Shown here one piece after another: positions 1 through 64,000 of a DNA stretch of 64,000 nt (positions within the stretch are counted from its first letter, which is position 1; the number at the start of each line of letters is the position of its first letter). The position numbers were made by a program, and so were the translations under genes. The DNA comes from Pseudomonadota bacterium (GTDB lineage Bacteria; Pseudomonadota; Alphaproteobacteria; Rhizobiales; Beijerinckiaceae): NCBI GenBank assembly GCA_020161575.1, contig JAIUNR010000006.1, forward strand, positions 186,001 through 250,000, written 5' to 3'. The notes under the pieces were generated by a model that worked only from the letters and a program-made list of their open reading frames with translations, had not been told where the DNA came from and did no database searches.

Positions 1-234
1 GGAATCGCGCTCGATGGCGATGACATGCGCCGCGCCATGCGCGAGCAGGGCGCGCGTCAGCCCGCCAGGGCCGGGGCCGATCTCGATGACGACGTAATCC
101 TCAAGCGAACCGGCTGAACGGGCGATCTTCGAAGTGAGGTTGAGGTCGAGCAGGAAGTTCTGGCCGAGCGACTTTTTCGCATCCAGCTCGAAGTCACGAA
201 TAACCTCGCGCAGCGGGGGGAGATCGTCGATCAT
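1..234 (-). CDS. rsmA: 16S rRNA (adenine1518/1519-N6)-dimethyltransferase RsmA (KsgA), N-terminal part
   Basis: Methylates two adjacent adenines in the 3'-terminal hairpin of 16S rRNA during 30S maturation, using SAM. Only the first 78 codons are present; the gene runs off the left edge. The visible protein holds the family's two N-terminal signatures: [10 protein letters not shown] (about residues 21-30) and the SAM-binding glycine motif [10 protein letters not shown] (51-60), followed by an acidic ERD at the end of the next strand. The ATG at 234 is preceded on the minus strand by the surA stop only 6 bp away, so this is the last visible gene of the lptF-lptG-lptD-surA-rsmA operon. In most relatives pdxA sits between surA and rsmA; here it does not. 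Confidence 0.93.
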
Positions 235-240
235 CCCGGC

Positions 241-1152
241 TCAGCGGTACTGGATCTCGACCTTCTTGCGAAGTTCGGCCAGATAGGATTTCGCGTTTTC
301 CGAAATCTTCTTCTCGGAGAGGGCGGCTGCGACGTTGGAGCGCGAGGCTTCCGGGTTGTCGAGTACCTTCTTCTCGCAGATCGCGACCATCTCGATCCCC
401 TGATCGGAGGCGCCGGGCTGCGAGAGCCGGCCGACGGGGGTCTTGTCGAGCGTGGCGAGCAGTGGTTTGGGCAGATCCGCCGAGGAGCGGATCATCATCG
501 GGCGCAGGGCGACATTCGGCATCTGGCGCAGCTCGTCGAGGCTGGTCTCGCAGGAGGTGAATTTCGCCCGCGCCGCGTTCGCGGTGCGCTGGGCCGCGCC
601 GACATCGCCGCCCGCAACCACCACCACGACAGGCAGGAGATGAAACTCGGTGACCTTCGCCGCCTCGCGCTTCTTCTGTTCGATGGCGCCCTCAAGCTCG
701 GCATTGGAAACCTGCGTGCCGCGCTTGGCCTGATCGCGCAGCAGAACGCCCCAGGCGAGATCCGCGCGCATCTTGTCCTTGAGGATCGAGGGCTGGATGC
801 CTGCGCGCTTGAGATTGGCCTCGAACTCGAAAATGTTTTGCTTGTTGGCCTTGGCGAGCTTCTCGAATTCGCTCTCGACCCCCTCCTCGGTGATCCGGTA
901 GCCGATGCGCCGCGCTTCGGCGAGCTTCACCTGATCGTCAATCAGCTCGGTCAGCGCGCTCTTGCGGTCGAGCCTGCGCCGTTCTGTCAGGGCGGCGATG
1001 CGGATACGCTGCTCCACATCGAGCGAGGTGACGGGGCGGGAATTGACAAGGGCGAGCACGCCCTGTGCGCTGGCCGGGCCGGCAAGGACGGGAACAAGCG
1101 CCACACCAAGCGCGAACAGGGCCGGGCGCAGGGATTTCACGAGCTGGTTCAT
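241..1152 (-). CDS. surA: SurA-like periplasmic chaperone (SurA N-terminal domain protein)
   Basis: Probable periplasmic chaperone that escorts unfolded outer-membrane proteins to the BAM complex. The 303-residue protein has a signal peptide (basic start, hydrophobic stretch, cleavage near ASAQ at about residues 27-30). A SurA_N-type helical region follows, with LVNSRPVTSLDVEQR near residue 35. The parvulin region (about 165-260) is poorly conserved, as is common in alphaproteobacterial SurA, so isomerase activity is doubtful. Length is shorter than E. coli SurA (428), which carries two parvulin domains. The start overlaps the lptD stop (TGATG on the minus strand), implying translational coupling. 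Position between lptD and rsmA supports the name more strongly than sequence alone. Confidence 0.82.
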   Translation of the reverse strand: MNQLVKSLRPALFALGVALVPVLAGPASAQGVLALVNSRPVTSLDVEQRIRIAALTERRRLDRKSALTELIDDQVKLAEARRIGYRITEEGVESEFEKLAKANKQNIFEFEANLKRAGIQPSILKDKMRADLAWGVLLRDQAKRGTQVSNAELEGAIEQKKREAAKVTEFHLLPVVVVVAGGDVGAAQRTANAARAKFTSCETSLDELRQMPNVALRPMMIRSSADLPKPLLATLDKTPVGRLSQPGASDQGIEMVAICEKKVLDNPEASRSNVAAALSEKKISENAKSYLAELRKKVEIQYR

Positions 1153-3719
1153 CAGCGGGATGTCCTTTGGGCGAGCGAGGCGTCGCCGAGATCCTTCAGT
1201 TCAAGCCGCATCATATACAAGGAAGTCCTCTGGTTCGCACCCGTGAGGTAATCGTTGTAGGTGCGCGAATAGGTCAGCGAGAAATCCGTGCATTCGTCCT
1301 TGTAACCGACGCCGAGCATGGTGCCGGCCACGCTCCATTGCGAGGTGTTGCCGGCCGGATTGACGATGCGCTGCGTCAGGTAGCGGTCGAGATCGAAAAG
1401 CACAGAGCCCGTGACGTAATAGTTCTTCGGGAGGTCAATCTTGGCTTTGACGAAAAGCCCCTCGCGCCGAAGCGCGTAGCCCAGCTCGGGCTGCGGCGCG
1501 ATACGCGTGTAGAGCGTCGAGAGATGGACCCTGTCCGTGATGCTGGCCGTACCCTCGATATCGAGACGGCGCAGCGCCATGGTCTTTTCGTCAAAGCGCG
1601 CACGGGCCGTGATCGAGCTTGAGACATTGGGCTGGAACGTGGCCGCGCCGATATAATCCGAGCGTCGGCTCTCCAGTCCGCTGTTGCGGCCGGTATTGGC
1701 GAGATCGTATTGCGCGAAGGAATTGCGCCCCGCGACCTGCACCGATTGGCCGAAGAGCAGGCTGGCGAAGACGCCGTTATTAGCGCGGAAGGCATAGCGC
1801 CCGCCATAATTGACGCGCGTGCCGCCCTCGATGCGATCGTAGCCGGAGAATTTGTTGAACGAGAAGATGGAATTCTCGTCGAAGACAAGGCTTTGCGCGT
1901 CCTCGTTGGGCAATTTGCCGATGCGCTGCTCGTTGGGGCGCACGATAACCTGCGCCATCGGCTCGAAATGGTGCGAGCCGAGCGATGTCAGCGCCACGAA
2001 GGGATAACGGTATTCGAGACCCATCGAGGGCATCGAGCGGAACATCATGTTATCCGCGTTGCCGCCGAAGAAATTTGTCTGCTGGTCGTTGCCGTAACGT
2101 CCGGTGACGAAGCTGTTCGCCGGGCTGTTGTAACCCGACTTGTTGAGCTGGAGCCAGGCAAGATCGCCGCGCATGCCGAGGAAGGGCGTCCATTCCTGGC
2201 CGATCGGGTCGATGAAGCGCTTGCGCCAGGAAATGTCGAGGCTGGTGCGGGCATATTGGCCGGCAAAGCCGCGCAGCAGGCATTCGCCCGGCCGGTAGCG
2301 ACCGATATCCACGCCGCCGGCATTGTAGGAACAGCCGTAATAATAGCCTTCCCGATTGGAATAGAGCAGGCGCGGCGGGATGAAGTTCGCCGTGTTCGAG
2401 AGCGGTTGATAGAAGGCGGCGTCGCGGTTGATGATCGCGCCATTGGCCGTCACCTTCAGCTCGCCGCCGATACTGTCGGGCGTGAAGCGGCGGTCGAAAT
2501 CGAAGCTCGGCATCGCCGTGCCGATCTGCGGCTGCCAATCGGACGTTGTCAGCCCGAGGAAGTGATAGGCCGAGAGATCGAACCAGGAACGCTCGCCGCG
2601 TCCGCGCAGATAGACGCTCGAAACGGCTTCCGCGAAGTAATTGGTCGCAAGGTTTGACGGCTTCACCTTGTAATCGGTGAAATAGAACTTGTCCGTCGCC
2701 CAGGAGGCGTCCCAGCCGAATTGCCATTTCTCGTTGAGATGGAACAGGCCACGCGAGGAAACGGAGCCACGGAAGGTCTTCGCGCCGGCGCCGAGATAGG
2801 GCAGGGCGCTGAACGCGCTGCGATCCTGCTGGAATATGCCGTTGGCGCGGATGTTGTAGGAACCGTTCTCGAGCCGGTGGCGCCAGAGCAGATCAGCGTG
2901 GAAACCCTGCCGTGAATAATAGGTAGGTGTGAAGGTCACGTCGTAATTGGGCGCCATCGCCCAGTAGAGGGGCACCGAAACGCCATGGCCAAGGCGCGTC
3001 TTCGAGACGAAGCGCGGCGAAAGCACGCCCGAAAGACGGTTCACCGTCGGGTCCGGCGAGGCGAAATAAGGGAAGAAGGCGACCGGCACGCCCCAGAATT
3101 CCAGCGTCGCATTCTCGTAATAGATGCGCTGCTCGGAATTGTTGTGGATGATCCGGGCGGCCTTGACCTGCCAGAGCGGCGGCTTCTCGGGCGCCTCCTT
3201 GCAGGCTTCGCAGGCGGTGAAAGTGCCGCGTTCGAACACGGTCTGCTCGCCGCCGGAACGTTCGGCGCGAGCGGCGGAGATGCGGTTCTTTGTCGTGGTC
3301 TCGATGCGCAGGGAATCGATGAACCCGTCCTTGAAATCGTCGGTCAGCTCGAAGCGGTCGCCCCAGGTTTTCGTGCCGTCGGCCTCGGTCAGGCGCGCAT
3401 TGCCTTCGGCAAAGACCCGCTTGTTGGCGCGGTCGTAGGTGACGCGATCCGCCTCGAGCGTGCGGCCCTGATAATAGATCTGGACATTGCCGGAAGCGCT
3501 GACGCGATCCTTGTCGCGGTCGTAGACGACCTCGCGCGCATCGACCAGCATGCGCGCCTGCTTGTTGTTCTTTGATTTGGCGGCGAGGCGGTCATTGAGC
3601 GTCTGCGCGGCGGCGTCATGCGGCAGCACGACGCCGATCGCGAGCAGCGCGACCGAGCCGAGAAGGGCGTTGCGGATCGTTAACCAATCCATGCGATTCT
3701 TACCAAAAGACGCGCTCAT
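1152..3719 (-). CDS. lptD: LPS-assembly protein LptD
   Basis: Outer-membrane beta-barrel that, with LptE, inserts lipopolysaccharide into the outer leaflet. With the start at 3719 it has 855 residues: a signal peptide ending near DAAAQ (about 35-39), an LptA/OstA-type jellyroll domain (about 55-160, with NVQIYYQG and LEADRVTYD), then a long barrel domain rich in aromatic beta-strands. A cysteine pair at about 170 and 173 and a few later cysteines could form the disulfides typical of LptD. A longer upstream reading exists but would run deep into lptG; ATG 3719 overlaps the lptG stop as TGATG, the same arrangement as at the surA junction. An inner ATG at 3692 is the only serious alternative start. 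Confidence 0.95.
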   Translation of the reverse strand: MSASFGKNRMDWLTIRNALLGSVALLAIGVVLPHDAAAQTLNDRLAAKSKNNKQARMLVDAREVVYDRDKDRVSASGNVQIYYQGRTLEADRVTYDRANKRVFAEGNARLTEADGTKTWGDRFELTDDFKDGFIDSLRIETTTKNRISAARAERSGGEQTVFERGTFTACEACKEAPEKPPLWQVKAARIIHNNSEQRIYYENATLEFWGVPVAFFPYFASPDPTVNRLSGVLSPRFVSKTRLGHGVSVPLYWAMAPNYDVTFTPTYYSRQGFHADLLWRHRLENGSYNIRANGIFQQDRSAFSALPYLGAGAKTFRGSVSSRGLFHLNEKWQFGWDASWATDKFYFTDYKVKPSNLATNYFAEAVSSVYLRGRGERSWFDLSAYHFLGLTTSDWQPQIGTAMPSFDFDRRFTPDSIGGELKVTANGAIINRDAAFYQPLSNTANFIPPRLLYSNREGYYYGCSYNAGGVDIGRYRPGECLLRGFAGQYARTSLDISWRKRFIDPIGQEWTPFLGMRGDLAWLQLNKSGYNSPANSFVTGRYGNDQQTNFFGGNADNMMFRSMPSMGLEYRYPFVALTSLGSHHFEPMAQVIVRPNEQRIGKLPNEDAQSLVFDENSIFSFNKFSGYDRIEGGTRVNYGGRYAFRANNGVFASLLFGQSVQVAGRNSFAQYDLANTGRNSGLESRRSDYIGAATFQPNVSSSITARARFDEKTMALRRLDIEGTASITDRVHLSTLYTRIAPQPELGYALRREGLFVKAKIDLPKNYYVTGSVLFDLDRYLTQRIVNPAGNTSQWSVAGTMLGVGYKDECTDFSLTYSRTYNDYLTGANQRTSLYMMRLELKDLGDASLAQRTSR

Positions 3720-4801
3720 CAGCCGTCTTCCTTGTGCAGAAGTGTCAGAACGCCGAGCGCCGAGGCAACAGAAGGCGCAACCCAGGCCGCGAAAGCAGCC
3801 GAGACCACCCCTGCATTCCCAAGGTCCTGCGCGACTTCCGTCGCAACATAAAGGCCAAAACCTGCGCTCACGCCACCCAACACCATCCGTGCCAGTCCAC
3901 CAGATCGTAAAAACTTTAATGAAAAACAAGCGGCCAAAAGTACCATCGCGATCAGCAGGGCCGGCCGCGCCAGCAAGGTTTGATACATAAGCCGATACCG
4001 CGTCGCGTCGAGCCCGGCAAGCTCCAGTCGGTTAACGATTTCGGGAAGCGACCAAAAGGACACAGCCTGACCCGGCCCCAGCAGCGAGCGCAGCTCCTCC
4101 GGCGTGAGGTTGGAGGCGACGAGATAGGCGGCGTGATTTTCCGGCTCCACCTCGAGCGAGACCACGCGCGCTTGCTCGAAGCGCCAATAGCCCGTCTTCA
4201 ATGCGGCAAGCGGCGCCTCGATGCGTTCGAGCAGCTGGTTGTTCTGGTCCATGACAAAGGCGGTCACGCCGCGCATCGTGTTGGTATCCGGGTCGAAGGC
4301 GCTGGCGCGCAGGATCGCCTCGCCATCCACCGAGCGCTGACGCAGCCAGATGTCCTTGCCGAGTGTGGCGCCGCCGCGGCGGAAGATCTGCGCCTCCAGC
4401 GTGCCGGCGCGATCCTTCAGGGTGCTCGCGAGCGGATTGAAGGCGGCGGCGATAAGAATGCCGAGGGTCAACGCGACGAGCAGCGCCGGGGCGATGAACT
4501 GCCAGGCGGAGATTCCGGCGGCGCGCGCGACCACCAGCTCCAGCTTGCGCGAGAGCGCGATGAAGCTCGTCATCGCGCCGAAAAGGACGCCGAAGGGGAT
4601 GACCCGCTCCGCCGTCGCGGGCGTGCGGTAAAGCGCGAGCTTCGCCATGGTCCCGATGCTGGCGCCGGCCGCGTCGCCCGCGCGGCGCATCAGCTCCACG
4701 AAATCCAGCGTGTAGATCAGCAGGAAGATCGTCGCGAAGACGGTCAACACAGCGAGCGCGAAGCGCCGCGCGAAATAGAAGCCGAGGGTCCGCCCGATCA
4801 T
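3719..4801 (-). CDS. lptG: LPS export ABC transporter permease LptG
   Basis: Inner-membrane subunit of the LptB2FG transporter, which extracts LPS and passes it to the LptC-LptA bridge. The 360-residue protein has the YjgP/YjgQ architecture: an N-terminal TM bundle beginning TLGFYFARRF, a TM pair around residues 40-110, a periplasmic beta-jellyroll in the middle (about 120-245), and C-terminal TM helices (about 265-350). I chose ATG 4801 because it overlaps the lptF stop as ATGA, while an upstream in-frame ATG at 4870 would overlap lptF by 70 bp. It is the second gene of the operon and is also overlapped by lptD downstream. Confidence 0.93.
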   Translation of the reverse strand: MIGRTLGFYFARRFALAVLTVFATIFLLIYTLDFVELMRRAGDAAGASIGTMAKLALYRTPATAERVIPFGVLFGAMTSFIALSRKLELVVARAAGISAWQFIAPALLVALTLGILIAAAFNPLASTLKDRAGTLEAQIFRRGGATLGKDIWLRQRSVDGEAILRASAFDPDTNTMRGVTAFVMDQNNQLLERIEAPLAALKTGYWRFEQARVVSLEVEPENHAAYLVASNLTPEELRSLLGPGQAVSFWSLPEIVNRLELAGLDATRYRLMYQTLLARPALLIAMVLLAACFSLKFLRSGGLARMVLGGVSAGFGLYVATEVAQDLGNAGVVSAAFAAWVAPSVASALGVLTLLHKEDG

Positions 4802-5970
4802 CGCGCGGTACCGGCTGTATTGGCGCGCGAGAAGCGCTCGGCCAGCGCCTGCCAGTCGATCGCGATCCATTGCCGCCGCTTGATCGGCCAGAAGGCGCGC
4901 CGCGCCTGGATCGCCGCCCCGAGCATGAAGGCAATCGGCACCAGATACATCAGCACCACGCCGGCTTGCGCGCGGACGGCAAGACTCGTCGCCGCGAAAC
5001 CGGCAATGCGCATCGCCACGAGCGCGACGACGGCGCCCGCGATGGCCGCGCCCCGGCTCTGGCGCGTGGTGCGTGCATGGCCGAGCGCCGCGAAGGCGAT
5101 GGCCAGCGTCGCGAAGGGGTAAAGGGGGTTGGAAAGCCTGTCGTGCAATTCGGCGCGGAAACGCCCGTAGATCGGTTTGACGAAGCTATCCTCGCGATCG
5201 AGCGTCAGCAATTCCCATGTCCGACGTTCGCGCGGCTTGTACTGCACATTGCCGGTAGCCTGCTCGAACTGGTCGAGATCGAAGACGTAGCGGTCAAAAG
5301 CGATGATCGCGCTCTCGCGCTGGTTCGGATCCTGCCGCTGCATCGAGCCGCGTTCGAGCACCAGATAGGTCGAGCCCTCAACTTCAAGGATCTGACCGCG
5401 CCCGGCGAGATACGTCGCGGCGAGGCGCGGGTCGCGCGAATCATGGATCAGCACCCCGCCCATCCCGCCGCCGGGCAGGCGCTCGCGGAAATGGAAGGTG
5501 ATGCCCTGATCGAGCGAGATGAACTTTCCCTCCTGCACGATGCGTGTCACCACATCGGCCCGGACCTTGGTGATCAGCGTGCGCAGGGCGCGGAAGCTCT
5601 CCGGCATGGCATGAAGCGTGATGAAGCCCACGATTGTCGCGACAAGGAAGGTCAGGACCAGCAATGGTTTCAACATGGTGCGCGGCGCCATGCCGGCGGC
5701 GTTCATCACGATCAGCTCGCTGTCGCCGTTGAGGCGGTTGAGCGCGTAGAGGATCGCGATGAAGAGGGCGAGCGGCGCGATGATCATCACCAGTGCCGGT
5801 AACCCGTACAGCGTCACCTGGAAGAAGATGAGCAGGGTCTGGCCCTTGCCGGTCACGAGGTTGAGCTCGCGCAAAGCCTGGCTTAGCCAGATGACGGCCG
5901 TGAGCGCGATCAGACAGGCGAGGAAGGCCCCGCCCGCGATCCTGAAAATATAGCGCTCGACCAGATTCAT
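4798..5970 (-). CDS. lptF: LPS export ABC transporter permease LptF
   Basis: Partner of LptG in the LptB2FG lipopolysaccharide exporter. The 390-residue protein starts MNLVERYIFRIAGG, typical of the family, has TM helices near residues 12-35 and 55-110, a periplasmic jellyroll domain, and three C-terminal TM segments. The open frame continues upstream to 7758 through the pepA region, but that part is antisense shadow; ATG 5970 has a GGGAG ribosome-binding site about 6-8 bases ahead and the correct N-terminus. First gene of the minus-strand operon, divergent from pepA across 234 bp that must hold both promoters. Confidence 0.94.
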   Translation of the reverse strand: MNLVERYIFRIAGGAFLACLIALTAVIWLSQALRELNLVTGKGQTLLIFFQVTLYGLPALVMIIAPLALFIAILYALNRLNGDSELIVMNAAGMAPRTMLKPLLVLTFLVATIVGFITLHAMPESFRALRTLITKVRADVVTRIVQEGKFISLDQGITFHFRERLPGGGMGGVLIHDSRDPRLAATYLAGRGQILEVEGSTYLVLERGSMQRQDPNQRESAIIAFDRYVFDLDQFEQATGNVQYKPRERRTWELLTLDREDSFVKPIYGRFRAELHDRLSNPLYPFATLAIAFAALGHARTTRQSRGAAIAGAVVALVAMRIAGFAATSLAVRAQAGVVLMYLVPIAFMLGAAIQARRAFWPIKRRQWIAIDWQALAERFSRANTAGTAR

Positions 5971-6204
5971 CACCGTCTCCCGAATTCTCTTTTGCCCGAA
6001 ATCGCGGCATCGGCAAGGCTGAAGCCGGCATCTTGAGCCGGGATAGCCCTTTTGAACGGGGTGGAATGTGAAGCCCGGTCTGTTCCGTATCAAAAGGAGC
6101 GCATGAAAAGGCGGATTGTGCCGCCTGCGCTCTTGCCGGAACCAGAAAACCGCTCCACCTTGCGCCAAACTCGCGCGATTCCGCGAGAAATCCGAGGATT
6201 CCCC

Positions 6205-7695
6205 ATGTCGCAATCGATCAAGATTCAATTTGTCGCCGATAACGAGGCGTTTTCGCCCGTGCTGGTGCTGTTCGCCGGCAAGGACGGCACGCTCGCCGAA
6301 GCCGCCGCGAAGCGGGTAGGCAAGGCCGTGGCGGCGCGTATCAAGGCCGTCGCGACCACAGAGAGCTTTTCGGGGAAGGCGGGCAGCAGCCTCGCGCTGC
6401 CGGCGGAATCGGGGCTTGGCGATTCGCCCGTTCACCTGCTGCTGGTCGGCACAGGCGAGGGCGAGACGGATTTCCTGCGCCTGGGCGGTCAGGTGCAGTC
6501 GAAACTGCCCAAGGGGCGTGATGCGAGCGTGTTCTGCGCGCTGCCGGGTGGCGCCTTTGATGCGGTCGCCGCCGCCGAATTCAGCCTCGGCTTCCGCATG
6601 GCGGCCTACCGTTTCGACCGCTACCAGACCAAGAAGGGCGAAGAGACGGATTCCAAGCCGGGCGCTCTCAGCCTTCTCGTCGATAACCCCGCGGCCGCGC
6701 GCAAGGAGGCCAAGACGCGCGAAGCGATCTATGGCGGTATTGAACTCGCCCGCGATCTCGTGAACGAGCCGCCGAACGTGCTGACCCCGGCGGAATTCGC
6801 CAAGCGCGCGGCGGGTCTCGAAAAGCTCGGCGTCGAGATCGAGGTGCTCGACGAGAAAGCGCTGAAGAAGCTTGGCATGCGCGCGCTGCTCGGCGTGGGG
6901 CAGGGCTCCGAGCAGGAGAGCCATGTTGTCGTGATGAAATGGCTCGGCGCCAAGGATGAGAAGGCGGCGCCTGTCGCGCTTGTCGGCAAGGGCGTGGTCT
7001 TCGATACCGGCGGCATCTCCATCAAGCCGGCGGAAAGCATGGAAGATATGAAGGGCGATATGGCGGGCGCAGCCGCCGTGGTCGGCGCGATGCACGCGCT
7101 CGCCGCCCGCAAGGCAAAGGCGAATGTCGTCGGCGTCATCGGCCTCGTCGAGAACATGCCCGACGGCAAGGCGCAGCGCCCCGGCGATATCGTCACCTCG
7201 ATGTCCGGCCAGACGATCGAGATCATCAATACCGATGCCGAAGGCCGCCTCGTGCTGGCCGATGTGCTCTGGTACACCAAGACGAAATTCAACCCGAAGG
7301 TGATGGTCAACTGCGCGACGCTGACCGGCGCGATCATTGTCGCGCTCGGCGTGGAACATGCCGGGCTGTTCTCGAACAATGACGAGCTGGCCGCCAATCT
7401 CACCAAGGCCGGCCTCGCCACCGGCGAAAAGGTGTGGCGGATGCCGCTCGCGCCGGAATACGACAAGATCATGGATTCCAAATTCGCGGATGTGAAGAAT
7501 TCCGGCGGTCGCAAGGGTGGCTCGATCATTGCCGCGCAATTCCTCCAGCGCTTCGTCGATGGTTGCCCCTGGGCGCATATCGACCTCGCCGGCACCGCGA
7601 TGGGCTCGCCGGTGACGGATATCTCGAAGGGCTGGGCATCGGGCTATGGCGTGCGCCTGTTCGACCGGCTGGTCGCGGATCATTACGAGGGGTGA
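6205..7695 (+). CDS. pepA: leucyl aminopeptidase PepA (M17 family)
   Basis: Cytosolic di-metal exopeptidase removing N-terminal residues; some PepA proteins also bind DNA in Xer recombination or regulation. The 496 residues match the family length (about 500). The N-terminal macro-like domain is divergent; the C-terminal catalytic domain contains [16 protein letters not shown] with the metal/catalytic lysine and aspartate, the second metal site MKGDMAGA, and the M17 signature NTDAEGRL. An in-frame ATG exists at 6052, but ATG 6205 gives the normal N-terminus and follows a GAGGA site. The pepA/lptF divergent pair followed by holC is conserved in alphaproteobacteria. Confidence 0.95.
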
Positions 7696-7707
7696 GACGG
7701 TTTTCTC

Positions 7708-7800
7708 CGTCATTGCGAGGAGGGCAAAGCCCGACGCGGCAATCCAGATCTCCCGCAAAGACAGATGGATTGCTTCGTCGCCACGTTCCTCGCAATGACG
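7708..7800. repeat. palindromic intergenic repeat (REP/MITE-like)
   Basis: A 93-bp element between pepA and holC. Perfect outer arms are CGTCATTGCGAGGA (7708-7721) and its reverse complement (7787-7800); inner arms GCAATCCA (7739-7746) and TGGATTGC (7766-7773) also pair. The words CGTCATTGCGAGG and GCAATCCA are typical of a short palindromic repeat family dispersed in many alphaproteobacterial genomes. It can fold into a long hairpin in the transcript and may act as a processing or 3'-stability element for pepA. I saw no second copy in this window. Confidence 0.75.
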
Positions 7801-7819
7801 AAATGCGTGGAGCGACGCA

Positions 7820-8266
7820 ATGACTGAAATCCTCTTCTACCATCTGCAGGGACAGCCGCTTGAAAAGGCGCTGCCCCTGCTGCTCGAGAAAACGGTCGAG
7901 AAGGGCTGGAACGCGGTGATCCGCGCCGGCACCGAGGAGCGGCTCGCGGTTCTCGACGAGGCGCTCTGGTCCTACAAGGAGGACAGTTTTCTTCCCCATG
8001 GCCGTGAGGAGGAAGGCGATGCGGAGCACCAGCCGATCCTGCTCACGACCAAGGACATCCGCCCCAACGAGGCCGAGGTGGTCTTTCTGGTTGATCGCGC
8101 GCCGCTGCCCGCTTCCTACGATGTCGAGCGCGTGGTGCTGATGTTCGACGGCGAGGACCCTGAGGCGCTTGATGAAGCCCGCGCGGCGTGGAAGGTGGTC
8201 AAGGGCCTCGGCCACCCCGCCACCTACTGGCAGCAGGATGGCGGCAGGTGGGTGAAGAAGGGGTAG
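7820..8266 (+). CDS. holC: DNA polymerase III subunit chi (HolC)
   Basis: Accessory clamp-loader subunit that links the replisome to single-stranded-DNA-binding protein. The 148-residue protein begins TEILFYHLQGQPLEKALP, keeps the family's central segment (REEEGDAEHQPILLT followed by NEAEVVFLVD), and ends with the helix and WQQDGGRWVKK tail usual in alphaproteobacterial HolC. A GGAG sequence lies just ahead of the ATG. It follows pepA in the same orientation, a conserved pairing, though a 93-bp palindromic repeat separates them. Confidence 0.93.
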   Translation: MTEILFYHLQGQPLEKALPLLLEKTVEKGWNAVIRAGTEERLAVLDEALWSYKEDSFLPHGREEEGDAEHQPILLTTKDIRPNEAEVVFLVDRAPLPASYDVERVVLMFDGEDPEALDEARAAWKVVKGLGHPATYWQQDGGRWVKKG

Positions 8267-8342
8267 GGGCAGATTTTGCCATAGGCCGCGCCCTTTTCAT
8301 CATCGCTTGTCTCGGTTTTGCAATGCCGACATTGATATGGGA

Positions 8343-8372
8343 GGCAGGTTCTTGAAAACCTGCCAATTATTC
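8343..8372 (+). terminator. probable terminator of holC
   Basis: Perfect 8-bp stem GGCAGGTT/AACCTGCC (8343-8350 with 8357-8364), loop of 6, followed by an AT-rich AATTATTC rather than a pure T run. It sits 77 bp after holC and 31 bp before the next start codon, so it may be a weak terminator or an attenuating leader hairpin for the downstream gene. Confidence 0.5.
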
Positions 8373-8394
8373 ATCTGATTGCAGGGGGGGTAAT

Positions 8395-8913
8395 ATGAAT
8401 CTTGTTCTTTGTACTCGTGCCATGGCCTTTGTCGCTTTTGCGCTTGCCGTCACGCCGCTTGCGGCCAAATCCCTGTCCCTGTCCGCCGGTACGGTCAGCA
8501 TCGCTTTCGATATCCCGGACAACTGGGAGAGCGCGCGCGTGAAGCGGGGCCTTGAAATCAAGAGCGGCGATGGCGAGGTGTTCCTGTGGATCGAATCCTA
8601 TCCCCACGCCGATCTCGAAAAGATCAAGGCGGAGCATGGGAAATATTTCGCACAGCAGGGCGTTTCCGTCACGGGCGAGCCGAAGATCAATGCGCAGGAT
8701 TTTCCGGGCTACAGCCTCGCCATGATGGATATTCCCGCCACCTGGAAGGGCAAGCCCACGGTGCTGCGCTATATCATCGTCGAGCCCAAGGCGTCGACCA
8801 AGAACCCGATCATGCTGTCCTACTGGGCCTCGCCGGAAGGCGACAAGACCCATGACGGCGCCATGCAGGCACTGGTCAATAGTCTCGCAGCCGGAATCGA
8901 CAAGGCGATGTAA
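8395..8913 (+). CDS. hypothetical exported protein
   Basis: Unrecognised 172-residue protein. The N-terminus has a signal peptide (hydrophobic stretch FVAFALAVTPLAA, predicted cleavage about residues 24-25), so it should reach the periplasm. The mature part is mixed alpha/beta with FDIPDNWESAR near its start and an even spread of charged residues. The pattern of short strands after a WES-type motif is loosely reminiscent of the DcrB/PsbP/Mog1-like fold, but I cannot confirm this. No cysteines in the mature protein and no lipobox. A strong G-run ribosome-binding site precedes the ATG. It lies convergent to the ABC-F gene with only 10 bp between stop codons. Confidence 0.75.
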   Translation: MNLVLCTRAMAFVAFALAVTPLAAKSLSLSAGTVSIAFDIPDNWESARVKRGLEIKSGDGEVFLWIESYPHADLEKIKAEHGKYFAQQGVSVTGEPKINAQDFPGYSLAMMDIPATWKGKPTVLRYIIVEPKASTKNPIMLSYWASPEGDKTHDGAMQALVNSLAAGIDKAM

Positions 8914-8923
8914 GGGGAGGGGC

Positions 8924-10801
8924 TCAGCCCCCCTCGATCTCGCCCATGACGCCCAGCCAGAGTTCTTCGGTCTGGTCGATATGTGAGACGAGATTGGCGC
9001 GATCCTTCGTGAGCTGTGCCGCCTTGGCGGGGTATTTCGAGAAGATATCCGGCGCGGAAAGCGCGATATCGATCCGCGAGAGCAAAGCCTGATATTTCGC
9101 GATCTGTGCTTCCAGAAGCGCGGCCTTGTCTTTCAGCGGCTTGAGGTTCTCGCGGCGCTCGGCCTTCTCGGCGCGCTTGTCGCCTGCCGATTTCGCACCC
9201 TCCTTCTCCCGCTCGCGCGGCGTGTCATCCTTGGAGGCGCGGCCGGAAACGATCAGCGCCTCGTAATCGTCGAGATCGCCGTCGAAGGTTTTCACCCCGC
9301 CATCGGCGACGAGCAGCAGCCGGTCGCACGAGGCGTCGAGGATCGCGCGGTCATGGCTGACGATGATCACCGCGCCCTTGTATTCCGCGAGCGCCTCGAC
9401 CAAAGCCTCGCGCATGGGAATGTCGAGATGGTTGGTGGGTTCATCTAGGATGAGCAGATGCGGGCCGTCGAAGGCCGCGAGGCCGAGCAAAAGCCGCGCC
9501 TTCTCGCCGCCCGAGAGTTTTTCGATCTGCGTATCCGCTTTTTCGGCGCCGAATCCGAGCTGCGCGGTTTTTGAACGCACCTTCGCTTCCGGCGCATCGG
9601 GCATCTTGCGGCGCACGAGAATGTAAGGCGTATCGGCTTCCGAGAGTTCGTCGAGCTGGTGCTGGGCGAAATAGGCCACCTTGATTTTCGGCGCGCGCGT
9701 CACCTTGCCGTGTTGCGGCTCAAGCCGCCCGGCGATGAATTTCACCAGCGTCGATTTGCCGTTGCCGTTCTGGCCGAGCAACCCGATGCGATCATCGTCG
9801 GAGATGAAGAGGTTGAGGCCGCGCAGCACGGTGCGGTCGCCATAGCCAACGGAAGCGTTGTCCATCGAGACGATCGGCGGGGCGAGCGCTTTCTCCGGGT
9901 TGGGCAGGAAGAGCTTGGCGCCTTCCTCCGCCGCGAAGGTCGCGACCGGCCCAAGCCGTTCGAGCTGTTTCACGCGGCTCTGCGCCTGTTTCGCCTTGGA
10001 GGCCTTGGCCTTGAAGCGGTCGATGAAGGCCTGGAGATGCGCGCGCTGGGCGGCGACCTTGCCGGCCTCCTTCTCGGCCTGCATCGCCTTTTCGGCGCGC
10101 ATATGGGCGAAGGTGGAATAATTGCCGCGATAGAGGGTCATCTTCCCGCGGTCGAGATGAAGGATATGGTCGCAGACCTCGTTGAGGAAATCCTTGTCGT
10201 GGCTGACGACGAGCAGCGTGTTAGGATAGCGCTTGAGGTGCGATTTAAGCCAGATCGCGCCCTCGATATCGAGATAGTTGGTCGGCTCGTCGAGCAGCAG
10301 CATATCCGGTTCGAGGAAGAGCATCGCGGCGAGCGAAACGCGCATGCGCCAGCCGCCCGAGAAATCCGAGCAGGGCCGCGCCTGCGCCTCCGCGTCGAAG
10401 CCCAGACCGGAAAGGATCGCCGCCGCGCGCGCCGGCGCGGCATGGGCGCCGATATCGTAAAGCCGAATCTGGATATCGGAGATGCGGGTCGGGTCGGTCG
10501 CGGTTTCGGCCTCTTCGAGCAGGGCGGTGCGCTCGGTATCCGCTGCGAGCACGTAATCGAGCAGCGAGATCGGCCCGCCCGGCGCTTCCTGCGCGACATG
10601 GCCCATCTTCGCGCCGCGCGGCAGGCCGTAAGTGCCGCTTTCCGGCGCGATTTCGCCGAGCAGCAGGCGGAACAGGGTGGATTTGCCGCAGCCATTGCGG
10701 CCGACAAGGCCGCAGCGCGCGCCATTCGGCAGCGCGATGGTCGCGTTGTCGATCAGAAGGCGCGGCCCGAGCCGGTATGTGAGTTCATTGAGGGCAAGCA
10801 T
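8924..10801 (-). CDS. ABC-F family ATP-binding protein
   Basis: Soluble tandem ABC ATPase of the ABC-F class (Uup/YheS/EttA relatives), which act on ribosomes rather than as transporters. The 625 residues hold domain 1 (Walker A GRNGCGKST at 34-42, signature FSGGWRMR, Walker B ending DEPTNYLD), an interdomain P-site linker rich in Lys/Ala/Gln, domain 2 (Walker A GQNGNGKST, signature LSGGEKARL, Walker B ending DEPTNHLD), and a C-terminal charged coiled-coil arm of about 90 residues. There are no TM segments. The C-terminal extension resembles Uup more than EttA, but subclass assignment needs an alignment. Transcribed divergently from aqpZ. Confidence 0.9.
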   Translation of the reverse strand: MLALNELTYRLGPRLLIDNATIALPNGARCGLVGRNGCGKSTLFRLLLGEIAPESGTYGLPRGAKMGHVAQEAPGGPISLLDYVLAADTERTALLEEAETATDPTRISDIQIRLYDIGAHAAPARAAAILSGLGFDAEAQARPCSDFSGGWRMRVSLAAMLFLEPDMLLLDEPTNYLDIEGAIWLKSHLKRYPNTLLVVSHDKDFLNEVCDHILHLDRGKMTLYRGNYSTFAHMRAEKAMQAEKEAGKVAAQRAHLQAFIDRFKAKASKAKQAQSRVKQLERLGPVATFAAEEGAKLFLPNPEKALAPPIVSMDNASVGYGDRTVLRGLNLFISDDDRIGLLGQNGNGKSTLVKFIAGRLEPQHGKVTRAPKIKVAYFAQHQLDELSEADTPYILVRRKMPDAPEAKVRSKTAQLGFGAEKADTQIEKLSGGEKARLLLGLAAFDGPHLLILDEPTNHLDIPMREALVEALAEYKGAVIIVSHDRAILDASCDRLLLVADGGVKTFDGDLDDYEALIVSGRASKDDTPREREKEGAKSAGDKRAEKAERRENLKPLKDKAALLEAQIAKYQALLSRIDIALSAPDIFSKYPAKAAQLTKDRANLVSHIDQTEELWLGVMGEIEGG

Positions 10802-10982
10802 CCCCAGCGCATAGCCGAAGCGCGGGCAAGAGGGAATGCCTCGGCGGAGAGGAAGGAAAAGCGCGTCAAATCCGCAACATCCTGTGGGTGACGCCCGGGA
10901 GGCTTAGACTTTCGTTTTATCATTCGGCAGTTTCTGTGCGCTCGGGCAGCGATTCCCGAATCCAGAAACAAGGAGACAAGCC

Positions 10983-11654
10983 GTGAAAAAACTCATCGCG
11001 GAAGCATTCGGAACCGCCGTGCTGGTTCTGGTCGGGTGCGGCGCGATCGCGCTCGCGGGATATGGCAATGCCATGCCACTGGGCATCGTGGCGATCGCGC
11101 TCAGCTTCGGCCTCACCGTGACGGCGATGGCGTATGGGATCGGCCCGGTTTCCGGCTGCCATATCAACCCGGCGGTGACGGTCGCCGTCTGTGCTTCCGG
11201 CCGCATGGGCTGGGATGAAGGCATCAAGTACATGCTGGCGCAGGTCGTCGGCGCCTTCATCGGCGCCGGCATTCTCGCGCTGATCCTCGGCGGCAAGGCA
11301 GGCCCTGTTTTCGGGCAGACGACGTTCGACCCGGCCAAATTCTCGGTCGGAACCGCCTTCCTCGTCGAATGTGTCTCGACGATGATCTTCACTGTCGTCA
11401 TCCTCGGCGTCACGCAGGCCAAGGGCGGCGGCAATGTCGCCGGGCTGGTGATCGGCCTGACGCTGGCGGTCCTGCATCTCGCATTCGTGCCGGTAACGGG
11501 CAATTCGCTCAATCCCGCCCGTTCGCTGGCGCCGGCGGTCTATGTCGGCGGGCAGGCGATGGCGCAGGTCTGGCTCTATATCCTGGCACCGCTTGTCGGC
11601 GGTCTGATCGCGGGCGTGCTGTTCAGGACGGGTATATTCGCCGCCGACGAGTAA
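10983..11654 (+). CDS. aqpZ: aquaporin Z
   Basis: Six-TM water channel of the inner membrane (MIP family), 223 residues. Both pore motifs are intact: NPA at 62-64 and 177-179. The selectivity-filter positions expected for AqpZ are present as Phe (SFGLT, about 42), His (VLHLA, about 165) and Arg (NPARS, 180); the fourth is Asn rather than the Thr of E. coli. The start is GTG at 10983 with a clear AAGGAG 7 bases upstream. It is monocistronic, followed by a strong terminator, and divergent from the ABC-F gene across 181 bp. A glycerol facilitator is less likely given the His/Arg/Phe filter and short length. Confidence 0.94.
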   Translation: MKKLIAEAFGTAVLVLVGCGAIALAGYGNAMPLGIVAIALSFGLTVTAMAYGIGPVSGCHINPAVTVAVCASGRMGWDEGIKYMLAQVVGAFIGAGILALILGGKAGPVFGQTTFDPAKFSVGTAFLVECVSTMIFTVVILGVTQAKGGGNVAGLVIGLTLAVLHLAFVPVTGNSLNPARSLAPAVYVGGQAMAQVWLYILAPLVGGLIAGVLFRTGIFAADE

Positions 11655-11714
11655 GGAGGCGTATTTCCGGCGCTTTTTTCGCGCCTGGAACATGTCGCAT
11701 CTTGCCTAAACGCG

Positions 11715-11747
11715 GTCCGGCGGCTAATTCCGCCGGACATTTTGTTT
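11715..11747 (+). terminator. intrinsic terminator after aqpZ
   Basis: Perfect 9-bp stem GTCCGGCGG/CCGCCGGAC (11715-11723 with 11730-11738), 6-base loop CTAATT, then ATTTTGTTT. It separates aqpZ from ndk. Confidence 0.85.
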
Positions 11748-11770
11748 CGTAAACCCCATCGGGAGCCGTC

Positions 11771-12193
11771 ATGAGCATTCAGCGCACTTTCTCCATCATC
11801 AAGCCGGACGCGACCGAGCGGAACCTCACCGGCGCCGTCAACGCGGTGATCGAGGAAGCGGGCCTGCGCATCGTCGCGCAGAAGCGCATCCTGATGTCCC
11901 GCCGCGAAGCCGAGACCTTTTACGGTGTGCATCGTGAGCGCCCGTTCTTCGGCGAGCTCGTCGATTTCATGACCTCGGGTCCGGTGGTCGTGCAGGTTCT
12001 CGAAGGCGAGAACGCCGTGCTGCGTTATCGTGAGGTCATGGGCGCCACCAACCCGGCGAATGCCGCTGACGGCACCATCCGCAAGAAATTCGCCCGCTCG
12101 ATCGGCGAGAACTCGGTGCATGGTTCGGATTCGGTGGAGAACGCCGCGATCGAGATCGCGCAGTTCTTCTCGGGCAACGAGATCGTCGGCTGA
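11771..12193 (+). CDS. ndk: nucleoside diphosphate kinase
   Basis: Transfers the gamma phosphate of ATP to nucleoside diphosphates through a phosphohistidine intermediate, balancing NTP and dNTP pools in the cytosol. The 140 residues equal the family's usual length. The phosphorylated histidine is His117 in [12 protein letters not shown]; the N-terminal TFSIIKPDA motif with the conserved lysine is present, as is the FARSIGEN stretch before the active site. A GGGAG ribosome-binding site precedes the ATG. Flanked by terminators on both sides, so it is probably monocistronic. Confidence 0.97.
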
Positions 12194-12217
12194 AGCCGCT
12201 GCCTTTAAGCGCATAGG

Positions 12218-12246
12218 AGGCCGGGGAAACCCGGCCTTTTTCGTTT
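12218..12246 (+). terminator. intrinsic terminator after ndk
   Basis: Perfect 8-bp stem AGGCCGGG/CCCGGCCT (12218-12225 with 12230-12237) capped by a GAAA tetraloop, followed by TTTTTCGTTTT. The convergent nitrilase gene ends immediately afterwards; there is no U tract in the reverse direction, so it serves ndk. Confidence 0.88.
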
Positions 12247-13203
12247 TCAGCCCTGTTCATCCGAGAAATAGGCGGTGGACTGGCGCTGCCGGTTGACATG
12301 AAGCGACAGCACATCCGGGCGCGCATAATGCCCGGAGGGATCGAAGCTCTGGCGTTCCTCGCGCACGCGGGCATGGTCGAGCGTGGCGGTGACCACGCAT
12401 TCCCGCCCGACGATGGGCTCGATCACCCATTCACCATCCGGGCCGGAAAGGCATGAGCCGCCATTGGCGAGGAATTCGCCGGATTTGGCGACAATCGCCG
12501 CGCGTTGCGGAATGCTCGCCGGCAGGGAATCTCGCCGCAACAGCCCCGATACCGACATGACATAGCTGCGCGATTCCCTGGCGATGAACCGGGTGAGGTC
12601 ACGCGTGTTATGCTCGCCGCCGGGCCAGATCGCGACATGGAGGTCCTCGCCCTGCGCATAGAGGGCGGCGCGCGCCATCGGCATCCAGTTTTCCCAGCAA
12701 TTCAGACTGCCGACAGTGAAGGCGCCGAGCGGATGGGTGCGCAACCCGTGGCCGTCACCCGGCGCCCAGCACAGGCGCTCCTCGTAGGTCGGCATCAGCT
12801 TGCGATGAACGGAGGCGAATTCGCCCTTGCCGTTGATGGTCACCGCGCTGGCATAGACGCTCTCGCCACGATGGGCGGGCCGCTCGATGATCCCGAGGAC
12901 GATCGCGATCTTGCGTCGCGCGGCAAGGGCGGCGAGGGGCGCAAGATCGCCGCGCTCGATGCAGACGGCCTGATCGATATAGAGCGCGTGGATTTCCTTG
13001 AGATCCTTCGCCTGAAACCGGGCCGCATCCAGCCGTTCGAGCCAGAAAGGATAACCGGGCACGAGGCTTTCACCGAAGGCGACGAGGGCGGCGCCCTGCC
13101 GTGCGGCTTCCTCGGTCGCCTCGATAACCTTGGCGAGCGTTCCCGCGCGGTCGAGCCAGACCGGCTCGATCTGGGCCAGGGCAACTGTGAGGCGATCGGT
13201 CAT
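12247..13203 (-). CDS. nitrilase (carbon-nitrogen hydrolase superfamily)
   Basis: Likely hydrolyses an organic nitrile to the acid and ammonia. The 318-residue protein has the complete Glu-Lys-Cys catalytic set: Glu45 in AFGESLVPGYPFW, Lys135 in HRKLMPTYEER and Cys169 in GSLNCWENWMP. The CWEN signature and the LVPGYPFW segment place it among true nitrilases (branch 1) rather than amidases or beta-ureidopropionases. The substrate cannot be read from sequence. The open frame extends upstream to 13803, but ATG 13203 gives the correct N-terminus (RLTVALAQIEPVW). It is divergent from the EamA exporter and Mo-oxidoreductase pair, sharing a 192-bp control region. Confidence 0.92.
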   Translation of the reverse strand: MTDRLTVALAQIEPVWLDRAGTLAKVIEATEEAARQGAALVAFGESLVPGYPFWLERLDAARFQAKDLKEIHALYIDQAVCIERGDLAPLAALAARRKIAIVLGIIERPAHRGESVYASAVTINGKGEFASVHRKLMPTYEERLCWAPGDGHGLRTHPLGAFTVGSLNCWENWMPMARAALYAQGEDLHVAIWPGGEHNTRDLTRFIARESRSYVMSVSGLLRRDSLPASIPQRAAIVAKSGEFLANGGSCLSGPDGEWVIEPIVGRECVVTATLDHARVREERQSFDPSGHYARPDVLSLHVNRQRQSTAYFSDEQG

Positions 13204-13395
13204 GGCGATTTCCGGCTGGACATGAATCGCGTGCATTCGAGCGCCGATCTTCTCATCGCGCAAGGGGCGGCGACAAGGCGGGGGCAACGGAATGCGGATT
13301 GCGCGGGGCAGGTGGGCGTGGCAGTTTCCCGGCGCGAGGGGAATCGCAATCGCTACGGCCTTCCAAGGGCCGCGCCAGTTCAGGAATACAAGGCC

Positions 13396-14292
13396 ATGTC
13401 CCCGCGCGACGTGTCTATCGCCATACTCGTGATGCTTGTGTGGGGCCTGAATTTCGCCGCGATCAAGATCGGCGTCGAAGGCTTCCCGCCGCTTTTCCTC
13501 ACCGGGCTGCGCTTTCTTTTCACCGCCCTTCCGATGGTTTTCTTCCTCGGGAGGCCCGCCGCGCCATGGCGCTTCATCGTGGCATTCGGCCTGTTGCTCG
13601 GTGTCGTCAAATTCGGTCTCGTCTTCTCGGCGGTCAAGCTGGGCATGCCTACAGGGCTGGTTTCGTTGCTCATGCAGTTGCAGGTCTTCTTCACGATGTT
13701 CCTCGCGATTCTCCTCTTGGGCGAGAAGGCGCGCCCCTATCCCGTGCTGGGGGCGTTGCTGGCTTTCGGCGGAATCAGCGTGTTCATCGTCGAGCGGCTG
13801 CAAAGCGCGGTGCCGCTGCTGCCGCTCGCCATGGTGATCGCGGCTTCGCTGACCTGGGGGCTGGCCAATATCGTCATCAAGAAGGCGGGGCGGGTCGATG
13901 TCCTCGCCTTTCTGGTCTGGTCGAGCCTGTTCTCGCCCTTGCCGCTTTTCGCCCTCTCCTGGGGGATCGAGGGGTCTGAGGCCATTCTAGCAAGCCTTGT
14001 CGCGCCGCGCCTTGAATCCGTGCTCGCATTGGTCTTCATCGTCGGCCCTTCGACCCTGTTTGCCTTTGCGGCCTGGAACAGGTTGCTTACCCGCTATCCG
14101 ACCCAGGTTGCGGCGCCTTTCGCGCTACTGGTTCCGGTTTTCGGTATTTTCAGCGGCGTCCTGCTGCTGGGTGAGCCCTTCACGCGGATGGCGTTTTACG
14201 GCAGCGGGATTGTCTTTCTCGGTCTGGTGATCAATGTGTTCGGCGAACGTCTTTTCGCGCGCGCGGCGCGCCCAAAAACCGAGATGCCATGA
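13396..14292 (+). CDS. EamA/DMT-family transporter
   Basis: Ten-TM drug/metabolite-superfamily permease, 298 residues, with two tandem EamA repeats (about 5-130 and 145-285). It starts with the typical ILVMLVWGLNFAAIKIG helix and each repeat ends with an LLLGE motif (AILLLGEKARP; GVLLLGEPFT). Family members export amino acids or related metabolites; the substrate here is unknown. The open frame reads much further upstream (to 12505) but that is antisense to the nitrilase; ATG 13396 starts the membrane protein properly. Its stop overlaps the next start as ATGA, so it is coupled to the molybdopterin oxidoreductase, an unusual pairing. Confidence 0.9.
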   Translation: MSPRDVSIAILVMLVWGLNFAAIKIGVEGFPPLFLTGLRFLFTALPMVFFLGRPAAPWRFIVAFGLLLGVVKFGLVFSAVKLGMPTGLVSLLMQLQVFFTMFLAILLLGEKARPYPVLGALLAFGGISVFIVERLQSAVPLLPLAMVIAASLTWGLANIVIKKAGRVDVLAFLVWSSLFSPLPLFALSWGIEGSEAILASLVAPRLESVLALVFIVGPSTLFAFAAWNRLLTRYPTQVAAPFALLVPVFGIFSGVLLLGEPFTRMAFYGSGIVFLGLVINVFGERLFARAARPKTEMP

Positions 14293-16376
14293 ATGCTCAT
14301 TCCAGATCCCGGTTCCTGACCTCGGTTTGCCCGCATGATTGCCCGAGCGCCTGCTCGCTCGATGTCGAGGTCCTGAGCGGGAACCGCATCGGCAAGGTGC
14401 GGGGAAATTCAGCGCAAAGCTACACGGACGGCGTGATCTGCGCCAAGGTCGCGCGCTACGCCGAACGCATCCACCATCCCGACCGGCTGCTCACACCGCT
14501 GTTGCGTTCCGGGCCGAAAGGTTCCGGCCAGTTCCGCGAGATCGGCTGGGACGAGGCGCTCGACCGGGCGGCGGAGGCGTTTCTGGCCGCCGAGCGCGAT
14601 TTCGGTGCCGAAAGCGTCTGGCCCTATTACTATGCCGGCACGATGGGGCTGGTGATGCGTGACGGCATCCACCGCCTGCGGCATGCGAAGCGCTACTCCG
14701 GCATGTATGACACGATCTGCACCAATCTCGCCTGGACCGGCTATGTCGCCGGCACGGGGCGGCTGGCCGGCGTCGATCCGCGCGAGATGGCGAAATCGGA
14801 TTGCATCGTCATCTGGGGCACGAATCCGGTGAATACCCAGGTCAACGTGATGCATCACGCGGTCAAGGCGCGCAAAGCGCGTGGCGCGAAGATCGTCGCG
14901 GTGGACATCTACCTGAACGAGACGATGCGTCAGGCGGATATCGCCCTGCTCGTCAAACCGGGCACGGATGGCGCGCTCGCTGCGGCGATCATGCACGTGA
15001 TCCTGCGCGAAGGGCTGGCGGATCGGGATTACCTCGCGGAATTCACCGATTTCTCGGATGAATTCGTGGAGCATCTCGCAACGCGGACGCCCGAATGGGC
15101 AGCGGCGATCTGCGGTGTCCCTGCCGAGGAAATCGAGGCGGCCGCACGGCTTTTCGGGCAGACCAAGCGCTGCTTCTTCCGGCTGGGTTACGGCTTTTCG
15201 CGCCAGCGCAACGGTGCGGTCAACATGCATGCCGCCTTGTCGATTCCTACCCTCATCGGCGCCTGGAAATACGAGGGCGGCGGCGCCTTTCATTCGAACT
15301 CCGGCACCTACGGCATCGCCAAGAAGATGATCGAAGGGCTCGATGCGTATGATCCCAAGGTCAGGCTGCTCGATCAATGCCGCATCGGTGCCGTTCTGAC
15401 CGGCGATCCAGCGGCGCTCAAGGGCGGCCCGCCTGTCAAGGCGATGCTGATCCAGAACACGAATCCGGCCTCCGTCGCGCCCGATCAGAACCTTGTCGTC
15501 AAGGGGTTCATGCGCGAGGACCTTTTCAGCGTGGTCCATGAGCAATTCATGACCGAAACCGCCGCGCTGGCGGATCTGGTGCTGCCGGCCACCATGTTCA
15601 TGGAACATGATGATCTCTACCAGGGCGGCGGGCACACGCATCTCATGCTTGGCCCGAAACTCGTCGAGCCGCCAGGCGAATGCCGCTCGAACCACGAGGT
15701 TATCTGCGCGCTGGCGGCGCGTCTCGGCGCGGAGCATCCGGGCTTTGCGATGTCGCCGCGCGACCATATCGACTGGGCGTTGCGGCAAGCCAATCGCGGC
15801 TCGCTCGAGGAGATCGAGCGCGAGGGCTTCATCGATACCGATCCGCCTTTCGAACGGGCGCATTTCCTCAAAGGTTTCGGCCACAGGGATGGCAAGTTCC
15901 GCTTTCAGCCGGATTGGCTGAAAGTGCCGCTGAAATCCGACGGGCCGATGGGGGCATGGGAAACAATGCCGCGCTTCCCCGATCACTGGGATGTCATCGA
16001 AGCGGCAACCGAGGCGCTGCCCTTCCGGCTCGCGACCTCGCCGGCGCGCTCCTTCCTCAATTCGAGCTTCACCGAAACGCCGGGTTCGATGAAACGGGAG
16101 GGCGGGCCCACGCTCATGATCCATCCGCAGGATGCGGCCGAACTGGGTGTCGGCGAGGGAGATTTCGTGCGGGTCTCGAACGCGCGCGGCGAGATCGAGC
16201 TGGCGGCGCGCCTCTTCGACGGGGTGCGGCGCGGCGTGGTCATCGCGGAGGGCATTTTCCCCAACCGCAGCCATCGCGGCGGTCAGGGGATCAACGTGCT
16301 GACCGGCGCCGATCAGGCCGCGCCACGTGGCGGGGCGGCCTTTCACGATAACGCGGTCGCGATCCGCAAGGCGTGA
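14289..16376 (+). CDS. molybdopterin-dependent oxidoreductase (DMSO reductase family)
   Basis: Catalytic subunit of the DMSO reductase superfamily binding a molybdenum or tungsten bis-MGD cofactor. The 695 residues contain an N-terminal [4Fe-4S] site (Cys14, Cys18, Cys22 and Cys51, spacing C-x3-C-x3-C-x28-C), the Molybdopterin domain (for example VIWGTNPVNTQ and RLGYGFSRQ), and a C-terminal molydop-binding domain with MIHPQDAAELGVGEGD. There is no Tat signal, so it should be cytoplasmic. Neither electron-transfer nor membrane subunits are adjacent. The metal ligand residue cannot be assigned by eye: the segment after TICTNLAWTG lacks the usual Ser/Cys at the expected place. Substrate unknown. 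Translationally coupled to the upstream exporter. Confidence 0.88.
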   Translation: MNAHSRSRFLTSVCPHDCPSACSLDVEVLSGNRIGKVRGNSAQSYTDGVICAKVARYAERIHHPDRLLTPLLRSGPKGSGQFREIGWDEALDRAAEAFLAAERDFGAESVWPYYYAGTMGLVMRDGIHRLRHAKRYSGMYDTICTNLAWTGYVAGTGRLAGVDPREMAKSDCIVIWGTNPVNTQVNVMHHAVKARKARGAKIVAVDIYLNETMRQADIALLVKPGTDGALAAAIMHVILREGLADRDYLAEFTDFSDEFVEHLATRTPEWAAAICGVPAEEIEAAARLFGQTKRCFFRLGYGFSRQRNGAVNMHAALSIPTLIGAWKYEGGGAFHSNSGTYGIAKKMIEGLDAYDPKVRLLDQCRIGAVLTGDPAALKGGPPVKAMLIQNTNPASVAPDQNLVVKGFMREDLFSVVHEQFMTETAALADLVLPATMFMEHDDLYQGGGHTHLMLGPKLVEPPGECRSNHEVICALAARLGAEHPGFAMSPRDHIDWALRQANRGSLEEIEREGFIDTDPPFERAHFLKGFGHRDGKFRFQPDWLKVPLKSDGPMGAWETMPRFPDHWDVIEAATEALPFRLATSPARSFLNSSFTETPGSMKREGGPTLMIHPQDAAELGVGEGDFVRVSNARGEIELAARLFDGVRRGVVIAEGIFPNRSHRGGQGINVLTGADQAAPRGGAAFHDNAVAIRKA

Positions 16377-16379
16377 TTG

Positions 16380-17081
16380 TCACGCCTTGGGATAGAAGCG
16401 GGCTTCCATCCGCGCCACGTAAGCCTTTAAAACAGGAAGCTTTTCGGCCTCTTCGCGGAAATAGCCGTCGAAGAGAGGGCAAAGCGCGCCCTGAATGGCC
16501 GGGAAGATCGAGGCATCGGCGCCGCAGGGCTCCTTCCCGCCGAAGAAGTCGCGCGTGTCGAGATAGGCCGCGAGCGCGCCGAAGGCACGGGCGACGAGAG
16601 CACGCCCTTCTTCCGCGCTATAGCGCCCGAAACCCTGCGCGTGGAGGCTCTTGCGGACGCCGCGGCGGATCAACGGGACCATGATCGGACGCAGGGGCGC
16701 CGGGATCATCGAGAAGAACGCGCGGGGGCCGCGCTCGAAATTGGTGTCATCCACCCAGCGCTGCGCGACCAGCGCGAAATAGAGATGATCCTCGCAGAGC
16801 TTCTCGAAGGCCCAGACAATTCCCGCCTCCTCCTTTGATAGCCCCTTGTCGAAGTCGAAACCGCGCGTCTTCTCGATATGGAGACGGATCAGCGTCGAAT
16901 CCGGGACCAGAACCCCGTTGTCATCGATCCAGGGGAATTTGCCCTTCGGCGCCTTCTTGAAATCGCCGAACTTGCGTTCGTAGCCAAGGCCGGCCATCTT
17001 GAGCAACAGTTCAGCTTTCGTGACGAAGGGGCTGGGGTCGGGCAGGCCCCACATCGGTCGCGCGCCGTAAAGAATGATCAT
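16380..17081 (-). CDS. metaxin/Tom37-like glutathione S-transferase family protein
   Basis: A 233-residue protein with a thioredoxin-like GST N-domain starting MIILYGARPMWGLPDPSPF, cis-proline in KFPWID (Pro50), and the glutathione-contacting pair Asp61-Ser62. The C-domain is all-helical (about 85-230) of the GST_C_6 kind seen in metaxins and FAXC-like proteins. There is no N-terminal catalytic cysteine or obvious tyrosine, so catalysis is uncertain. The ATG at 17081 has a perfect AGGAGG 8 bases upstream; an upstream in-frame start would cross the regulatory region. A copy of the regulator's half-site TGTCAGGA overlaps this ribosome-binding site. Convergent with the Mo-oxidoreductase (4-bp gap) and divergent from the WYL regulator, its likely controller. 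Confidence 0.85.
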   Translation of the reverse strand: MIILYGARPMWGLPDPSPFVTKAELLLKMAGLGYERKFGDFKKAPKGKFPWIDDNGVLVPDSTLIRLHIEKTRGFDFDKGLSKEEAGIVWAFEKLCEDHLYFALVAQRWVDDTNFERGPRAFFSMIPAPLRPIMVPLIRRGVRKSLHAQGFGRYSAEEGRALVARAFGALAAYLDTRDFFGGKEPCGADASIFPAIQGALCPLFDGYFREEAEKLPVLKAYVARMEARFYPKA

Positions 17082-17091
17082 GGCAATTTCC

Positions 17092-17163
17092 TCCTGACAA
17101 ATCGTGATATCCCCGCACTGGGGTCGCCTGCATAGGGGCCGATCCTGACATTTTTTGTCAGGA
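17092..17163. promoter_or_regulatory. candidate WYL-regulator operator (perfect palindrome plus half-site)
   Basis: In the 102-bp divergent gap, TCCTGACA-TTTTT-TGTCAGGA (17143-17163) is a perfect 8-bp inverted repeat with 5-bp spacer, ending 20 bp before the regulator's start. A third copy of the half-site, TCCTGACA, lies at 17092-17099 and overlaps the AGGAGG of the GST gene on the minus strand. Placement between a WYL/HTH regulator and its divergent neighbour suggests autoregulation and control of the GST gene. Binding is inferred, not shown. Confidence 0.65.
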
Positions 17164-17183
17164 TGTTTGCGGTATGAGTAGGC

Positions 17184-17912
17184 ATGGCTCGCTCTGACCG
17201 ACTCATGGCCCTGACGCAGGCGCTGAGACGCCGTCGCCACCCGGTGACGGCGGCGATCCTGGCCGAGGAAACGAGCGTTTCCGAGCGGACGATCTACCGC
17301 GACATCGCCAGCCTTCAGGCTTCCGGCGTTCCGATCCGGGGCGAGGCCGGGGTTGGCTATATCCTTGAGGCTGGTTTCGATCTGCCCCCACTGATGTTCA
17401 CGCCGGAGGAATGCGAGGCGTTGATGCTCGGCGCGCGGTTCGTTCGTCATCGCGGCGACAGCGTGCTCAAGCGCGTCATCGATGACGCCATCGCCAAGAT
17501 CGAGGCGGCGCTGCCGGATAATCTCCGTCTCGGGTTGCGCGAGGCTTCGCTCTACGCACCGTTCTTCGGCTCCTTCCCGCAGGACACGATCGCCTCAGAG
17601 GAATTGCGCCGCGCCGTGCGCGAGAACCGCAAGATCCGCATTCATTACCGCGATATCCAGGAGCGCGAGAGCCTGCGCGTGCTCTGGCCGGTCCTGCTGG
17701 GCTATTTCGAGCGCAGCCGCGGCCTTGTCGCCTGGTGCGAACTCAGGCAGGCCTTCCGCACCTTCCGCACCGACCGCATCCTGAAGCTCGAAGTGCTCGA
17801 CGAGCGCCCGCCGCGCCGTCGCGCCATCCTGCTGCGCGAATGGGAAATCTATTGGGAGGCGGAGCGCGCGCGCGAGCGCGAGGCAGGTGTCTGCCTGCCG
17901 CCAGCGCCTTAG
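17184..17912 (+). CDS. HTH-WYL transcriptional regulator (YafY family)
   Basis: Cytosolic DNA-binding regulator of 242 residues. Residues 6-60 form a DeoR/HTH_11 winged helix (SVSERTIYRDIASLQASGVPI is the recognition region), followed by a linker and a WYL domain (about 138-208; RIHYRDIQERESLRVLWPVLLGYFE carries the degenerate WYL strand, WPV replacing W-Y-L). The ligand is unknown. It stands divergent to the metaxin-like GST with a perfect palindromic operator between them. The stop codon TAG is formed by the first bases of an intergenic repeat. Confidence 0.9.
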   Translation: MARSDRLMALTQALRRRRHPVTAAILAEETSVSERTIYRDIASLQASGVPIRGEAGVGYILEAGFDLPPLMFTPEECEALMLGARFVRHRGDSVLKRVIDDAIAKIEAALPDNLRLGLREASLYAPFFGSFPQDTIASEELRRAVRENRKIRIHYRDIQERESLRVLWPVLLGYFERSRGLVAWCELRQAFRTFRTDRILKLEVLDERPPRRRAILLREWEIYWEAERAREREAGVCLPPAP

Positions 17913-18014
17913 AGCGGATATCGATTTGCCTCGATCAGATCGCCCGCTCTATCTTTTTGTTTTGACGCCTTTTCTTTCGATCAACCGGCAGCCACTTGAT
18001 CGGAAAATGCTCTA
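17910..18014. repeat. intergenic repeat between convergent genes, with inverted ends TAGAGC/GCTCTA
   Basis: A 105-bp AT-richer element fills the whole gap between the WYL regulator and purN. Its ends are inverted (TAGAGC at 17910-17915, GCTCTA at 18009-18014), and an inner hairpin pairs AGAGCGG (17911-17917) with the later CCGCTCT, followed by ATCTTTTTGTTTT, so it can also act as a terminator. The terminal TAG supplies the stop codon of the regulator on the plus strand and, on the minus strand, that of purN. Composition and layout match short dispersed repeats I associate with Rhizobiales; no second copy is visible here. Confidence 0.6.
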
Positions 18015-18695
18015 GTCCGGCTGAGCGAAACCGAAAACCCTGTTGCCCTCGATGCGCAGAACCCCGCGAGCCAGCGCCGCGAGGCAGGCGGGATAAAGGG
18101 CGTGCTCGCCGGCGAGAACGCGCGTGCCGAGGCTTTCGGGCGTGTCATCGTCGAGAACGGGCATGGCGGCCTGCGCGATGATCGGGCCTTCATCCATGCC
18201 GGGTGTGACGAAATGCACCGAACAGCCATGCAGTTTCACGCCGGCTTCCAGCGCGCGGGCATGGGTGTCGAGCCCTTTGAAGAGCGGGAGGAGGGCAGGG
18301 TGGATGTTGATCATCCGCCCGAACCAGCGATTGACGAACCCGTCGGAGAGGATGCGCATGAAGCCGGCGAGGCAGACGATGTCGATCTTCTTCTCTTCCA
18401 GCACATGCTGCATCGCCGCGTCGAAAGCCGCGCGGTCCTTGCCGAAGGGCTTGTGATCGATCACGCAGGTCTCGATCCCGCTTTCGCGCGCGATGGCAAG
18501 TCCGCCCGCATCGGCTTTGTTGGAAAGGACCAGCGCGATCGTCGCCGGATAATCCGCCGCCTTCGCAGCCTCGACCAGCGCGGCCATATTGGAGCCGCGC
18601 CCGGAAATGAGGATCGCGACCCGTTTCTTCGCAGGGGGCACAAAATCGTCACGCGAAGCGGCAGCCGCTTCGCCTGATCTTGCTCCGCCCGTCAC
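18012..18695 (-). CDS. purN: phosphoribosylglycinamide formyltransferase PurN
   Basis: Third step of purine synthesis: formylates GAR to FGAR with 10-formyl-THF. The 227-residue protein has the substrate loop ISGRGSNM (30-37) and the catalytic triad Asn130, His132 (INIHPALLP) and Asp168 (GMDEGPI). It has about 20 extra N-terminal residues compared with E. coli PurN (212), because I placed the start at GTG 18695, which overlaps the purM stop (GTGA). No other good start lies between this and [10 protein letters not shown]. Forms the purM-purN operon. The stop codon falls inside the adjacent intergenic repeat. Confidence 0.93.
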
Positions 18696-19774
18696 AGCGC
18701 GAGCTTTCCGCGCGGGCGCACCAGGGGTTCGGCCTCGGCGCGGATGATCGTGCCGACGCGGCTGACCTTCTCGCCGAGGGATTCGAGCGTCGCGGCAATG
18801 GCATCCGCCTCGGCGGGGGCGACGGCGATCACCATGCCGATGCCGCAATTGAAGGTGCGCAACATTTCATGTTCCGCCACGCCGCCGGTGCGGGCCAGCC
18901 AGCCGAAAACCGGCGGCGGGAGAATCGCGTCGAGATCGAGTTCCACGCCGAAGCCCTTGGGCAATACGCGCGGAATATTGTCGATGAAGCCACCGCCGGT
19001 GATATGCGCCAGCGCGCGGATACCCACGCCCGAAGGCGCGCGCAAAGCGGTGAGGAGGCTCTTCACATAGATGCGCGTGGGTTCGAGAAGCGCTTCGCCC
19101 AGGCTCTTTCCGGGCGCGAAGGGGGCGGGAGAATTCCAACCAAGTCCGCTCAGCTCGACGATCTTGCGCACCAGCGAATAGCCGTTGGAATGAACGCCCG
19201 ACGAGGCCAGGCCGAGCAGGATATCGCCCTCGCGGATCTCCTTCTCGCGCGGGAGCAGTGCGTCGCGCTCGGCGGCGCCGACGGCGAAACCGGCGAGATC
19301 GTAATCCTTCTCCGCATAAAGTCCGGGCATTTCGGCGGTCTCGCCGCCGATCAGGGCTGCGCCTGCCTGCTTGCAGCCTTCCGCGATACCCTTGACGATG
19401 GCGATTCCAAGTTCAGGCGTCAGCTTGCCGGTGGCGAAGTAATCGAGGAAGAAGAGCGGCTCCGCGCCCTGCACCACGAGATCGTTGACGCACATCGCGA
19501 CAAGATCAATCCCGATCGTCTCGTGGCGGCCGCTCTCGATCGCGATCTTCACCTTGGTTCCGACGCCATCATTGGCCGCGACGAGGATCGGATCCTTGAA
19601 TCCGGCGGCTTTCAGATCGAACAACCCGCCGAACCCACCGATTTCGGCATCCGCACCCGGCCGTCGCGTCGCGCGGACCAGCGGCTTGATCTTCTCGACC
19701 ATGGCGTTTCCGGCATCGATATCGACCCCCGCATCCGCGTAGGTGAGCCCGTTCTTGCCTGGCTGTGTCGACAT
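18692..19774 (-). CDS. purM: phosphoribosylformylglycinamidine cyclo-ligase PurM
   Basis: Fifth step of purine synthesis, closing FGAM to AIR with ATP. The 360 residues are close to E. coli PurM (345). The start [13 protein letters not shown], the ATP-site [10 protein letters not shown], and the segment [11 protein letters not shown] are all intact. ATG 19774 is chosen because the N-terminus [15 protein letters not shown] matches the family; the frame extends upstream only by chance. Overlaps purN by 4 bp and is divergent from the phosphatidyltransferase gene across 140 bp, which must hold the pur promoter. Confidence 0.96.
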
Positions 19775-19914
19775 GAAAAACTCCGCGCTCGCGCTTCCGG
19801 CGCCGTCAGGGCGCCTCCTTTGGCGCGAACAACCGCAAAAGCGTCCAAAAATCAATCCCGTGCCGTCACAAGGCCGCCCTGAACTGGGGACATGACAAAA
19901 TTGCCGCAATCGGC

Positions 19915-20463
19915 ATGATGCTGTCCGCCATGACGATCGCCAATGCCCTGACCCTGCTCCGCCTGTGCCTCATTCCCTTAATTGTGGTGCTCATCCATGA
20001 AGCGAGCTTCGCACTGGCGACGGTGGCTTTCATCACCGCCGGACTCACGGATGCGCTCGACGGGTATATCGCGCGCCGCTTCAACCAGCGTACCGAGATC
20101 GGCGCCTATCTCGACGCGCTGGCTGATAAGTCGCTGATCGCGGCGAGCTTCATCGCGCTGGTCTATGTGCAACTGGTGCCGTTCTGGCTGGTGGTGCTGG
20201 TGATTTTCCGCGATCTCATGATCGTCGGGGCGGTAGCCATCGCCTGGCTGATGCAAAATCCCATTGCCATCGAACCGCTCAAGGTGTCCAAAGCGAATAC
20301 CGCAGCGCAGATCGTGGCTGTCGCGGCGACGCTCGCGATCAAGGGGTTTGCGCTCGCGCCGGATGCGCTGGTCCTGCCGTTTCTGCATTTCACCGTCGCC
20401 GCCTTGACCGTTCTTTCTGTGACGGCCTATTTCGCAAGGTGGTTCCGGCATATGTCGGGGTGA
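19915..20463 (+). CDS. CDP-alcohol phosphatidyltransferase family protein (PgsA-like)
   Basis: Integral membrane enzyme that swaps CMP of a CDP-diacylglycerol for an alcohol, most likely glycerol-3-phosphate. The 182-residue protein has the complete catalytic signature D-x2-D-G-x2-A-R-x8-G-x3-D-x3-D in [18 protein letters not shown] followed by AYLDALADK, and about six TM helices. Alternative products within the family include cardiolipin or phosphatidylcholine, which the motif cannot separate. ATG 19915 and ATG 19930 (MTIANALT) are both plausible; neither has a convincing ribosome-binding site. It is upstream of the PerM and hdaA genes, probably one transcript. Confidence 0.87.
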
Positions 20464-20489
20464 CCCGCCCCGCGGGCAAGGAGGCATCG

Positions 20490-21590
20490 ATGACGCTACA
20501 ACGCCAGCTCGGATTCTGGGGGTTCTGTCTCGGCGCGTTCGCGCTTTTCCTCTATCTCTTCTCCTCGGTGCTGCTCCCCTTCATCGCGGCCCTCATTCTC
20601 GCCTATCTCCTTGATCCCGTTGTCGACAGGCTGGAAAAACTGGGGATGGGCCGGCTTGCCGCCACCTGCCTGATGCTCGGAGTTTTCGTCCTGATCTTCG
20701 TGGTGATGCTGCTTGCCGCAGCGCCGCTGCTGATCAACCAGCTCTCGGCCTTGATCGCGAAGATGCCGGATTATCTCGCTCGCCTCCAGACACTGGTCAC
20801 CGAGCATGGCGAACCACTCTTCGAGCGGTTTGGCGGCGCGGGCAGGCTCAAGGAGATGCAGGGGCAACTTGCCGCCGGCGCGGGCGAAGGGGCGAAGTGG
20901 CTGGGCGGATTGGTGACATCCCTGCTTTCCGGGGGGCAGGCCATTCTCGGCGTGATCTCCTTGCTGGTGATCACGCCCGTCGTCGCCTTCTACATGATCC
21001 TTGACTGGGACCGGATGATCGCGCGGCTCGATTCCTGGCTTCCCCTCGCGCATCGCGATACCATCCGGGAGCTTGTTTCGGAGATGGATCGTTCGGTGGC
21101 GGGCTTCCTGCGCGGACAGGCGACGATCTGCCTTCTGCTCGGTCTTTTCTATGCCATCGGCCTGAGCCTTGTCGGGCTGCATTTCGGCTTCCTGATCGGC
21201 ATCCTTTCGGGGATCATCAATTTCATTCCCTATGTTGGTTCGTTGACGGGGCTTGTGCTCGGCGTCGGCGTCGCGCTCGCGCAGTTCTGGCCGGACTGGG
21301 CCATGGTGGCAGGGGTTGTCGGGATTTTTGCCGCGGGGCAGTTCATCGAGGGCAACATTCTCCAGCCCAAGCTGCTGGGCAATGCATTGGGGCTGCATCC
21401 CGTCTGGCTGATGTTTGCCCTGCTCGCCGCCGGTTCGCTTTTCGGCTTCGTCGGCGTGATGCTTGCCGTGCCGCTGGCGGCCGTGATCGGTGTGCTCGTG
21501 CGCTTTGCGTTGCGGCAATATCTCGTCAGTCCGCTGTTCCACGGCTATCGGGTGAAGGCTGATCCCCCAGGCGAGGTGATTGATCCGTGA
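20490..21590 (+). CDS. AI-2E/PerM-family transporter
   Basis: Multi-TM membrane protein of the AI-2E exporter (PerM/YdiK) family, 366 residues. Two N-terminal helices contain SSVLLPFIAALILAYLLDPV, a soluble region lies around residues 95-155, and there are C-terminal helices with the conserved INFIPYVGSLTG segment and the LLGNALGLHPVWLMFALLA stretch. The family exports small molecules or exchanges Na+/H+; the substrate here is unknown. The ATG at 20490 has an AAGGAGG ribosome-binding site, so the longer open frame from 20439 is not used. It overlaps hdaA by 4 bp (GTGA), an arrangement conserved in Rhizobiales. Confidence 0.9.
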   Translation: MTLQRQLGFWGFCLGAFALFLYLFSSVLLPFIAALILAYLLDPVVDRLEKLGMGRLAATCLMLGVFVLIFVVMLLAAAPLLINQLSALIAKMPDYLARLQTLVTEHGEPLFERFGGAGRLKEMQGQLAAGAGEGAKWLGGLVTSLLSGGQAILGVISLLVITPVVAFYMILDWDRMIARLDSWLPLAHRDTIRELVSEMDRSVAGFLRGQATICLLLGLFYAIGLSLVGLHFGFLIGILSGIINFIPYVGSLTGLVLGVGVALAQFWPDWAMVAGVVGIFAAGQFIEGNILQPKLLGNALGLHPVWLMFALLAAGSLFGFVGVMLAVPLAAVIGVLVRFALRQYLVSPLFHGYRVKADPPGEVIDP

Positions 21591-22279
21591 CCTTAGGCGA
21601 TCAGTTCGTCCTTCCGCTTGATTCGGCACCCAGCTACGGGCGCGAGGATTTTCTTGTCGGAAAATCCAATGAGCGTGCGTTCGATCATATTGCGCGCTGG
21701 CCGCATTGGCTGGCGCCAGCCGCCTTGCTGATCGGCCCGGAAGGTAGCGGCAAGACGCATCTGGCGGCGATCTTCGCCACGCAATCTCATGCGCGCATGA
21801 TCCGGGGGGATCACCTCACATTGGCCAATGTCCCCGAAATCGCGCGTAACCGGGCCGTCGTTCTTGAGGATTGCGACCGCTTTCCGCCGGACGAGGTGGC
21901 CCTGTTCCATTTGTTCAACCTCGCGCGCGAGACCGGGCTCTTCCTCCTGTTGACGGCACGTCTGCCACAAGGGGATTGGGGGGTTGTCCTGCCGGATCTT
22001 GCCTCACGGCTTCGGCTGCAACCCGGGTTTGCCTTGCTTGAGCCGGATGATTCCTTGCTGGCGGCGCTTTTCGTCAAGCACATCGCGGATCGCCAGATCC
22101 ATGTCGATCAAGGCGTTGTGGCTTATGCGCTCGCACGGATCGAGCGTTCTTATCGCGCGGTGCACGAATTGGTGGCTACCGTCGACAAGCTCTCGCTGGC
22201 GCGTAAGCGTCCCGTGACTCGTGCACTCGTCGCCGAGGCTTTGGGCCGGCCGGCAGAGGATTCCGACCGGCAGGATTGA
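21587..22279 (+). CDS. hdaA: DnaA-homologue HdaA (regulatory inactivation of DnaA)
   Basis: AAA+ protein related to DnaA domain III without the DNA-binding domain; with the DNA-loaded beta clamp it stimulates DnaA-ATP hydrolysis and so limits re-initiation. The 230 residues hold a clamp-binding peptide at the N-terminus (QFVLPL, 6-11), Walker A GPEGSGKT (50-57), a Walker B-like VVLEDCD (91-97), and the sensor and lid helices. The start is GTG 21587, overlapping the upstream stop. Clamp motif plus context (PerM neighbour) support HdaA over DnaC-like loaders. In many relatives ppk follows; here the next genes are an AT-rich ORF and a LysR gene. Confidence 0.88.
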   Translation: MTLGDQFVLPLDSAPSYGREDFLVGKSNERAFDHIARWPHWLAPAALLIGPEGSGKTHLAAIFATQSHARMIRGDHLTLANVPEIARNRAVVLEDCDRFPPDEVALFHLFNLARETGLFLLLTARLPQGDWGVVLPDLASRLRLQPGFALLEPDDSLLAALFVKHIADRQIHVDQGVVAYALARIERSYRAVHELVATVDKLSLARKRPVTRALVAEALGRPAEDSDRQD

Positions 22280-22564
22280 TCAGATCAGAAAGTCTGCTCG
22301 CGCAAGGATGTGCAGGTCTGTGGCCGTTGGATACTCGACTATTGTCGGATTGACTAAACGATTCTTTTCTATTTTTTCTGCTAAATTGAGATACTCATTA
22401 GCAATTTCCTCGAGGATTTCACAGAATTCTCCTGCCTCCTGCACTTTTGATATGTCTTGAACGTATCCTTCGAGCATGATCTCTAGGCTTTGCACTTGAA
22501 TCAACTGCGATTTTACGGAGGTAATCAGCAAATCCAGGCCCATTTCGGTGTTCTTCTGTGCCAT
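22280..22564 (-). CDS. hypothetical small acidic helical protein in AT-rich DNA
   Basis: A 94-residue ORF with no family I recognise. The predicted product is almost entirely helical and acidic in the middle (EFCEILEEIANEYLNLAEKIEK, about 46-67), with a hydrophobic heptad pattern compatible with a coiled coil, and a less ordered C-terminus. No signal peptide or TM helix. Base composition is visibly lower in GC than the flanking genes and codon use includes many A/T-ending codons, which suggests recent transfer. Its stop is adjacent to the convergent hdaA stop (no intervening base). ATG 22564 is preceded by a GGGG stretch that may serve as ribosome-binding site. Confidence 0.6.
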   Translation of the reverse strand: MAQKNTEMGLDLLITSVKSQLIQVQSLEIMLEGYVQDISKVQEAGEFCEILEEIANEYLNLAEKIEKNRLVNPTIVEYPTATDLHILARADFLI

Positions 22565-22657
22565 GGTGTGTCCCCGTTGTCTTGAGTCTTATGAACGCCC
22601 CACACCATCGGAAAGTAATTTGTCAAAGAGTGGTAGTGCTGGATTGGGAGATGTGCT

Positions 22658-23584
22658 GTGCAGAATCCGCACAATAACGCAGGCAGGATTCCTCTCGAGG
22701 AGATTCAGATCTTCGTAGAGGTGGCCGTTGCAGGCTCTTTCACGGCTGCCGCAGAGAGGCTGAATCTCTCGCATTCCTCGCTCAGTCGTAAGGTGGCGTA
22801 CCTCGAGGATTGGTTGGGGATGCGTCTTTTTGAGAGGCGCGCGCACGGCGTTCAACTCACCCAGGAGGGGGTAGGATATTTCCTCCAGTTCCGCGATGGT
22901 CTCGACATTGTGAACGGCGCGCTCTCAAAACAGCCCCGCCAAGCCTCGACCAATATCGTCCATGTCGCGCTGTTCAATAATTTTGCGACGGCATGGCTTT
23001 TTCCCAAGCACCGCATGCTTCTCGCCCGAACCGGCGGGGTCCGGCCACGCTATATCTTTGACCGCCGCCCGACCGATTTCGCGGACGGCACCGATCTTGC
23101 GATGCGCTACGGGATGGGCGATTGGCCCAAAACACGTGCGGTCCGGATTGCAAGGGAGGATCTCGTCCCGGTGGGCAATGCGGTTGTTGTCTCGGAAATT
23201 GGTCTTGATGCCCAGCCGGAAGCGCTGCTCGATTTCCCCTTGATCCATCTCATTGGCGAAGGGGCGTGGCGCTCATGGTTTTCCTCGCATGGTATAGCCT
23301 ATCGGCAGCGGCCCCATGACTACGTTTTTGAAGATCAACTTCTCGTGACCGCCGCCACCGAGAACGGCGTGGGTATAGCGCTCAGCCGAATTGGTGTGCA
23401 AGGCGCGATCGCGGAGGGGAGGCTGTTTGCGCTGTCCCAGCACATGATACCCGGCGACGCGGCCTATTATCTGGTCAGGCCTGTTGGTCGCCCGCTAAGC
23501 CCAGCAGCGAAGATCTATGCCCGCGAGGTGCTGCGCGAGGCGGGGGTTGCCGAAGCAGAGAGGTCTGCCTTCATCAATGATTGA
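22658..23584 (+). CDS. LysR-family transcriptional regulator
   Basis: 308-residue LysR regulator with an N-terminal winged helix (about 13-72; FVEVAVAGSFTAAAERLNLSHSSLSRKVAYLE is the HTH) and a periplasmic-binding-like co-inducer domain (about 100-300). The overall style (LFERRAHGVQLTQEG; late EDQLLVTAATENGVGIAL) is that of the GcvA/AmpR group. The start is GTG 22658 with GGGAG just upstream. There is no obvious divergent target; the neighbouring 94-codon gene is divergent across 93 bp and is the only local candidate. Together these two genes interrupt the hdaA-to-dnaE interval and may be an insertion. Confidence 0.88.
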   Translation: MQNPHNNAGRIPLEEIQIFVEVAVAGSFTAAAERLNLSHSSLSRKVAYLEDWLGMRLFERRAHGVQLTQEGVGYFLQFRDGLDIVNGALSKQPRQASTNIVHVALFNNFATAWLFPKHRMLLARTGGVRPRYIFDRRPTDFADGTDLAMRYGMGDWPKTRAVRIAREDLVPVGNAVVVSEIGLDAQPEALLDFPLIHLIGEGAWRSWFSSHGIAYRQRPHDYVFEDQLLVTAATENGVGIALSRIGVQGAIAEGRLFALSQHMIPGDAAYYLVRPVGRPLSPAAKIYAREVLREAGVAEAERSAFIND

Positions 23585-23598
23585 TCCGGCGGTTCGGC

Positions 23599-23638
23599 TT
23601 GACAGGGTCGGAAACGCGCTCTAGAACAAAACAAGAAC
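23599..23638 (+). promoter_or_regulatory. sigma70 promoter with overlapping LexA (SOS) box
   Basis: A -35 TTGACA (23599-23604), exactly 17 bp, then a -10 TAGAAC (23622-23627). The sequence GAAC-AAAACAA-GAAC (23624-23638) is the direct-repeat LexA box of alphaproteobacteria (GTTC-N7-GTTC read on the other strand) and overlaps the -10 and the expected start of transcription near 23634. LexA bound here would block initiation, so downstream genes (micropeptide and dnaE) should be DNA-damage-inducible. The motif match is direct; regulation is inferred. Confidence 0.8.
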
Positions 23639-23663
23639 ATTATGTCGCGAGCGGAGCTGGATG

Positions 23664-23765
23664 ATGCGGGCTGTGGAAGACATGATCGAGCTGGCTTCGA
23701 TCGGCGCGTTTTTCGTTATGATGGCGGTGTGGAGCGGCGTGACGACGAATTGGCCGCTGGTCTGA
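23664..23765 (+). CDS. SOS-controlled single-pass membrane micropeptide (SidA-like candidate)
   Basis: Short ORF of 33 codons (34 if the ATG three bases earlier at 23661 is used). GGAG at 23653-23656 is 7 bases before ATG 23664, favouring that start. The peptide has a short charged N-terminus (Arg2, Glu5, Asp6, Glu9), one hydrophobic helix (about residues 10-26, rich in Ala, Phe, Met, Val and ending in Trp-Ser-Gly), and a short tail TTNWPLV. It lies about 27 bases after the inferred start site of the LexA-controlled promoter and 17 bp ahead of dnaE. Size, topology and SOS control resemble Caulobacter SidA, a 29-residue inner-membrane inhibitor of division acting on FtsW. Homology is not established; it could be a leader peptide for dnaE. 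Confidence 0.62.
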   Translation: MRAVEDMIELASIGAFFVMMAVWSGVTTNWPLV

Positions 23766-23782
23766 AGAGAAGGAAATACGCG

Positions 23783-26700
23783 ATGACGAAGGGACCTGGC
23801 TTCGTCCATCTGCATGTTCATTCCGCCTTCTCCCTGCTCGAGGGGGCGCTTCCCATCGCCAAGCTCGCAAAGCTTGCCGCTGCGGACAAGATGCCAGCGC
23901 TGGCGCTGACGGATACGAATAACCTCTTCGGCGCGCTTGAATTTTCCGAGAAGCTCGCGGGGTCGGGCATCCAGCCGATCACCGGCATCGAGATGATGGT
24001 TGATTTCGGCGATCGGCCTATCTACCGGAACCGGCCCAATTCCGTCCTTGAGGGGCGTGGATCCCTTGTCCTGCTCGCGGCGACGCCCGAGGGCTATGCC
24101 AATCTGATGACGCTCTCGAGCCGTGCCTTCATGGAAACACCGTCACAAGACGGCATTCATCTGCCGGTTTCCGCGCTCGCGGGCCGCACCGATGGATTGA
24201 TTGCGCTGACTGGCGGCGGGATCGGCCCCGTCGACCGGGCTTTCGGAATCGGTGGGGTCGATCTGGCCCGTGCGCGGCTTGGCACGATCCGGGATCTCTT
24301 CCCGGACAGGCTTTATGTCGAGATCGAGCGGTTCGGCTTGCGCGAGGCGCAGAGGATAGAAACACGCCTCATCGACCTCGCAGTGGACGCAAAACTCCCG
24401 CTGGTCGCCGCCAACAACGTCTATTTCGGCTCGGCGGCGGATTTCGAGGCGCATGATGCCTTGCTCTGCATTGCGGGCGGGGTGTCCGTCGAGGAGGCGG
24501 AAAGGCGTCGGTTGACGCCGGAGCATCGTTTCAAGACGCGCGCAGAAATGTCTGAGATATTTTATGATATTCCTTTCGCGCTGGAGGCGAGCGTGGAGAT
24601 CGCGCAGCGCTGCCGGCAACGTCCGCGCACCCGCAAGCCGATCCTGCCGCGTTTTACCCTGGGAACCGACGAAGGTGCGGAAGCCGCCGAGTTGAGGCGG
24701 CAGGCGGAGGAGGGGCTGGCCGCGCGTCTTGCCGCGCATGGGCCGGCGCCTGGCCTCTCGGTGGCGGAATACGAGGAGCGGCTTGCCTTCGAGCTTTCCG
24801 TCATCGAGCGGATGAAATACCCAGGTTATTTCCTGATCGTCGCGGATTTCATCAAATGGGCCAAGGCGCAGGGCATTCCGGTTGGGCCCGGTCGTGGCTC
24901 GGGTGCGGGGTCGCTTGTCGCTTGGTCGCTCACCATCACCGACCTTGACCCTCTGCGCTACGGCCTCTTCTTCGAGCGGTTTCTCAACCCGGAACGTGTC
25001 TCCATGCCGGATTTCGACATCGATTTCTGTCAGGAGCGGCGCGACGAGGTTATCCGCTATGTTGTCCGGCGCTATGGCACGCAGCAGGTCGCGCAGATTA
25101 TTACCTTCGGTTCCCTGCTCGCGCGCGGCGTCATGCGTGATGTCGGGCGCGTGCTCGGCCTTCGCTACAGCGAGGTCGACCGCCTGACCAAGCTGGTGCC
25201 GCAGAATCCCGCCAATCCGATCACGCTTGAGAAGGCGATCGAGGAAGAGCCGCAGCTGCGCGCGGCCGCCGCCGAGAACGAGGCGGTGGGGCGCATGCTC
25301 GATATCGCCCAGAAGCTGGAAGGGCTCTACCGCCACGCCTCGACCCATGCCGCCGGCATCGTCATCGGCGATCGGCCGCTTGATCAACTCGTGCCGCTCT
25401 ACCGTGATCCGAAATCGGATATGCCCGTCACCCAGTTCAACATGAAATGGGTGGAACCGGCGGGGCTGGTGAAATTCGACTTTCTTGGTCTCAAGACCCT
25501 CACTGTCCTGCAAGGGGCGGTGAACCTGCTGGCGCGACAGGGGCGGGAGGTCGACCTGCTCAAGATCCCGCTTGATGATGCGCCGAGCTACGCCATGCTC
25601 TCGCGCGGGGAAACGGTTGGCGTGTTCCAGGTGGAATCGGGCGGCATGCGGCGCGCGCTCGTTGATATGAAGCCTGACCGGATCGAGGATATCATCGCGC
25701 TTGTGGCGCTCTACCGGCCGGGGCCGATGGCGAACATCCCGGTCTATTGCGATGTCAAGCACGGGCGCCGCGCGGCGGATTACGCGCATCCCATGCTCGA
25801 ACCGATCCTCGAGGAGACCTGCGGCGTCATCGTCTATCAGGAACAGGTGATGCAGATCGCCAAGGTCATGTCGGGCTATTCGCTCGGCGAGGCGGATATG
25901 CTCCGCCGCGCCATGGGCAAGAAGATCAAGGCCGAGATGGACGCGCAGCGCGCTCGTTTCGTTGAAGGCGCCAAGGCGAACAACGTCACGGAGGCGGATG
26001 CCGACGCGATCTTCGACCTGCTCGCGCGCTTCGCGGATTACGGCTTCAACAAGTCCCACGCCGCTGCCTACGCCCTCGTCTCCTACCAGACCGCCTATAT
26101 GAAGGCGAATTATCCGGTGGAATTCCTCGCGGCGTCGATGAGCCTCGAGCTTTCCAATACCGACAAGCTGGGCGAGTTCCGGCGCGAGGCGCACAGGCTC
26201 GGCATCCGGGTCGAAGCGCCGGATGTCAACCGCTCCGATGTCACCTTCGACGTGCGTGGCGGTGCGATCCTCTACGCGCTCGCGGCGATCAAGGGGGTGG
26301 GGAGCGAGGCAGCGCGCTCCATCGTCGTGGCGCGCGGAGACAAGCCTTTCAAATCGCTTGCGGATTTCGCACGGCGGATCGATCCGCGCCTGCTCAACCG
26401 CCGCACGCTGGAGCAGCTTGTCGGCGCTGGCGCGCTCGACAGCCTCGAAGCGAACCGGGGAAAGCTGGTCGCCGGGCTCGATGCCATTCTCGCCGAAGCG
26501 AACGCACATGGCCAAGAGGTGGCGAGCGGGCAGGGCGGCCTCTTCGGCGGCGGCGAGGGGGCACCGCTCGTGCTGCCGGATGCCCCACCGCTGACCTTGC
26601 CGGAACGTCTGCGGCGCGAGCATGCCGCCGCCGGTTTCTTCCTGTCAGGCCATCCGCTCGATCAGTTCGCGGATCTGCTGGAACGCGCGCGGATCGGCGA

Positions 26701-27247
26701 TTTCGCGGCCTTTGCACGTTCGGCGCGCGAGGGGGCAAGTCATGCGCGCATTGCGGCGACGCTGCTCGACATGGATATCCGCCGCACGCGCAACGGCAAC
26801 AAGATCGCGATCCTCTCGCTTTCGGACCGTTCGGGCCAGTTCGAGGCGATGCTGTTTTCCGAAATGCTGGTGAAGCATCGGGCGTTGCTGGAGCCGGGAA
26901 CACCGCTTTTCGTCACGATTGCCGGCGCGCTGGAGGGGGAGGAACTACGCGTGCGCATCCTTGAAATGGAGGCGCTTGAAAAGGCGCTGCAACGCACGCA
27001 GCGCGGGCTCCGCATCTTCGTCTCCGAGCAGGCTTTCGCCAATGCGGCGCGGCTCGGCGCCGAATCGCCTGCTGCGGGATTGCAAAGGGCCCTGACCAGG
27101 GGGAGCGATGGCGAGGTCGCGGTCTCGATCATGCTGTCCGATGGCGGGGAGGTCGAGCTGACCCTGCCGGGACGCTATGCGTTGGGCAGCGAGAGGATGA
27201 CGTCGATTTCCGCGCTGCCGGGCATTCTCGATGTGAAGCCGTATTGA
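23783..27247 (+). CDS. dnaE: DNA polymerase III alpha subunit (DnaE1)
   Basis: Replicative polymerase catalytic subunit, 1154 residues. Domains in order: PHP (HLHVHSAFSLLEGA at the start; DTNNLFG), palm with catalytic aspartates in MPDFDIDFC, fingers (CGVIVYQEQVMQIAKVMSGY), tandem HhH, OB-fold (about 960-1060) and C-terminal tau/clamp-interacting part. The length favours DnaE1 over the shorter error-prone DnaE2/ImuC, and no imuA/imuB are nearby. ATG 23783 has AAGGA 8 bases upstream; the frame open back to 23642 would read through the micropeptide in another frame. It follows an SOS promoter, so damage-inducible transcription is likely in addition to any housekeeping promoter. Precedes rpsB, as in related genomes. 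Confidence 0.95.
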   Translation: MTKGPGFVHLHVHSAFSLLEGALPIAKLAKLAAADKMPALALTDTNNLFGALEFSEKLAGSGIQPITGIEMMVDFGDRPIYRNRPNSVLEGRGSLVLLAATPEGYANLMTLSSRAFMETPSQDGIHLPVSALAGRTDGLIALTGGGIGPVDRAFGIGGVDLARARLGTIRDLFPDRLYVEIERFGLREAQRIETRLIDLAVDAKLPLVAANNVYFGSAADFEAHDALLCIAGGVSVEEAERRRLTPEHRFKTRAEMSEIFYDIPFALEASVEIAQRCRQRPRTRKPILPRFTLGTDEGAEAAELRRQAEEGLAARLAAHGPAPGLSVAEYEERLAFELSVIERMKYPGYFLIVADFIKWAKAQGIPVGPGRGSGAGSLVAWSLTITDLDPLRYGLFFERFLNPERVSMPDFDIDFCQERRDEVIRYVVRRYGTQQVAQIITFGSLLARGVMRDVGRVLGLRYSEVDRLTKLVPQNPANPITLEKAIEEEPQLRAAAAENEAVGRMLDIAQKLEGLYRHASTHAAGIVIGDRPLDQLVPLYRDPKSDMPVTQFNMKWVEPAGLVKFDFLGLKTLTVLQGAVNLLARQGREVDLLKIPLDDAPSYAMLSRGETVGVFQVESGGMRRALVDMKPDRIEDIIALVALYRPGPMANIPVYCDVKHGRRAADYAHPMLEPILEETCGVIVYQEQVMQIAKVMSGYSLGEADMLRRAMGKKIKAEMDAQRARFVEGAKANNVTEADADAIFDLLARFADYGFNKSHAAAYALVSYQTAYMKANYPVEFLAASMSLELSNTDKLGEFRREAHRLGIRVEAPDVNRSDVTFDVRGGAILYALAAIKGVGSEAARSIVVARGDKPFKSLADFARRIDPRLLNRRTLEQLVGAGALDSLEANRGKLVAGLDAILAEANAHGQEVASGQGGLFGGGEGAPLVLPDAPPLTLPERLRREHAAAGFFLSGHPLDQFADLLERARIGDFAAFARSAREGASHARIAATLLDMDIRRTRNGNKIAILSLSDRSGQFEAMLFSEMLVKHRALLEPGTPLFVTIAGALEGEELRVRILEMEALEKALQRTQRGLRIFVSEQAFANAARLGAESPAAGLQRALTRGSDGEVAVSIMLSDGGEVELTLPGRYALGSERMTSISALPGILDVKPY

Positions 27248-27424
27248 GGGGGGCGAGAGCCGGACGCGCTCTTTTTCATCGGGGGCAGGCATGGCCTCTT
27301 GCCTTTTCGGTCCCGATGGGTTAGGCGCCGCGCATTCCTCACGCAGGGCAATCGATCACGCATCGATCCGGTGTCGCCTTCCGGCGGCTCTTTTCCCCTG
27401 CGGCGGCACAACCGGAGAACGACT

Positions 27425-28417
27425 ATGGCACTTCCTGACTTCTCGATGCGTCAGCTGCTCGAAGCTGGCGCGCATTTCGGCCATCAGGCCCATCGCTGGA
27501 ACCCGAAAATGGCCCCGTACATTTTCGGCACCCGCAACAACATCCACATTCTCGACCTCGCCCAGACGGTGCCGATGCTCTATCGCGCGCTCGAGGCGAT
27601 TTCGGACACGGTCGCGCGTGGCGGCCGCGTGCTGATGGTCGGCACCAAGCGCCAGGCGCAGGAGCCGATCGCGCAGGCGGCGAAGTCCTCGGCGCAGTAT
27701 TACGTGAATTCGCGCTGGCTCGGCGGCATGCTGACCAACTGGAAGACCATCTCGAACTCGATCGCGCGCCTGCGCAAGGTCGACGAGGTTCTCTCCGCCG
27801 GTGGCCACGGCCTCACCAAGAAAGAGCGCCTGATGCTCTCGCGCGAGCAGGAGAAGCTCACCCGCGCGCTCGGCGGTATCAAGGATATGGGCGGCGTGCC
27901 GAACCTCCTTTTCGTGATCGACACGAACAAGGAGCAGCTCGCGATCCAGGAGGCGAACCGCCTCAACATTCCGGTGGTGGCCATTGTCGACACCAACTGC
28001 AACCCGGATGGCGTGACCTTCCCGATCCCGGCGAATGACGATGCGGGCCGTGCGCTCGCGCTCTATTGCGATCTCGTCGCCCGTGCCGCCATCGACGGCA
28101 TCTCGCGCGGCCAGAGCTCGCTTGGCATCGATATCGGCGCCGCCGATGCGCCGATCGCCGAGGATCTGCCGGCCGTATCCTCGGGCGAGGGCTTCACCCG
28201 CCTTTCCGCGCCGCAGGGCGCGCCCGACGATCTCACCAAGCTCGGCGGCGTCGGCCCGCAGCTTGTCGGCAAGCTCAACGAATATGGCGTGTTCCACTTC
28301 TGGCAGCTCGCCGCGATGAACGAAACCGATGTCGCGGCGCTTGATGGCGCGCTGAAGCTCAACGGCCGCGCGACGCGCGACGGCTGGCTCGACACGGCGC
28401 GCGCGCTGGCCGAGTAA
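27425..28417 (+). CDS. rpsB: 30S ribosomal protein S2 with C-terminal HhH-like extension
   Basis: Small-subunit protein S2, needed for S1 binding and initiation. The core ([38 protein letters not shown]) is standard. At 330 residues it is about 90 longer than E. coli S2 (241): a linker (about 236-266) and a helix-hairpin-helix-like module (267-330, with [15 protein letters not shown] and [14 protein letters not shown]). Similar modules occur on other alphaproteobacterial proteins such as L21. The frame is open upstream to 27299, but ATG 27425 gives the conserved ALPDFSMRQ start after CCGGAG. Followed by a hairpin terminator/attenuator before tsf. Confidence 0.97.
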
Positions 28418-28425
28418 ATCGTTCC

Positions 28426-28454
28426 GACGGGGCTTTGCGGCCCCGTCTTCCTTT
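28426..28454 (+). terminator. rpsB-tsf intergenic terminator/attenuator
   Basis: Perfect 8-bp stem GACGGGGC/GCCCCGTC (28426-28433 with 28440-28447), 6-base loop, then TTCCTTTC. The imperfect U tract suggests partial termination, which would lower tsf relative to rpsB. Confidence 0.65.
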
Positions 28455-28506
28455 CGGGAGTCGGGAAAGACCTGGCTCCCGCTTTTCATTCGACGAGGGC
28501 TTGGAT

Positions 28507-29436
28507 ATGGCGGAAATCACCGCGAGCATGGTGAAGGAACTGCGCGAGAAGACCGACGCAGGCATGATGGATTGCAAGGCGGCGCTCAACGAGACCGGCG
28601 GCGACATGGAAGCCGCGGTTGATCTCCTGCGCAAGAAGGGCCTTGCCAAGGCGGCGAAGAAGGCGGGCCGCGTGGCGGCCGAGGGCCTTGTCGGCATTGC
28701 CGGCGGCGGCACCAAGGCGGTCGTGGTCGAGCTCAATTCCGAGACCGATTTCGTGGCGCGCAACGATCAGTTCCAGGCGCTCGTGCGCAATGTGGCCGGC
28801 GTGGCGCTGAACGGCTCGACTGATGTCGAGGCGATCAAGAACGCGGCCTATCCCGGCGGCGGCACGGTGCAGGAGGCGATCGCCAACCTCGTCGCGACCA
28901 TCGGCGAGAACATGTCGCTGCGTCGCGCAGCGGCGCTTTCGGTCAATGCCGGCGTGGTCGCCTCCTATCTGCACAATGCGGTGGGTGACGGTCTTGGCAA
29001 GATCGGCGTGATCGTCGCGCTGGAATCGACCGGCAATGTCGAGGCGCTCGGCGCCATCGGCCGTCAGGTCGCGATGCATATCGCGGCGGCGAACCCCGTC
29101 GCGCTCGAGGCGTCGAGCGTCGATCCGGCGGTGATCGAGCGCGAGCGCGGTGTTCTCAGCGAGAAGGCGCGCGCTTCGGGCAAGCCGGACAACGTGATCG
29201 AGAAGATCGTCGATTCGGGCCTCAAGACCTTCTTCAAGGAAGTCTGCCTCGTTGATCAGATGTTCGTGCACGATTCGTCGAAGACCGTGGCGCAGGCCGT
29301 CAAGGAGGCCGAGAAGGCCGCCGGCGCGCCGATCGTGCTCAAGGGCTTCGTGCGCTATGCGCTCGGCGAGGGCATCGAGAAGGAAACTGCGGATTTCGCG
29401 GCCGAGGTTGCTGCGGCGGTCGGCGGAAACGGCTAA
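28507..29436 (+). CDS. tsf: elongation factor Ts
   Basis: Guanine-nucleotide exchange factor for EF-Tu. The 309 residues include the N-terminal UBA-like domain, the EF-Tu-contacting signature [18 protein letters not shown], and the core motif [18 protein letters not shown] 28507 begins the standard [13 protein letters not shown]; the frame extends upstream through the terminator but is not used. Second gene of the rpsB-tsf-pyrH-frr series, bounded by hairpins on both sides. Confidence 0.97.
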
Positions 29437-29464
29437 GCTCGCCCAACCGCGACTCGAACGGAAT

Positions 29465-29486
29465 AGGCGGCGCGAGCCGCCTTTTT
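29465..29486 (+). terminator. intrinsic terminator after tsf
   Basis: Perfect 7-bp stem AGGCGGC/GCCGCCT (29465-29471 with 29476-29482), GCGA tetraloop, followed by TTTTT and C. It separates rpsB-tsf from pyrH-frr. Confidence 0.82.
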
Positions 29487-29545
29487 CATGAGACCTGCTT
29501 GCAGCGCGCGGCAGGGCGGAAATCTGACATCTGAAGGGATCGATC

Positions 29546-30277
29546 ATGCAAGGGCAGCGCGGCGGTGTGCCGGTTTTCAAACGGGCGCTGGTGAAGCTTT
29601 CGGGCGAGGCGCTGCTGGGCACCGAGCCGTTCGGCATCCATCAGCCCACGGTGCGCCAGATCGCCGAGGATCTCATCGAGGCCGTGGAGCTTGGTGTCGA
29701 GATCGGGGTGGTGGTCGGCGGCGGCAATATCTTCCGCGGGGCGCAGATGCACGGGATGGGGCTTTCGCGCCCGGCGGCGGATTCGATGGGCATGCTCGGC
29801 ACCGTGATGAATGTCATCGCGCTCGAGGCGCAGCTGACTTCGCTCGGGCAGACAGCGCGCGCGATGAGCGCGGTGGCGATGCCCTCCGTGGTCGAGACCT
29901 ATACCCGCCAGCAGGCGATGGATCATCTTTCCAAGGGGCGCATCGTGCTGCTCGCGGGCGGCACGGGCAATCCGTTCTTCACCACCGATACCGGCGGTGC
30001 CCTGCGCGCGGCGGAGCTTGAATGCGACGTGCTGCTCAAGGCCACGCAGGTCGATGGCGTCTATGACAGCGATCCGCGCAAGAACCCGCAAGCCAAGCGC
30101 TATGATACCGTGAGCTTCGACGAGGTGATCCGCAAGGATCTCAAGGTGATGGATACGGCGGCTTTCGCGGTGGCGCGCGATGCCAAACTTCCCATCGCGG
30201 TCTTCGCGATCCAGGAGCGCGGCTCCATCGCGGCGGTGCTGAAAGGCGAGGGGCGTTCCACACTTGTGACGGGATAA
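29546..30277 (+). CDS. pyrH: UMP kinase
   Basis: Phosphorylates UMP to UDP in pyrimidine nucleotide synthesis; hexameric amino-acid-kinase fold. The 243 residues have the N-terminal KLSGEAL phosphate loop, the glycine-rich VVGGGNIFRG, TGNPFFTTDT, and the late ATQVDGVYDSDP segment, all diagnostic of bacterial PyrH. The N-terminal MQGQRGGVPVFKRALVKLSGE is a short extension relative to E. coli. Preceded by a terminator and followed by frr after 107 bp. Confidence 0.96.
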   Translation: MQGQRGGVPVFKRALVKLSGEALLGTEPFGIHQPTVRQIAEDLIEAVELGVEIGVVVGGGNIFRGAQMHGMGLSRPAADSMGMLGTVMNVIALEAQLTSLGQTARAMSAVAMPSVVETYTRQQAMDHLSKGRIVLLAGGTGNPFFTTDTGGALRAAELECDVLLKATQVDGVYDSDPRKNPQAKRYDTVSFDEVIRKDLKVMDTAAFAVARDAKLPIAVFAIQERGSIAAVLKGEGRSTLVTG

Positions 30278-30384
30278 CGCACGCCGGAATTCGGAGCGCT
30301 TGATCTTTGCCGGCGTATCCGACAAGGAAAATCAGGTTTTGACGTGAGTGGCGCCGCCAAGAGGCCGGCGACAGGGAGAGACAG

Positions 30385-30942
30385 ATGAGCGGATACGATC
30401 TCAATGACATCAAGCGGCGCATGCAGGGTGCCGTGCAATCGCTGAAGACCGATTTCGGCTCGCTCCGCACCGGCCGCGCCTCGGCGAATATCCTCGACCC
30501 GATCGAGGTCGAGATCTATGGCTCGCGGATGCCGCTCAGCCAATGCGCCACGGTTTCCGCCCCCGAGCCGCGCCTGCTCTCCGTGCAGGTCTGGGATCGC
30601 GGCAATGTCCATGCCGTTGAAAAGGCGATCCGGGATTCACCGCTCGGCTTCAATCCCCAGAGCGAGGGGCAGACGATCCGCATCCGCATGCCGGAGCTGA
30701 ACGAGCAGCGCCGCAAGGAGATGGTCAAGGCCGCGCATAAATACACGGAAGCGGCCCGCGTGGCGGCTCGCCATGTGCGCCGCGACGCGCTCGACGTGCT
30801 CAAAAAGCTCGAGAAGGACGGCAAGATGAGCGAGGACGAATCCGCGCGCAACGCCGACCAGGTCCAGAAGACCACGGACCAGACGATCAGCGAGATCGAT
30901 GCGATGCTCGTCCAGAAGGAAAAGGAAATCATGCAGGTCTGA
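30385..30942 (+). CDS. frr: ribosome recycling factor
   Basis: Splits post-termination ribosomes together with EF-G. The 185 residues equal the family length and fold into the tRNA-like two-domain shape; conserved parts include [12 protein letters not shown], the central VQVWDR, and [12 protein letters not shown] in the long helical domain. GGGAG lies upstream of the ATG. Part of the pyrH-frr pair upstream of uppS. Confidence 0.97.
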
Positions 30943-31111
30943 GCGGCGTTCGCGCCGAACTGCTTAACCGGAACCTTGCGCGTGCCGACGGGTGCGCGCA
31001 ATCTCCGGAACATCCGGCATAGGGAGGATCGTTCTCCCGGACGGGTGAAGGATGGTCCGGCTTTCCAGAGGAGGCCGGGCGAGCCCAGCAACCTCGAGGA
31101 AGCGCCAAGAC

Positions 31112-31882
31112 ATGCCCGTCCCGGTTCCGAACGCTGCCGAGAGCACGCCCGAGGCGGAAGCCGCTTTGGCCAGCCGGCAGCCCAATCGCGGGGTTCGGCA
31201 TCTCGCCGTCATCACGGATGGCAATGGTCGCTGGGCGACGCGGCAGGGCTTGCCACGCGTCGCCGGCCATCGTGCCGGTCTGGAAGCCGTGCGCCGGCTG
31301 GTGCGCATGGCGATTGACCGCGCCATTCCCTATGTGACGATCTTTTCCTTTTCCACCGAGAACTGGACGCGCCCCGCCGAGGAAGTCGGCGAGCTGATGT
31401 CGCTTTTGAAATATTTCGTGCGTTCCGATCTCGCGACGCTGAAGCGGCAGAATGTCCGCGTGCGGATTCTCGGCGAGCGCGCGAGGCTCCAGCCAGATGT
31501 CCGCGCGCTGCTCGACGAGGCGGAGAATGTCACGCGCGCCAATGACGGGCTGACCTTGTGCGTCGCGTTCAATTATGGCGCACGTTCCGAGATGACGCGG
31601 GCATTGCGTGCGATCGCTGCCGACGTCGCGGCAGGAAAGCTCGCGCCCGAAGCGATTTCGGAGGAGATGATCGGCGCTGCTCTCGACACCGCAGGCATCC
31701 CCGATCCCGACCTCCTCATCCGCTCCTCGGGTGAACAGCGCATCTCCAACTTCCTGCTCTGGCAATGCGCTTATACCGAATTTGTTTTTTCGCCCGTCCT
31801 GTGGCCGGATTTCGACGAGGCGGCGCTCGATGCCGCGCTCGACGATTTCGCCAGCCGGCGCCGGCGTTTCGGCGGAGTGTGA
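31112..31882 (+). CDS. uppS: isoprenyl transferase (undecaprenyl diphosphate synthase)
   Basis: Cis-prenyltransferase extending FPP with IPP to C55 undecaprenyl diphosphate, the lipid carrier for peptidoglycan and O-antigen. The 256 residues contain the substrate aspartate in VITDGNGRWAT (Asp36), the GHRAGLEAVRR helix, and the C-terminal IRSSGEQRISNFLLWQ signature. At the position before Asp36 there is Thr35, where the usual motif has Met (MDGNGRW). I chose ATG 31112 over 31052, which would add 20 poorly conserved residues. Its stop is 1 bp ahead of cdsA. Confidence 0.94.
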   Translation: MPVPVPNAAESTPEAEAALASRQPNRGVRHLAVITDGNGRWATRQGLPRVAGHRAGLEAVRRLVRMAIDRAIPYVTIFSFSTENWTRPAEEVGELMSLLKYFVRSDLATLKRQNVRVRILGERARLQPDVRALLDEAENVTRANDGLTLCVAFNYGARSEMTRALRAIAADVAAGKLAPEAISEEMIGAALDTAGIPDPDLLIRSSGEQRISNFLLWQCAYTEFVFSPVLWPDFDEAALDAALDDFASRRRRFGGV

Positions 31883-31883
31883 C

Positions 31884-32564
31884 ATGTCGCGGGAATTGCG
31901 GCTGCGGATCATCTCCGGTGTGATTCTCGCGCTGCTGGCGGTTGGCAGCGACATTCTGGGCGGAGGCGTTTTCGCCGCGATATGGGGCGCCATCGCCCTG
32001 ATCATGCTGCATGAATGGCTCTCCATCATCCGGGCGAAACGCTTCTTCTGGGCCTGGGGGCTGGGCGGGATCGCCTATGTCGCGGGGATGTTCTTTTCCG
32101 TCCTCGCCTTGCGGGGGGAGGGATGGGAAGGGCTGGTCGCGATTCTCTTCCTGTTCGCGATTGTCTGGGGGGCCGATATCGGCGCTTATTTCGCGGGGCG
32201 GACTTTCGGCGGCCCGAAGCTGGCGCCGCGTATTTCGCCCAACAAGACCTGGTCGGGGCTGGTGGGAGGGTTTCTGGCCGCGATCGTGGCGGGGACGATC
32301 CTGCTGGCACTTGCAGGGATTTCCCCCCGGCCCGCGCACGCCGCTGTCGCGGGGCTGCTTGCCCTGCTTTCCGCCGCGGGCGATCTTTTTGAATCGGCCT
32401 TCAAACGCCGCTTCGGAGTCAAGGATTCGGGGCGGCTGATCCCTGGCCATGGCGGTTTTCTGGATCGGCTCGACGGTTTTGTCTTCGCGGTGATTGCCGC
32501 CGCCATGCTCGGAATCGCGCGGGGCGGCGTGCCGGGCGCTGCGGGTGGACTGATTCTCTGGTGA
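31884..32564 (+). CDS. cdsA: phosphatidate cytidylyltransferase CdsA
   Basis: Makes CDP-diacylglycerol from phosphatidic acid and CTP, feeding all phospholipid synthesis. The 226 residues are a hydrophobic, multi-TM protein with the full family signature SAFKRRFGVKDSGR and GHGGFLDRLD near the C-terminus. It is shorter than E. coli CdsA (285), mostly at the N-terminus. ATG 31884 follows the uppS stop by 1 bp. In relatives dxr follows; here the next gene is rseP after 128 bp. Confidence 0.94.
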   Translation: MSRELRLRIISGVILALLAVGSDILGGGVFAAIWGAIALIMLHEWLSIIRAKRFFWAWGLGGIAYVAGMFFSVLALRGEGWEGLVAILFLFAIVWGADIGAYFAGRTFGGPKLAPRISPNKTWSGLVGGFLAAIVAGTILLALAGISPRPAHAAVAGLLALLSAAGDLFESAFKRRFGVKDSGRLIPGHGGFLDRLDGFVFAVIAAAMLGIARGGVPGAAGGLILW

Positions 32565-32692
32565 CGCCACCAGCCTTAACCATGCCGGAACAATGCCCGC
32601 CGACCTGCCTTGTGTTGGTCATGATCGCATGGCAACCATCCTTAAGAAAATATTAACACCGCCATCAGGCGGCCTCTTCCGGAGTAGCAGGC

Positions 32693-33835
32693 GTGGCGAG
32701 TGGTGCGGTCGAATTCCTGGGCAATTTCCTCGGCTATCTCGGGCCTTTCCTGTTCGTTCTGGCGCTTGTCGTCTTCGTCCATGAAATGGGACATTTCCTC
32801 GTCGGCCGCCTGTGCGGGGTCAAGGTCGAGGTCTTCTCGCTTGGATTTGGTCCCCGGCTGCTGAGCATGCGTGATCGCAAGGGGACGGAATGGGCGCTTT
32901 CGGCAATTCCGCTCGGCGGCTATGTCCGCTTCAAGGGCGATGCCGATGCGGCGAGCACGCCCGACCATGCCGCGCTCGCCGGTATGAGCGAGGCCGACAA
33001 GAGCGATTCCTTCCCGCATAAATCGCTTCTGCAACGCTCGGCCATCGTCGCCGCGGGGCCGCTGGCAAACTTTCTCCTGGCCTTTGTCATCTTCGCCGCA
33101 ACCTTCATGCTCGTGGGGCGCATGGCGATCGCGCCGATCGTCGGCAACGTCTCGCCCGGCTCGGCGGCGGAGCGCGCTGGTTTTGTCGCCGGCGACAAGG
33201 TGATCTCTGTCAGCGGACAGCCGGTCGCGACCTTCGACGAGATCGTGCGCCGCGTTTCCGTGGCGGAGGGCGAGCTTCTGCATTTCTCTCTGGAGCGGGA
33301 CGGACGGATTCTCGAGGTGTCCGGAACGCCGACCATCATTTCCCGCAAGACGATGCTGGGAACGGATCGCCGCCCTGTCATGGGGTTCGCGGCCTCGACC
33401 AACCCCGCGCATCTGTTCACGCGCTATTACGGACCGCTGGAAGCCGCGCGCACCGCGATCGGCGAAATCGCCTTCGTGATCGAGCGCACCGGGCATTACA
33501 TCTCCGGCGTCATTATCGGGCGTGAGAAGGTCGACCAGCTCTCGGGCCCGACCCGGATTGCCTATATCTCGGGCAAGGTCGCCGAATCGGGAATCGGTCC
33601 GCTGCTCATGCTGGCGGGAATTCTCTCGATTTCGATTGGTCTCATCAATCTTCTGCCCGTTCCCATGCTGGATGGCGGCCACCTGCTCTTTTACGCTCTG
33701 GAAGCCATCTTCGGACGTCCCCTGAGCCCGCGGACACAGGAAATCAGCTTCCGCGTGGGGTTTGCCCTGGTCATCATGCTGATGCTCTTTTCCACATGGA
33801 ACGATATCATCCATTTGACAGGATTGGCATTTTAA
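32693..33835 (+). CDS. rseP: RIP metalloprotease RseP (site-2 protease family)
   Basis: Intramembrane zinc protease that cleaves anti-sigma factors and signal-peptide remnants. The 380 residues have the zinc site HEMGH (30-34) in the first TM helix, a PDZ domain (about 115-200, SAAERAGFVAGDKV), and the third ligand in PVPMLDGGHLL near residue 325. E. coli RseP has two PDZ domains; here only one is apparent. The start is GTG 32693 with GGAG 8 bases upstream. It sits between cdsA and bamA as usual, but dxr, normally just upstream, is absent. Confidence 0.94.
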   Translation: MASGAVEFLGNFLGYLGPFLFVLALVVFVHEMGHFLVGRLCGVKVEVFSLGFGPRLLSMRDRKGTEWALSAIPLGGYVRFKGDADAASTPDHAALAGMSEADKSDSFPHKSLLQRSAIVAAGPLANFLLAFVIFAATFMLVGRMAIAPIVGNVSPGSAAERAGFVAGDKVISVSGQPVATFDEIVRRVSVAEGELLHFSLERDGRILEVSGTPTIISRKTMLGTDRRPVMGFAASTNPAHLFTRYYGPLEAARTAIGEIAFVIERTGHYISGVIIGREKVDQLSGPTRIAYISGKVAESGIGPLLMLAGILSISIGLINLLPVPMLDGGHLLFYALEAIFGRPLSPRTQEISFRVGFALVIMLMLFSTWNDIIHLTGLAF

Positions 33836-34046
33836 CGATTTTACGTGTGGCGTGGCATTGCATCCCCGGATGCGTTGCACCGGAAACACGAAACTTAGGA
33901 AATCGTAACCAAGCTGGTCTTCTCGGTTGCAATGAGCGATCATTCGGCTAGAAGCAAAGTTCTGGTGGTGGTGTATCTTCCGATACATGCCCTTCGCTCG
34001 TGTGCCTTGCGGCAATGGGCGGGGCGACAATAGGTAGGTTGACGGG

Positions 34047-36497
34047 ATGTCTGGTTTTTCTGTTGGCAAAAGCTCGAATGGCTTTGTCCGTGGTGCTCTT
34101 GTCGCCGCTGTAGCCCTGCCGATGCTCACGGGCCTCGTGGCTCCTGCCGCTGCGCAGAGCGTTTCGGTGCAGGGTAACAAGCGCGTCGAGACTGAAACGA
34201 TCCGCTCCTTCCTCCAGCTCGCGCCGGGCGACAGCTACACCCCGGCGCGAATCGATCAGGCCATCAAGGACCTTTTCGCAACCGGCCTCTTCTCGGATGT
34301 GAAGATCTCGCGCGCCGGCTCGGGCATCGTCGTCCGGGTGGTCGAGAATTCCATGATCAACCGTGTCTCGGTTTCCGGGAACTCGAAGGTCAAGACCGAT
34401 GTGCTGATGGGTGAACTCCAGTCACGCTCGCGCGGGCCGTTTTCCCAGCGCATGGTCGACCAGGATCTCGAGCGCATCCGTGACATCTATCGTCGCTCGG
34501 GCCGCGCGGCGGCTTCCGTCAACGCGCAGATCGCCAATGCTGCCGACGGCCGTGTCGACGTGACCTTCGTGATCAATGAAGGCAGCAAGACAGGCGTTTC
34601 CGCCATCGTTTTCGAGGGCAACCAGGCGTTCTCGGCCTGGAAGCTCAAGAGCGTGATGCAGACGACCGAATCGAATTTCATGAGCTTCTTCAAGAGCTCG
34701 GACATCTACGATCCCGACCGCGTGGCGGCCGATCTCGAACTCATCCGCCGCTTCTATCTCAAGAACGGCTATGCCGATTTCCGCGTGGTCACCTCGAATG
34801 CCGAGCTTAAGCCGGACAATAGCGGCTACATCCTCACCATCGTGATGGATGAAGGCCCGAAATACACGGTGGCCGGCGCCGATGTTGAATCGCGCATTGC
34901 CGATGTCGATACCACGCGGCTGCGCAGGCAGGTTCGCACCAGCGCGGGCAGCACCTACAATGCCGAGGATGTCGAGAAGACGATCGACGGTATTTCGCGC
35001 GAAGTCGCGCAGCGTGGCTATGCTTTCGCGCAGGTCCGTCCGCGCGGCGAGCGCGACGCGGCCTCGCGTACCGTCCGTCTCGTCTACACGGTCGAAGAAG
35101 GGCCGCGCGTCTATGTCGAGCGCGTCGTGGTGCGTGGCAATACCCGCACCCGTGACGAAGTGGTGCGCCGCGAACTCGATCTCGGCGAGGGCGATGCCTA
35201 TAACAAGGCCGTGATCGACCGGGCGGAGCGCCGCCTGCGCAATCTCGGTTTCTTCAAGAATATCCGCATCACCAACGAACCCGGCTCGGCGCCGGATCGC
35301 GTGATCGTCAATATCGATGTCGAGGATCAGGCGACGGGATCGTTCTCGGTCGCCGGCGGCTACTCGACCGCCGACGGATTCATTGCCGAGGTTTCCGTCC
35401 AGGAAACCAACTTCCAGGGCAAGGGGCAGTTCATCCGGGTTTCGGCCTCCAACGGCCAGAAATCGCGCGGTGGTGAGTTCTCCTTCACTGAACCGTTCTT
35501 CCTTGGTCACCGGGTTGCTGCCGGCTTCGACATCTACACCAAGATGACCGACGCCACGAGCTATGCGCGTTACCGTTCGCGCATGACCGGCTTCACCTTG
35601 CGCGCCGGCGTGCCGATCACCGAGGAATTCTCGATCGGCACCCGCTACTCGCTCTACCAGCAGAAGATCCGCATCCCGAATTCGGGGAGCAGGCTCTATA
35701 ACGATTGCGTGCTCGGCGGCGTGCCCATCCTTCAGAACGATCCGTGCATCACCAATGGCGAGGCGTCGGTCGCGATCAAGGAAGCGCAGGGCAAGACGCT
35801 GACCTCGCTGGTTGGCCTGACTTTCGCCTATAACACGCTCGACAACAACACGGATCCGACTTCCGGCCTCTATGCCGATCTGAAGCCGGAGGTCGCTGGT
35901 CTGGGTGGCGATTCGCGCTTCGTGCGCGCGGTGGCTTCAGCCCGCTATTACTATCCGATCTTCGACGACGTGATCGGCATGGTGAAGTTCCAGGGCGGCC
36001 ATATGTTCGGCTATGGCGGACGTTCGCTGCGCGTGCTCGACCATTTCAACATGGGGCCGGAGCTGGTGCGCGGTTTCGCATCATCGGGTATCGGCCCACG
36101 TGACCGGAACGGTGATTCAAACGCGAACTCCGTCGGGGGCACCACCTATTTCGGCGGTACGGCAGAGGTCACCTTCCCGATATTCGGGTTGCCGCGTGAA
36201 CTCGGCCTGCGCGGCGCGGTCTTCGCGGATGCGGGCACGCTCTTCGGCTACAAGGGCAAGCGCTTCATCGACCTCAACGGCAACGGCGTCGCCAATTGCC
36301 CGGCGGGTTCGGCGGTCACGGAATGCCTCAATGTCCGCGATGAGAAGGCGATCCGCTCGTCAGTCGGCGCCGGTATTCTCTGGGCATCTCCGCTCGGACC
36401 GATCCGCTTCGACTATGCCTATGCGCTCAGCCGCGTGAGAGGAAATGCGGGTGACCGCCTGCAGGCCTTCCGCTTCTCCGGTGGCGCGCGCTTCTAA
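34047..36497 (+). CDS. bamA: outer membrane protein assembly factor BamA
   Basis: Omp85 protein that inserts beta-barrels into the outer membrane. The 816 residues comprise a signal peptide (cleavage near APAAAQ, about 32-37), five POTRA domains (about 38-440) and a 16-strand barrel. The loop-6 motif is VRGF in ELVRGFASSGIG, and the last residue is Phe as expected for the beta-signal (RFSGGARF). Two predicted extracellular loops contain cysteine pairs (NDCVLGGVPILQNDPC; NCPAGSAVTEC), likely disulfides. A 211-bp gap upstream of the ATG should hold its own promoter in addition to read-through from rseP. Confidence 0.96.
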   Translation: MSGFSVGKSSNGFVRGALVAAVALPMLTGLVAPAAAQSVSVQGNKRVETETIRSFLQLAPGDSYTPARIDQAIKDLFATGLFSDVKISRAGSGIVVRVVENSMINRVSVSGNSKVKTDVLMGELQSRSRGPFSQRMVDQDLERIRDIYRRSGRAAASVNAQIANAADGRVDVTFVINEGSKTGVSAIVFEGNQAFSAWKLKSVMQTTESNFMSFFKSSDIYDPDRVAADLELIRRFYLKNGYADFRVVTSNAELKPDNSGYILTIVMDEGPKYTVAGADVESRIADVDTTRLRRQVRTSAGSTYNAEDVEKTIDGISREVAQRGYAFAQVRPRGERDAASRTVRLVYTVEEGPRVYVERVVVRGNTRTRDEVVRRELDLGEGDAYNKAVIDRAERRLRNLGFFKNIRITNEPGSAPDRVIVNIDVEDQATGSFSVAGGYSTADGFIAEVSVQETNFQGKGQFIRVSASNGQKSRGGEFSFTEPFFLGHRVAAGFDIYTKMTDATSYARYRSRMTGFTLRAGVPITEEFSIGTRYSLYQQKIRIPNSGSRLYNDCVLGGVPILQNDPCITNGEASVAIKEAQGKTLTSLVGLTFAYNTLDNNTDPTSGLYADLKPEVAGLGGDSRFVRAVASARYYYPIFDDVIGMVKFQGGHMFGYGGRSLRVLDHFNMGPELVRGFASSGIGPRDRNGDSNANSVGGTTYFGGTAEVTFPIFGLPRELGLRGAVFADAGTLFGYKGKRFIDLNGNGVANCPAGSAVTECLNVRDEKAIRSSVGAGILWASPLGPIRFDYAYALSRVRGNAGDRLQAFRFSGGARF

Positions 36498-36504
36498 GCG
36501 CGAT

Positions 36505-36524
36505 GGCGGGGCCTGGGCCCCGCC
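36505..36524 (+). other. stem-loop between bamA and lpxD
   Basis: Perfect 8-bp GC stem GGCGGGGC/GCCCCGCC (36505-36512 with 36517-36524), loop CTGG, no T run. It occupies most of the 36-bp bamA-lpxD gap and ends 9 bp before the lpxD ATG, so it may protect the bamA 3' end or hinder lpxD translation rather than terminate. Confidence 0.55.
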
Positions 36525-36533
36525 GCCTGACAA

Positions 36534-37589
36534 ATGACCTCGCCTCGCTTTTTTTCCGCTCCGTCTCCCATCCGGCTGGATGCTCTCGCCGAGGCGACAG
36601 GCGCGAAGCTCCGGGATCCGGCGGATGGCGCGCGTGATATCCACGGCATCGGACCGCTTGAGGGCGCCCGCAAGGGTGATCTCGCTTTTCTTGACAATGC
36701 TGCCTATGCCAAATTCGCGGGCAGTACCGGCGCGACCGCGTGTATCCTTTCGCCCAAATTCGCTGATCGGCTGGCGCCGGAATGTGCGGCACTGATTGCG
36801 CATGAGCCGTATCGCGTTTTCGCGAAGGCCGCCTCGCTTCTTTTCCCCGCTGCGACGCGGCCGCAGTCGGTCTTCGGCCAGAGCGGGATCTCTCCCGCGG
36901 CCTTCATCCATCCCGAAGCGCGCCTCGAGAGCGGGGTGACGGTCGATCCGGGGGCGGTAATCGGGCCGGGCGCGGAAATCGGTCGCGGCACGCTCATCGG
37001 CGCGCAGGCCGTGATCGGACCGGAGGTGCGTATAGGCCGCGACTGCGCGATCGGCGCGCAGGCCAGCGTGCTTCATGCGCTGATCGGCAACAAGGTGATC
37101 ATTCATCCCGGCGCGCGTATCGGGCAGGATGGGTTTGGCTTCGCGATGGGACCGGCCGGCCATCTCAAGGTGCCGCAGATTGGCCGCGTGATTCTCCAGG
37201 ATGGTGTCGATATCGGCGCGAATACCACGATCGATCGCGGCGCCAATCGCGATACGATCATCGGCGAGGGCACCAAGATCGATAACCTGGTCCAGATCGG
37301 CCATAATGTGGTGATCGGGCGTCATTGCGTTATCGTCGGGCAGGTCGGGATCTCGGGCTCGACGGTGCTGGAGGATTACGTGGTCCTTGCCGGGCAGGTC
37401 GGGGTTGCCGGGCATGTGCGCATCGGCATGGCGGCGCAGATCGGCGCGAAATCCGGCGTGATGTCGGATGTGCCGGCTATGGCGAAGCTGGCGGGCATTC
37501 CGGCCAAGCCGGCGAAGCAGCATTTCCGCGAGGTCGCTTTGCTCTCGCGCCTGATCCGGCGCGGCACCGAGCGACCGGAATCCGATTAG
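36534..37589 (+). CDS. lpxD: UDP-3-O-(3-hydroxyacyl)glucosamine N-acyltransferase LpxD
   Basis: Third step of lipid A synthesis: adds an N-linked 3-hydroxyacyl chain from ACP. The 351 residues have an N-terminal uridine-binding domain (about 1-100) and a left-handed parallel beta-helix of hexapeptide repeats (about 105-320, for example [20 protein letters not shown]) with the active-site histidine in [10 protein letters not shown]. Followed by fabZ after 110 bp and preceded by the bamA stem-loop. Confidence 0.96.
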
Positions 37590-37699
37590 CCGGCCTTTCG
37601 GCGCTTTTCATTGCGCCGTGTTGCGTTTATTGCCCCGATCGGGCGCATATCGTCGGATCAATCATCACCCCTCGGGGATCTTATCGCTGGAACAGGGAC

Positions 37700-38185
37700 A
37701 TGAGCGAGCAGAACGGGAAGGAAGCTGGTGCGCCGGGCACCGTGATCAACAGCCTCGATATCCTCAAATTGCTGGAATCATTGCCGCATCGCTATCCGAT
37801 GCTGATGGTGGACCGCATCACGCGGATGGATGGCACGGCGAGTATTCTCGGCATCAAGAATGTCACCTTCAACGAGCCGCATTTCCTCGGGCATTTTCCA
37901 GGACAGCCGGTGATGCCGGGCGTTTTGATCGTCGAGGGCATGGCGCAGACGGCGGGCGCGGCCTGCGTCGCCTCGGGCGAGGCAGGCGGCAGGGCCAAGG
38001 TGGTCTATTTCATGACCATCGACAAATGCAAGTTCCGTAAGCCGGTGGTGCCCGGAGACCAGCTCGAATATCACATGACGCGCCTCAACCGGCGCCGTAA
38101 CATGTGGTGGTTCAAGGGGGAGGCGAAGGTGGACGGCCAGCTCGTCGCCGAGGCAGAACTCGGCGCGATGGTTGTCGTTGAATGA
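37700..38185 (+). CDS. fabZ: 3-hydroxyacyl-ACP dehydratase FabZ
   Basis: Dehydrates 3-hydroxyacyl-ACP in fatty acid elongation, competing with LpxA/LpxD for 3-hydroxyacyl-ACP. Hot-dog fold, 161 residues; catalytic His65 and Glu79 in [14 protein letters not shown] and VLIVEGMAQ. The frame is open from 37325 but ATG 37700 gives the expected start. Its stop overlaps the lpxA start (ATGA), so the two rival enzymes are translationally coupled. Confidence 0.96.
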
Positions 38186-39015
38186 GAGGCGAAATGTCCG
38201 CTAAAATCCACCCCAGCGCCGTTGTCGATCCGACGGCAATACTTGGCCGTGATGTCATTATCGGCCCTTTCTGCGTTGTCGGCCCGGAGGTTGTGCTGGG
38301 CGACGGGGTGGAACTCAAGAGCCATGTCGCGCTTGCGGGCAAGACGAGCCTTGGCACCGGCACGCGGGTTTTCCCCTTTGCATCGCTCGGGCATGAGCCG
38401 CAGGATCTCAAGTTCAAGGGCGAGCCTTCTCGCCTTGAAATCGGCGCGCATTGCACGATCCGTGAGGGCGTGACGATGAATCCGGGCACCGAGGGCGGCG
38501 GATTGCTCACCAAGGTGGGTGATCATTGCACTTTCCTGGCCTATAGCCATGTCGCGCATGATTGTATCGTGGGAAACCACGTCATCTTCTCCAACAACGT
38601 GATGCTTGCCGGGCATTGCCGCGTCGGAGATTACGTGATCATCGGCGGCGGCGCGGGCGTGCATCAGTTCGTTCGCATCGGCGATCACGCCTTTGTCGGG
38701 GCGATGAGCGGTGTCGGCAACGACATTATTCCCTATGGCATGGCCGTTGGCGAGCAGCGCGCGGCGCATCTTTCCGGGCTCAACATTATCGGGCTTAAGC
38801 GCCGCGGCTTCAATCTGGAACAGGTCCATGATCTGCGGCGCGCCTATCGCCTGCTTTTCGCACCGGAAGGCACCTTGAAAGAGCGCGTGGAAGATGTCGC
38901 GACCGAATTCGAGGCGCATCCGCTGATCCACGAGGTGCTCGATTTCATCCGTGCGGGCGGGGATCGCTCGATCTGCACGCCGCGCGAAACCCGCAGCACC
39001 GAACCGGCGAGCTGA
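38182..39015 (+). CDS. lpxA: UDP-N-acetylglucosamine acyltransferase LpxA
   Basis: First step of lipid A synthesis: transfers 3-hydroxyacyl from ACP to the 3-OH of UDP-GlcNAc. The 277-residue protein is a hexapeptide beta-helix with the catalytic His126 in [11 protein letters not shown], and a C-terminal helical domain (about 200-277). The ATG at 38182 overlaps the fabZ stop; an inner ATG at 38194 ([13 protein letters not shown]) gives a more usual N-terminus and has AGAGG upstream, so the true start may be that one. lpxB begins 1 bp after its stop; the lpxI gene usual in alphaproteobacteria is missing here. Confidence 0.95.
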
Positions 39016-39016
39016 C

Positions 39017-40159
39017 ATGGCGCGCGCGCTTCGCATCGCGCTGGTCGCGGGCGAAGCGTCCGGCGATATGCTTGGCGCGAGCCTGCTCGATGCGTTTGAG
39101 AGCATGGGCGTTGCGGTCGAGGCTTTCGGGGTCGGCGGCGAGGCGATGAAGGCGCGGGGCTTTCGCTCCTTCTTCGATCAGGCCGATATCGCGGTGATGG
39201 GGCTGGGCCCCGTCCTGCGCCGGCTGCCGCTGCTGATCCGCCGTATCCAGGAGACGGCCGGTGCTATCGCGCAGGCCAATCCCGATATCCTTGTTACGAT
39301 CGATGCCCCCGATTTCTCCAAAAGGGTCGCCAAGCGCGTGCGTCGCGCTACGCCGGATATCCCCGCGATCCATTGGGTATGCCCGAGCATCTGGGCCTGG
39401 CGTCCGGGCCGGGCGCCGGCCATGCGGCCTTATATCGATCATGTCCTTTGCCTGCTGCCCTTCGAGCCCGAGGCACTTGCGCGCCTTGGCGGCCCGCCGG
39501 GCACCTATATCGGCCATCCGCTGATTGAGCAGACGGCGCTGATGCGACCGCAAAATGAGCAGGAGCGGCTTGATCGCGCGCATAATGGCCCGCTTCTGCT
39601 GTTGCCGGGATCGCGCATCTCCGAGATCGAACGGCATCTGCCGCTCTTTCTCTCAGCGACTGACGCGCTCGGCGTGGCCCGCGTCATCCCGACGCTTCCA
39701 CGCCTTGAAGCACGCATAAGGGCGCTTGCCGGGCGCGCCGACCTGCGCATCGTCACGCGGGAGGAAGACAAGCACGCCGCCTTCCGTTCGGCCCATGCGG
39801 CGCTGGCAGCCTCCGGCACCGTGACGCTCGAACTCGCCTTGGCCGGCATCCCGACGGTCGCCGCCTATCGGGTCGCGGCCTGGGAGGCGTTCATCGCGCG
39901 CCGGCTGATCACGCTCCCGAGCGTGATCCTGCCCAATCTCGTGCTTGGTGAGAAGATCGTGCCTGAATTCCTTCAGGAAGCGGCGACACCGCAAGCGCTC
40001 GGTGCTTCGGTCGAGACCATTCTCAACGAGACGCCGGAACGCGCCGCGCAGATCGCGGCTTTCGCGCGGCTCGACGCCCGGATGCGCGGCGACGGCGCCG
40101 CGCCCAGCCGCCATGCGGCGCGCGTCGTGCTTGACCTTGCCCGAAAACCCCGCGACTAA
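39017..40159 (+). CDS. lpxB: lipid A disaccharide synthase LpxB
   Basis: GT19 glycosyltransferase joining UDP-2,3-diacylglucosamine and lipid X to the beta-1,6 disaccharide. The 380 residues start RIALVAGEASGDMLGA, with PDFSKRVAKR, the WVCPSIWAWRPGR motif, and the C-terminal UDP-binding region (LAASGTVTLELALAGIPTV). ATG 39017 follows the lpxA stop by 1 bp; upstream in-frame codons overlap lpxA. Its substrate lipid X must be made by a UDP-2,3-diacylglucosamine hydrolase encoded elsewhere. Confidence 0.96.
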   Translation: MARALRIALVAGEASGDMLGASLLDAFESMGVAVEAFGVGGEAMKARGFRSFFDQADIAVMGLGPVLRRLPLLIRRIQETAGAIAQANPDILVTIDAPDFSKRVAKRVRRATPDIPAIHWVCPSIWAWRPGRAPAMRPYIDHVLCLLPFEPEALARLGGPPGTYIGHPLIEQTALMRPQNEQERLDRAHNGPLLLLPGSRISEIERHLPLFLSATDALGVARVIPTLPRLEARIRALAGRADLRIVTREEDKHAAFRSAHAALAASGTVTLELALAGIPTVAAYRVAAWEAFIARRLITLPSVILPNLVLGEKIVPEFLQEAATPQALGASVETILNETPERAAQIAAFARLDARMRGDGAAPSRHAARVVLDLARKPRD

Positions 40160-40165
40160 AAGGGG

Positions 40166-40940
40166 ATGTCAAACCCGATCCCGCCCCGAGAATCGCCGCA
40201 GGAGCCGCTTCCCGAAGCGCAGCCCCATGGCCTGAGCGCGGGGCAGAGGCTTCGCAACTACCTGCTGACCGGCATCGTGGTCTCCGGACCGCTCGTCATC
40301 ACGGCCTATATCGCGATCTGGCTTATCAATTTTGTCGATGGCTGGGTGAAGCCGATCATCCCCTCGATCTACCTGCCGGAAACCTATCTGCCCTTCGCCA
40401 TTCCCGGTTTCGGCATCATCGTGCTGCTATTCGGGCTGACGATGCTGGGTTTCCTGACCGCCAATCTCGTTGGGCGGACCTTGCTCGAATTCGGCGAGAC
40501 AATTCTCGCGCGGATGCCGGTCGTGCGCGGGCTCTATCGCTCGGTGAAGCAGATCTTCGAGACGGTTTTCGCCAAATCCGGCACGTCTTTCCGCACCGTG
40601 GGGTTGGTGGAATATCCGTCACCCGGCTGCTGGTCGATCGTGTTCCTCTCTACCCCACCCAGCGCGGAAGTGGCAAGCGGGTTGCCGCAAGGGGAGGATT
40701 TCATCTCGGTTTTCCTGCCTTGCGCGCCCAACCCGACGACGGGCTTTTTCTTCTACCTGCCGCGCGCCAAGGTGATCGAGGTGCCGGTTTCGGTCGACAA
40801 TGCCGCGAAGATCGTGATGTCGCTGGGCCTTCTGCGACCGGAAGAGGAAGATCCGAAAAAGGCCGCGATCGCCGCCGCCGAGAAGCTTTCACCCCCGCGC
40901 CGCCGCAAGACGGATTGGCCCGAAGGCGAGCCTCCCCGGC

Positions 40941-40957
<17 letters not shown>
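40166..40957 (+). CDS. DUF502 family membrane protein
   Basis: 263-residue inner-membrane protein with two N-terminal TM helices (about 30-55 and 78-100), separated by a short loop containing VKPIIPSIYLP, followed by a soluble domain with SVKQIFETVF, VEYPSPGCWSIVFLST and NPTTGFFFYLP. These are characteristic of DUF502, a family of unknown function also found in plants (COV proteins). The C-terminus is basic and proline-rich. Starts 6 bp after lpxB with an AGGGG site; its last 17 bp overlap the convergent recG. Confidence 0.9.
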
Positions 40958-43043
<2,086 letters not shown>

Positions 43044-43192
43044 GGGGGAGGATTATCACTCTTCGCGCGAGGGAGGCGAGGGGAAAGCGCGGACGAAAGC
43101 GGATTGGGCTTGACTTCGCGCCCCCACCGCCCTTTTTCCCCAGAACGCGTGCCGCAGCCAACGCGGTTCCTGATGCCGCCCCGGAGTCCTCC

Positions 43193-43489
43193 ATGACCGG
43201 CCTTTCCCGCTCGAGCGCGGATCTCGATCCGCGCCGGAAACGTCTCCTGTTCCGCGCCTGGCACCGGGGCACCCGCGAGATGGACCTTCTGATGGGGCGC
43301 TATGCCGAGAGCGTGGTCGATACGCTTGATGAAGCCAATCTCGCCGCTTTCGAGGCGATGATCGATCTTTCCGACCACGATCTCTTCGCCTGGCTCACCG
43401 GCGCGATTCCGGTTCCTGCCGAGCAGGATACGCCGCTTTTTCGCGCCTTCCGCCAGTTTCACGATCACCTCAAGCCGCTCGATCTCTGA
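43193..43489 (+). CDS. sdhE: succinate dehydrogenase assembly factor SdhE
   Basis: Small chaperone (DUF339/Sdh5) promoting covalent FAD attachment to SdhA. The 98-residue all-helical protein carries the key RGTREMD motif (RGxxE) in LLFRAWHRGTREMDLLMGRY. The ATG at 43193 is preceded by GGAG (in CCGGAGTCCTCC). mfd starts 3 bp after its stop, so the two are cotranscribed; the recG/sdhE-mfd arrangement is conserved in alphaproteobacteria although the functions are unrelated. Confidence 0.93.
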   Translation: MTGLSRSSADLDPRRKRLLFRAWHRGTREMDLLMGRYAESVVDTLDEANLAAFEAMIDLSDHDLFAWLTGAIPVPAEQDTPLFRAFRQFHDHLKPLDL

Positions 43490-43492
43490 CCC

Positions 43493-46400
43493 ATGCTTTT
43501 TGCTCCGCTCGCGCTTGCCGGCCTCGAGAACGCGCTGACCAGATCGGAACCCGCCCTTGTCGGGGATGTCGCGGATGGCGCGGTGGCGCTCGCGCTGGCT
43601 GAAATCGCCCGGCTGCGCTTCGCGAAGGGCGTTGAAGCGCCCGCGCTCGCGGTTTTCATCGCACGGGACGGGTTGAGGCAGGCGGAAATCCTCGGTGCGC
43701 TCGCGGCTTTCGCGCCGGAAATCGAGGCGCTCTCGCTGCCGGCCTGGGATTGCCTGCCCTATGACCGCGCTTCGCCCAATCCGGCGACGGTGGCGCGGCG
43801 CATGGAGAGTCTCGCGCGGCTGGTGCGCTCGCGTGGCGGGGCGCGTCCGCGCGTGCTGGTGACGAGCGTCAATGCCGTCTTGCAGAAATTGCCGCCGGCT
43901 GCTTTCGTGGCGCGGCAGAGCTTTTCCTGCGCGCCGGGCAATGCGCTCGATCTCGACGATATCGCCCGCTGGCTTGAGGCCAACGGCTATCAGCGCGGTT
44001 CGACCGTGCGCGATGTCGGCGAATACGCGACGCGCGGGGGCATCGTCGATCTTTTCCCGCCGGGCTTCGCTGATCCGGTTCGTCTCGATTTCTTTGGCGA
44101 TACGCTCGAATCCATCCGCGCCTTCGATCCCGAGACGCAGCGTTCCCAGGCGCAGTTGCGTGCGCTCGATCTGGTGCCGATGAGCGAATTCCAGCTCACC
44201 ACCGAGACCATCAAGCGCTTCCGGCAGGGCTATCTCGCCGAATTCGGTGCCAGCATCCGGGGGGATACGCTTTACGAGCATGTCAGCGAGGGGCGCCGGC
44301 ATGTCGGCATGGAGCATTGGCTGCCGCTGTTTCATGCGGGGCTCGACACACTCGAAGCCTATCTGCCCGGCACGGCGCTGATCCTCGACGCGCAGGCCGA
44401 TGCCGCAATCGAGGAGCGCTTCACACAGATCGCGGATTATTATGACGCCCGCAAGAGCGCGGTGGAGGATGGCGCCGGCGGCGTGCCCTATCGCCCGCTC
44501 AAACCCGAGGCGCTCTACCTGACACGCGCGCAATGGACGGCATGGCGGGCGAAGGCAATCGAGTTCTCGCCTTTCGCTCTCGCGCCGGGGGGGAGCCGCA
44601 TCGTCGTTTCCGCCGGCGCGCACAAGGGACGCGGTTTCGCGCCTGAACGTGCTGACCCCAAGGCGAATGTGTTCGAGGCAGCTTCCTTGCACGCCCGCGC
44701 GCTGATGAGGGAAGGGCGCCGCATCGTCTTCAGCGCGGCGAGCGAGGGCGCGCGCGACCGCCTCGGTCATGTTCTCGCCGATCACGGGTTGAAAGCGCAG
44801 CGCGCGCTCCGCTCGCTCAACGAGCTTGATCAGCTCGCCGAGGGTGAAATCGGCCTGATCACGCTCGCGCTTCAGGAAGGTTTCGAGACCGACCAGCTTG
44901 CGCTGCTCTCCGAGGAGGATCTGCTCGGCGAAAGGCTCACCCGCCCCAAACGCGCGAAAAAGCGCGCCAAGGATTTCATCACGGAGCTGACCAGCCTCAA
45001 GGCCGGCGATATCGTGGTCCATGCGGATCACGGGATCGGGCGTTTCGTGGCGCTGAAAACGATCAGCGCGGCGGGCGCGCCGCATGATTGCCTCGAAATT
45101 CATTATGCCGGGGGCGACAAGCTTTTCCTCCCCGTCGAGAATATCGAGCTTCTGACCCGTTACGGCTCGGAGGAGACCGAGGCGACCCTCGATCGGCTGG
45201 GCGGTGGCGCCTGGCAGGCGCGCAAGGCCAAGCTCAAGGCGCGCATCCGCGACATGGCGCGCGCCTTGATCAAGATCGCGGCGCAGCGCCTGACGCGCGA
45301 GGCACCCAAACTCACCCCGCCCGAAAGCGCCTATGAGGAATTCGTCGCGCGCTTTCCCTTCGACGAGACCGAGGACCAGCAGGGCGCGATCGACGCCGTG
45401 CTCGAGGATCTCGCCTCCGGGCGGCCGATGGATCGGCTGGTTTGTGGCGATGTCGGCTTCGGCAAGACCGAGGTCGCGCTGCGCGCCGCTTTCGTCACCG
45501 CCATGAGCGGCAAGCAGGTCGCGGTCATCGTGCCGACGACCCTGCTCGCGCGTCAGCATTTCCGCACGTTCCAGAACCGCTTCCAGGGCGTGCCGCTACG
45601 CATGGCGCAGGCGTCGCGGCTGGTTTCCGCCGCGGACCTGAAGAAGACCCGCGAGGAAATGGCCAACGGCACGCTCGATATCGTGGTCGGCACCCATGCC
45701 TTGCTTGGGAAAGGCAATCATTTCAAGGATCTCGGCCTTGTCATCATCGACGAGGAGCAGCATTTCGGCGTCGCGCACAAGGAGCGGCTGAAGGAACTGC
45801 GCGCCGAGGTGCATGTGCTGACCCTTTCCGCGACGCCAATCCCGCGCACGCTTCAGCTCGCGATGACCGGTGTGCGCGAACTCTCGATCATCGCGACGGC
45901 GCCGGTGGATCGGCTCGCCGTGCGCAGCTTCGTCGCGCCCTTCGATCCGCTGGTGGTGCGCGAGGCGCTTCTGCGCGAACGCTATCGCGGCGGGCAGAGT
46001 TTTTATGTCGTGCCGCGCATCGACGATCTCGCCGAGGTCAAGGCTTTCCTCGACAAGAACGTGCCGGAAGTGCGCGTCGGGATAGGCCATGGCCAGATGG
46101 CGGCTTCCGATCTTGAACAGGTCATGGGCGATTTCTACGACGGCAAGTTCGACGTCCTGCTCTCGACGACCATCGTGGAAAGCGGCCTCGATATCCCCAC
46201 CGCCAATACGCTGATCATCCATCGCGCCGACATGTTCGGCCTTGCCCAGCTCTACCAGCTGCGCGGGCGCGTGGGGCGCGCCAAGACCCGCGCCTACGCG
46301 CTTTTCACCCTGCCGGTGAACCGCCAGATCACGCTGAATGCCGAGCGGCGGCTCAAGGTGCTGCAATCGCTCGATACTTTGGGCGCGGGCTTCCAGCTCG

Positions 46401-47011
46401 CCAGCCACGATCTCGATATCCGCGGCGCCGGCAACCTTCTGGGCGACGAGCAATCCGGCCATATCAAGGAGGTCGGGTACGAGCTCTACCAGCAGATGCT
46501 GGAGGAGGCCGTCGCCGCGCTCAAGGCCGGCATCGAATTACCGGAGGAGGAGGCGTGGTCGCCGACCATCGCGCTCGGCACGCCGGTGCTCATCCCCGAG
46601 AGCTATATTCCCGATCTCGATCTGCGCATGGGGCTCTATCGCCGGCTCAGCCAGTTCGAGGAGGAAAGCGAGATCGAGGGGTTCGCCGCCGAACTCATCG
46701 ACCGTTTCGGCCCGCTGCCGCCGGAGATCGGTCAGCTCATGAAAATCGTCGGCATCAAGCTTTTGTGCCGGCGCGCCCATGTCGACAAGGTCGATGCCGG
46801 GCCGAAGGGCATCATCATCGGCTTTCGCAACAATGCCTTCGCCAATCCAAACGGGCTGGTGAAATACGTGACCGAGAAGGGGCCGACGGCGAAGGTGCGC
46901 CCCGATATGAAGATCGTCTTCGCCGGGGCTTTCGAGGATCCGGCCTCGCGCCTTGAGGCCACGCGCAAACTCATGCGCGATATCGCCGCGATCGCTGCCA
47001 AGCGCGGCTGA
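43493..47011 (+). CDS. mfd: transcription-repair coupling factor Mfd
   Basis: Displaces stalled RNA polymerase from lesions and recruits UvrA. The 1172 residues contain the UvrB-like N-terminal module (about 1-350), RNA-polymerase-interacting domain with the [16 protein letters not shown] start, the SF2 translocase (Walker [38 protein letters not shown]-like motif V and QLRGRVGR motif VI), and the C-terminal D7 domain. Together with recG across the divergent promoter this is a small genome-maintenance cluster. Convergent with the adenylate-forming homologue, 4 bp between stops. Confidence 0.96.
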
Positions 47012-47015
47012 GGGA

Positions 47016-48272
47016 TCAGGCCGCGCGGCCGGCTTCCGTCTTGGAGCGGCGGATGATTTTTGCCGCACAGAAGCCGGTCCAGCGTGCCTCTTCCGGCGCC
47101 TGGGCATGCCATTCCAGCATGGCGCGATTCTCGGGCAGAACGCTGTCCATCGGGTGCGCATAGAGGTGGGGAAGCGTGAGCTTGCCATCTGCCGGCCATT
47201 TCAGCGTGGTCATCATGCCGGCCTCGTCGAAATCAACGACAAGGCTCGCGGGCAGCGGACCTGCGGCCAGGATTGTGGCATCGGGGGCAATCGTGCGGGC
47301 GAGGGCGAGAATCCCGGCATGATTGCCGAGCGCACCCGCCCCGAGCGAGTCGCCGCGAAGCTGCGCGACGAAATGATCGGGCGCGTAGAGGAAAGCCGTT
47401 GGCTCCTCGGCGACGATCCTTGCAAGCGTCGCGGTGTCGTAGGGCCCCGCGAGGCGCACGCTCGCGCCCGCATGGAGCGGCAGGACAAGGCTCGCGGCGA
47501 GGGATATCGCGGCGCCGGGCTGCATCAGCGAAATGAGCCCGCGCCGTCCGTCCAGCCGCATCACGCTCGAAAGGGCCAGCGCTTCCGCGACAAGCTGCGC
47601 CTCGGAGCGGATCACCGCATTGACGCTGCCCTTCTCGCGGGTGAAGGTCACCAGGGCTTCCATGCCCTGATGCCGCTCCGCCGGCACCATCGGCATGATA
47701 TCTTCCTCCGACCAGCCTTCGAGCGAGACGATCCCGTCGGGCAGGTCGAAGCCGAAGCCGGCAACCGCGCGCACATGCATCACCTTCGCGGCGATCTGCC
47801 TCGCCTTGTCGCCGATCATGACATCGCCGACACGGTTCATGGTCAGGATCATCGAGGCATTGGCGCGTTCGGCCGCCGCGCGCAGCATGTCGATCCGCTC
47901 GTCGACGGGCGCGATGGCCGGCGTCGCGCCCGCCATGTGGCAGGCGAGCACGGCCAGCGGCAGTTCGACGCAATTGGGCAGCAGGATCAGCACGCGCTCG
48001 CCCTGTGCGATCCCGAGGGTGCATAGCTGCGCCGCGAGGAATTCCGCGCTTTTGACGAAGGATGCGCTTGTCAGGGTGCGCGGCTCGGTGCCGTTCCAAG
48101 TTTCGCGCATGGGGCAATCGCGCAGGAAGGGGCGTGCCGGATGGGCCGAAGCACTCTTGCGCGCGAGGTAGTCCAGCGTCAGCTGGTCCCAGGGCTCAAG
48201 AAGCGTTTCATTCGCCGATGCGCGCACGGATTTGCCCTTGGCCCCCGCTTGCGGGGATTTGCCGGTCGTCAT
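47016..48272 (-). CDS. degenerate AMP-binding (ANL) family protein
   Basis: 418 residues resembling the N-terminal domain of acyl-CoA synthetases: LGIAQGERVLILLPNCVELPLAVLACHMAGATPAIAP (about 86-122) is the typical early A-domain region. However, the phosphate loop that should read like TSGTTGxPKG is TFTREKGSVNAV (209-220), the later adenylate motifs are not recognisable, and there is no C-terminal thioester domain (family usual length is over 500). It is therefore probably catalytically inactive as a ligase, or performs another role. The frame is intact, so it is not simply a pseudogene. Lies 34 bp downstream of the oligopeptide-binding protein gene on the same strand. Confidence 0.65.
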   Translation of the reverse strand: MTTGKSPQAGAKGKSVRASANETLLEPWDQLTLDYLARKSASAHPARPFLRDCPMRETWNGTEPRTLTSASFVKSAEFLAAQLCTLGIAQGERVLILLPNCVELPLAVLACHMAGATPAIAPVDERIDMLRAAAERANASMILTMNRVGDVMIGDKARQIAAKVMHVRAVAGFGFDLPDGIVSLEGWSEEDIMPMVPAERHQGMEALVTFTREKGSVNAVIRSEAQLVAEALALSSVMRLDGRRGLISLMQPGAAISLAASLVLPLHAGASVRLAGPYDTATLARIVAEEPTAFLYAPDHFVAQLRGDSLGAGALGNHAGILALARTIAPDATILAAGPLPASLVVDFDEAGMMTTLKWPADGKLTLPHLYAHPMDSVLPENRAMLEWHAQAPEEARWTGFCAAKIIRRSKTEAGRAA

Positions 48273-48306
48273 GCCTTGCCCCCACGATGATCTGTCGGAT
48301 CAGCTT

Positions 48307-50118
48307 TCACCGATTCGGTGCTTTCCAAAAGGTATCATAGACGAGATCATAAGTCGGGAGACGCTCCGGGCGGCGGATATCACGCCAGCGCGCGGTCCAT
48401 TTCTCGGAAGCGTGGTAGAGCGGCAGCACGTAATGACCGGCGATCAGCAGACGGTCGAGCGCGCGGGCTGCGGCGACGAAATCCTCGCGGCTGCGCGCGG
48501 CGAGCAGTGCCTCGAGCGCGCGGTCCACCGCCTTCGAGCGCACGCCCGCGCGGTTGAAGGTGCCTTCGGCATCCGCCGCGCGGGTCGACCAGCGATTGAG
48601 CTGCTCCTGGCCCGGTGAAGCGCCGACCGGATAATTCTCGATGATCGTGTCGAATTCGAACTTGCGAAGCCGCGCCCAGTATTGGCTTGAATCGACCAGC
48701 CGGATGCTGGGGAAAATGCCCACCTGCCGAAGCTGATCGGCAAAGGCGAGGGCGATACGCTCCTTCTCGCGCGTCAGCACGAGAATTTCGAAGGTGAGTT
48801 TCTCGCCGCTCGCCTTGTTGACCATCACGCCGTCGCGGATGACATAACCGGCCTCGCCAAGCAGAGCGACGGCGCGGCGCATCACGGCGCGATCTCGCCC
48901 CGAGGCGTCGGTTCTGGGCGGTGTCCAGCTGCCATCACGCACGGAGGCGGGCAGGCGGGCCTCCTCCTCGCCGAGGATCAGCTGTTCGCGCGCGCTGACC
49001 GGGTTGGCGCGAAAAGAAAGCTCGCTCTCATCGAAATAGCTCGATGTCCGGCGATAGATGCCGGCGAAAAGCCGGGCATTCATCCACTCGAAATCGAAGA
49101 GGTGGAGCATGGCCTCGCGCAGGCGGATATCGGCGAAGACAGGGCGGCGGGTGTTGAAGATGAAGCCGGACATGCCCTTCGGGGCCCGGATCGGCAACGG
49201 ATCGAGCACGATTTGCCCTTCGGTGACGGCGGGAAAGGCATAGCCCTCGCGCCATTTGGCGGGATCCGCTTCCTCGCGGTAGTCGATGCTCCCGGTCTTG
49301 AACGCTTCGAACATCGTGTTGGAATCGCGAAAGAAATCGAGCGTGATCGTGTCGAAGTTGTAAAACCCGCGATGCACCGGCAGGTCCTTCGCCCAGTAAT
49401 CCTCGCGGCGGCGCAGGGTGAGCCGGTTTCCGGGGTCCACGCTCTCGAGCAGGTAGGGACCCGAACCGGTGAAGGCCGTGTAGCCCATATTCTCGAATTT
49501 TTCCGGGTCCGTCGCGTGTGCCGGCAGGACGGGCATCAGGCCGAGAATCAGCGGTAATTCGCGGTCCGAGGCGTTTTTGAAGGTGAAGCGGATCGTCATC
49601 GCGTCGCGAAGCTCGACCTTCTCGACCTTCAGTGCATTGGCGCGGTAATTCGGGCGGCCCCGCGTGGTAAAGAGGTTCCAAGAGAACAGCACGTCCTTGG
49701 CGCTTACCGGCTTGCCATCCGAGAAACGTGCCTTCGGGTTGATGCGGAACTCCACGAAGCGCCTGTCGTCTGGCACTGCGATTGTCTCGGCAAGAAGCCC
49801 GTAGAGGGTGAACGGCTCATCCTGCGAGCGCATCATCAAGGGCTGGACGATATAGGGAACCATGGCAGCCGGGGCATTCCCCTTGATCGCCATGGAGTTG
49901 AGGGCGTCGAAGGAACCAAAAATCGCGACGCGGAATGCGCCGCCCTTGGGTGCGTCCGGGTTGGCATGGGGGAAATGCGCGAAATCCGGCGGCAGCGCGG
50001 GCTCACCATGCATCGCGATGGCATGGCGGTGGGGCGCCTCGTCCGGCACCTGAGCCTGCGTGACGGAGAGGGATATCAACATCCCGGCGATGAACAGGGC
50101 GAATCGATTGCAGATCAT
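48307..50118 (-). CDS. ABC transporter substrate-binding protein (YejA/oligopeptide type)
   Basis: Periplasmic family-5 solute-binding protein, 603 residues with start at 50118: signal peptide NRFALFIAGMLISLSVTQAQ cleaved after it, and the SBP_bac_5 body with FSDGKPVSAKDVLFSW, SGPYLLESVDPGNRLTLRR and a C-terminal LPLYHASEKW. The long early segment HAIAMHGEPALPPDF and the overall size resemble YejA, the microcin C/oligopeptide binder. An in-frame start at 50154 would add 12 residues before the signal peptide. No yejB, yejE or yejF permease or ATPase genes follow, so this is an orphan component here. Divergent from ialB across 164 bp. Confidence 0.87.
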   Translation of the reverse strand: MICNRFALFIAGMLISLSVTQAQVPDEAPHRHAIAMHGEPALPPDFAHFPHANPDAPKGGAFRVAIFGSFDALNSMAIKGNAPAAMVPYIVQPLMMRSQDEPFTLYGLLAETIAVPDDRRFVEFRINPKARFSDGKPVSAKDVLFSWNLFTTRGRPNYRANALKVEKVELRDAMTIRFTFKNASDRELPLILGLMPVLPAHATDPEKFENMGYTAFTGSGPYLLESVDPGNRLTLRRREDYWAKDLPVHRGFYNFDTITLDFFRDSNTMFEAFKTGSIDYREEADPAKWREGYAFPAVTEGQIVLDPLPIRAPKGMSGFIFNTRRPVFADIRLREAMLHLFDFEWMNARLFAGIYRRTSSYFDESELSFRANPVSAREQLILGEEEARLPASVRDGSWTPPRTDASGRDRAVMRRAVALLGEAGYVIRDGVMVNKASGEKLTFEILVLTREKERIALAFADQLRQVGIFPSIRLVDSSQYWARLRKFEFDTIIENYPVGASPGQEQLNRWSTRAADAEGTFNRAGVRSKAVDRALEALLAARSREDFVAAARALDRLLIAGHYVLPLYHASEKWTARWRDIRRPERLPTYDLVYDTFWKAPNR

Positions 50119-50282
50119 GGCGAAAGCATAACGGGAGAGGCGCGTTGGGGCCACGCTTCAGCCGCAATCACACGCGAAGCCCATGTTTCCGCATATCCTC
50201 CTTTGGGAAGGCTTGCGGAATGCGTAAAAAGACGCTTAGAGGAAGCGGAATCGGCCTTCTCGGCCGCTATGAGGATCAAGGC

Positions 50283-50996
50283 ATGAATTCGCAGATCACG
50301 AAGGCAAAACTCGGCGCCGTCCTGGCGGGGCTCGTGCTTTCCACCGGGCTGGCCTTCGCGCAAGGCGCGCCGAAACCCGCACCGGCTCCGGCCGCCCCCG
50401 CCGCGCCGGCTCAGCCGCAGGGCATCAAGGTGCCGCTCAAGGCCGCGCCGGAGCAGAATGACTGGCTCAAGGTCTGCGACGAAGACCCGACGATCAAGAA
50501 GGTCCTCTGCTACACGACGCGCGACTTCGTGGCGGAGAACAACCAGCCCGTGATGGCTGTCGCGATCTATGCCGTGAAGGACGATACGCGCCGCTTCGCC
50601 CGTCTTCTCGTGCCGCTGACCTTCCTGATCCCGCCGGGGATCCGCATGTCCGCGGAGGGCATGACGCCGGTGAACGCCAAGTTCCAGATCTGCCTGCCGC
50701 AGGGCTGCTTTGTCGAGGGCGAGCTCAACGAGGCGTCGATCACGACGCTGAAGAAGGGCGCCACCTTGCGCATCGACATGCAGAACCAGCTCGGCCAGGA
50801 AGTGAATTTCGAAGTGCCGCTCGCCGGTTTCGCCAAAGCCTATGACAGCGCCGGTATCAGCCAGGAACAGCTGATCAAGATGCAGCAGGGCGAGCAGCCG
50901 CAGCAGGGGGGCGCGCCGGCCGCTGGTGCGGATGACCTGAAGAAAAAGGGCGAGGAATTGCTCAAGCAGCGCCAGCAGACCCCGCCGAAGCAGTAA
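50283..50996 (+). CDS. invasion-associated locus B (IalB) family protein
   Basis: 237-residue exported protein: signal peptide ending near GLAFAQ (about 22-27), a Pro/Ala linker (30-44), then the IalB domain (about 50-205) with NDWLKVCDE, KVLCYTTRDFV, the pair of cysteines in FQICLPQGCFVEGEL, and LAGFAKAYDS. The tail is rich in Gln, Lys and Ala. IalB of Bartonella is needed for erythrocyte invasion, but the family is widespread in free-living alphaproteobacteria and the general role is unclear. ATG 50283 is chosen to begin the signal peptide; the frame is open from 50145. Followed by a strong terminator. Confidence 0.88.
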   Translation: MNSQITKAKLGAVLAGLVLSTGLAFAQGAPKPAPAPAAPAAPAQPQGIKVPLKAAPEQNDWLKVCDEDPTIKKVLCYTTRDFVAENNQPVMAVAIYAVKDDTRRFARLLVPLTFLIPPGIRMSAEGMTPVNAKFQICLPQGCFVEGELNEASITTLKKGATLRIDMQNQLGQEVNFEVPLAGFAKAYDSAGISQEQLIKMQQGEQPQQGGAPAAGADDLKKKGEELLKQRQQTPPKQ

Positions 50997-51021
50997 ACTT
51001 GCTCAGGCCCTAGAAAACATG

Positions 51022-51050
51022 AAATCCGGCGAAAGCCGGATTTTTTGTTT
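51022..51050 (+). terminator. intrinsic terminator after ialB-type gene
   Basis: Perfect 9-bp stem AAATCCGGC/GCCGGATTT (51022-51030 with 51035-51043), GAAA tetraloop, running into TTTTTTGTTT. Confidence 0.88.
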
Positions 51051-51102
51051 GGCAGGAATGGATGGAACAAGATCGCGGAGGCGAAAATGCCGCCTCCCCG
51101 CG

Positions 51103-51435
51103 CTAGTTCAAAATCGCACCGCGCTTGATCGCGAATTGCCCGCGAGTCGCGGGCTCGAACATCTCGTCAATCTGCGGATGCCTCAGCGGCTGGCCGGATT
51201 CGTCGGGGAGCAGGTTTTGTTCCGAAACATAGGCGACATACTCATTCTCCTCGTTCTCGGCGAAGAGATGGTAGAAGGGTTGGTCCTTGCTCGGGCGCAT
51301 ATCCTCGGGAATGGACAGCCACCATTCCTCGGTATTCGCAAATTCGGGGTCAACATCGAAAATGACCCCGCGGAAAGGGAATCTGCGGTGTCTGACGACC
51401 TGACCGATGGTGAATTTTGCTTGTCGCTGTTTCAT
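51103..51435 (-). CDS. hspQ: heat shock protein HspQ
   Basis: Small HspQ/YccV (hemimethylated-DNA-binding fold) protein, 110 residues. In enterobacteria HspQ acts as a specificity factor for Lon protease and affects DnaA stability. Conserved features are KFTIGQVVRHRRFPFRGVIFDVDP at the start, EEWWLSIPEDMRPSKDQPFYHL, and YVSEQNLLPDESG. Upstream (51436-51508) is AT-rich with a possible sigma-32-type -35 (CTTGTGAAG on the minus strand), compatible with heat induction but not convincing by itself. A lipid A acyltransferase lies just upstream on the same strand; the pairing may be incidental. Confidence 0.93.
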   Translation of the reverse strand: MKQRQAKFTIGQVVRHRRFPFRGVIFDVDPEFANTEEWWLSIPEDMRPSKDQPFYHLFAENEENEYVAYVSEQNLLPDESGQPLRHPQIDEMFEPATRGQFAIKRGAILN

Positions 51436-51508
51436 GTCTCGCCTCGGTAGCGAGGAAAATAGTCAGTTTTTGACGCTTCACAAGTTGCACAGAATACTTA
51501 GACCTCTT

Positions 51509-52399
51509 TTATTTCTGCCACCTGCGGTGTCCCCACATCCATTGGGCAGGGGCTTCGCGGATGAAGGATTCAAATTGTGCCTGAATCGCCGCCACGATCG
51601 CGCGGATATCGGCGTCGCGATCCGCGCTGTGCGGAACCGGAATTTCAACGCTCCTCACCCGGAAGGTCGCGCCGCTTTCGCGCAGGACGGCGCCTGCAAA
51701 AAGCGGAACGCCTCGCATGCGCGCAACAAGTGCGGGAAAGGCCGTGGAGGGCGCCATCTGTCCGAAAAACGGCACGGCAATGCCGGTGAGATCGCGCAGA
51801 TCGGCCATGATCGTGACGGTCCCTCCGCCGGCGACGAGCTTCAGAATTGTCCGGGCCGTGTCATGCCCCTTGGAATGCAGGCCGAGCGCATAAAAGGGCG
51901 TGCGGAAGGCCGCGGCCTTCCTTTCGGTGAACGGGTTCTGGAGCTTCTGGTAGATTCCGGCCACGGGCAGGCCCAGTGAATCGAGGAGCGGCGCTGCCAG
52001 CTCCCAATTGCCCTGATGAAGCGAGACAAAGACCGCGCCGCCCGCGCGCGCTTTTTCGACCGCAAGGCGGGTATCCTCGTCGATCTCGAAACGGGCGCGA
52101 TCCTTGACCAGCGCGGCGATATGGAAACTTTCGGCCATGGTACGGCCGAGATTGTCCCACATCGCGTCGAGTTGGCGCGCGATCGTGGCTTCATCGAGAT
52201 CCGGGAAGGCCATGCGCATCTGCGCCCCGGCGCGCGCATGGCGCTTGTTGAGGGGCGCGATCCGCCGCCACAGCGCGCCTGAAAGCGCGCTTGCCCTGTC
52301 CGGCCCGAGAAGGCGTACGAGCCCGGCCAGCATATCGAATCCGAGCGCTTCCGCGTGAAAGCGAATCCGGCGGGCAAGAGGGAGAGGGCGGTTGGACAA
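51509..52399 (-). CDS. lysophospholipid/lipid A biosynthesis acyltransferase (LpxL/HtrB-like)
   Basis: Membrane-associated acyltransferase adding a secondary acyl chain to lipid A. The 296 residues have an N-terminal hydrophobic anchor region, the catalytic HQGNWE (H-x4-E, about residues 128-133), and later MADLRDLTGIAVPFFG and WMWGHRRW, which are typical of the LpxL/LpxM group. It begins with TTG at 52399 with AGGA 6 bases upstream; the next in-frame Met (residue 23) would remove the first 22 residues. Which hydroxyacyl chain it modifies is unknown. Divergent from the AEC permease. Confidence 0.87.
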   Translation of the reverse strand: MSNRPLPLARRIRFHAEALGFDMLAGLVRLLGPDRASALSGALWRRIAPLNKRHARAGAQMRMAFPDLDEATIARQLDAMWDNLGRTMAESFHIAALVKDRARFEIDEDTRLAVEKARAGGAVFVSLHQGNWELAAPLLDSLGLPVAGIYQKLQNPFTERKAAAFRTPFYALGLHSKGHDTARTILKLVAGGGTVTIMADLRDLTGIAVPFFGQMAPSTAFPALVARMRGVPLFAGAVLRESGATFRVRSVEIPVPHSADRDADIRAIVAAIQAQFESFIREAPAQWMWGHRRWQK

Positions 52400-52544
52400 T
52401 CGGGTTCCTGGAGAATGCGAACGGAAGGGAATGCGATGCGGGAGGCCCGAACCGGATTTGACCCGCTTTGATAAGCTGCTACGAAAGCTTCTTTCCGATG
52501 ATCGCCCGGCTCGTCAAGCGGCCGGTTGCCAGCCCCGTTTACAG

Positions 52545-53498
52545 ATGAGCCCGGTCCTTACGCTCGCCTTTCCCTTTTTCGGCCTCATCCTGCTCGGTTT
52601 CGCCTGCGGGCGCCTGATGAAGATCGAGGAAAGCGGCCTGGCCTGGATGAATTTCTTCATCGTCTATGTCGCCTTGCCGCCGCTCTTCTTCAAGCTGATC
52701 GGGGCGACGCCGATCGAGGAGTTGAGTAACGGGCGCTTTATCCTCATCACCACGCTCTCGACCTATCTCGTTTTCGTGCTCTCGTTGGGGATCGGGCTTG
52801 TCGCCTCGCGTGGCAATCTCAAGGAAGCGACCATCCAGGGCGTCTTCGGCGCCTATTCGAATGTCGGCTATATGGGCCCCGGCCTGACGCTGGCCGCGCT
52901 CGGACCGGGCTCCGCGGTGCCGACCGCGCTGATCTTCGTGTTCGATTCCGTGCTGCTGTTCACGCTGGTTCCGTTCCTGATGGCCCTGGGCGGAACCGAG
53001 CGCATTCCGCTATGGACGACGGCGAAGCTGGTGCTCCGGCGCATCCTGACGCATCCGTTCAATGTCGCGACGGCGGCGGGTGTCGCCGCGGCCTATTTCA
53101 AATGGCAGCCGCCAACCGCCATCGATACAATGCTGGTGCTGCTGAAGGGGGCCGCGGCGCCCGTGGCCTTGTTCGCGCTCGGCGTCACGGTGGCCCTGCG
53201 ACCGCTGACGCGCGCGCCGGCGGAAATGCCGGCGCATCTCTTCATCAAGCTGATCCTGCATCCCACGCTGGTTTTCGTTCTGCTCAGCCTCACCGGCGGC
53301 TTCGAGCGTGTCTGGATCCTGACCGCCACGCTGATGGCGGCGCTGCCGCCCGCGCTCAATGTCTATGTCATGGCGCGGCAATACGAGACCTATGTGCAGC
53401 GCGCCTCTTCCGGCGTGCTGGTGGGAACGCTGGTCTCGATCGTGACCGTGACCGGCCTGCTCTGGCTTATCGCCGAGAACCGGCTGCCCGTGCTGTAG
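52545..53498 (+). CDS. AEC-family transporter (auxin efflux carrier superfamily)
   Basis: 317-residue permease with about ten TM helices arranged as two five-helix repeats. Features include FPFFGLILLGFACGR, FFIVYVALPPLFFK, and YSNVGYMGPGLTLAALG, which is the crossover helix typical of the family. Bacterial AEC members move malonate, malate or similar acids; the substrate here is unknown. The frame is open from 52392 but ATG 52545 starts the membrane protein correctly. Convergent with the UbiH-type gene, 8 bp between stops. Confidence 0.9.
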   Translation: MSPVLTLAFPFFGLILLGFACGRLMKIEESGLAWMNFFIVYVALPPLFFKLIGATPIEELSNGRFILITTLSTYLVFVLSLGIGLVASRGNLKEATIQGVFGAYSNVGYMGPGLTLAALGPGSAVPTALIFVFDSVLLFTLVPFLMALGGTERIPLWTTAKLVLRRILTHPFNVATAAGVAAAYFKWQPPTAIDTMLVLLKGAAAPVALFALGVTVALRPLTRAPAEMPAHLFIKLILHPTLVFVLLSLTGGFERVWILTATLMAALPPALNVYVMARQYETYVQRASSGVLVGTLVSIVTVTGLLWLIAENRLPVL

Positions 53499-53506
53499 CC
53501 TTTGTC

Positions 53507-54694
53507 TCAGCTCGCGGCTTTCGCGCCGAAAGGCGGGTTCCAGCCGCCGACCCGCATGGCGAGCCGGCGCAGCGGCGAAATCGAACGCAAGGCTCCCAAC
53601 CCGACAGCGCGGGCGAGATCGAGCGGCAGCCGGTCCGCGATCAAGGCGGAATTGAGGATATCCACCCCTGCCGAGCGCATCTCGACATCAACCCGGCGAT
53701 CGCGGGCATAGAGGGGGAGGGCGCTTTCCAGCGCGTGTCCCTCCGCTTTCGCGGCGCCAAGTCGTGCAACGAGCGCCTCGACATCCTTGAGTCCGAGGTT
53801 GAGGCCCTGCGCGCCGATGGGCGGAAACGCATGCGCCGCTTCCCCTACAAGCGCGACCCTATCCGCAACCAGCTTGTCCGCCACCAGCTTCTGAAGTGGC
53901 ACGGCGGCGATCGGCCCCTCGATCTCGAGCGTGCCGAGCGCGCCTGTGGAGCGCCGCATGATCGCCTCGGCGAAGGCCTCGCGGGAAAGGGCGAGCATCG
54001 CCTCGGCTTTTTCGGGCTTCATGATCCAGACAAGGGCGCTGGTATGATCGCCGACGGGGACGAAGGTGAAGGGCCCTTCGCGGGTATGGAATTCGAGGCT
54101 GACATCCTCGTGGTCGCGGGTGTGGCGCAGACGGCAGGTGATCGCGGCCTGGGGATAGGGTTTTATCCGCACGCCGATTCCCGCCGCCTCGCGCACCCGC
54201 GATTTCTGGCCGTCGGCCCCTACGAGGATGCGGGTTTCGAGCATGGTGCCATCCGACAGCCGGACGCTCATTCCATCCTGATGCGTCTCGAATCCCGCGA
54301 CGAAAGCGGAGGAAACGGCGAGCCCCGGCGTGACGCGGGCAGCTTTCGCCATCTCCTCGACGATCTTCGCATTGGGAATGTTCCAGCCGAAAGCTTCCTG
54401 ACCCAGCTCCACCGCGCGAAAAGTGGTGGTCGGCGCCCGGACGAGCGCGCCGGTGATGTCGATCAGGCGGATCGCGCGCAGCGGCGCGCCATGCGCCTTG
54501 AGCGCCTGGGCGATGTCGAGGCGATCGAGAAAGGCGAGGCTCGATTCGAACAGCGCGGCAGAGCGTCCGTCATCGCGCGGGGCATCCGGTACGCCCAGAA
54601 CAAGCGTATCGAGACCGTTGCGCGCGAGCCCTATGGCTGTCGCGAGGCCCGCAGCCCCGCCTCCGACCACGATTACATCATGCTGAACCGGCAT
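53507..54694 (-). CDS. UbiH/UbiF-family FAD-dependent hydroxylase
   Basis: Flavoprotein monooxygenase, probably hydroxylating the ubiquinone ring. The 395 residues carry the FAD dinucleotide motif VVGGGAAGLATA (9-20), the second FAD motif ADGQKSRVREAAG, and the third, VALVGEAAHAFPPIGAQGLNLGLKD. The family includes UbiH, UbiF, UbiL and UbiM, which differ in the ring position and cannot be told apart here. No TM helices; membrane association is expected through the Ubi complex. The promoter lies in the 322-bp gap shared with the BMP transporter. Confidence 0.88.
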   Translation of the reverse strand: MPVQHDVIVVGGGAAGLATAIGLARNGLDTLVLGVPDAPRDDGRSAALFESSLAFLDRLDIAQALKAHGAPLRAIRLIDITGALVRAPTTTFRAVELGQEAFGWNIPNAKIVEEMAKAARVTPGLAVSSAFVAGFETHQDGMSVRLSDGTMLETRILVGADGQKSRVREAAGIGVRIKPYPQAAITCRLRHTRDHEDVSLEFHTREGPFTFVPVGDHTSALVWIMKPEKAEAMLALSREAFAEAIMRRSTGALGTLEIEGPIAAVPLQKLVADKLVADRVALVGEAAHAFPPIGAQGLNLGLKDVEALVARLGAAKAEGHALESALPLYARDRRVDVEMRSAGVDILNSALIADRLPLDLARAVGLGALRSISPLRRLAMRVGGWNPPFGAKAAS

Positions 54695-55016
54695 TGCATG
54701 CTTCCCGCTGCTGCTTTGCCGCCATCAAAGCCGTAAAAGCGGCTTTGGCAAGGGGATGGATCAAGGGCGCGCGGGGGGCAGCCTGAAAGAGCTGTGGTTG
54801 ACCCCTTGCCTGAGGATCGAAAGGCTTGCATGACAAGGGCCAGATGTCGATGATGATCCTGACGCAACATCGCCACCAAAGGATATGCCGGGCCTAGACC
54901 GCCCGAAAGCGCGCGCTCATGACGGCCACGATCCGCAATACCGAACCCGGTGGATTTCCTCCCCCCGGAACAAGACCAATGGGCGAGGCCCATCCTCCCT
55001 GGATTGTGGAAGCGTG
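54695..55016. other. 322-bp divergent intergenic region
   Basis: Lies between the UbiH-type gene (leftward) and the BMP-transporter ATPase gene (rightward) and must contain both promoters. It holds a 7-bp inverted repeat AAAGCCG/CGGCTTT (54727-54733 with 54740-54746) close to the UbiH start and one TTGACC (54798-54803) without a good -10. I see no riboswitch-like conserved core, repeat or small gene that I can support. Confidence 0.6.
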
Positions 55017-56522
55017 ATGGCGCCCTTCATCGCGCTCGAGGGAATCACCAAGCGCTATGGCGCGCTGGTGGCGAATGCCGCGATCGACCTCGAGATCGAG
55101 GCCGGGGAGATCCACGCCCTGCTCGGCGAGAACGGCGCCGGCAAATCCACGCTCATGAAAGTTCTCTACGGGCTGATCGCGCCGGATGTCGGCACGATCC
55201 GCATCGAGGGAAAGCCGGTGGCGCTGTCATCGCCCAAAGCGGCGCGCGCGCATGGCATCGGCATGGTGTTCCAGCATTTCTCGCTTTTCGAGGATTTCAC
55301 CGCGCTTGAGAATATCGCCATCCCGCTCGAGGGCGAAGTGGCTGGCGCCGATCTGCGCCGGCGGGTAACCGAGAAGGCCGCGCATTTCGGACTGGCGATC
55401 GAACTCGATCGGCCCGTGCATACGCTCTCCGCCGGCGAGCGCCAGCGCATCGAGATCCTGCGCGCGCTGATGCAGGCGCCGCGCCTGCTGATCCTCGACG
55501 AACCGACTTCCGTGCTCACGCCGCAGGAGGCCGAGGCGCTTTTCGTCACGCTCGAGCTTTTGAGCGCGGAGGGCATGGCGATCCTCTTCATCAGCCACAA
55601 GCTCGAGGAGGTGCGCCGCCTGTGCTCGCGCGCGACCATCCTGCGCGCGGGGCGGGTTGTCGGCGAGGCAGACCCGCGCAACCTCTCTGCCGCAGAGCTC
55701 GCCCGGCTGATGATGGGCGAAGGCGTGGCCGATCTCGCGCGCGAAGATCGCGAGATCGGTCAGGAGGCGGCCCTGGCTGTTACGCGGCTCAACACCACGC
55801 CCGACACGGTTCACGGCGTAACCCTTCGCGATATTGATCTCGTCGTGCGCAAGGGCGAGATCGTGGCGGTGGCCGGAATTGCCGGAAACGGACAGAGCGA
55901 GCTTTACGCCGCGATTTCCGGCGAGGGTGGCAAGGTGCAGGCGGGCGCCATCTGCCTGCTCGGCGAGGATGTGACCCGCAAGGACATCAATGCGCGCCGC
56001 CGTCTCGGCGCCGCCTTCGTGCCCGAGGCGCGGCTGGGGCAGGCGACGTTGCCGCAGGCCGTGCTTTCCGACAACGTGATCCTGTCCTGGCACGCGACCG
56101 AACAGATCGGTGCACCATTCCTTGATCGCAGCCGGCTGGCGGATGCCGCTCGCGGGATCGTCGAACGGTTTGATGTCCGGGTGCCGGAGGCCGATCCGGC
56201 GGCGATGCAGCTCTCGGGCGGCAATCTGCAGAAATTCATCGTCGGGCGTGAAATCCTGCGGGGGCCGCAGCTGCTGGTGATCGACCAACCGAGCTGGGGG
56301 GTCGATGCGCGCGCGGCGGCCAATATCCGCCAGAACCTGCTCGCGCTTGCGAAGGATGGCGCCGGGGTATTGGTGATCACCCAGGATCTCGACGAGGCGC
56401 TCGAACTCGCCGATACGATCGTCGTGATGAACGAGGGGCGTTCGAGCGCGCCGCTCGCCGCGCGCGATGCCAGCCGCGAACGGATCGGGCTGCTGATGTC
56501 CGGGCAGGAGCAGGACGCATGA
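55017..56522 (+). CDS. BMP-family ABC transporter ATP-binding protein (nucleoside/nucleobase type)
   Basis: Tandem ATPase of a CUT2/BMP-type importer, 501 residues. Domain 1: Walker A GENGAGKST (37-45), signature LSAGERQRIEI, Walker B ending LILDEPTSVL. Domain 2 has the degenerate phosphate loop GIAGNGQSEL usual in these paralogues, signature LSGGNLQKFIVGRE, and Walker B LVIDQPSWGVD. ATG 55017 begins APFIALEGITKRYG; upstream frame open to 54885 is not used. Overlaps the first permease by 4 bp (ATGA). With the two permeases and the BMP lipoprotein-like binder it forms a complete importer. Confidence 0.92.
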   Translation: MAPFIALEGITKRYGALVANAAIDLEIEAGEIHALLGENGAGKSTLMKVLYGLIAPDVGTIRIEGKPVALSSPKAARAHGIGMVFQHFSLFEDFTALENIAIPLEGEVAGADLRRRVTEKAAHFGLAIELDRPVHTLSAGERQRIEILRALMQAPRLLILDEPTSVLTPQEAEALFVTLELLSAEGMAILFISHKLEEVRRLCSRATILRAGRVVGEADPRNLSAAELARLMMGEGVADLAREDREIGQEAALAVTRLNTTPDTVHGVTLRDIDLVVRKGEIVAVAGIAGNGQSELYAAISGEGGKVQAGAICLLGEDVTRKDINARRRLGAAFVPEARLGQATLPQAVLSDNVILSWHATEQIGAPFLDRSRLADAARGIVERFDVRVPEADPAAMQLSGGNLQKFIVGREILRGPQLLVIDQPSWGVDARAAANIRQNLLALAKDGAGVLVITQDLDEALELADTIVVMNEGRSSAPLAARDASRERIGLLMSGQEQDA

Positions 56523-57592
56523 GAATTTCCGTCGCGCTCGAGCGTCGCGCCACCATCTCCTGGTCCCGGCGCCTGCTCACGCCCTTCGCGGCGCTCGCCA
56601 CCGCTTTGGCCATCGGCGCGATCATCGTCGCGATCATGGGCAAATCGCCGCTCGCGGCCCTGCGTGTCTTCGTGCTCGATCCGCTGACGGATCCCTGGGC
56701 CTTGCAGGAAGTTCTGCTCAAGGCCACGCCGCTGCTGCTGATCGCGGTCGGGCTTCTTTTCTGTTTCCGCGCGAGCCGGTGGAATATCGGCGCCGAGGGG
56801 CAGTTCCTCGTGGGCGGACTGTGCGGCGGCGGCGTCGCGATCCTCACGCATGGCATGAGCGGGGCATGGATCCTTCCCGCCATGCTGATCGCGGGCGCGC
56901 TGGGCGGGCTTCTCTATGCCGCCATTCCGGCCGTGCTGCGCAACCGGCTGGGCATTTCGGAAATCCTCACCAGCCTGATGCTGGTCTATATCGCCGAATT
57001 GCTGCTCGATTATCTCGTGCGCGGCCCGTGGCGAGACCCGAAAGGGTTCAATTTCCCGCAATCCGTCGCCTTTTCGGATTCCGCGATCCTGAGCCCGCTT
57101 CTGGGCGGCGGGCGTATCCATGCCGGTTTCATCCTGGCCCTGATCGCATTGGGGATCGCCGTTATCCTGTTCCGCCGCACCCTGTTCGGCTTTGCCGTCT
57201 CGGCAAGCGGGGAGGCGCCGGCGGCCGCGAATTTCGCCGGGTTCAACGAGAAACGGATCACGCTGATCGTCTTCGCGATTTCCGGCGCGCTGGCGGGGTT
57301 GGCCGGCATCGTCGAAGTGGCGGGGCAGGTGCAGCAGCTCAGGCCCGGCCTTGGACAGGGCCTCGGCTTCACGGCGATCATCGTTGCCTTTCTTGGCCGG
57401 CTGAGCCCGATCGGCGCGGGGTTCTCCGCTCTGGTCATCGCAATCCTTCTCATCGGGGCGGAAAGCGCGCAGGTCGTGCTGAAACTGCCTTTCGATCTCA
57501 CGCGCTTCTTCATGGGGCTGCTTCTGATCTGCGTGCTGGTCGGAGAGAGTCTCGAGCGCTACCGCATCGTCATCCGGCGCAAGGAGGGCTGA
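56519..57592 (+). CDS. BMP-family ABC transporter permease, subunit 1
   Basis: 357-residue inner-membrane permease of the BPD_transp_2 family (YufP/NupP type), about 8-10 TM helices. Diagnostic stretches are FRASRWNIGAEGQFLVGG, LRNRLGISEILTSLMLVYIAE, and GLGFTAIIVAFLGRLSP near the C-terminus. It pairs with the following permease to form the heterodimeric pore. Overlaps the ATPase gene by 4 bp. Confidence 0.92.
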   Translation: MRISVALERRATISWSRRLLTPFAALATALAIGAIIVAIMGKSPLAALRVFVLDPLTDPWALQEVLLKATPLLLIAVGLLFCFRASRWNIGAEGQFLVGGLCGGGVAILTHGMSGAWILPAMLIAGALGGLLYAAIPAVLRNRLGISEILTSLMLVYIAELLLDYLVRGPWRDPKGFNFPQSVAFSDSAILSPLLGGGRIHAGFILALIALGIAVILFRRTLFGFAVSASGEAPAAANFAGFNEKRITLIVFAISGALAGLAGIVEVAGQVQQLRPGLGQGLGFTAIIVAFLGRLSPIGAGFSALVIAILLIGAESAQVVLKLPFDLTRFFMGLLLICVLVGESLERYRIVIRRKEG

Positions 57593-57595
57593 GGC

Positions 57596-58516
57596 ATGCT
57601 TGAACTGGCGCCGTTCATCATCGCCACCATTCTCACCGCCGCCACGCCGCTGCTGATCGCGGCGCTGGGCGAGCATGTCGTCGAGCGCGCGGGCGTGCTC
57701 AATCTCGGCGTCGAGGGAATGATGATCACCGGGGCGGCGAGCGGTTTCGCCGCGGCTGTCCTGCTCGATTCCAGCATCGCCGGGCTCGCGGCGGGCGCCG
57801 TTGCCGGCATGGCGCTGGCGGCGTTTTTCGCTCTTCTCGTTGTCTATCTCGCGACCAATCAGGTTGCGACGGGCCTCGCGCTCACCATTCTCGGCCTCGG
57901 ACTCGCGGGGCTGATCGGGCAGAATTTCGTCGGCCAGCCGCGCGCGCCGATACCGCCGATCGAGATCCCCCTGCTCAAGGATATTCCCTTGCTCGGCAAG
58001 GCGATTTTCACGGGGGACCCGGTCTTCTACCTCTCGCTCCTCCTGCTGGCGGGGACGGCTTACGGGCTCAACCGGACGCGGTTCGGCCTTCTGTTGCGCG
58101 CGGTGGGCGAGAACCACGCTTCCGCCCATGCGATCGGGCTGCCGGTCCGGCGCATCCGCTTTCTCGCGATTCTCTTCGGCGGGCTGCTGGCGGGGCTGGC
58201 GGGTGCCTATCTCTCGCTGATCTACACGCGCTTCTGGTCGCCCGGCATGAGCGCGGGGCGCGGCTGGATCGCGCTGGCGTTGGTCGTCTTCGCGGCGGGG
58301 CATGTCTGGCGGCTGGTGCTCGGCGCCTATCTGTTCGGCGCGATCACGGTTGCGCAGCTTCATGCGCAGGCCGGCGCGATCGCGCTTCCATCGCAGCTGC
58401 TTTCGGCATTACCCTATGTGATGACGATCGGCGCGCTTGTGGTGCTCTCGCTTTCAGGCAGAAAGGGCGCCGGTGCGGCTGGCTCGCTCGGCCAGCCTTT
58501 CGTGCCCGAACGATAG
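57596..58516 (+). CDS. BMP-family ABC transporter permease, subunit 2
   Basis: 306-residue permease (YufQ/NupQ type) with TM segments throughout and the family stretch ERAGVLNLGVEGMMITGA, TNQVATGLALTILGLGLAGL, and GAYLSLIYTRFWSPGMSAGRG. It starts 3 bp after the first permease stop. A strong stem-loop separates it from the binding-protein gene, as often seen where the binding protein is needed in excess. Confidence 0.92.
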   Translation: MLELAPFIIATILTAATPLLIAALGEHVVERAGVLNLGVEGMMITGAASGFAAAVLLDSSIAGLAAGAVAGMALAAFFALLVVYLATNQVATGLALTILGLGLAGLIGQNFVGQPRAPIPPIEIPLLKDIPLLGKAIFTGDPVFYLSLLLLAGTAYGLNRTRFGLLLRAVGENHASAHAIGLPVRRIRFLAILFGGLLAGLAGAYLSLIYTRFWSPGMSAGRGWIALALVVFAAGHVWRLVLGAYLFGAITVAQLHAQAGAIALPSQLLSALPYVMTIGALVVLSLSGRKGAGAAGSLGQPFVPER

Positions 58517-58530
58517 CGTCTTTTACACGC

Positions 58531-58563
58531 GATCCGTCCCGCGCGGCGTGGCGCGGACGGATC
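58531..58563 (+). other. stem-loop between permease and binding-protein genes
   Basis: Inverted repeat GATCCGTC/GACGGATC (58531-58538 with 58556-58563), continuing inward after one unpaired C with CGCGC/GCGCG (58540-58544 with 58551-58555) around a 6-base loop. No U run follows. It is likely a 5' stabiliser or partial attenuator that uncouples binding-protein mRNA from the rest of the operon. Confidence 0.6.
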
Positions 58564-58594
58564 CCTTCCATCCACGCGAGAAACGGGGGGAGCA

Positions 58595-59662
58595 ATGTCT
58601 CGTACCATTACCCTGAGCGCACTCGCGCTCACCTGCACGCTGGCCCTGCCGGCGATGGCGCAGGAAAAGCTCAAGATCGGCTTCATCTATGTCGGGCCGG
58701 TCGGAGATTTCGGCTGGTCTTATCAGCATGATCAGGGCCGCAAGGCGATCGAGAAGGCGTTTCCGGGCCGCGTCGAGACCACTTTCATCGAGAATGTGCC
58801 CGAAGCCGATTCCGAACGGTCGATCGAGCAACTCGCGCGCACCGGCCACAAGCTGATCTTCACCACTTCCTTCGGCTTCATGGAGCCGACGCTGAAGGTT
58901 GCGAAGAAATACCCGGATGTGAAATTCGAGCACGCCACGGGTTTCAAGCGCGACAAGAACGTCGCGACCTATTCCGCGAAGTTCCATGAAGGGCGCTTCA
59001 TCATCGGCAAGATCGCCGGCAAGCTCACGAAATCGAACACGATCGGCTATGTCGGCGCCATGCCGATCCCGGAAGTGATCGCGGGTATCAACGCCTTCTA
59101 TCTCGGCGCGAAGAGCGTCAATCCCAACGTCAAGATCAAGATCGCCTGGGCGAATACCTGGTTCGATCCCGGCAAGGAAGGCGATGCGGCCAAGGCGCTG
59201 ATGGATCAGGGCGCGGATATCCTCACCCAGCACACGGATAGCCCCGCGCCGCTGCAAAAAGCGGCCGAGCGCAATATCTATGCGTTCGGGCAGGCCTCGG
59301 ACATGACGCTTTTCGCGCCCAAGCACATCCTGACCTCGATCATCGACGATTGGGCGCCCTATTACGTGGAGCGCACCAAGGCGGTTCTCGACGGCAACTG
59401 GCAGAGCCAGGACGTTTTCGATGGCCTCGCCAAGGGCAAGGTCAAGATGGGCGCCTATATGAACATGCCCGAGGATGTGAAGAAGCTCGCGCAGGAAACC
59501 GAGGCGGCGATCAAGGCAGGCACGGCTGATCCGTTCATGTGCCCGGTCATCGCGCAGGACGGCAAGACTGTGGAATGCAAGGGCGGCAACAAGCTCTCTG
59601 ACGAGCAGGTTGTCGGCATGATGTTCTACGTGCAGGGCATCGAGGGCACGATCCCGAAATAA
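58595..59662 (+). CDS. BMP-family substrate-binding protein (PnrA-like)
   Basis: Periplasmic binding protein of the basic membrane protein/PnrA family, 355 residues. Signal peptide with cleavage at about residue 22 (PAMAQ); there is no lipobox cysteine. The body has KIGFIYVGPVGDFGWSYQHDQG, IFTTSFGFMEP, and the second-domain IGYVGAMPIPEVIAGINAF and ADILTQHTDSPAP. Relatives bind nucleosides such as guanosine and adenosine, or nucleobases. GGGGGGAG lies just upstream of the ATG, a very strong ribosome-binding site. Last gene of the transporter operon. Confidence 0.93.
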   Translation: MSRTITLSALALTCTLALPAMAQEKLKIGFIYVGPVGDFGWSYQHDQGRKAIEKAFPGRVETTFIENVPEADSERSIEQLARTGHKLIFTTSFGFMEPTLKVAKKYPDVKFEHATGFKRDKNVATYSAKFHEGRFIIGKIAGKLTKSNTIGYVGAMPIPEVIAGINAFYLGAKSVNPNVKIKIAWANTWFDPGKEGDAAKALMDQGADILTQHTDSPAPLQKAAERNIYAFGQASDMTLFAPKHILTSIIDDWAPYYVERTKAVLDGNWQSQDVFDGLAKGKVKMGAYMNMPEDVKKLAQETEAAIKAGTADPFMCPVIAQDGKTVECKGGNKLSDEQVVGMMFYVQGIEGTIPK

Positions 59663-59671
59663 GGGGGGCGC

Positions 59672-59700
59672 CCGGCCTGTTCAGGCAGCCAACAGGCCGG
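59672..59700 (+). terminator. probable transcription end of the BMP operon (stem-loop without U tract)
   Basis: Perfect 10-bp stem CCGGCCTGTT/AACAGGCCGG (59672-59681 with 59691-59700), 9-base loop, not followed by T. A second small palindrome, GGAGCTGTCAGCTCC, overlaps the stop codon of the convergent EamA gene. Could be a Rho-independent-like end for either direction. Confidence 0.45.
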
Positions 59701-59705
59701 AGCTG

Positions 59706-60620
59706 TCAGCTCCGGCCCCTCGACATCGAGACAAGGTACACGCCGCCGAGGATGATGAAGCCGGCGGCAATCTCGCGCAGGGTCAGGGTTTCCCCCAGCA
59801 GGATCGCCGAAAGGACCAGCGCCCAGACCGGAACGATGTAGCCCAGCATGGCAGCGCGGGTGGGACCGGCGGCGCGAATGATGAACATGAACATCACGAT
59901 GGGCATCGCGGTCGAAACCAGCCCCAGAAAGAGCACCAGCGGATACTGGGTCCCGAAGGCAGCGAAGCTGCCTGCGCCGGTCGTGAACAGCGCGATCAGG
60001 CTTGCGAACAGGCCCGAGAAAACCTGCTGGCCGAGCGCAAGGCGCCGGGGATCCGCAACCGGAAGCCAGCGGACATAGATGTTGGCGAGCGAGTAGCTGA
60101 CCGCCGTTCCAAGCATCGCCAGGGCCGCAAGCGCCGTCGCACCGCTCCCCGAAAGGCGCGGCCAGACCAGAAGCGCGACTCCGATAATGCCAAGCGCGAT
60201 CCCCAGAAGCCTGCGCGGCGTGAGCCGCTCATCCGCGAATAGCTGGCTCGCAAGCAAGGCGGTGATCAGGGGGCCGGAGGCCTGGATCATCGAGGCCTGC
60301 CCCGCCGGCATGGTCTGGATCGCATAATTCACCAGCACATTGGCAAGCCAGCCGTTCAGCGTCCCAAGCGCGATCCAGTCGAGGATCTCGCGCCGGGAAC
60401 GCGGGATGATGTCTTCGCCGATCGCCAGGAACCACAGGATCAGCGCGCTGGCGCCGATCAACCCGCGCAAGGCGGCCAGCGTGATCGGCGGGAACGCCCC
60501 GTCCAGCATCTTGATCAAGGGGAAGCCCGAGCCCCAGAGCAGGCCGGTAAGGACCATCAAGCCGACAATCGCCAACGGGCTCTTGCCGTTGAGCGATGGA
60601 ACCGAGGAAGTGGAATTCAC
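59706..60620 (-). CDS. EamA/DMT-family transporter
   Basis: 304-residue ten-TM permease with two EamA repeats (about 15-150 and 165-300), including [17 protein letters not shown], the repeat-end [16 protein letters not shown], and the late [22 protein letters not shown]. Substrate unknown; unrelated in detail to the EamA protein at 13.4 kb. The start is GTG 60620, overlapping the rimO stop as GTGA, so it is translationally coupled to rimO. Confidence 0.9.
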
Positions 60621-61951
60621 GCAAGCACCCCATGGAGGTCATAAGCATCGGCGCGCTCGATTTTCACCGAGACGATATCGCCGGCACGCAGGGGACGACG
60701 CGCGGCGACATAAACGGCGCCGTCGATTTCCGGGGCATCCCAGATCGAGCGCCCCTTCGAAACCGTGGGGCCGGGCGCATCGATAATCACCTTGATCCGC
60801 TGGCCCACGCGGCGCTGGAGTAGCTTCGCGGAGATCGGCTGCTGATGCGCCATGAAGCGATCGTAGCGGCGCTGCTGCTCCTCGGGCGGAACCGCGGCGA
60901 GGCCGAGGTCATTGGCGCTCGCGCCGCGCACCGGCTCGTATTTGAAGGCGCCGACGCGTTCGAGCTTCGCGGCAGAGAGGAAGCCGAGCAACTCCGAAAA
61001 ATCCTCCTCCGTCTCGCCGGGGAAGCCAACGATGAAGGTCGAACGGATGGCAAGATCCGGCCGGATCTCGCGCCATTTCTCGATGCGCTGGAGGATCTTT
61101 TCCGCATGGGCGGGACGGCGCATCGCCTTGAGCACATTCGGCGCGGCATGCTGGAAGGGAATATCGAGATAGGGCAGCACCATGCCGCCGCTATCATGCA
61201 TCTCGCCCATCAGGGGAATGACGTCATCGACACTCGGATAGGGGTAGACGTAGTGCATGCGCACCCAGATTCCGAGCGTCGCCAGCGCCTTCGAGAGATC
61301 GAGGAAGCGGGTACGGTACTCGACATCGTTCCAAACGCTCGGCGCGTATTTGAGATCGACGCCGTAAGCCGAGGTATCCTGGCTGATGACGAGGATTTCC
61401 TTCACCCCCGCCTTGACCAGCTTCTCGGCCTCGCGCATCACCTCGGCAAGCGGACGCGAGACGAGATCGCCGCGCAATTTCGGGATGATGCAGAAGGTGC
61501 ACCGATTGTTGCAACCTTCTGAAATCTTTAGATAAGCATAGTGACGGGGCGTGAGCTTGACCCCCTGTTCCGGCACAAGATCGAGAAACGGGTTCGGGCT
61601 CGGTGGCGCGACCTCATGCACCGCCTCCATCACGCTCTCATAGGCTTGCGGGCCGGTGATGGCGGCGACGCCGGGATAGGCCTCGCGGATCTGCTCCGGC
61701 TCCGCGCCCATGCAGCCGGTGACGATGACCTTGCCGTTCTCCGCCATGCCCTTGCCGATGGCTTCGAGGCTTTCGGCCTTGGCGCTGTCGAGGAAGCCGC
61801 AGGTATTGACGATGACGAGATCCGCCCCCGCGTGGGTTTTCGTCAATTCGTAGCCTTCGGCGCGCAGCTTCGTGATGATGCGCTCGCTGTCGACCAGCGC
61901 CTTGGGGCAGCCGAGGGAAACGAAGGAAATCTTCGGGGCGGTTTCGGACAT
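60617..61951 (-). CDS. rimO: ribosomal protein S12 methylthiotransferase RimO
   Basis: Radical-SAM methylthiotransferase modifying Asp88/89 of S12. The 444 residues have the UPF0004 domain with Cys15, Cys51 and Cys80 (second cluster), the radical-SAM triad Cys147, Cys151 and Cys154 in [13 protein letters not shown], and a C-terminal TRAM domain (about 375-440). The segment [12 protein letters not shown] is typical of RimO rather than MiaB. First gene of a rimO-EamA pair. About 118 bp separate it from the RTX protein gene upstream on the same strand. Confidence 0.95.
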
Positions 61952-62069
61952 ATCAAGCCTTCATGCGCGATGCGGCGCAGATCTCGTAAAAGCGGCTCCT
62001 TATGCCCGAAAGCGCGTAATTGGAAAGGAAAAAGAACGGCGCTGGATGCGCCGCCGCGATTTGCCTCCA

Positions 62070-63206
62070 TCACAGCATCAGCACCGAGCCGTCGCTGAAG
62101 GAGAGCTGTTCGATTCCGGTCAGGGTGATGCGCCCGTCATAGCTGCCATCGGCAAGCAACTGGCGGATCTCGTGGAGGCGCGTCTCGCTCACGCCGTCCT
62201 CGCCGAGAACCATGCCGAAATCCTCGATCGCCCAATCCGACGCCGTGCCTTCGAGCGAGACGATATCGTATCCCTCGCCACCGGCTGCAAGATCGCCGCC
62301 CGCGAGATTGTAGAAGAAATCATTCCCTGCCTCACCGAAAAGGCGATCTTCGCCACCGCCATGGAGCGTGTCATTGCCGGCACCGGCATAGAGGAGATCT
62401 GTCCCTGCGCCGCCATCAAGAAAATCCGCGCCGTCATCCCCGAAGAGGTAATCATCACCATTCCCGCCGAAAACGGCATCGTCGCCCCCATTGCCGGCCA
62501 AAGTATCGTTGCCGTCTTCGCCGATCAGCACATTGGCGCTGCCATCGCCGATCAGCCAATCATCGTAGTGCGAGCCGATCAGGTTCTCGATGGAATTGAA
62601 GGTGTCGGTCGCGGCCGCGCCGCCATTCATCGTGGAATCATTGAGCGAAGCAATGGCGCCCTGTGTGGCACGGCCATAGCTCACCCAGTCATTGCCGGTT
62701 CCACCGGCGAAAAGATCCGGCCCGTCTCCCGAATAGGTGCCGGCGCCGGTCGAGTAGATGAGATCGTCACCGCTGCCGCCGAAGACCTTGTCGGCGCCGC
62801 CGCCATCCTCGATCGTATCACCGCCTTCCTGGCCGAAGAGCATATCATTGCCGCTGCCGCCATCGATGATATCGCTTCCGGCCCCGCCAAGGATGTAATC
62901 GCTGCCGCCCGAGCCAGACAGGAAATCGCTGAAATCCCCGCCGACCATCACGTCGTCGCCGTTGCCACCCCAGATCAGGACATGGTTCTGGTTCATCGAG
63001 ACATAGACCCTGCCGACATCGCCGGGGGGAGCGAAGGCGGCATCGAGCACAGGCACCGTGCTCCAGTCCATGTACGGGCTGAAGCGGTGGGCAAGCCCCC
63101 AGGAGCTGTTCCAGACATTCGCGAGCCCAGCCTCGTCATGGTCGGCGTAGGAATAGAAGGGCGCTGCGGCGCCGGCGAACGGTGACTTGATTTTCAGGAT
63201 TGTCAT
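62070..63206 (-). CDS. calcium-binding RTX-repeat protein
   Basis: 378-residue protein with a non-repeat N-terminal part (about 1-75; contains NVWNSSWGLAHRFSPYMDWS), then many RTX nonapeptides of the GGxGxDxxx type (for example GGNGDDVMVG, GGAGSDIIDG, GGSGNDMLFG, GGNGDDYLFG, GGAGTDLLYA) over about 80-320, and a C-terminal domain with LTGIEQLSFSDGSVL, a motif seen at the end of other bacterial repeat proteins. There is no N-terminal signal, as expected for type I secretion, but no T1SS genes are nearby. Far smaller than RTX toxins. ATG 63206 follows GAAAGG; the longer start at 63245 lacks a site. Confidence 0.88.
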   Translation of the reverse strand: MTILKIKSPFAGAAAPFYSYADHDEAGLANVWNSSWGLAHRFSPYMDWSTVPVLDAAFAPPGDVGRVYVSMNQNHVLIWGGNGDDVMVGGDFSDFLSGSGGSDYILGGAGSDIIDGGSGNDMLFGQEGGDTIEDGGGADKVFGGSGDDLIYSTGAGTYSGDGPDLFAGGTGNDWVSYGRATQGAIASLNDSTMNGGAAATDTFNSIENLIGSHYDDWLIGDGSANVLIGEDGNDTLAGNGGDDAVFGGNGDDYLFGDDGADFLDGGAGTDLLYAGAGNDTLHGGGEDRLFGEAGNDFFYNLAGGDLAAGGEGYDIVSLEGTASDWAIEDFGMVLGEDGVSETRLHEIRQLLADGSYDGRITLTGIEQLSFSDGSVLML

Positions 63207-63292
63207 GGCGAAACCTTTCAAGCTGTGAGCCGTGGACAGGCGCAACCATCATTGAAAGGGGGAGCCTTGTCGGTGCCGAACAGCACCTATCG

Positions 63293-64000
63293 TCAGGCCA
63301 GGCTTTCCAGCGGAAACGCCGTCACGTCGCGCAGAAGCGCAATGAAGCGCTCGGCCATATGCGCCGCCGCCTTCGCGCCTTTTGCCGCACTCGCCAGATG
63401 TGCTTCCCCCGCGACGCCTTCACGATGGGCATCCTCGGCGATCCAGCCCATGGCGACAGGGCCGGTCATGCGCAGGAGAGCGTAATCATCCGCCATGCGC
63501 AGCCCGCTCGGCACGAAATCGGCCGCGTTTTCCATCCGCACGCGGGAGGGGGCGAAATGGCGCATGAGGCTGGTTTCATAATCGCCCCCATGCAGGCCGA
63601 AAGCGAGGTCTTCCGCCGAAAACAATCCATCCGGCTGGCCCAGCTTCATCCATGAGCATTGCACCGCGAGCATCCCGTGGCGGATACGCAGATCGCGCAC
63701 CGCAAGCCCCATGACTTCGCTGTTGCCACCATGGGCGTTGACGATCACCAGCTTGCGCAATCCCGCCCGCGCGATGCTGTCGCCGATCTCGCCAAGCATG
63801 CGCAGCATCGTCTCGGGCGAAAGGCTCAATGTGCCGGGCGATCGGATATGCTCGCCGGAGGCGCCGATCGCCTGAACGGGCAGGAAAAGCGCGGTGAGAT
63901 CGTCGGGCATGCGCCGCATCACCTCGGCGCACAGACCACCGGCAATGATCGAATCCGTGCCGACGCTCAGATGCGGGCCGTGCTGCTCCGTCGCGGCGAT
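63293..64000 (-). CDS. creatininase-family protein (5' end beyond window)
   Basis: Metal-dependent amidohydrolase of the creatininase/ArfB-like family; the visible 236 codons run from inside the N-terminus to the stop. Conserved parts: EQHGPHLSVGTDSI (metal ligands Glu, His, and Asp), VNAHGGNSEV (histidine), and GLHGGDYETSLM. Members act in creatinine, mycofactocin or riboflavin/F420 pathways; without the rest of the gene or its neighbours the substrate is unknown. The frame stays open to the window edge, so the start lies further right. Confidence 0.87.
   Translation of the reverse strand: MAATEQHGPHLSVGTDSIIAGGLCAEVMRRMPDDLTALFLPVQAIGASGEHIRSPGTLSLSPETMLRMLGEIGDSIARAGLRKLVIVNAHGGNSEVMGLAVRDLRIRHGMLAVQCSWMKLGQPDGLFSAEDLAFGLHGGDYETSLMRHFAPSRVRMENAADFVPSGLRMADDYALLRMTGPVAMGWIAEDAHREGVAGEAHLASAAKGAKAAAHMAERFIALLRDVTAFPLESLA

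Follow-up and report, generated by a model that had tools for sequence, protein, structure and literature searches.

A conserved micropeptide gene behind an SOS-type box upstream of dnaE, a probable SidA ortholog outside Caulobacter

Immediately ahead of dnaE in an alphaproteobacterial genome, an open reading frame (ORF) of only 33 codons follows what looks like a damage-regulated promoter. The question this locus raises is whether the ORF is a gene at all and, if so, what its product might do. We approached it in a window of 64,000 nucleotides, which is the whole stretch of DNA that was analysed, and then in the surrounding genome, genus, order, and class. A sequence-only reading of the window had described a −35 hexamer, a 17-bp spacer, a −10 hexamer, a GAAC-N7-GAAC box lying over the −10, a GGAG, and a 33-codon hydrophobic ORF, and all of these were present as claimed (Table 1). 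Our comparisons indicate that 23664-23765 is a genuine micropeptide gene, kept under selection and preceded by an SOS-type box. Judging from sequence, we estimate a probability of about 0.78 that it is the sidA ortholog of this genome, whose product would impose an SOS-induced block on septation via an FtsW-type target.

Table 1. Features of the micropeptide and dnaE locus, in window positions
Feature	Position	Strand	Basis
−35 hexamer TTGACA	23599..23604	+	read from sequence
−10 hexamer TAGAAC	23622..23627	+	17-bp spacer separates −35 and −10
LexA-type box GAACAAAACAAGAAC	23624..23638	+	GAAC-N7-GAAC, overlaps −10
Shine-Dalgarno-like GGAG	23653..23656	+	7 nt ahead of ATG 23664
SidA-like micropeptide gene, 33 aa + stop, MRAVEDMIELASIGAFFVMMAVWSGVTTNWPLV	23664..23765	+	ORF reading, conservation, profile match to Caulobacterales peptides
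dnaE (DNA polymerase III alpha), probable start ATG 23783	23783..27247	+	Pfam DNA_pol3_alpha E 2e-102, PHP E 3e-34

One account of the locus would be that a chance ORF happens to lie behind a chance LexA-like box, and the bare GAAC-N7-GAAC pattern is indeed expected about 1.5 times per window. It was seen once, compared to 1.54 expected per 64 kb, and at least one copy occurred in 83 of 100 shuffles. Genome-wide, the bare box was found 83 times and its reversed control 75 times, a barely higher count. Because the window and genome counts hardly exceeded the control, we rejected the bare box as single-genome evidence.

The conservation of the locus, however, argues strongly against chance. We found dnaE in 15 of 17 same-genus genomes, and the peptide was present in those 15, adjoining dnaE; the two genomes with neither were 78 and 83% complete. 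The strict box lay ahead of the peptide in all 15 loci, with TTGAC 24-26 nt ahead of the box in each. In tblastn searches with the single sequence, the 15 same-genus matches were clear (E 2.5e-4 or better), and matches beyond the genus were weak, the best reaching an E of 0.005. Codon-level conservation in relatives had been set beforehand as the check on the proposed gene, and this is what we observed. Across 29 aligned codons of 15 distinct same-genus sequences, the in-frame pN/pS was 0.47, whereas the two alternative frames gave 1.02 and 0.93. In 300 column shuffles, the ratio averaged 0.93 and never fell below 0.48. Selection acts on this ORF at the level of codons, and it is more than chance. 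With pN/pS well below 1 in frame only, and with the pair of box and peptide recurring in the genus and the order against controls, we rejected the chance ORF, the probability of which we consider negligible.

SOS control had also been claimed, and it was borne out at the level of sequence by the boxes in all same-genus loci and by an A-rich spacer class to which the boxes of recA, rmuC, and ssb/uvrA also belong. The A-rich spacer pattern, GAACAWWWNWWGAAC, was written post hoc, after the genome-wide box listing, and has seven perfect sites in the genome. Six of these lie upstream of dnaE, recA, and rmuC, in the ssb/uvrA region (between ssb and uvrA), and at a radical-SAM gene and a VOC-like gene; the seventh is at C1:368856. 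Pfam confirms RecA, RmuC, SSB, and radical SAM at the A-rich box genes, and the VOC-like protein had no Pfam match at E 1e-10; the names UvrA, VOC-like protein, and ImuA were assigned by eye. A site with one mismatch, GAACATAAAGTGAAC, lies ahead of an imuA-like frame on the same contig as the second IMS (imuB-like) match. Taken as sequences, the A-rich spacer sites look like a real class of box. The box in the window would thus be the counterpart, at sequence level, of the LexA-controlled promoter that characterizes SidA, and is likely a site at which LexA represses the promoter in vivo. As a side observation, the radical-SAM gene (L034, C7:178110) and the small VOC-like gene (L035, C7:229568) look like SOS genes of their own genome because perfect A-rich LexA-type boxes are found there.

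The start of the peptide can be read in two ways. An alternative ATG at 23661, one codon earlier, would give 34 aa, with GGAG only 4 nt ahead compared to 7 nt for the 33-aa start, which has the better spacing; MRAV opens 9 of the 14 peptides from the rest of the genus. The prediction of a single hydrophobic helix held up, as the maximal 17-residue hydropathy of the window peptide is 1.91 and a single-sequence AlphaFold2 model of the 34-aa form consists of one helix at residues 2-33, with a mean pLDDT of 93.6. Such a model is expected for a peptide of this sort and is uninformative about its target. Its 33 aa, its hydropathy, and the model fit two traits of SidA, a size of ~29 aa and a single hydrophobic helix, which here would be a membrane helix. 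Searches of Pfam and NCBIfam at E up to 10 assigned neither the window peptide nor four relatives to any family, and tblastn of a plasmid collection with two members of the peptide family returned no match at E up to 0.05.

The stop of the peptide lies 17 bp from ATG 23783 of dnaE, and dnaE may therefore share SOS control via read-through. The longest dnaE ORF (23642-27247, 1201 aa) begins within the SOS leader and covers the micropeptide, though in a different frame. Because this extension frame is interrupted by stops in several same-genus relatives, the true dnaE start is probably ATG 23783, which is preceded by AAGGA; gene callers may mis-start dnaE at the window locus. Upstream of dnaE, between a DnaA/Hda-like ORF (named by eye) and a LysR gene, we also observed a minus-strand ORF of 94 aa (22280-22564) that is opposite to its neighbours and has no Pfam match above the cut-off.

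To follow the locus through the order, we compared 109 dnaE-upstream regions, comprising 15 from the same genus, 87 from a dnaE search, and 7 reached via weak peptide matches. The 87 were either hand-picked for family spread or supplied as loci by the dnaE search of 297 genomes, which covers about the best half of 295 matching genomes, best first. In this set, where nearer relatives are over-represented, the strict box was found at most 800 bp upstream in 86 of 109 dnaE regions and in 80 of the 102 that were chosen without the peptide, and three control patterns of the same form were found in none (0/109 and 0/102). A box in the opposite orientation, GTTC-N7-GTTC, was seen in 21 of 109 regions (21 of the 102 dnaE-chosen); these are perhaps second LexA sites.

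A hydrophobic ORF followed the box and ended before dnaE in 85 of the 86 boxed regions (the exception being L088), whereas on the other strand 188 of 1720 randomly placed points gave an ORF of the same definition. As listed, these ORFs have 30 to 85 codons, and they start 15-148 nt downstream of where the last box begins; in L097 and L110 the listed ORF starts at GTG or TTG and is long. The peptides have a common core of approximately E-D-x-A-A-L-A-S-L-x-L-F-x-A-M-x-x-V-W-A. The proposal of an SOS-controlled membrane micropeptide thus gained support well beyond the window. By hand tally, 20 of the 27 families sampled from the order contained one or more genomes with box and peptide upstream of dnaE, with f4 counted via a peptide-chosen locus only and f24 via a class-wide profile search locus only. 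In family f48 the peptide is present but a strict box is not, and families f2, f5, f19, f31, f37, and f39 lacked both a strict box within 800 bp and a convincing peptide. In the 23 regions that have no box, the order profile detected the peptide in L074 (where the contig is truncated), L117, L125, L148, L152, L153, and L127, although the profile was built from the same order and these detections are not independent.

Two further observations concern the arrangement of the locus. Two promoter designs were apparent. In the window's genus the box covers the −10 (15/15); of the 71 boxed regions belonging to other genera, 30 have TTGAC 8-11 nt ahead of the box, which would then fall in the spacer. 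In L127 (genome G146), the peptide-model match upstream of dnaE lies on the strand opposite to dnaE, within a longer open frame, an arrangement that is possibly an inversion.

Such a close association with dnaE could mean that the small ORF is a uORF, whose translation would set dnaE translation or transcription and whose peptide would have no role of its own. The short gap to dnaE in the window would suit this account, as would the nearness of the ORF to dnaE in many relatives, and a ribosome-profiling study of Sinorhizobium meliloti, which reports sORF25 in the 5'-UTR of dnaE1, suggests a uORF role for some such ORFs (PMC10117765). However, the conservation is at the amino-acid level, the distance between the stop codon of the peptide and the first aligned codon of dnaE ranges from ~10 to ~600 nt, and the match in L127 is on the strand opposite to dnaE. 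Furthermore, a genome from the same family as the window (G024) indicates that the gene can exist apart from dnaE. There, box and peptide (L174, C1:493231-493320, minus strand) are on the same contig as dnaE but ~1.36 Mb away from it, and the 800 bp ahead of this dnaE (L112) contain neither a strict box nor a notable peptide-model match. Given this distance, we argue that the peptide acts by itself and consider a uORF highly improbable.

Across the class as a whole, a profile search gave a match at E up to 1 in 155 of 387 genomes, most of them weak. We inspected 21 of 30 loci, all outside the genus, and found the strict box within 400 bp upstream in 12 (L173, L174, L175, L182, L184, L185, L188, L191, L193, L195, L196, and L198); the other nine look like chance and were rejected. 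Eight of the 12 boxed loci are outside the order and outside the Caulobacter-type family, and seven of these eight have dnaE downstream, with L193 ending too soon. Among 25 further class-search loci, four had a box and two of those four a model match, one of the two (L206) being from the window's own order. When dnaE regions were chosen across the class without the peptide, the box was found in 7 of 56, with a peptide-model match in one of those seven. Including four peptide-chosen regions raised this to 10 of 60, with a model match at E below 0.01 in four of the ten (L255, which was dnaE-chosen, and L283, L285, and L286, which were peptide-chosen). The hydrophobic ORFs that follow boxes in L228, L231, L243, L249, L258, and L270 are only possible members of the family. 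Outside the order and Caulobacterales, the evidence for the gene is patchy.

The likeness to SidA that the sequence-only reading had proposed gained support from a related Caulobacter peptide, which lies in the same place, is mostly 29 aa (the published length of SidA), and matches by profile. A C. crescentus CtrA sequence agreed with genome G763 at 231 of 231 residues, and the family of G763 was placed with Caulobacter. In this Caulobacter-type family, a strict box and then a hydrophobic ORF were found in 14 of 30 dnaE regions; 8 of these 14 ORFs have 29 codons as listed and 4 more have 29 codons from an inner ATG. The peptide models match 27 of the 30 regions.

We also examined named loci, the best 80 of 575 confirmed candidates, of which L318-L387 form a set of 70. 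Their titles are Caulobacter, Phenylobacterium, Brevundimonas, Asticcacaulis, and other Caulobacterales, with a few given only as Alphaproteobacteria, Proteobacteria, or Pseudomonadota. Within this best 80 of 575, a peptide-model match (E below 0.01) was found upstream of dnaE in 70 of the 70 loci, some of whose sequences had been used in building the model; 55 of the 70 had a strict box within 700 bp, and a scan with a simple motif recovered the peptide in 62, with exactly 29 aa in 53. C. vibrioides OR37 (L318) has both a 29-aa peptide and a strict box, and the position upstream of dnaE is common to the window and the loci titled Caulobacter (L318-L324, L327, L328, L330, L332, and L333). Loci L323, L324, L327, L335, L344, and L374, which have no strict box, carry one or two near-boxes (e.g., GAAC-N7-GAAT) in the same place. 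Ten more distant named loci from the best 80 of 575 gave L395 (Oceanicaulis) as the sole match, without a strict box.

Profile comparison connected the two groups of peptides. With hhalign, the same-genus profile matched the Caulobacterales profile at a probability of 90.2, aligning 24 columns ungapped from the first Met, which are the N-terminal 24 of 34 columns, and the order profile matched it at a probability of 94.9. The scores of 26.4 and 30.0 compare to 15-17 for the best shuffles, and neither plain (0/100) nor class-preserving (0/100) shuffling of the Caulobacterales columns reached the observed score with either query. In 60 of the 86 boxed regions, at ~22 fragments per region, a model built from Caulobacterales peptides only gave its top rank to the box-proximal ORF, and in the other 26 it did not; it placed the window peptide first in its own region with just 6.7 bits and an E of 0.73. 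On the strength of these profiles, the window-type peptides are homologous to the dnaE-upstream Caulobacterales peptides. We infer that the Caulobacter dnaE-upstream 29-mer is SidA, because its length, its LexA-type box and implied LexA control, and its single hydrophobic stretch all fit, as does the genus.

This homology bears on two further accounts of what the peptide does. TisB-type toxins are small, have a single hydrophobic helix, and are LexA-controlled, and the window peptide, which is compatible with all three, could be an SOS-induced membrane toxin of that kind, causing depolarisation and dormancy instead of inhibiting the divisome. The profile homology to Caulobacterales peptides argues against such a toxin, as does the published role of the 29-aa Caulobacter SOS peptide as a division inhibitor acting on FtsW (PMC4211646), and we regard it as very unlikely.

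The other account keeps the peptide in the same family of SOS membrane peptides and supposes a changed target in this lineage, which might be FtsN, FtsI, or a cell-wall complex of polar growth. The last of these is proposed because many members of the order are thought to grow from the pole. A changed target would be in keeping with an hhalign match that covers the N-terminal columns only and with a tail, GVTTNWPLV in the window peptide, that is conserved in only part of the genus. It would also have a parallel in DidA, another small Caulobacter membrane inhibitor, which acts on FtsN (PMC4211646). Yet the conserved part of the peptide is the very part common to the Caulobacter peptide, and we consider a changed target unlikely.

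We therefore favor the sidA ortholog as the identity of this gene, and the Caulobacter literature offers a model of how its product might work. SidA, an SOS-induced inhibitor of 29 aa located in the inner membrane, interacts with FtsW, and its suppressors in FtsW and FtsI point to a septal cell-wall complex that is held inactive (PMC4211646). In delta-lexA cells, it is the constitutive expression of sidA that causes filamentation (PMC12700426). By analogy, LexA over the −10 would keep the window promoter off. Upon DNA damage, RecA would trigger LexA cleavage and so permit a transcript that could run on into dnaE. The 33-aa peptide would then insert into the inner membrane as one helix and bind the FtsW/FtsI/FtsN septal cell-wall complex, most likely at FtsW as in Caulobacter, keeping the complex inactive so that division would wait for the end of repair. 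For this organism, we infer translation, membrane insertion, the target, FtsW binding, and division arrest from these comparisons.

More broadly, it seems reasonably likely that sidA is an ancestral alphaproteobacterial SOS checkpoint gene rather than a Caulobacter speciality. It would then lie immediately ahead of dnaE in the majority of the families sampled from the order, as well as in Caulobacterales and a small number of other lineages. If so, LexA controls a division brake and possibly, via the shared transcript, the alpha subunit of the replicative polymerase. The gene is easily overlooked because it mostly has ~30 to 45 codons and can sit inside an over-long dnaE call. In the open-licence papers that we searched, we found no statement of sidA upstream of dnaE or of a rhizobial SidA, and the damage-induced division inhibitors that the cited sources name for the class are Caulobacter's only, namely SidA and DidA, the latter SOS-independent. 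If true, a conserved family of dnaE-linked sidA genes would represent an SOS division checkpoint for rhizobia and their relatives that is directly testable, and it could account for the unassigned ORF within the 5'-UTR of S. meliloti dnaE1. It also raises the question of why a division inhibitor should be so persistently linked to the gene for the replicative polymerase.

Several known systems resemble the window peptide in part. sORF25 of S. meliloti, one of the novel sORFs from ribosome profiling and proteogenomics, occupies the same place relative to dnaE1, and a possible uORF role is the one function suggested there (PMC10117765); the terms SOS and DNA damage are absent from the main text of that paper. 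In the Gram-positives, YneA, SosA, and ChiZ are SOS-induced small membrane proteins that stop cells from dividing in response to DNA damage; YneA acts on FtsW, and low-confidence models place ChiZ, SosA, and SidA on FtsW as well, although SidA is modelled on the other side of FtsW TM7 than the Gram-positive inhibitors (PMC13396833). DidA of Caulobacter is likewise a small single-helix protein and a DNA-damage-induced division inhibitor, but it differs in having 71 aa, in being SOS-independent (via DriD), and in binding FtsN (PMC4211646). SidA of Caulobacter crescentus is the closest in kind, being a tiny single-helix peptide with a LexA-type box, and the Caulobacter peptide that we take as SidA has both profile homology to the window peptide and its position upstream of dnaE. 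The two differ in length, at 29 compared to 33 aa, and in their C-terminal tails. The window peptide is thus most probably a new member of the SidA kind, and its interest lies in how widely that kind now appears to extend.
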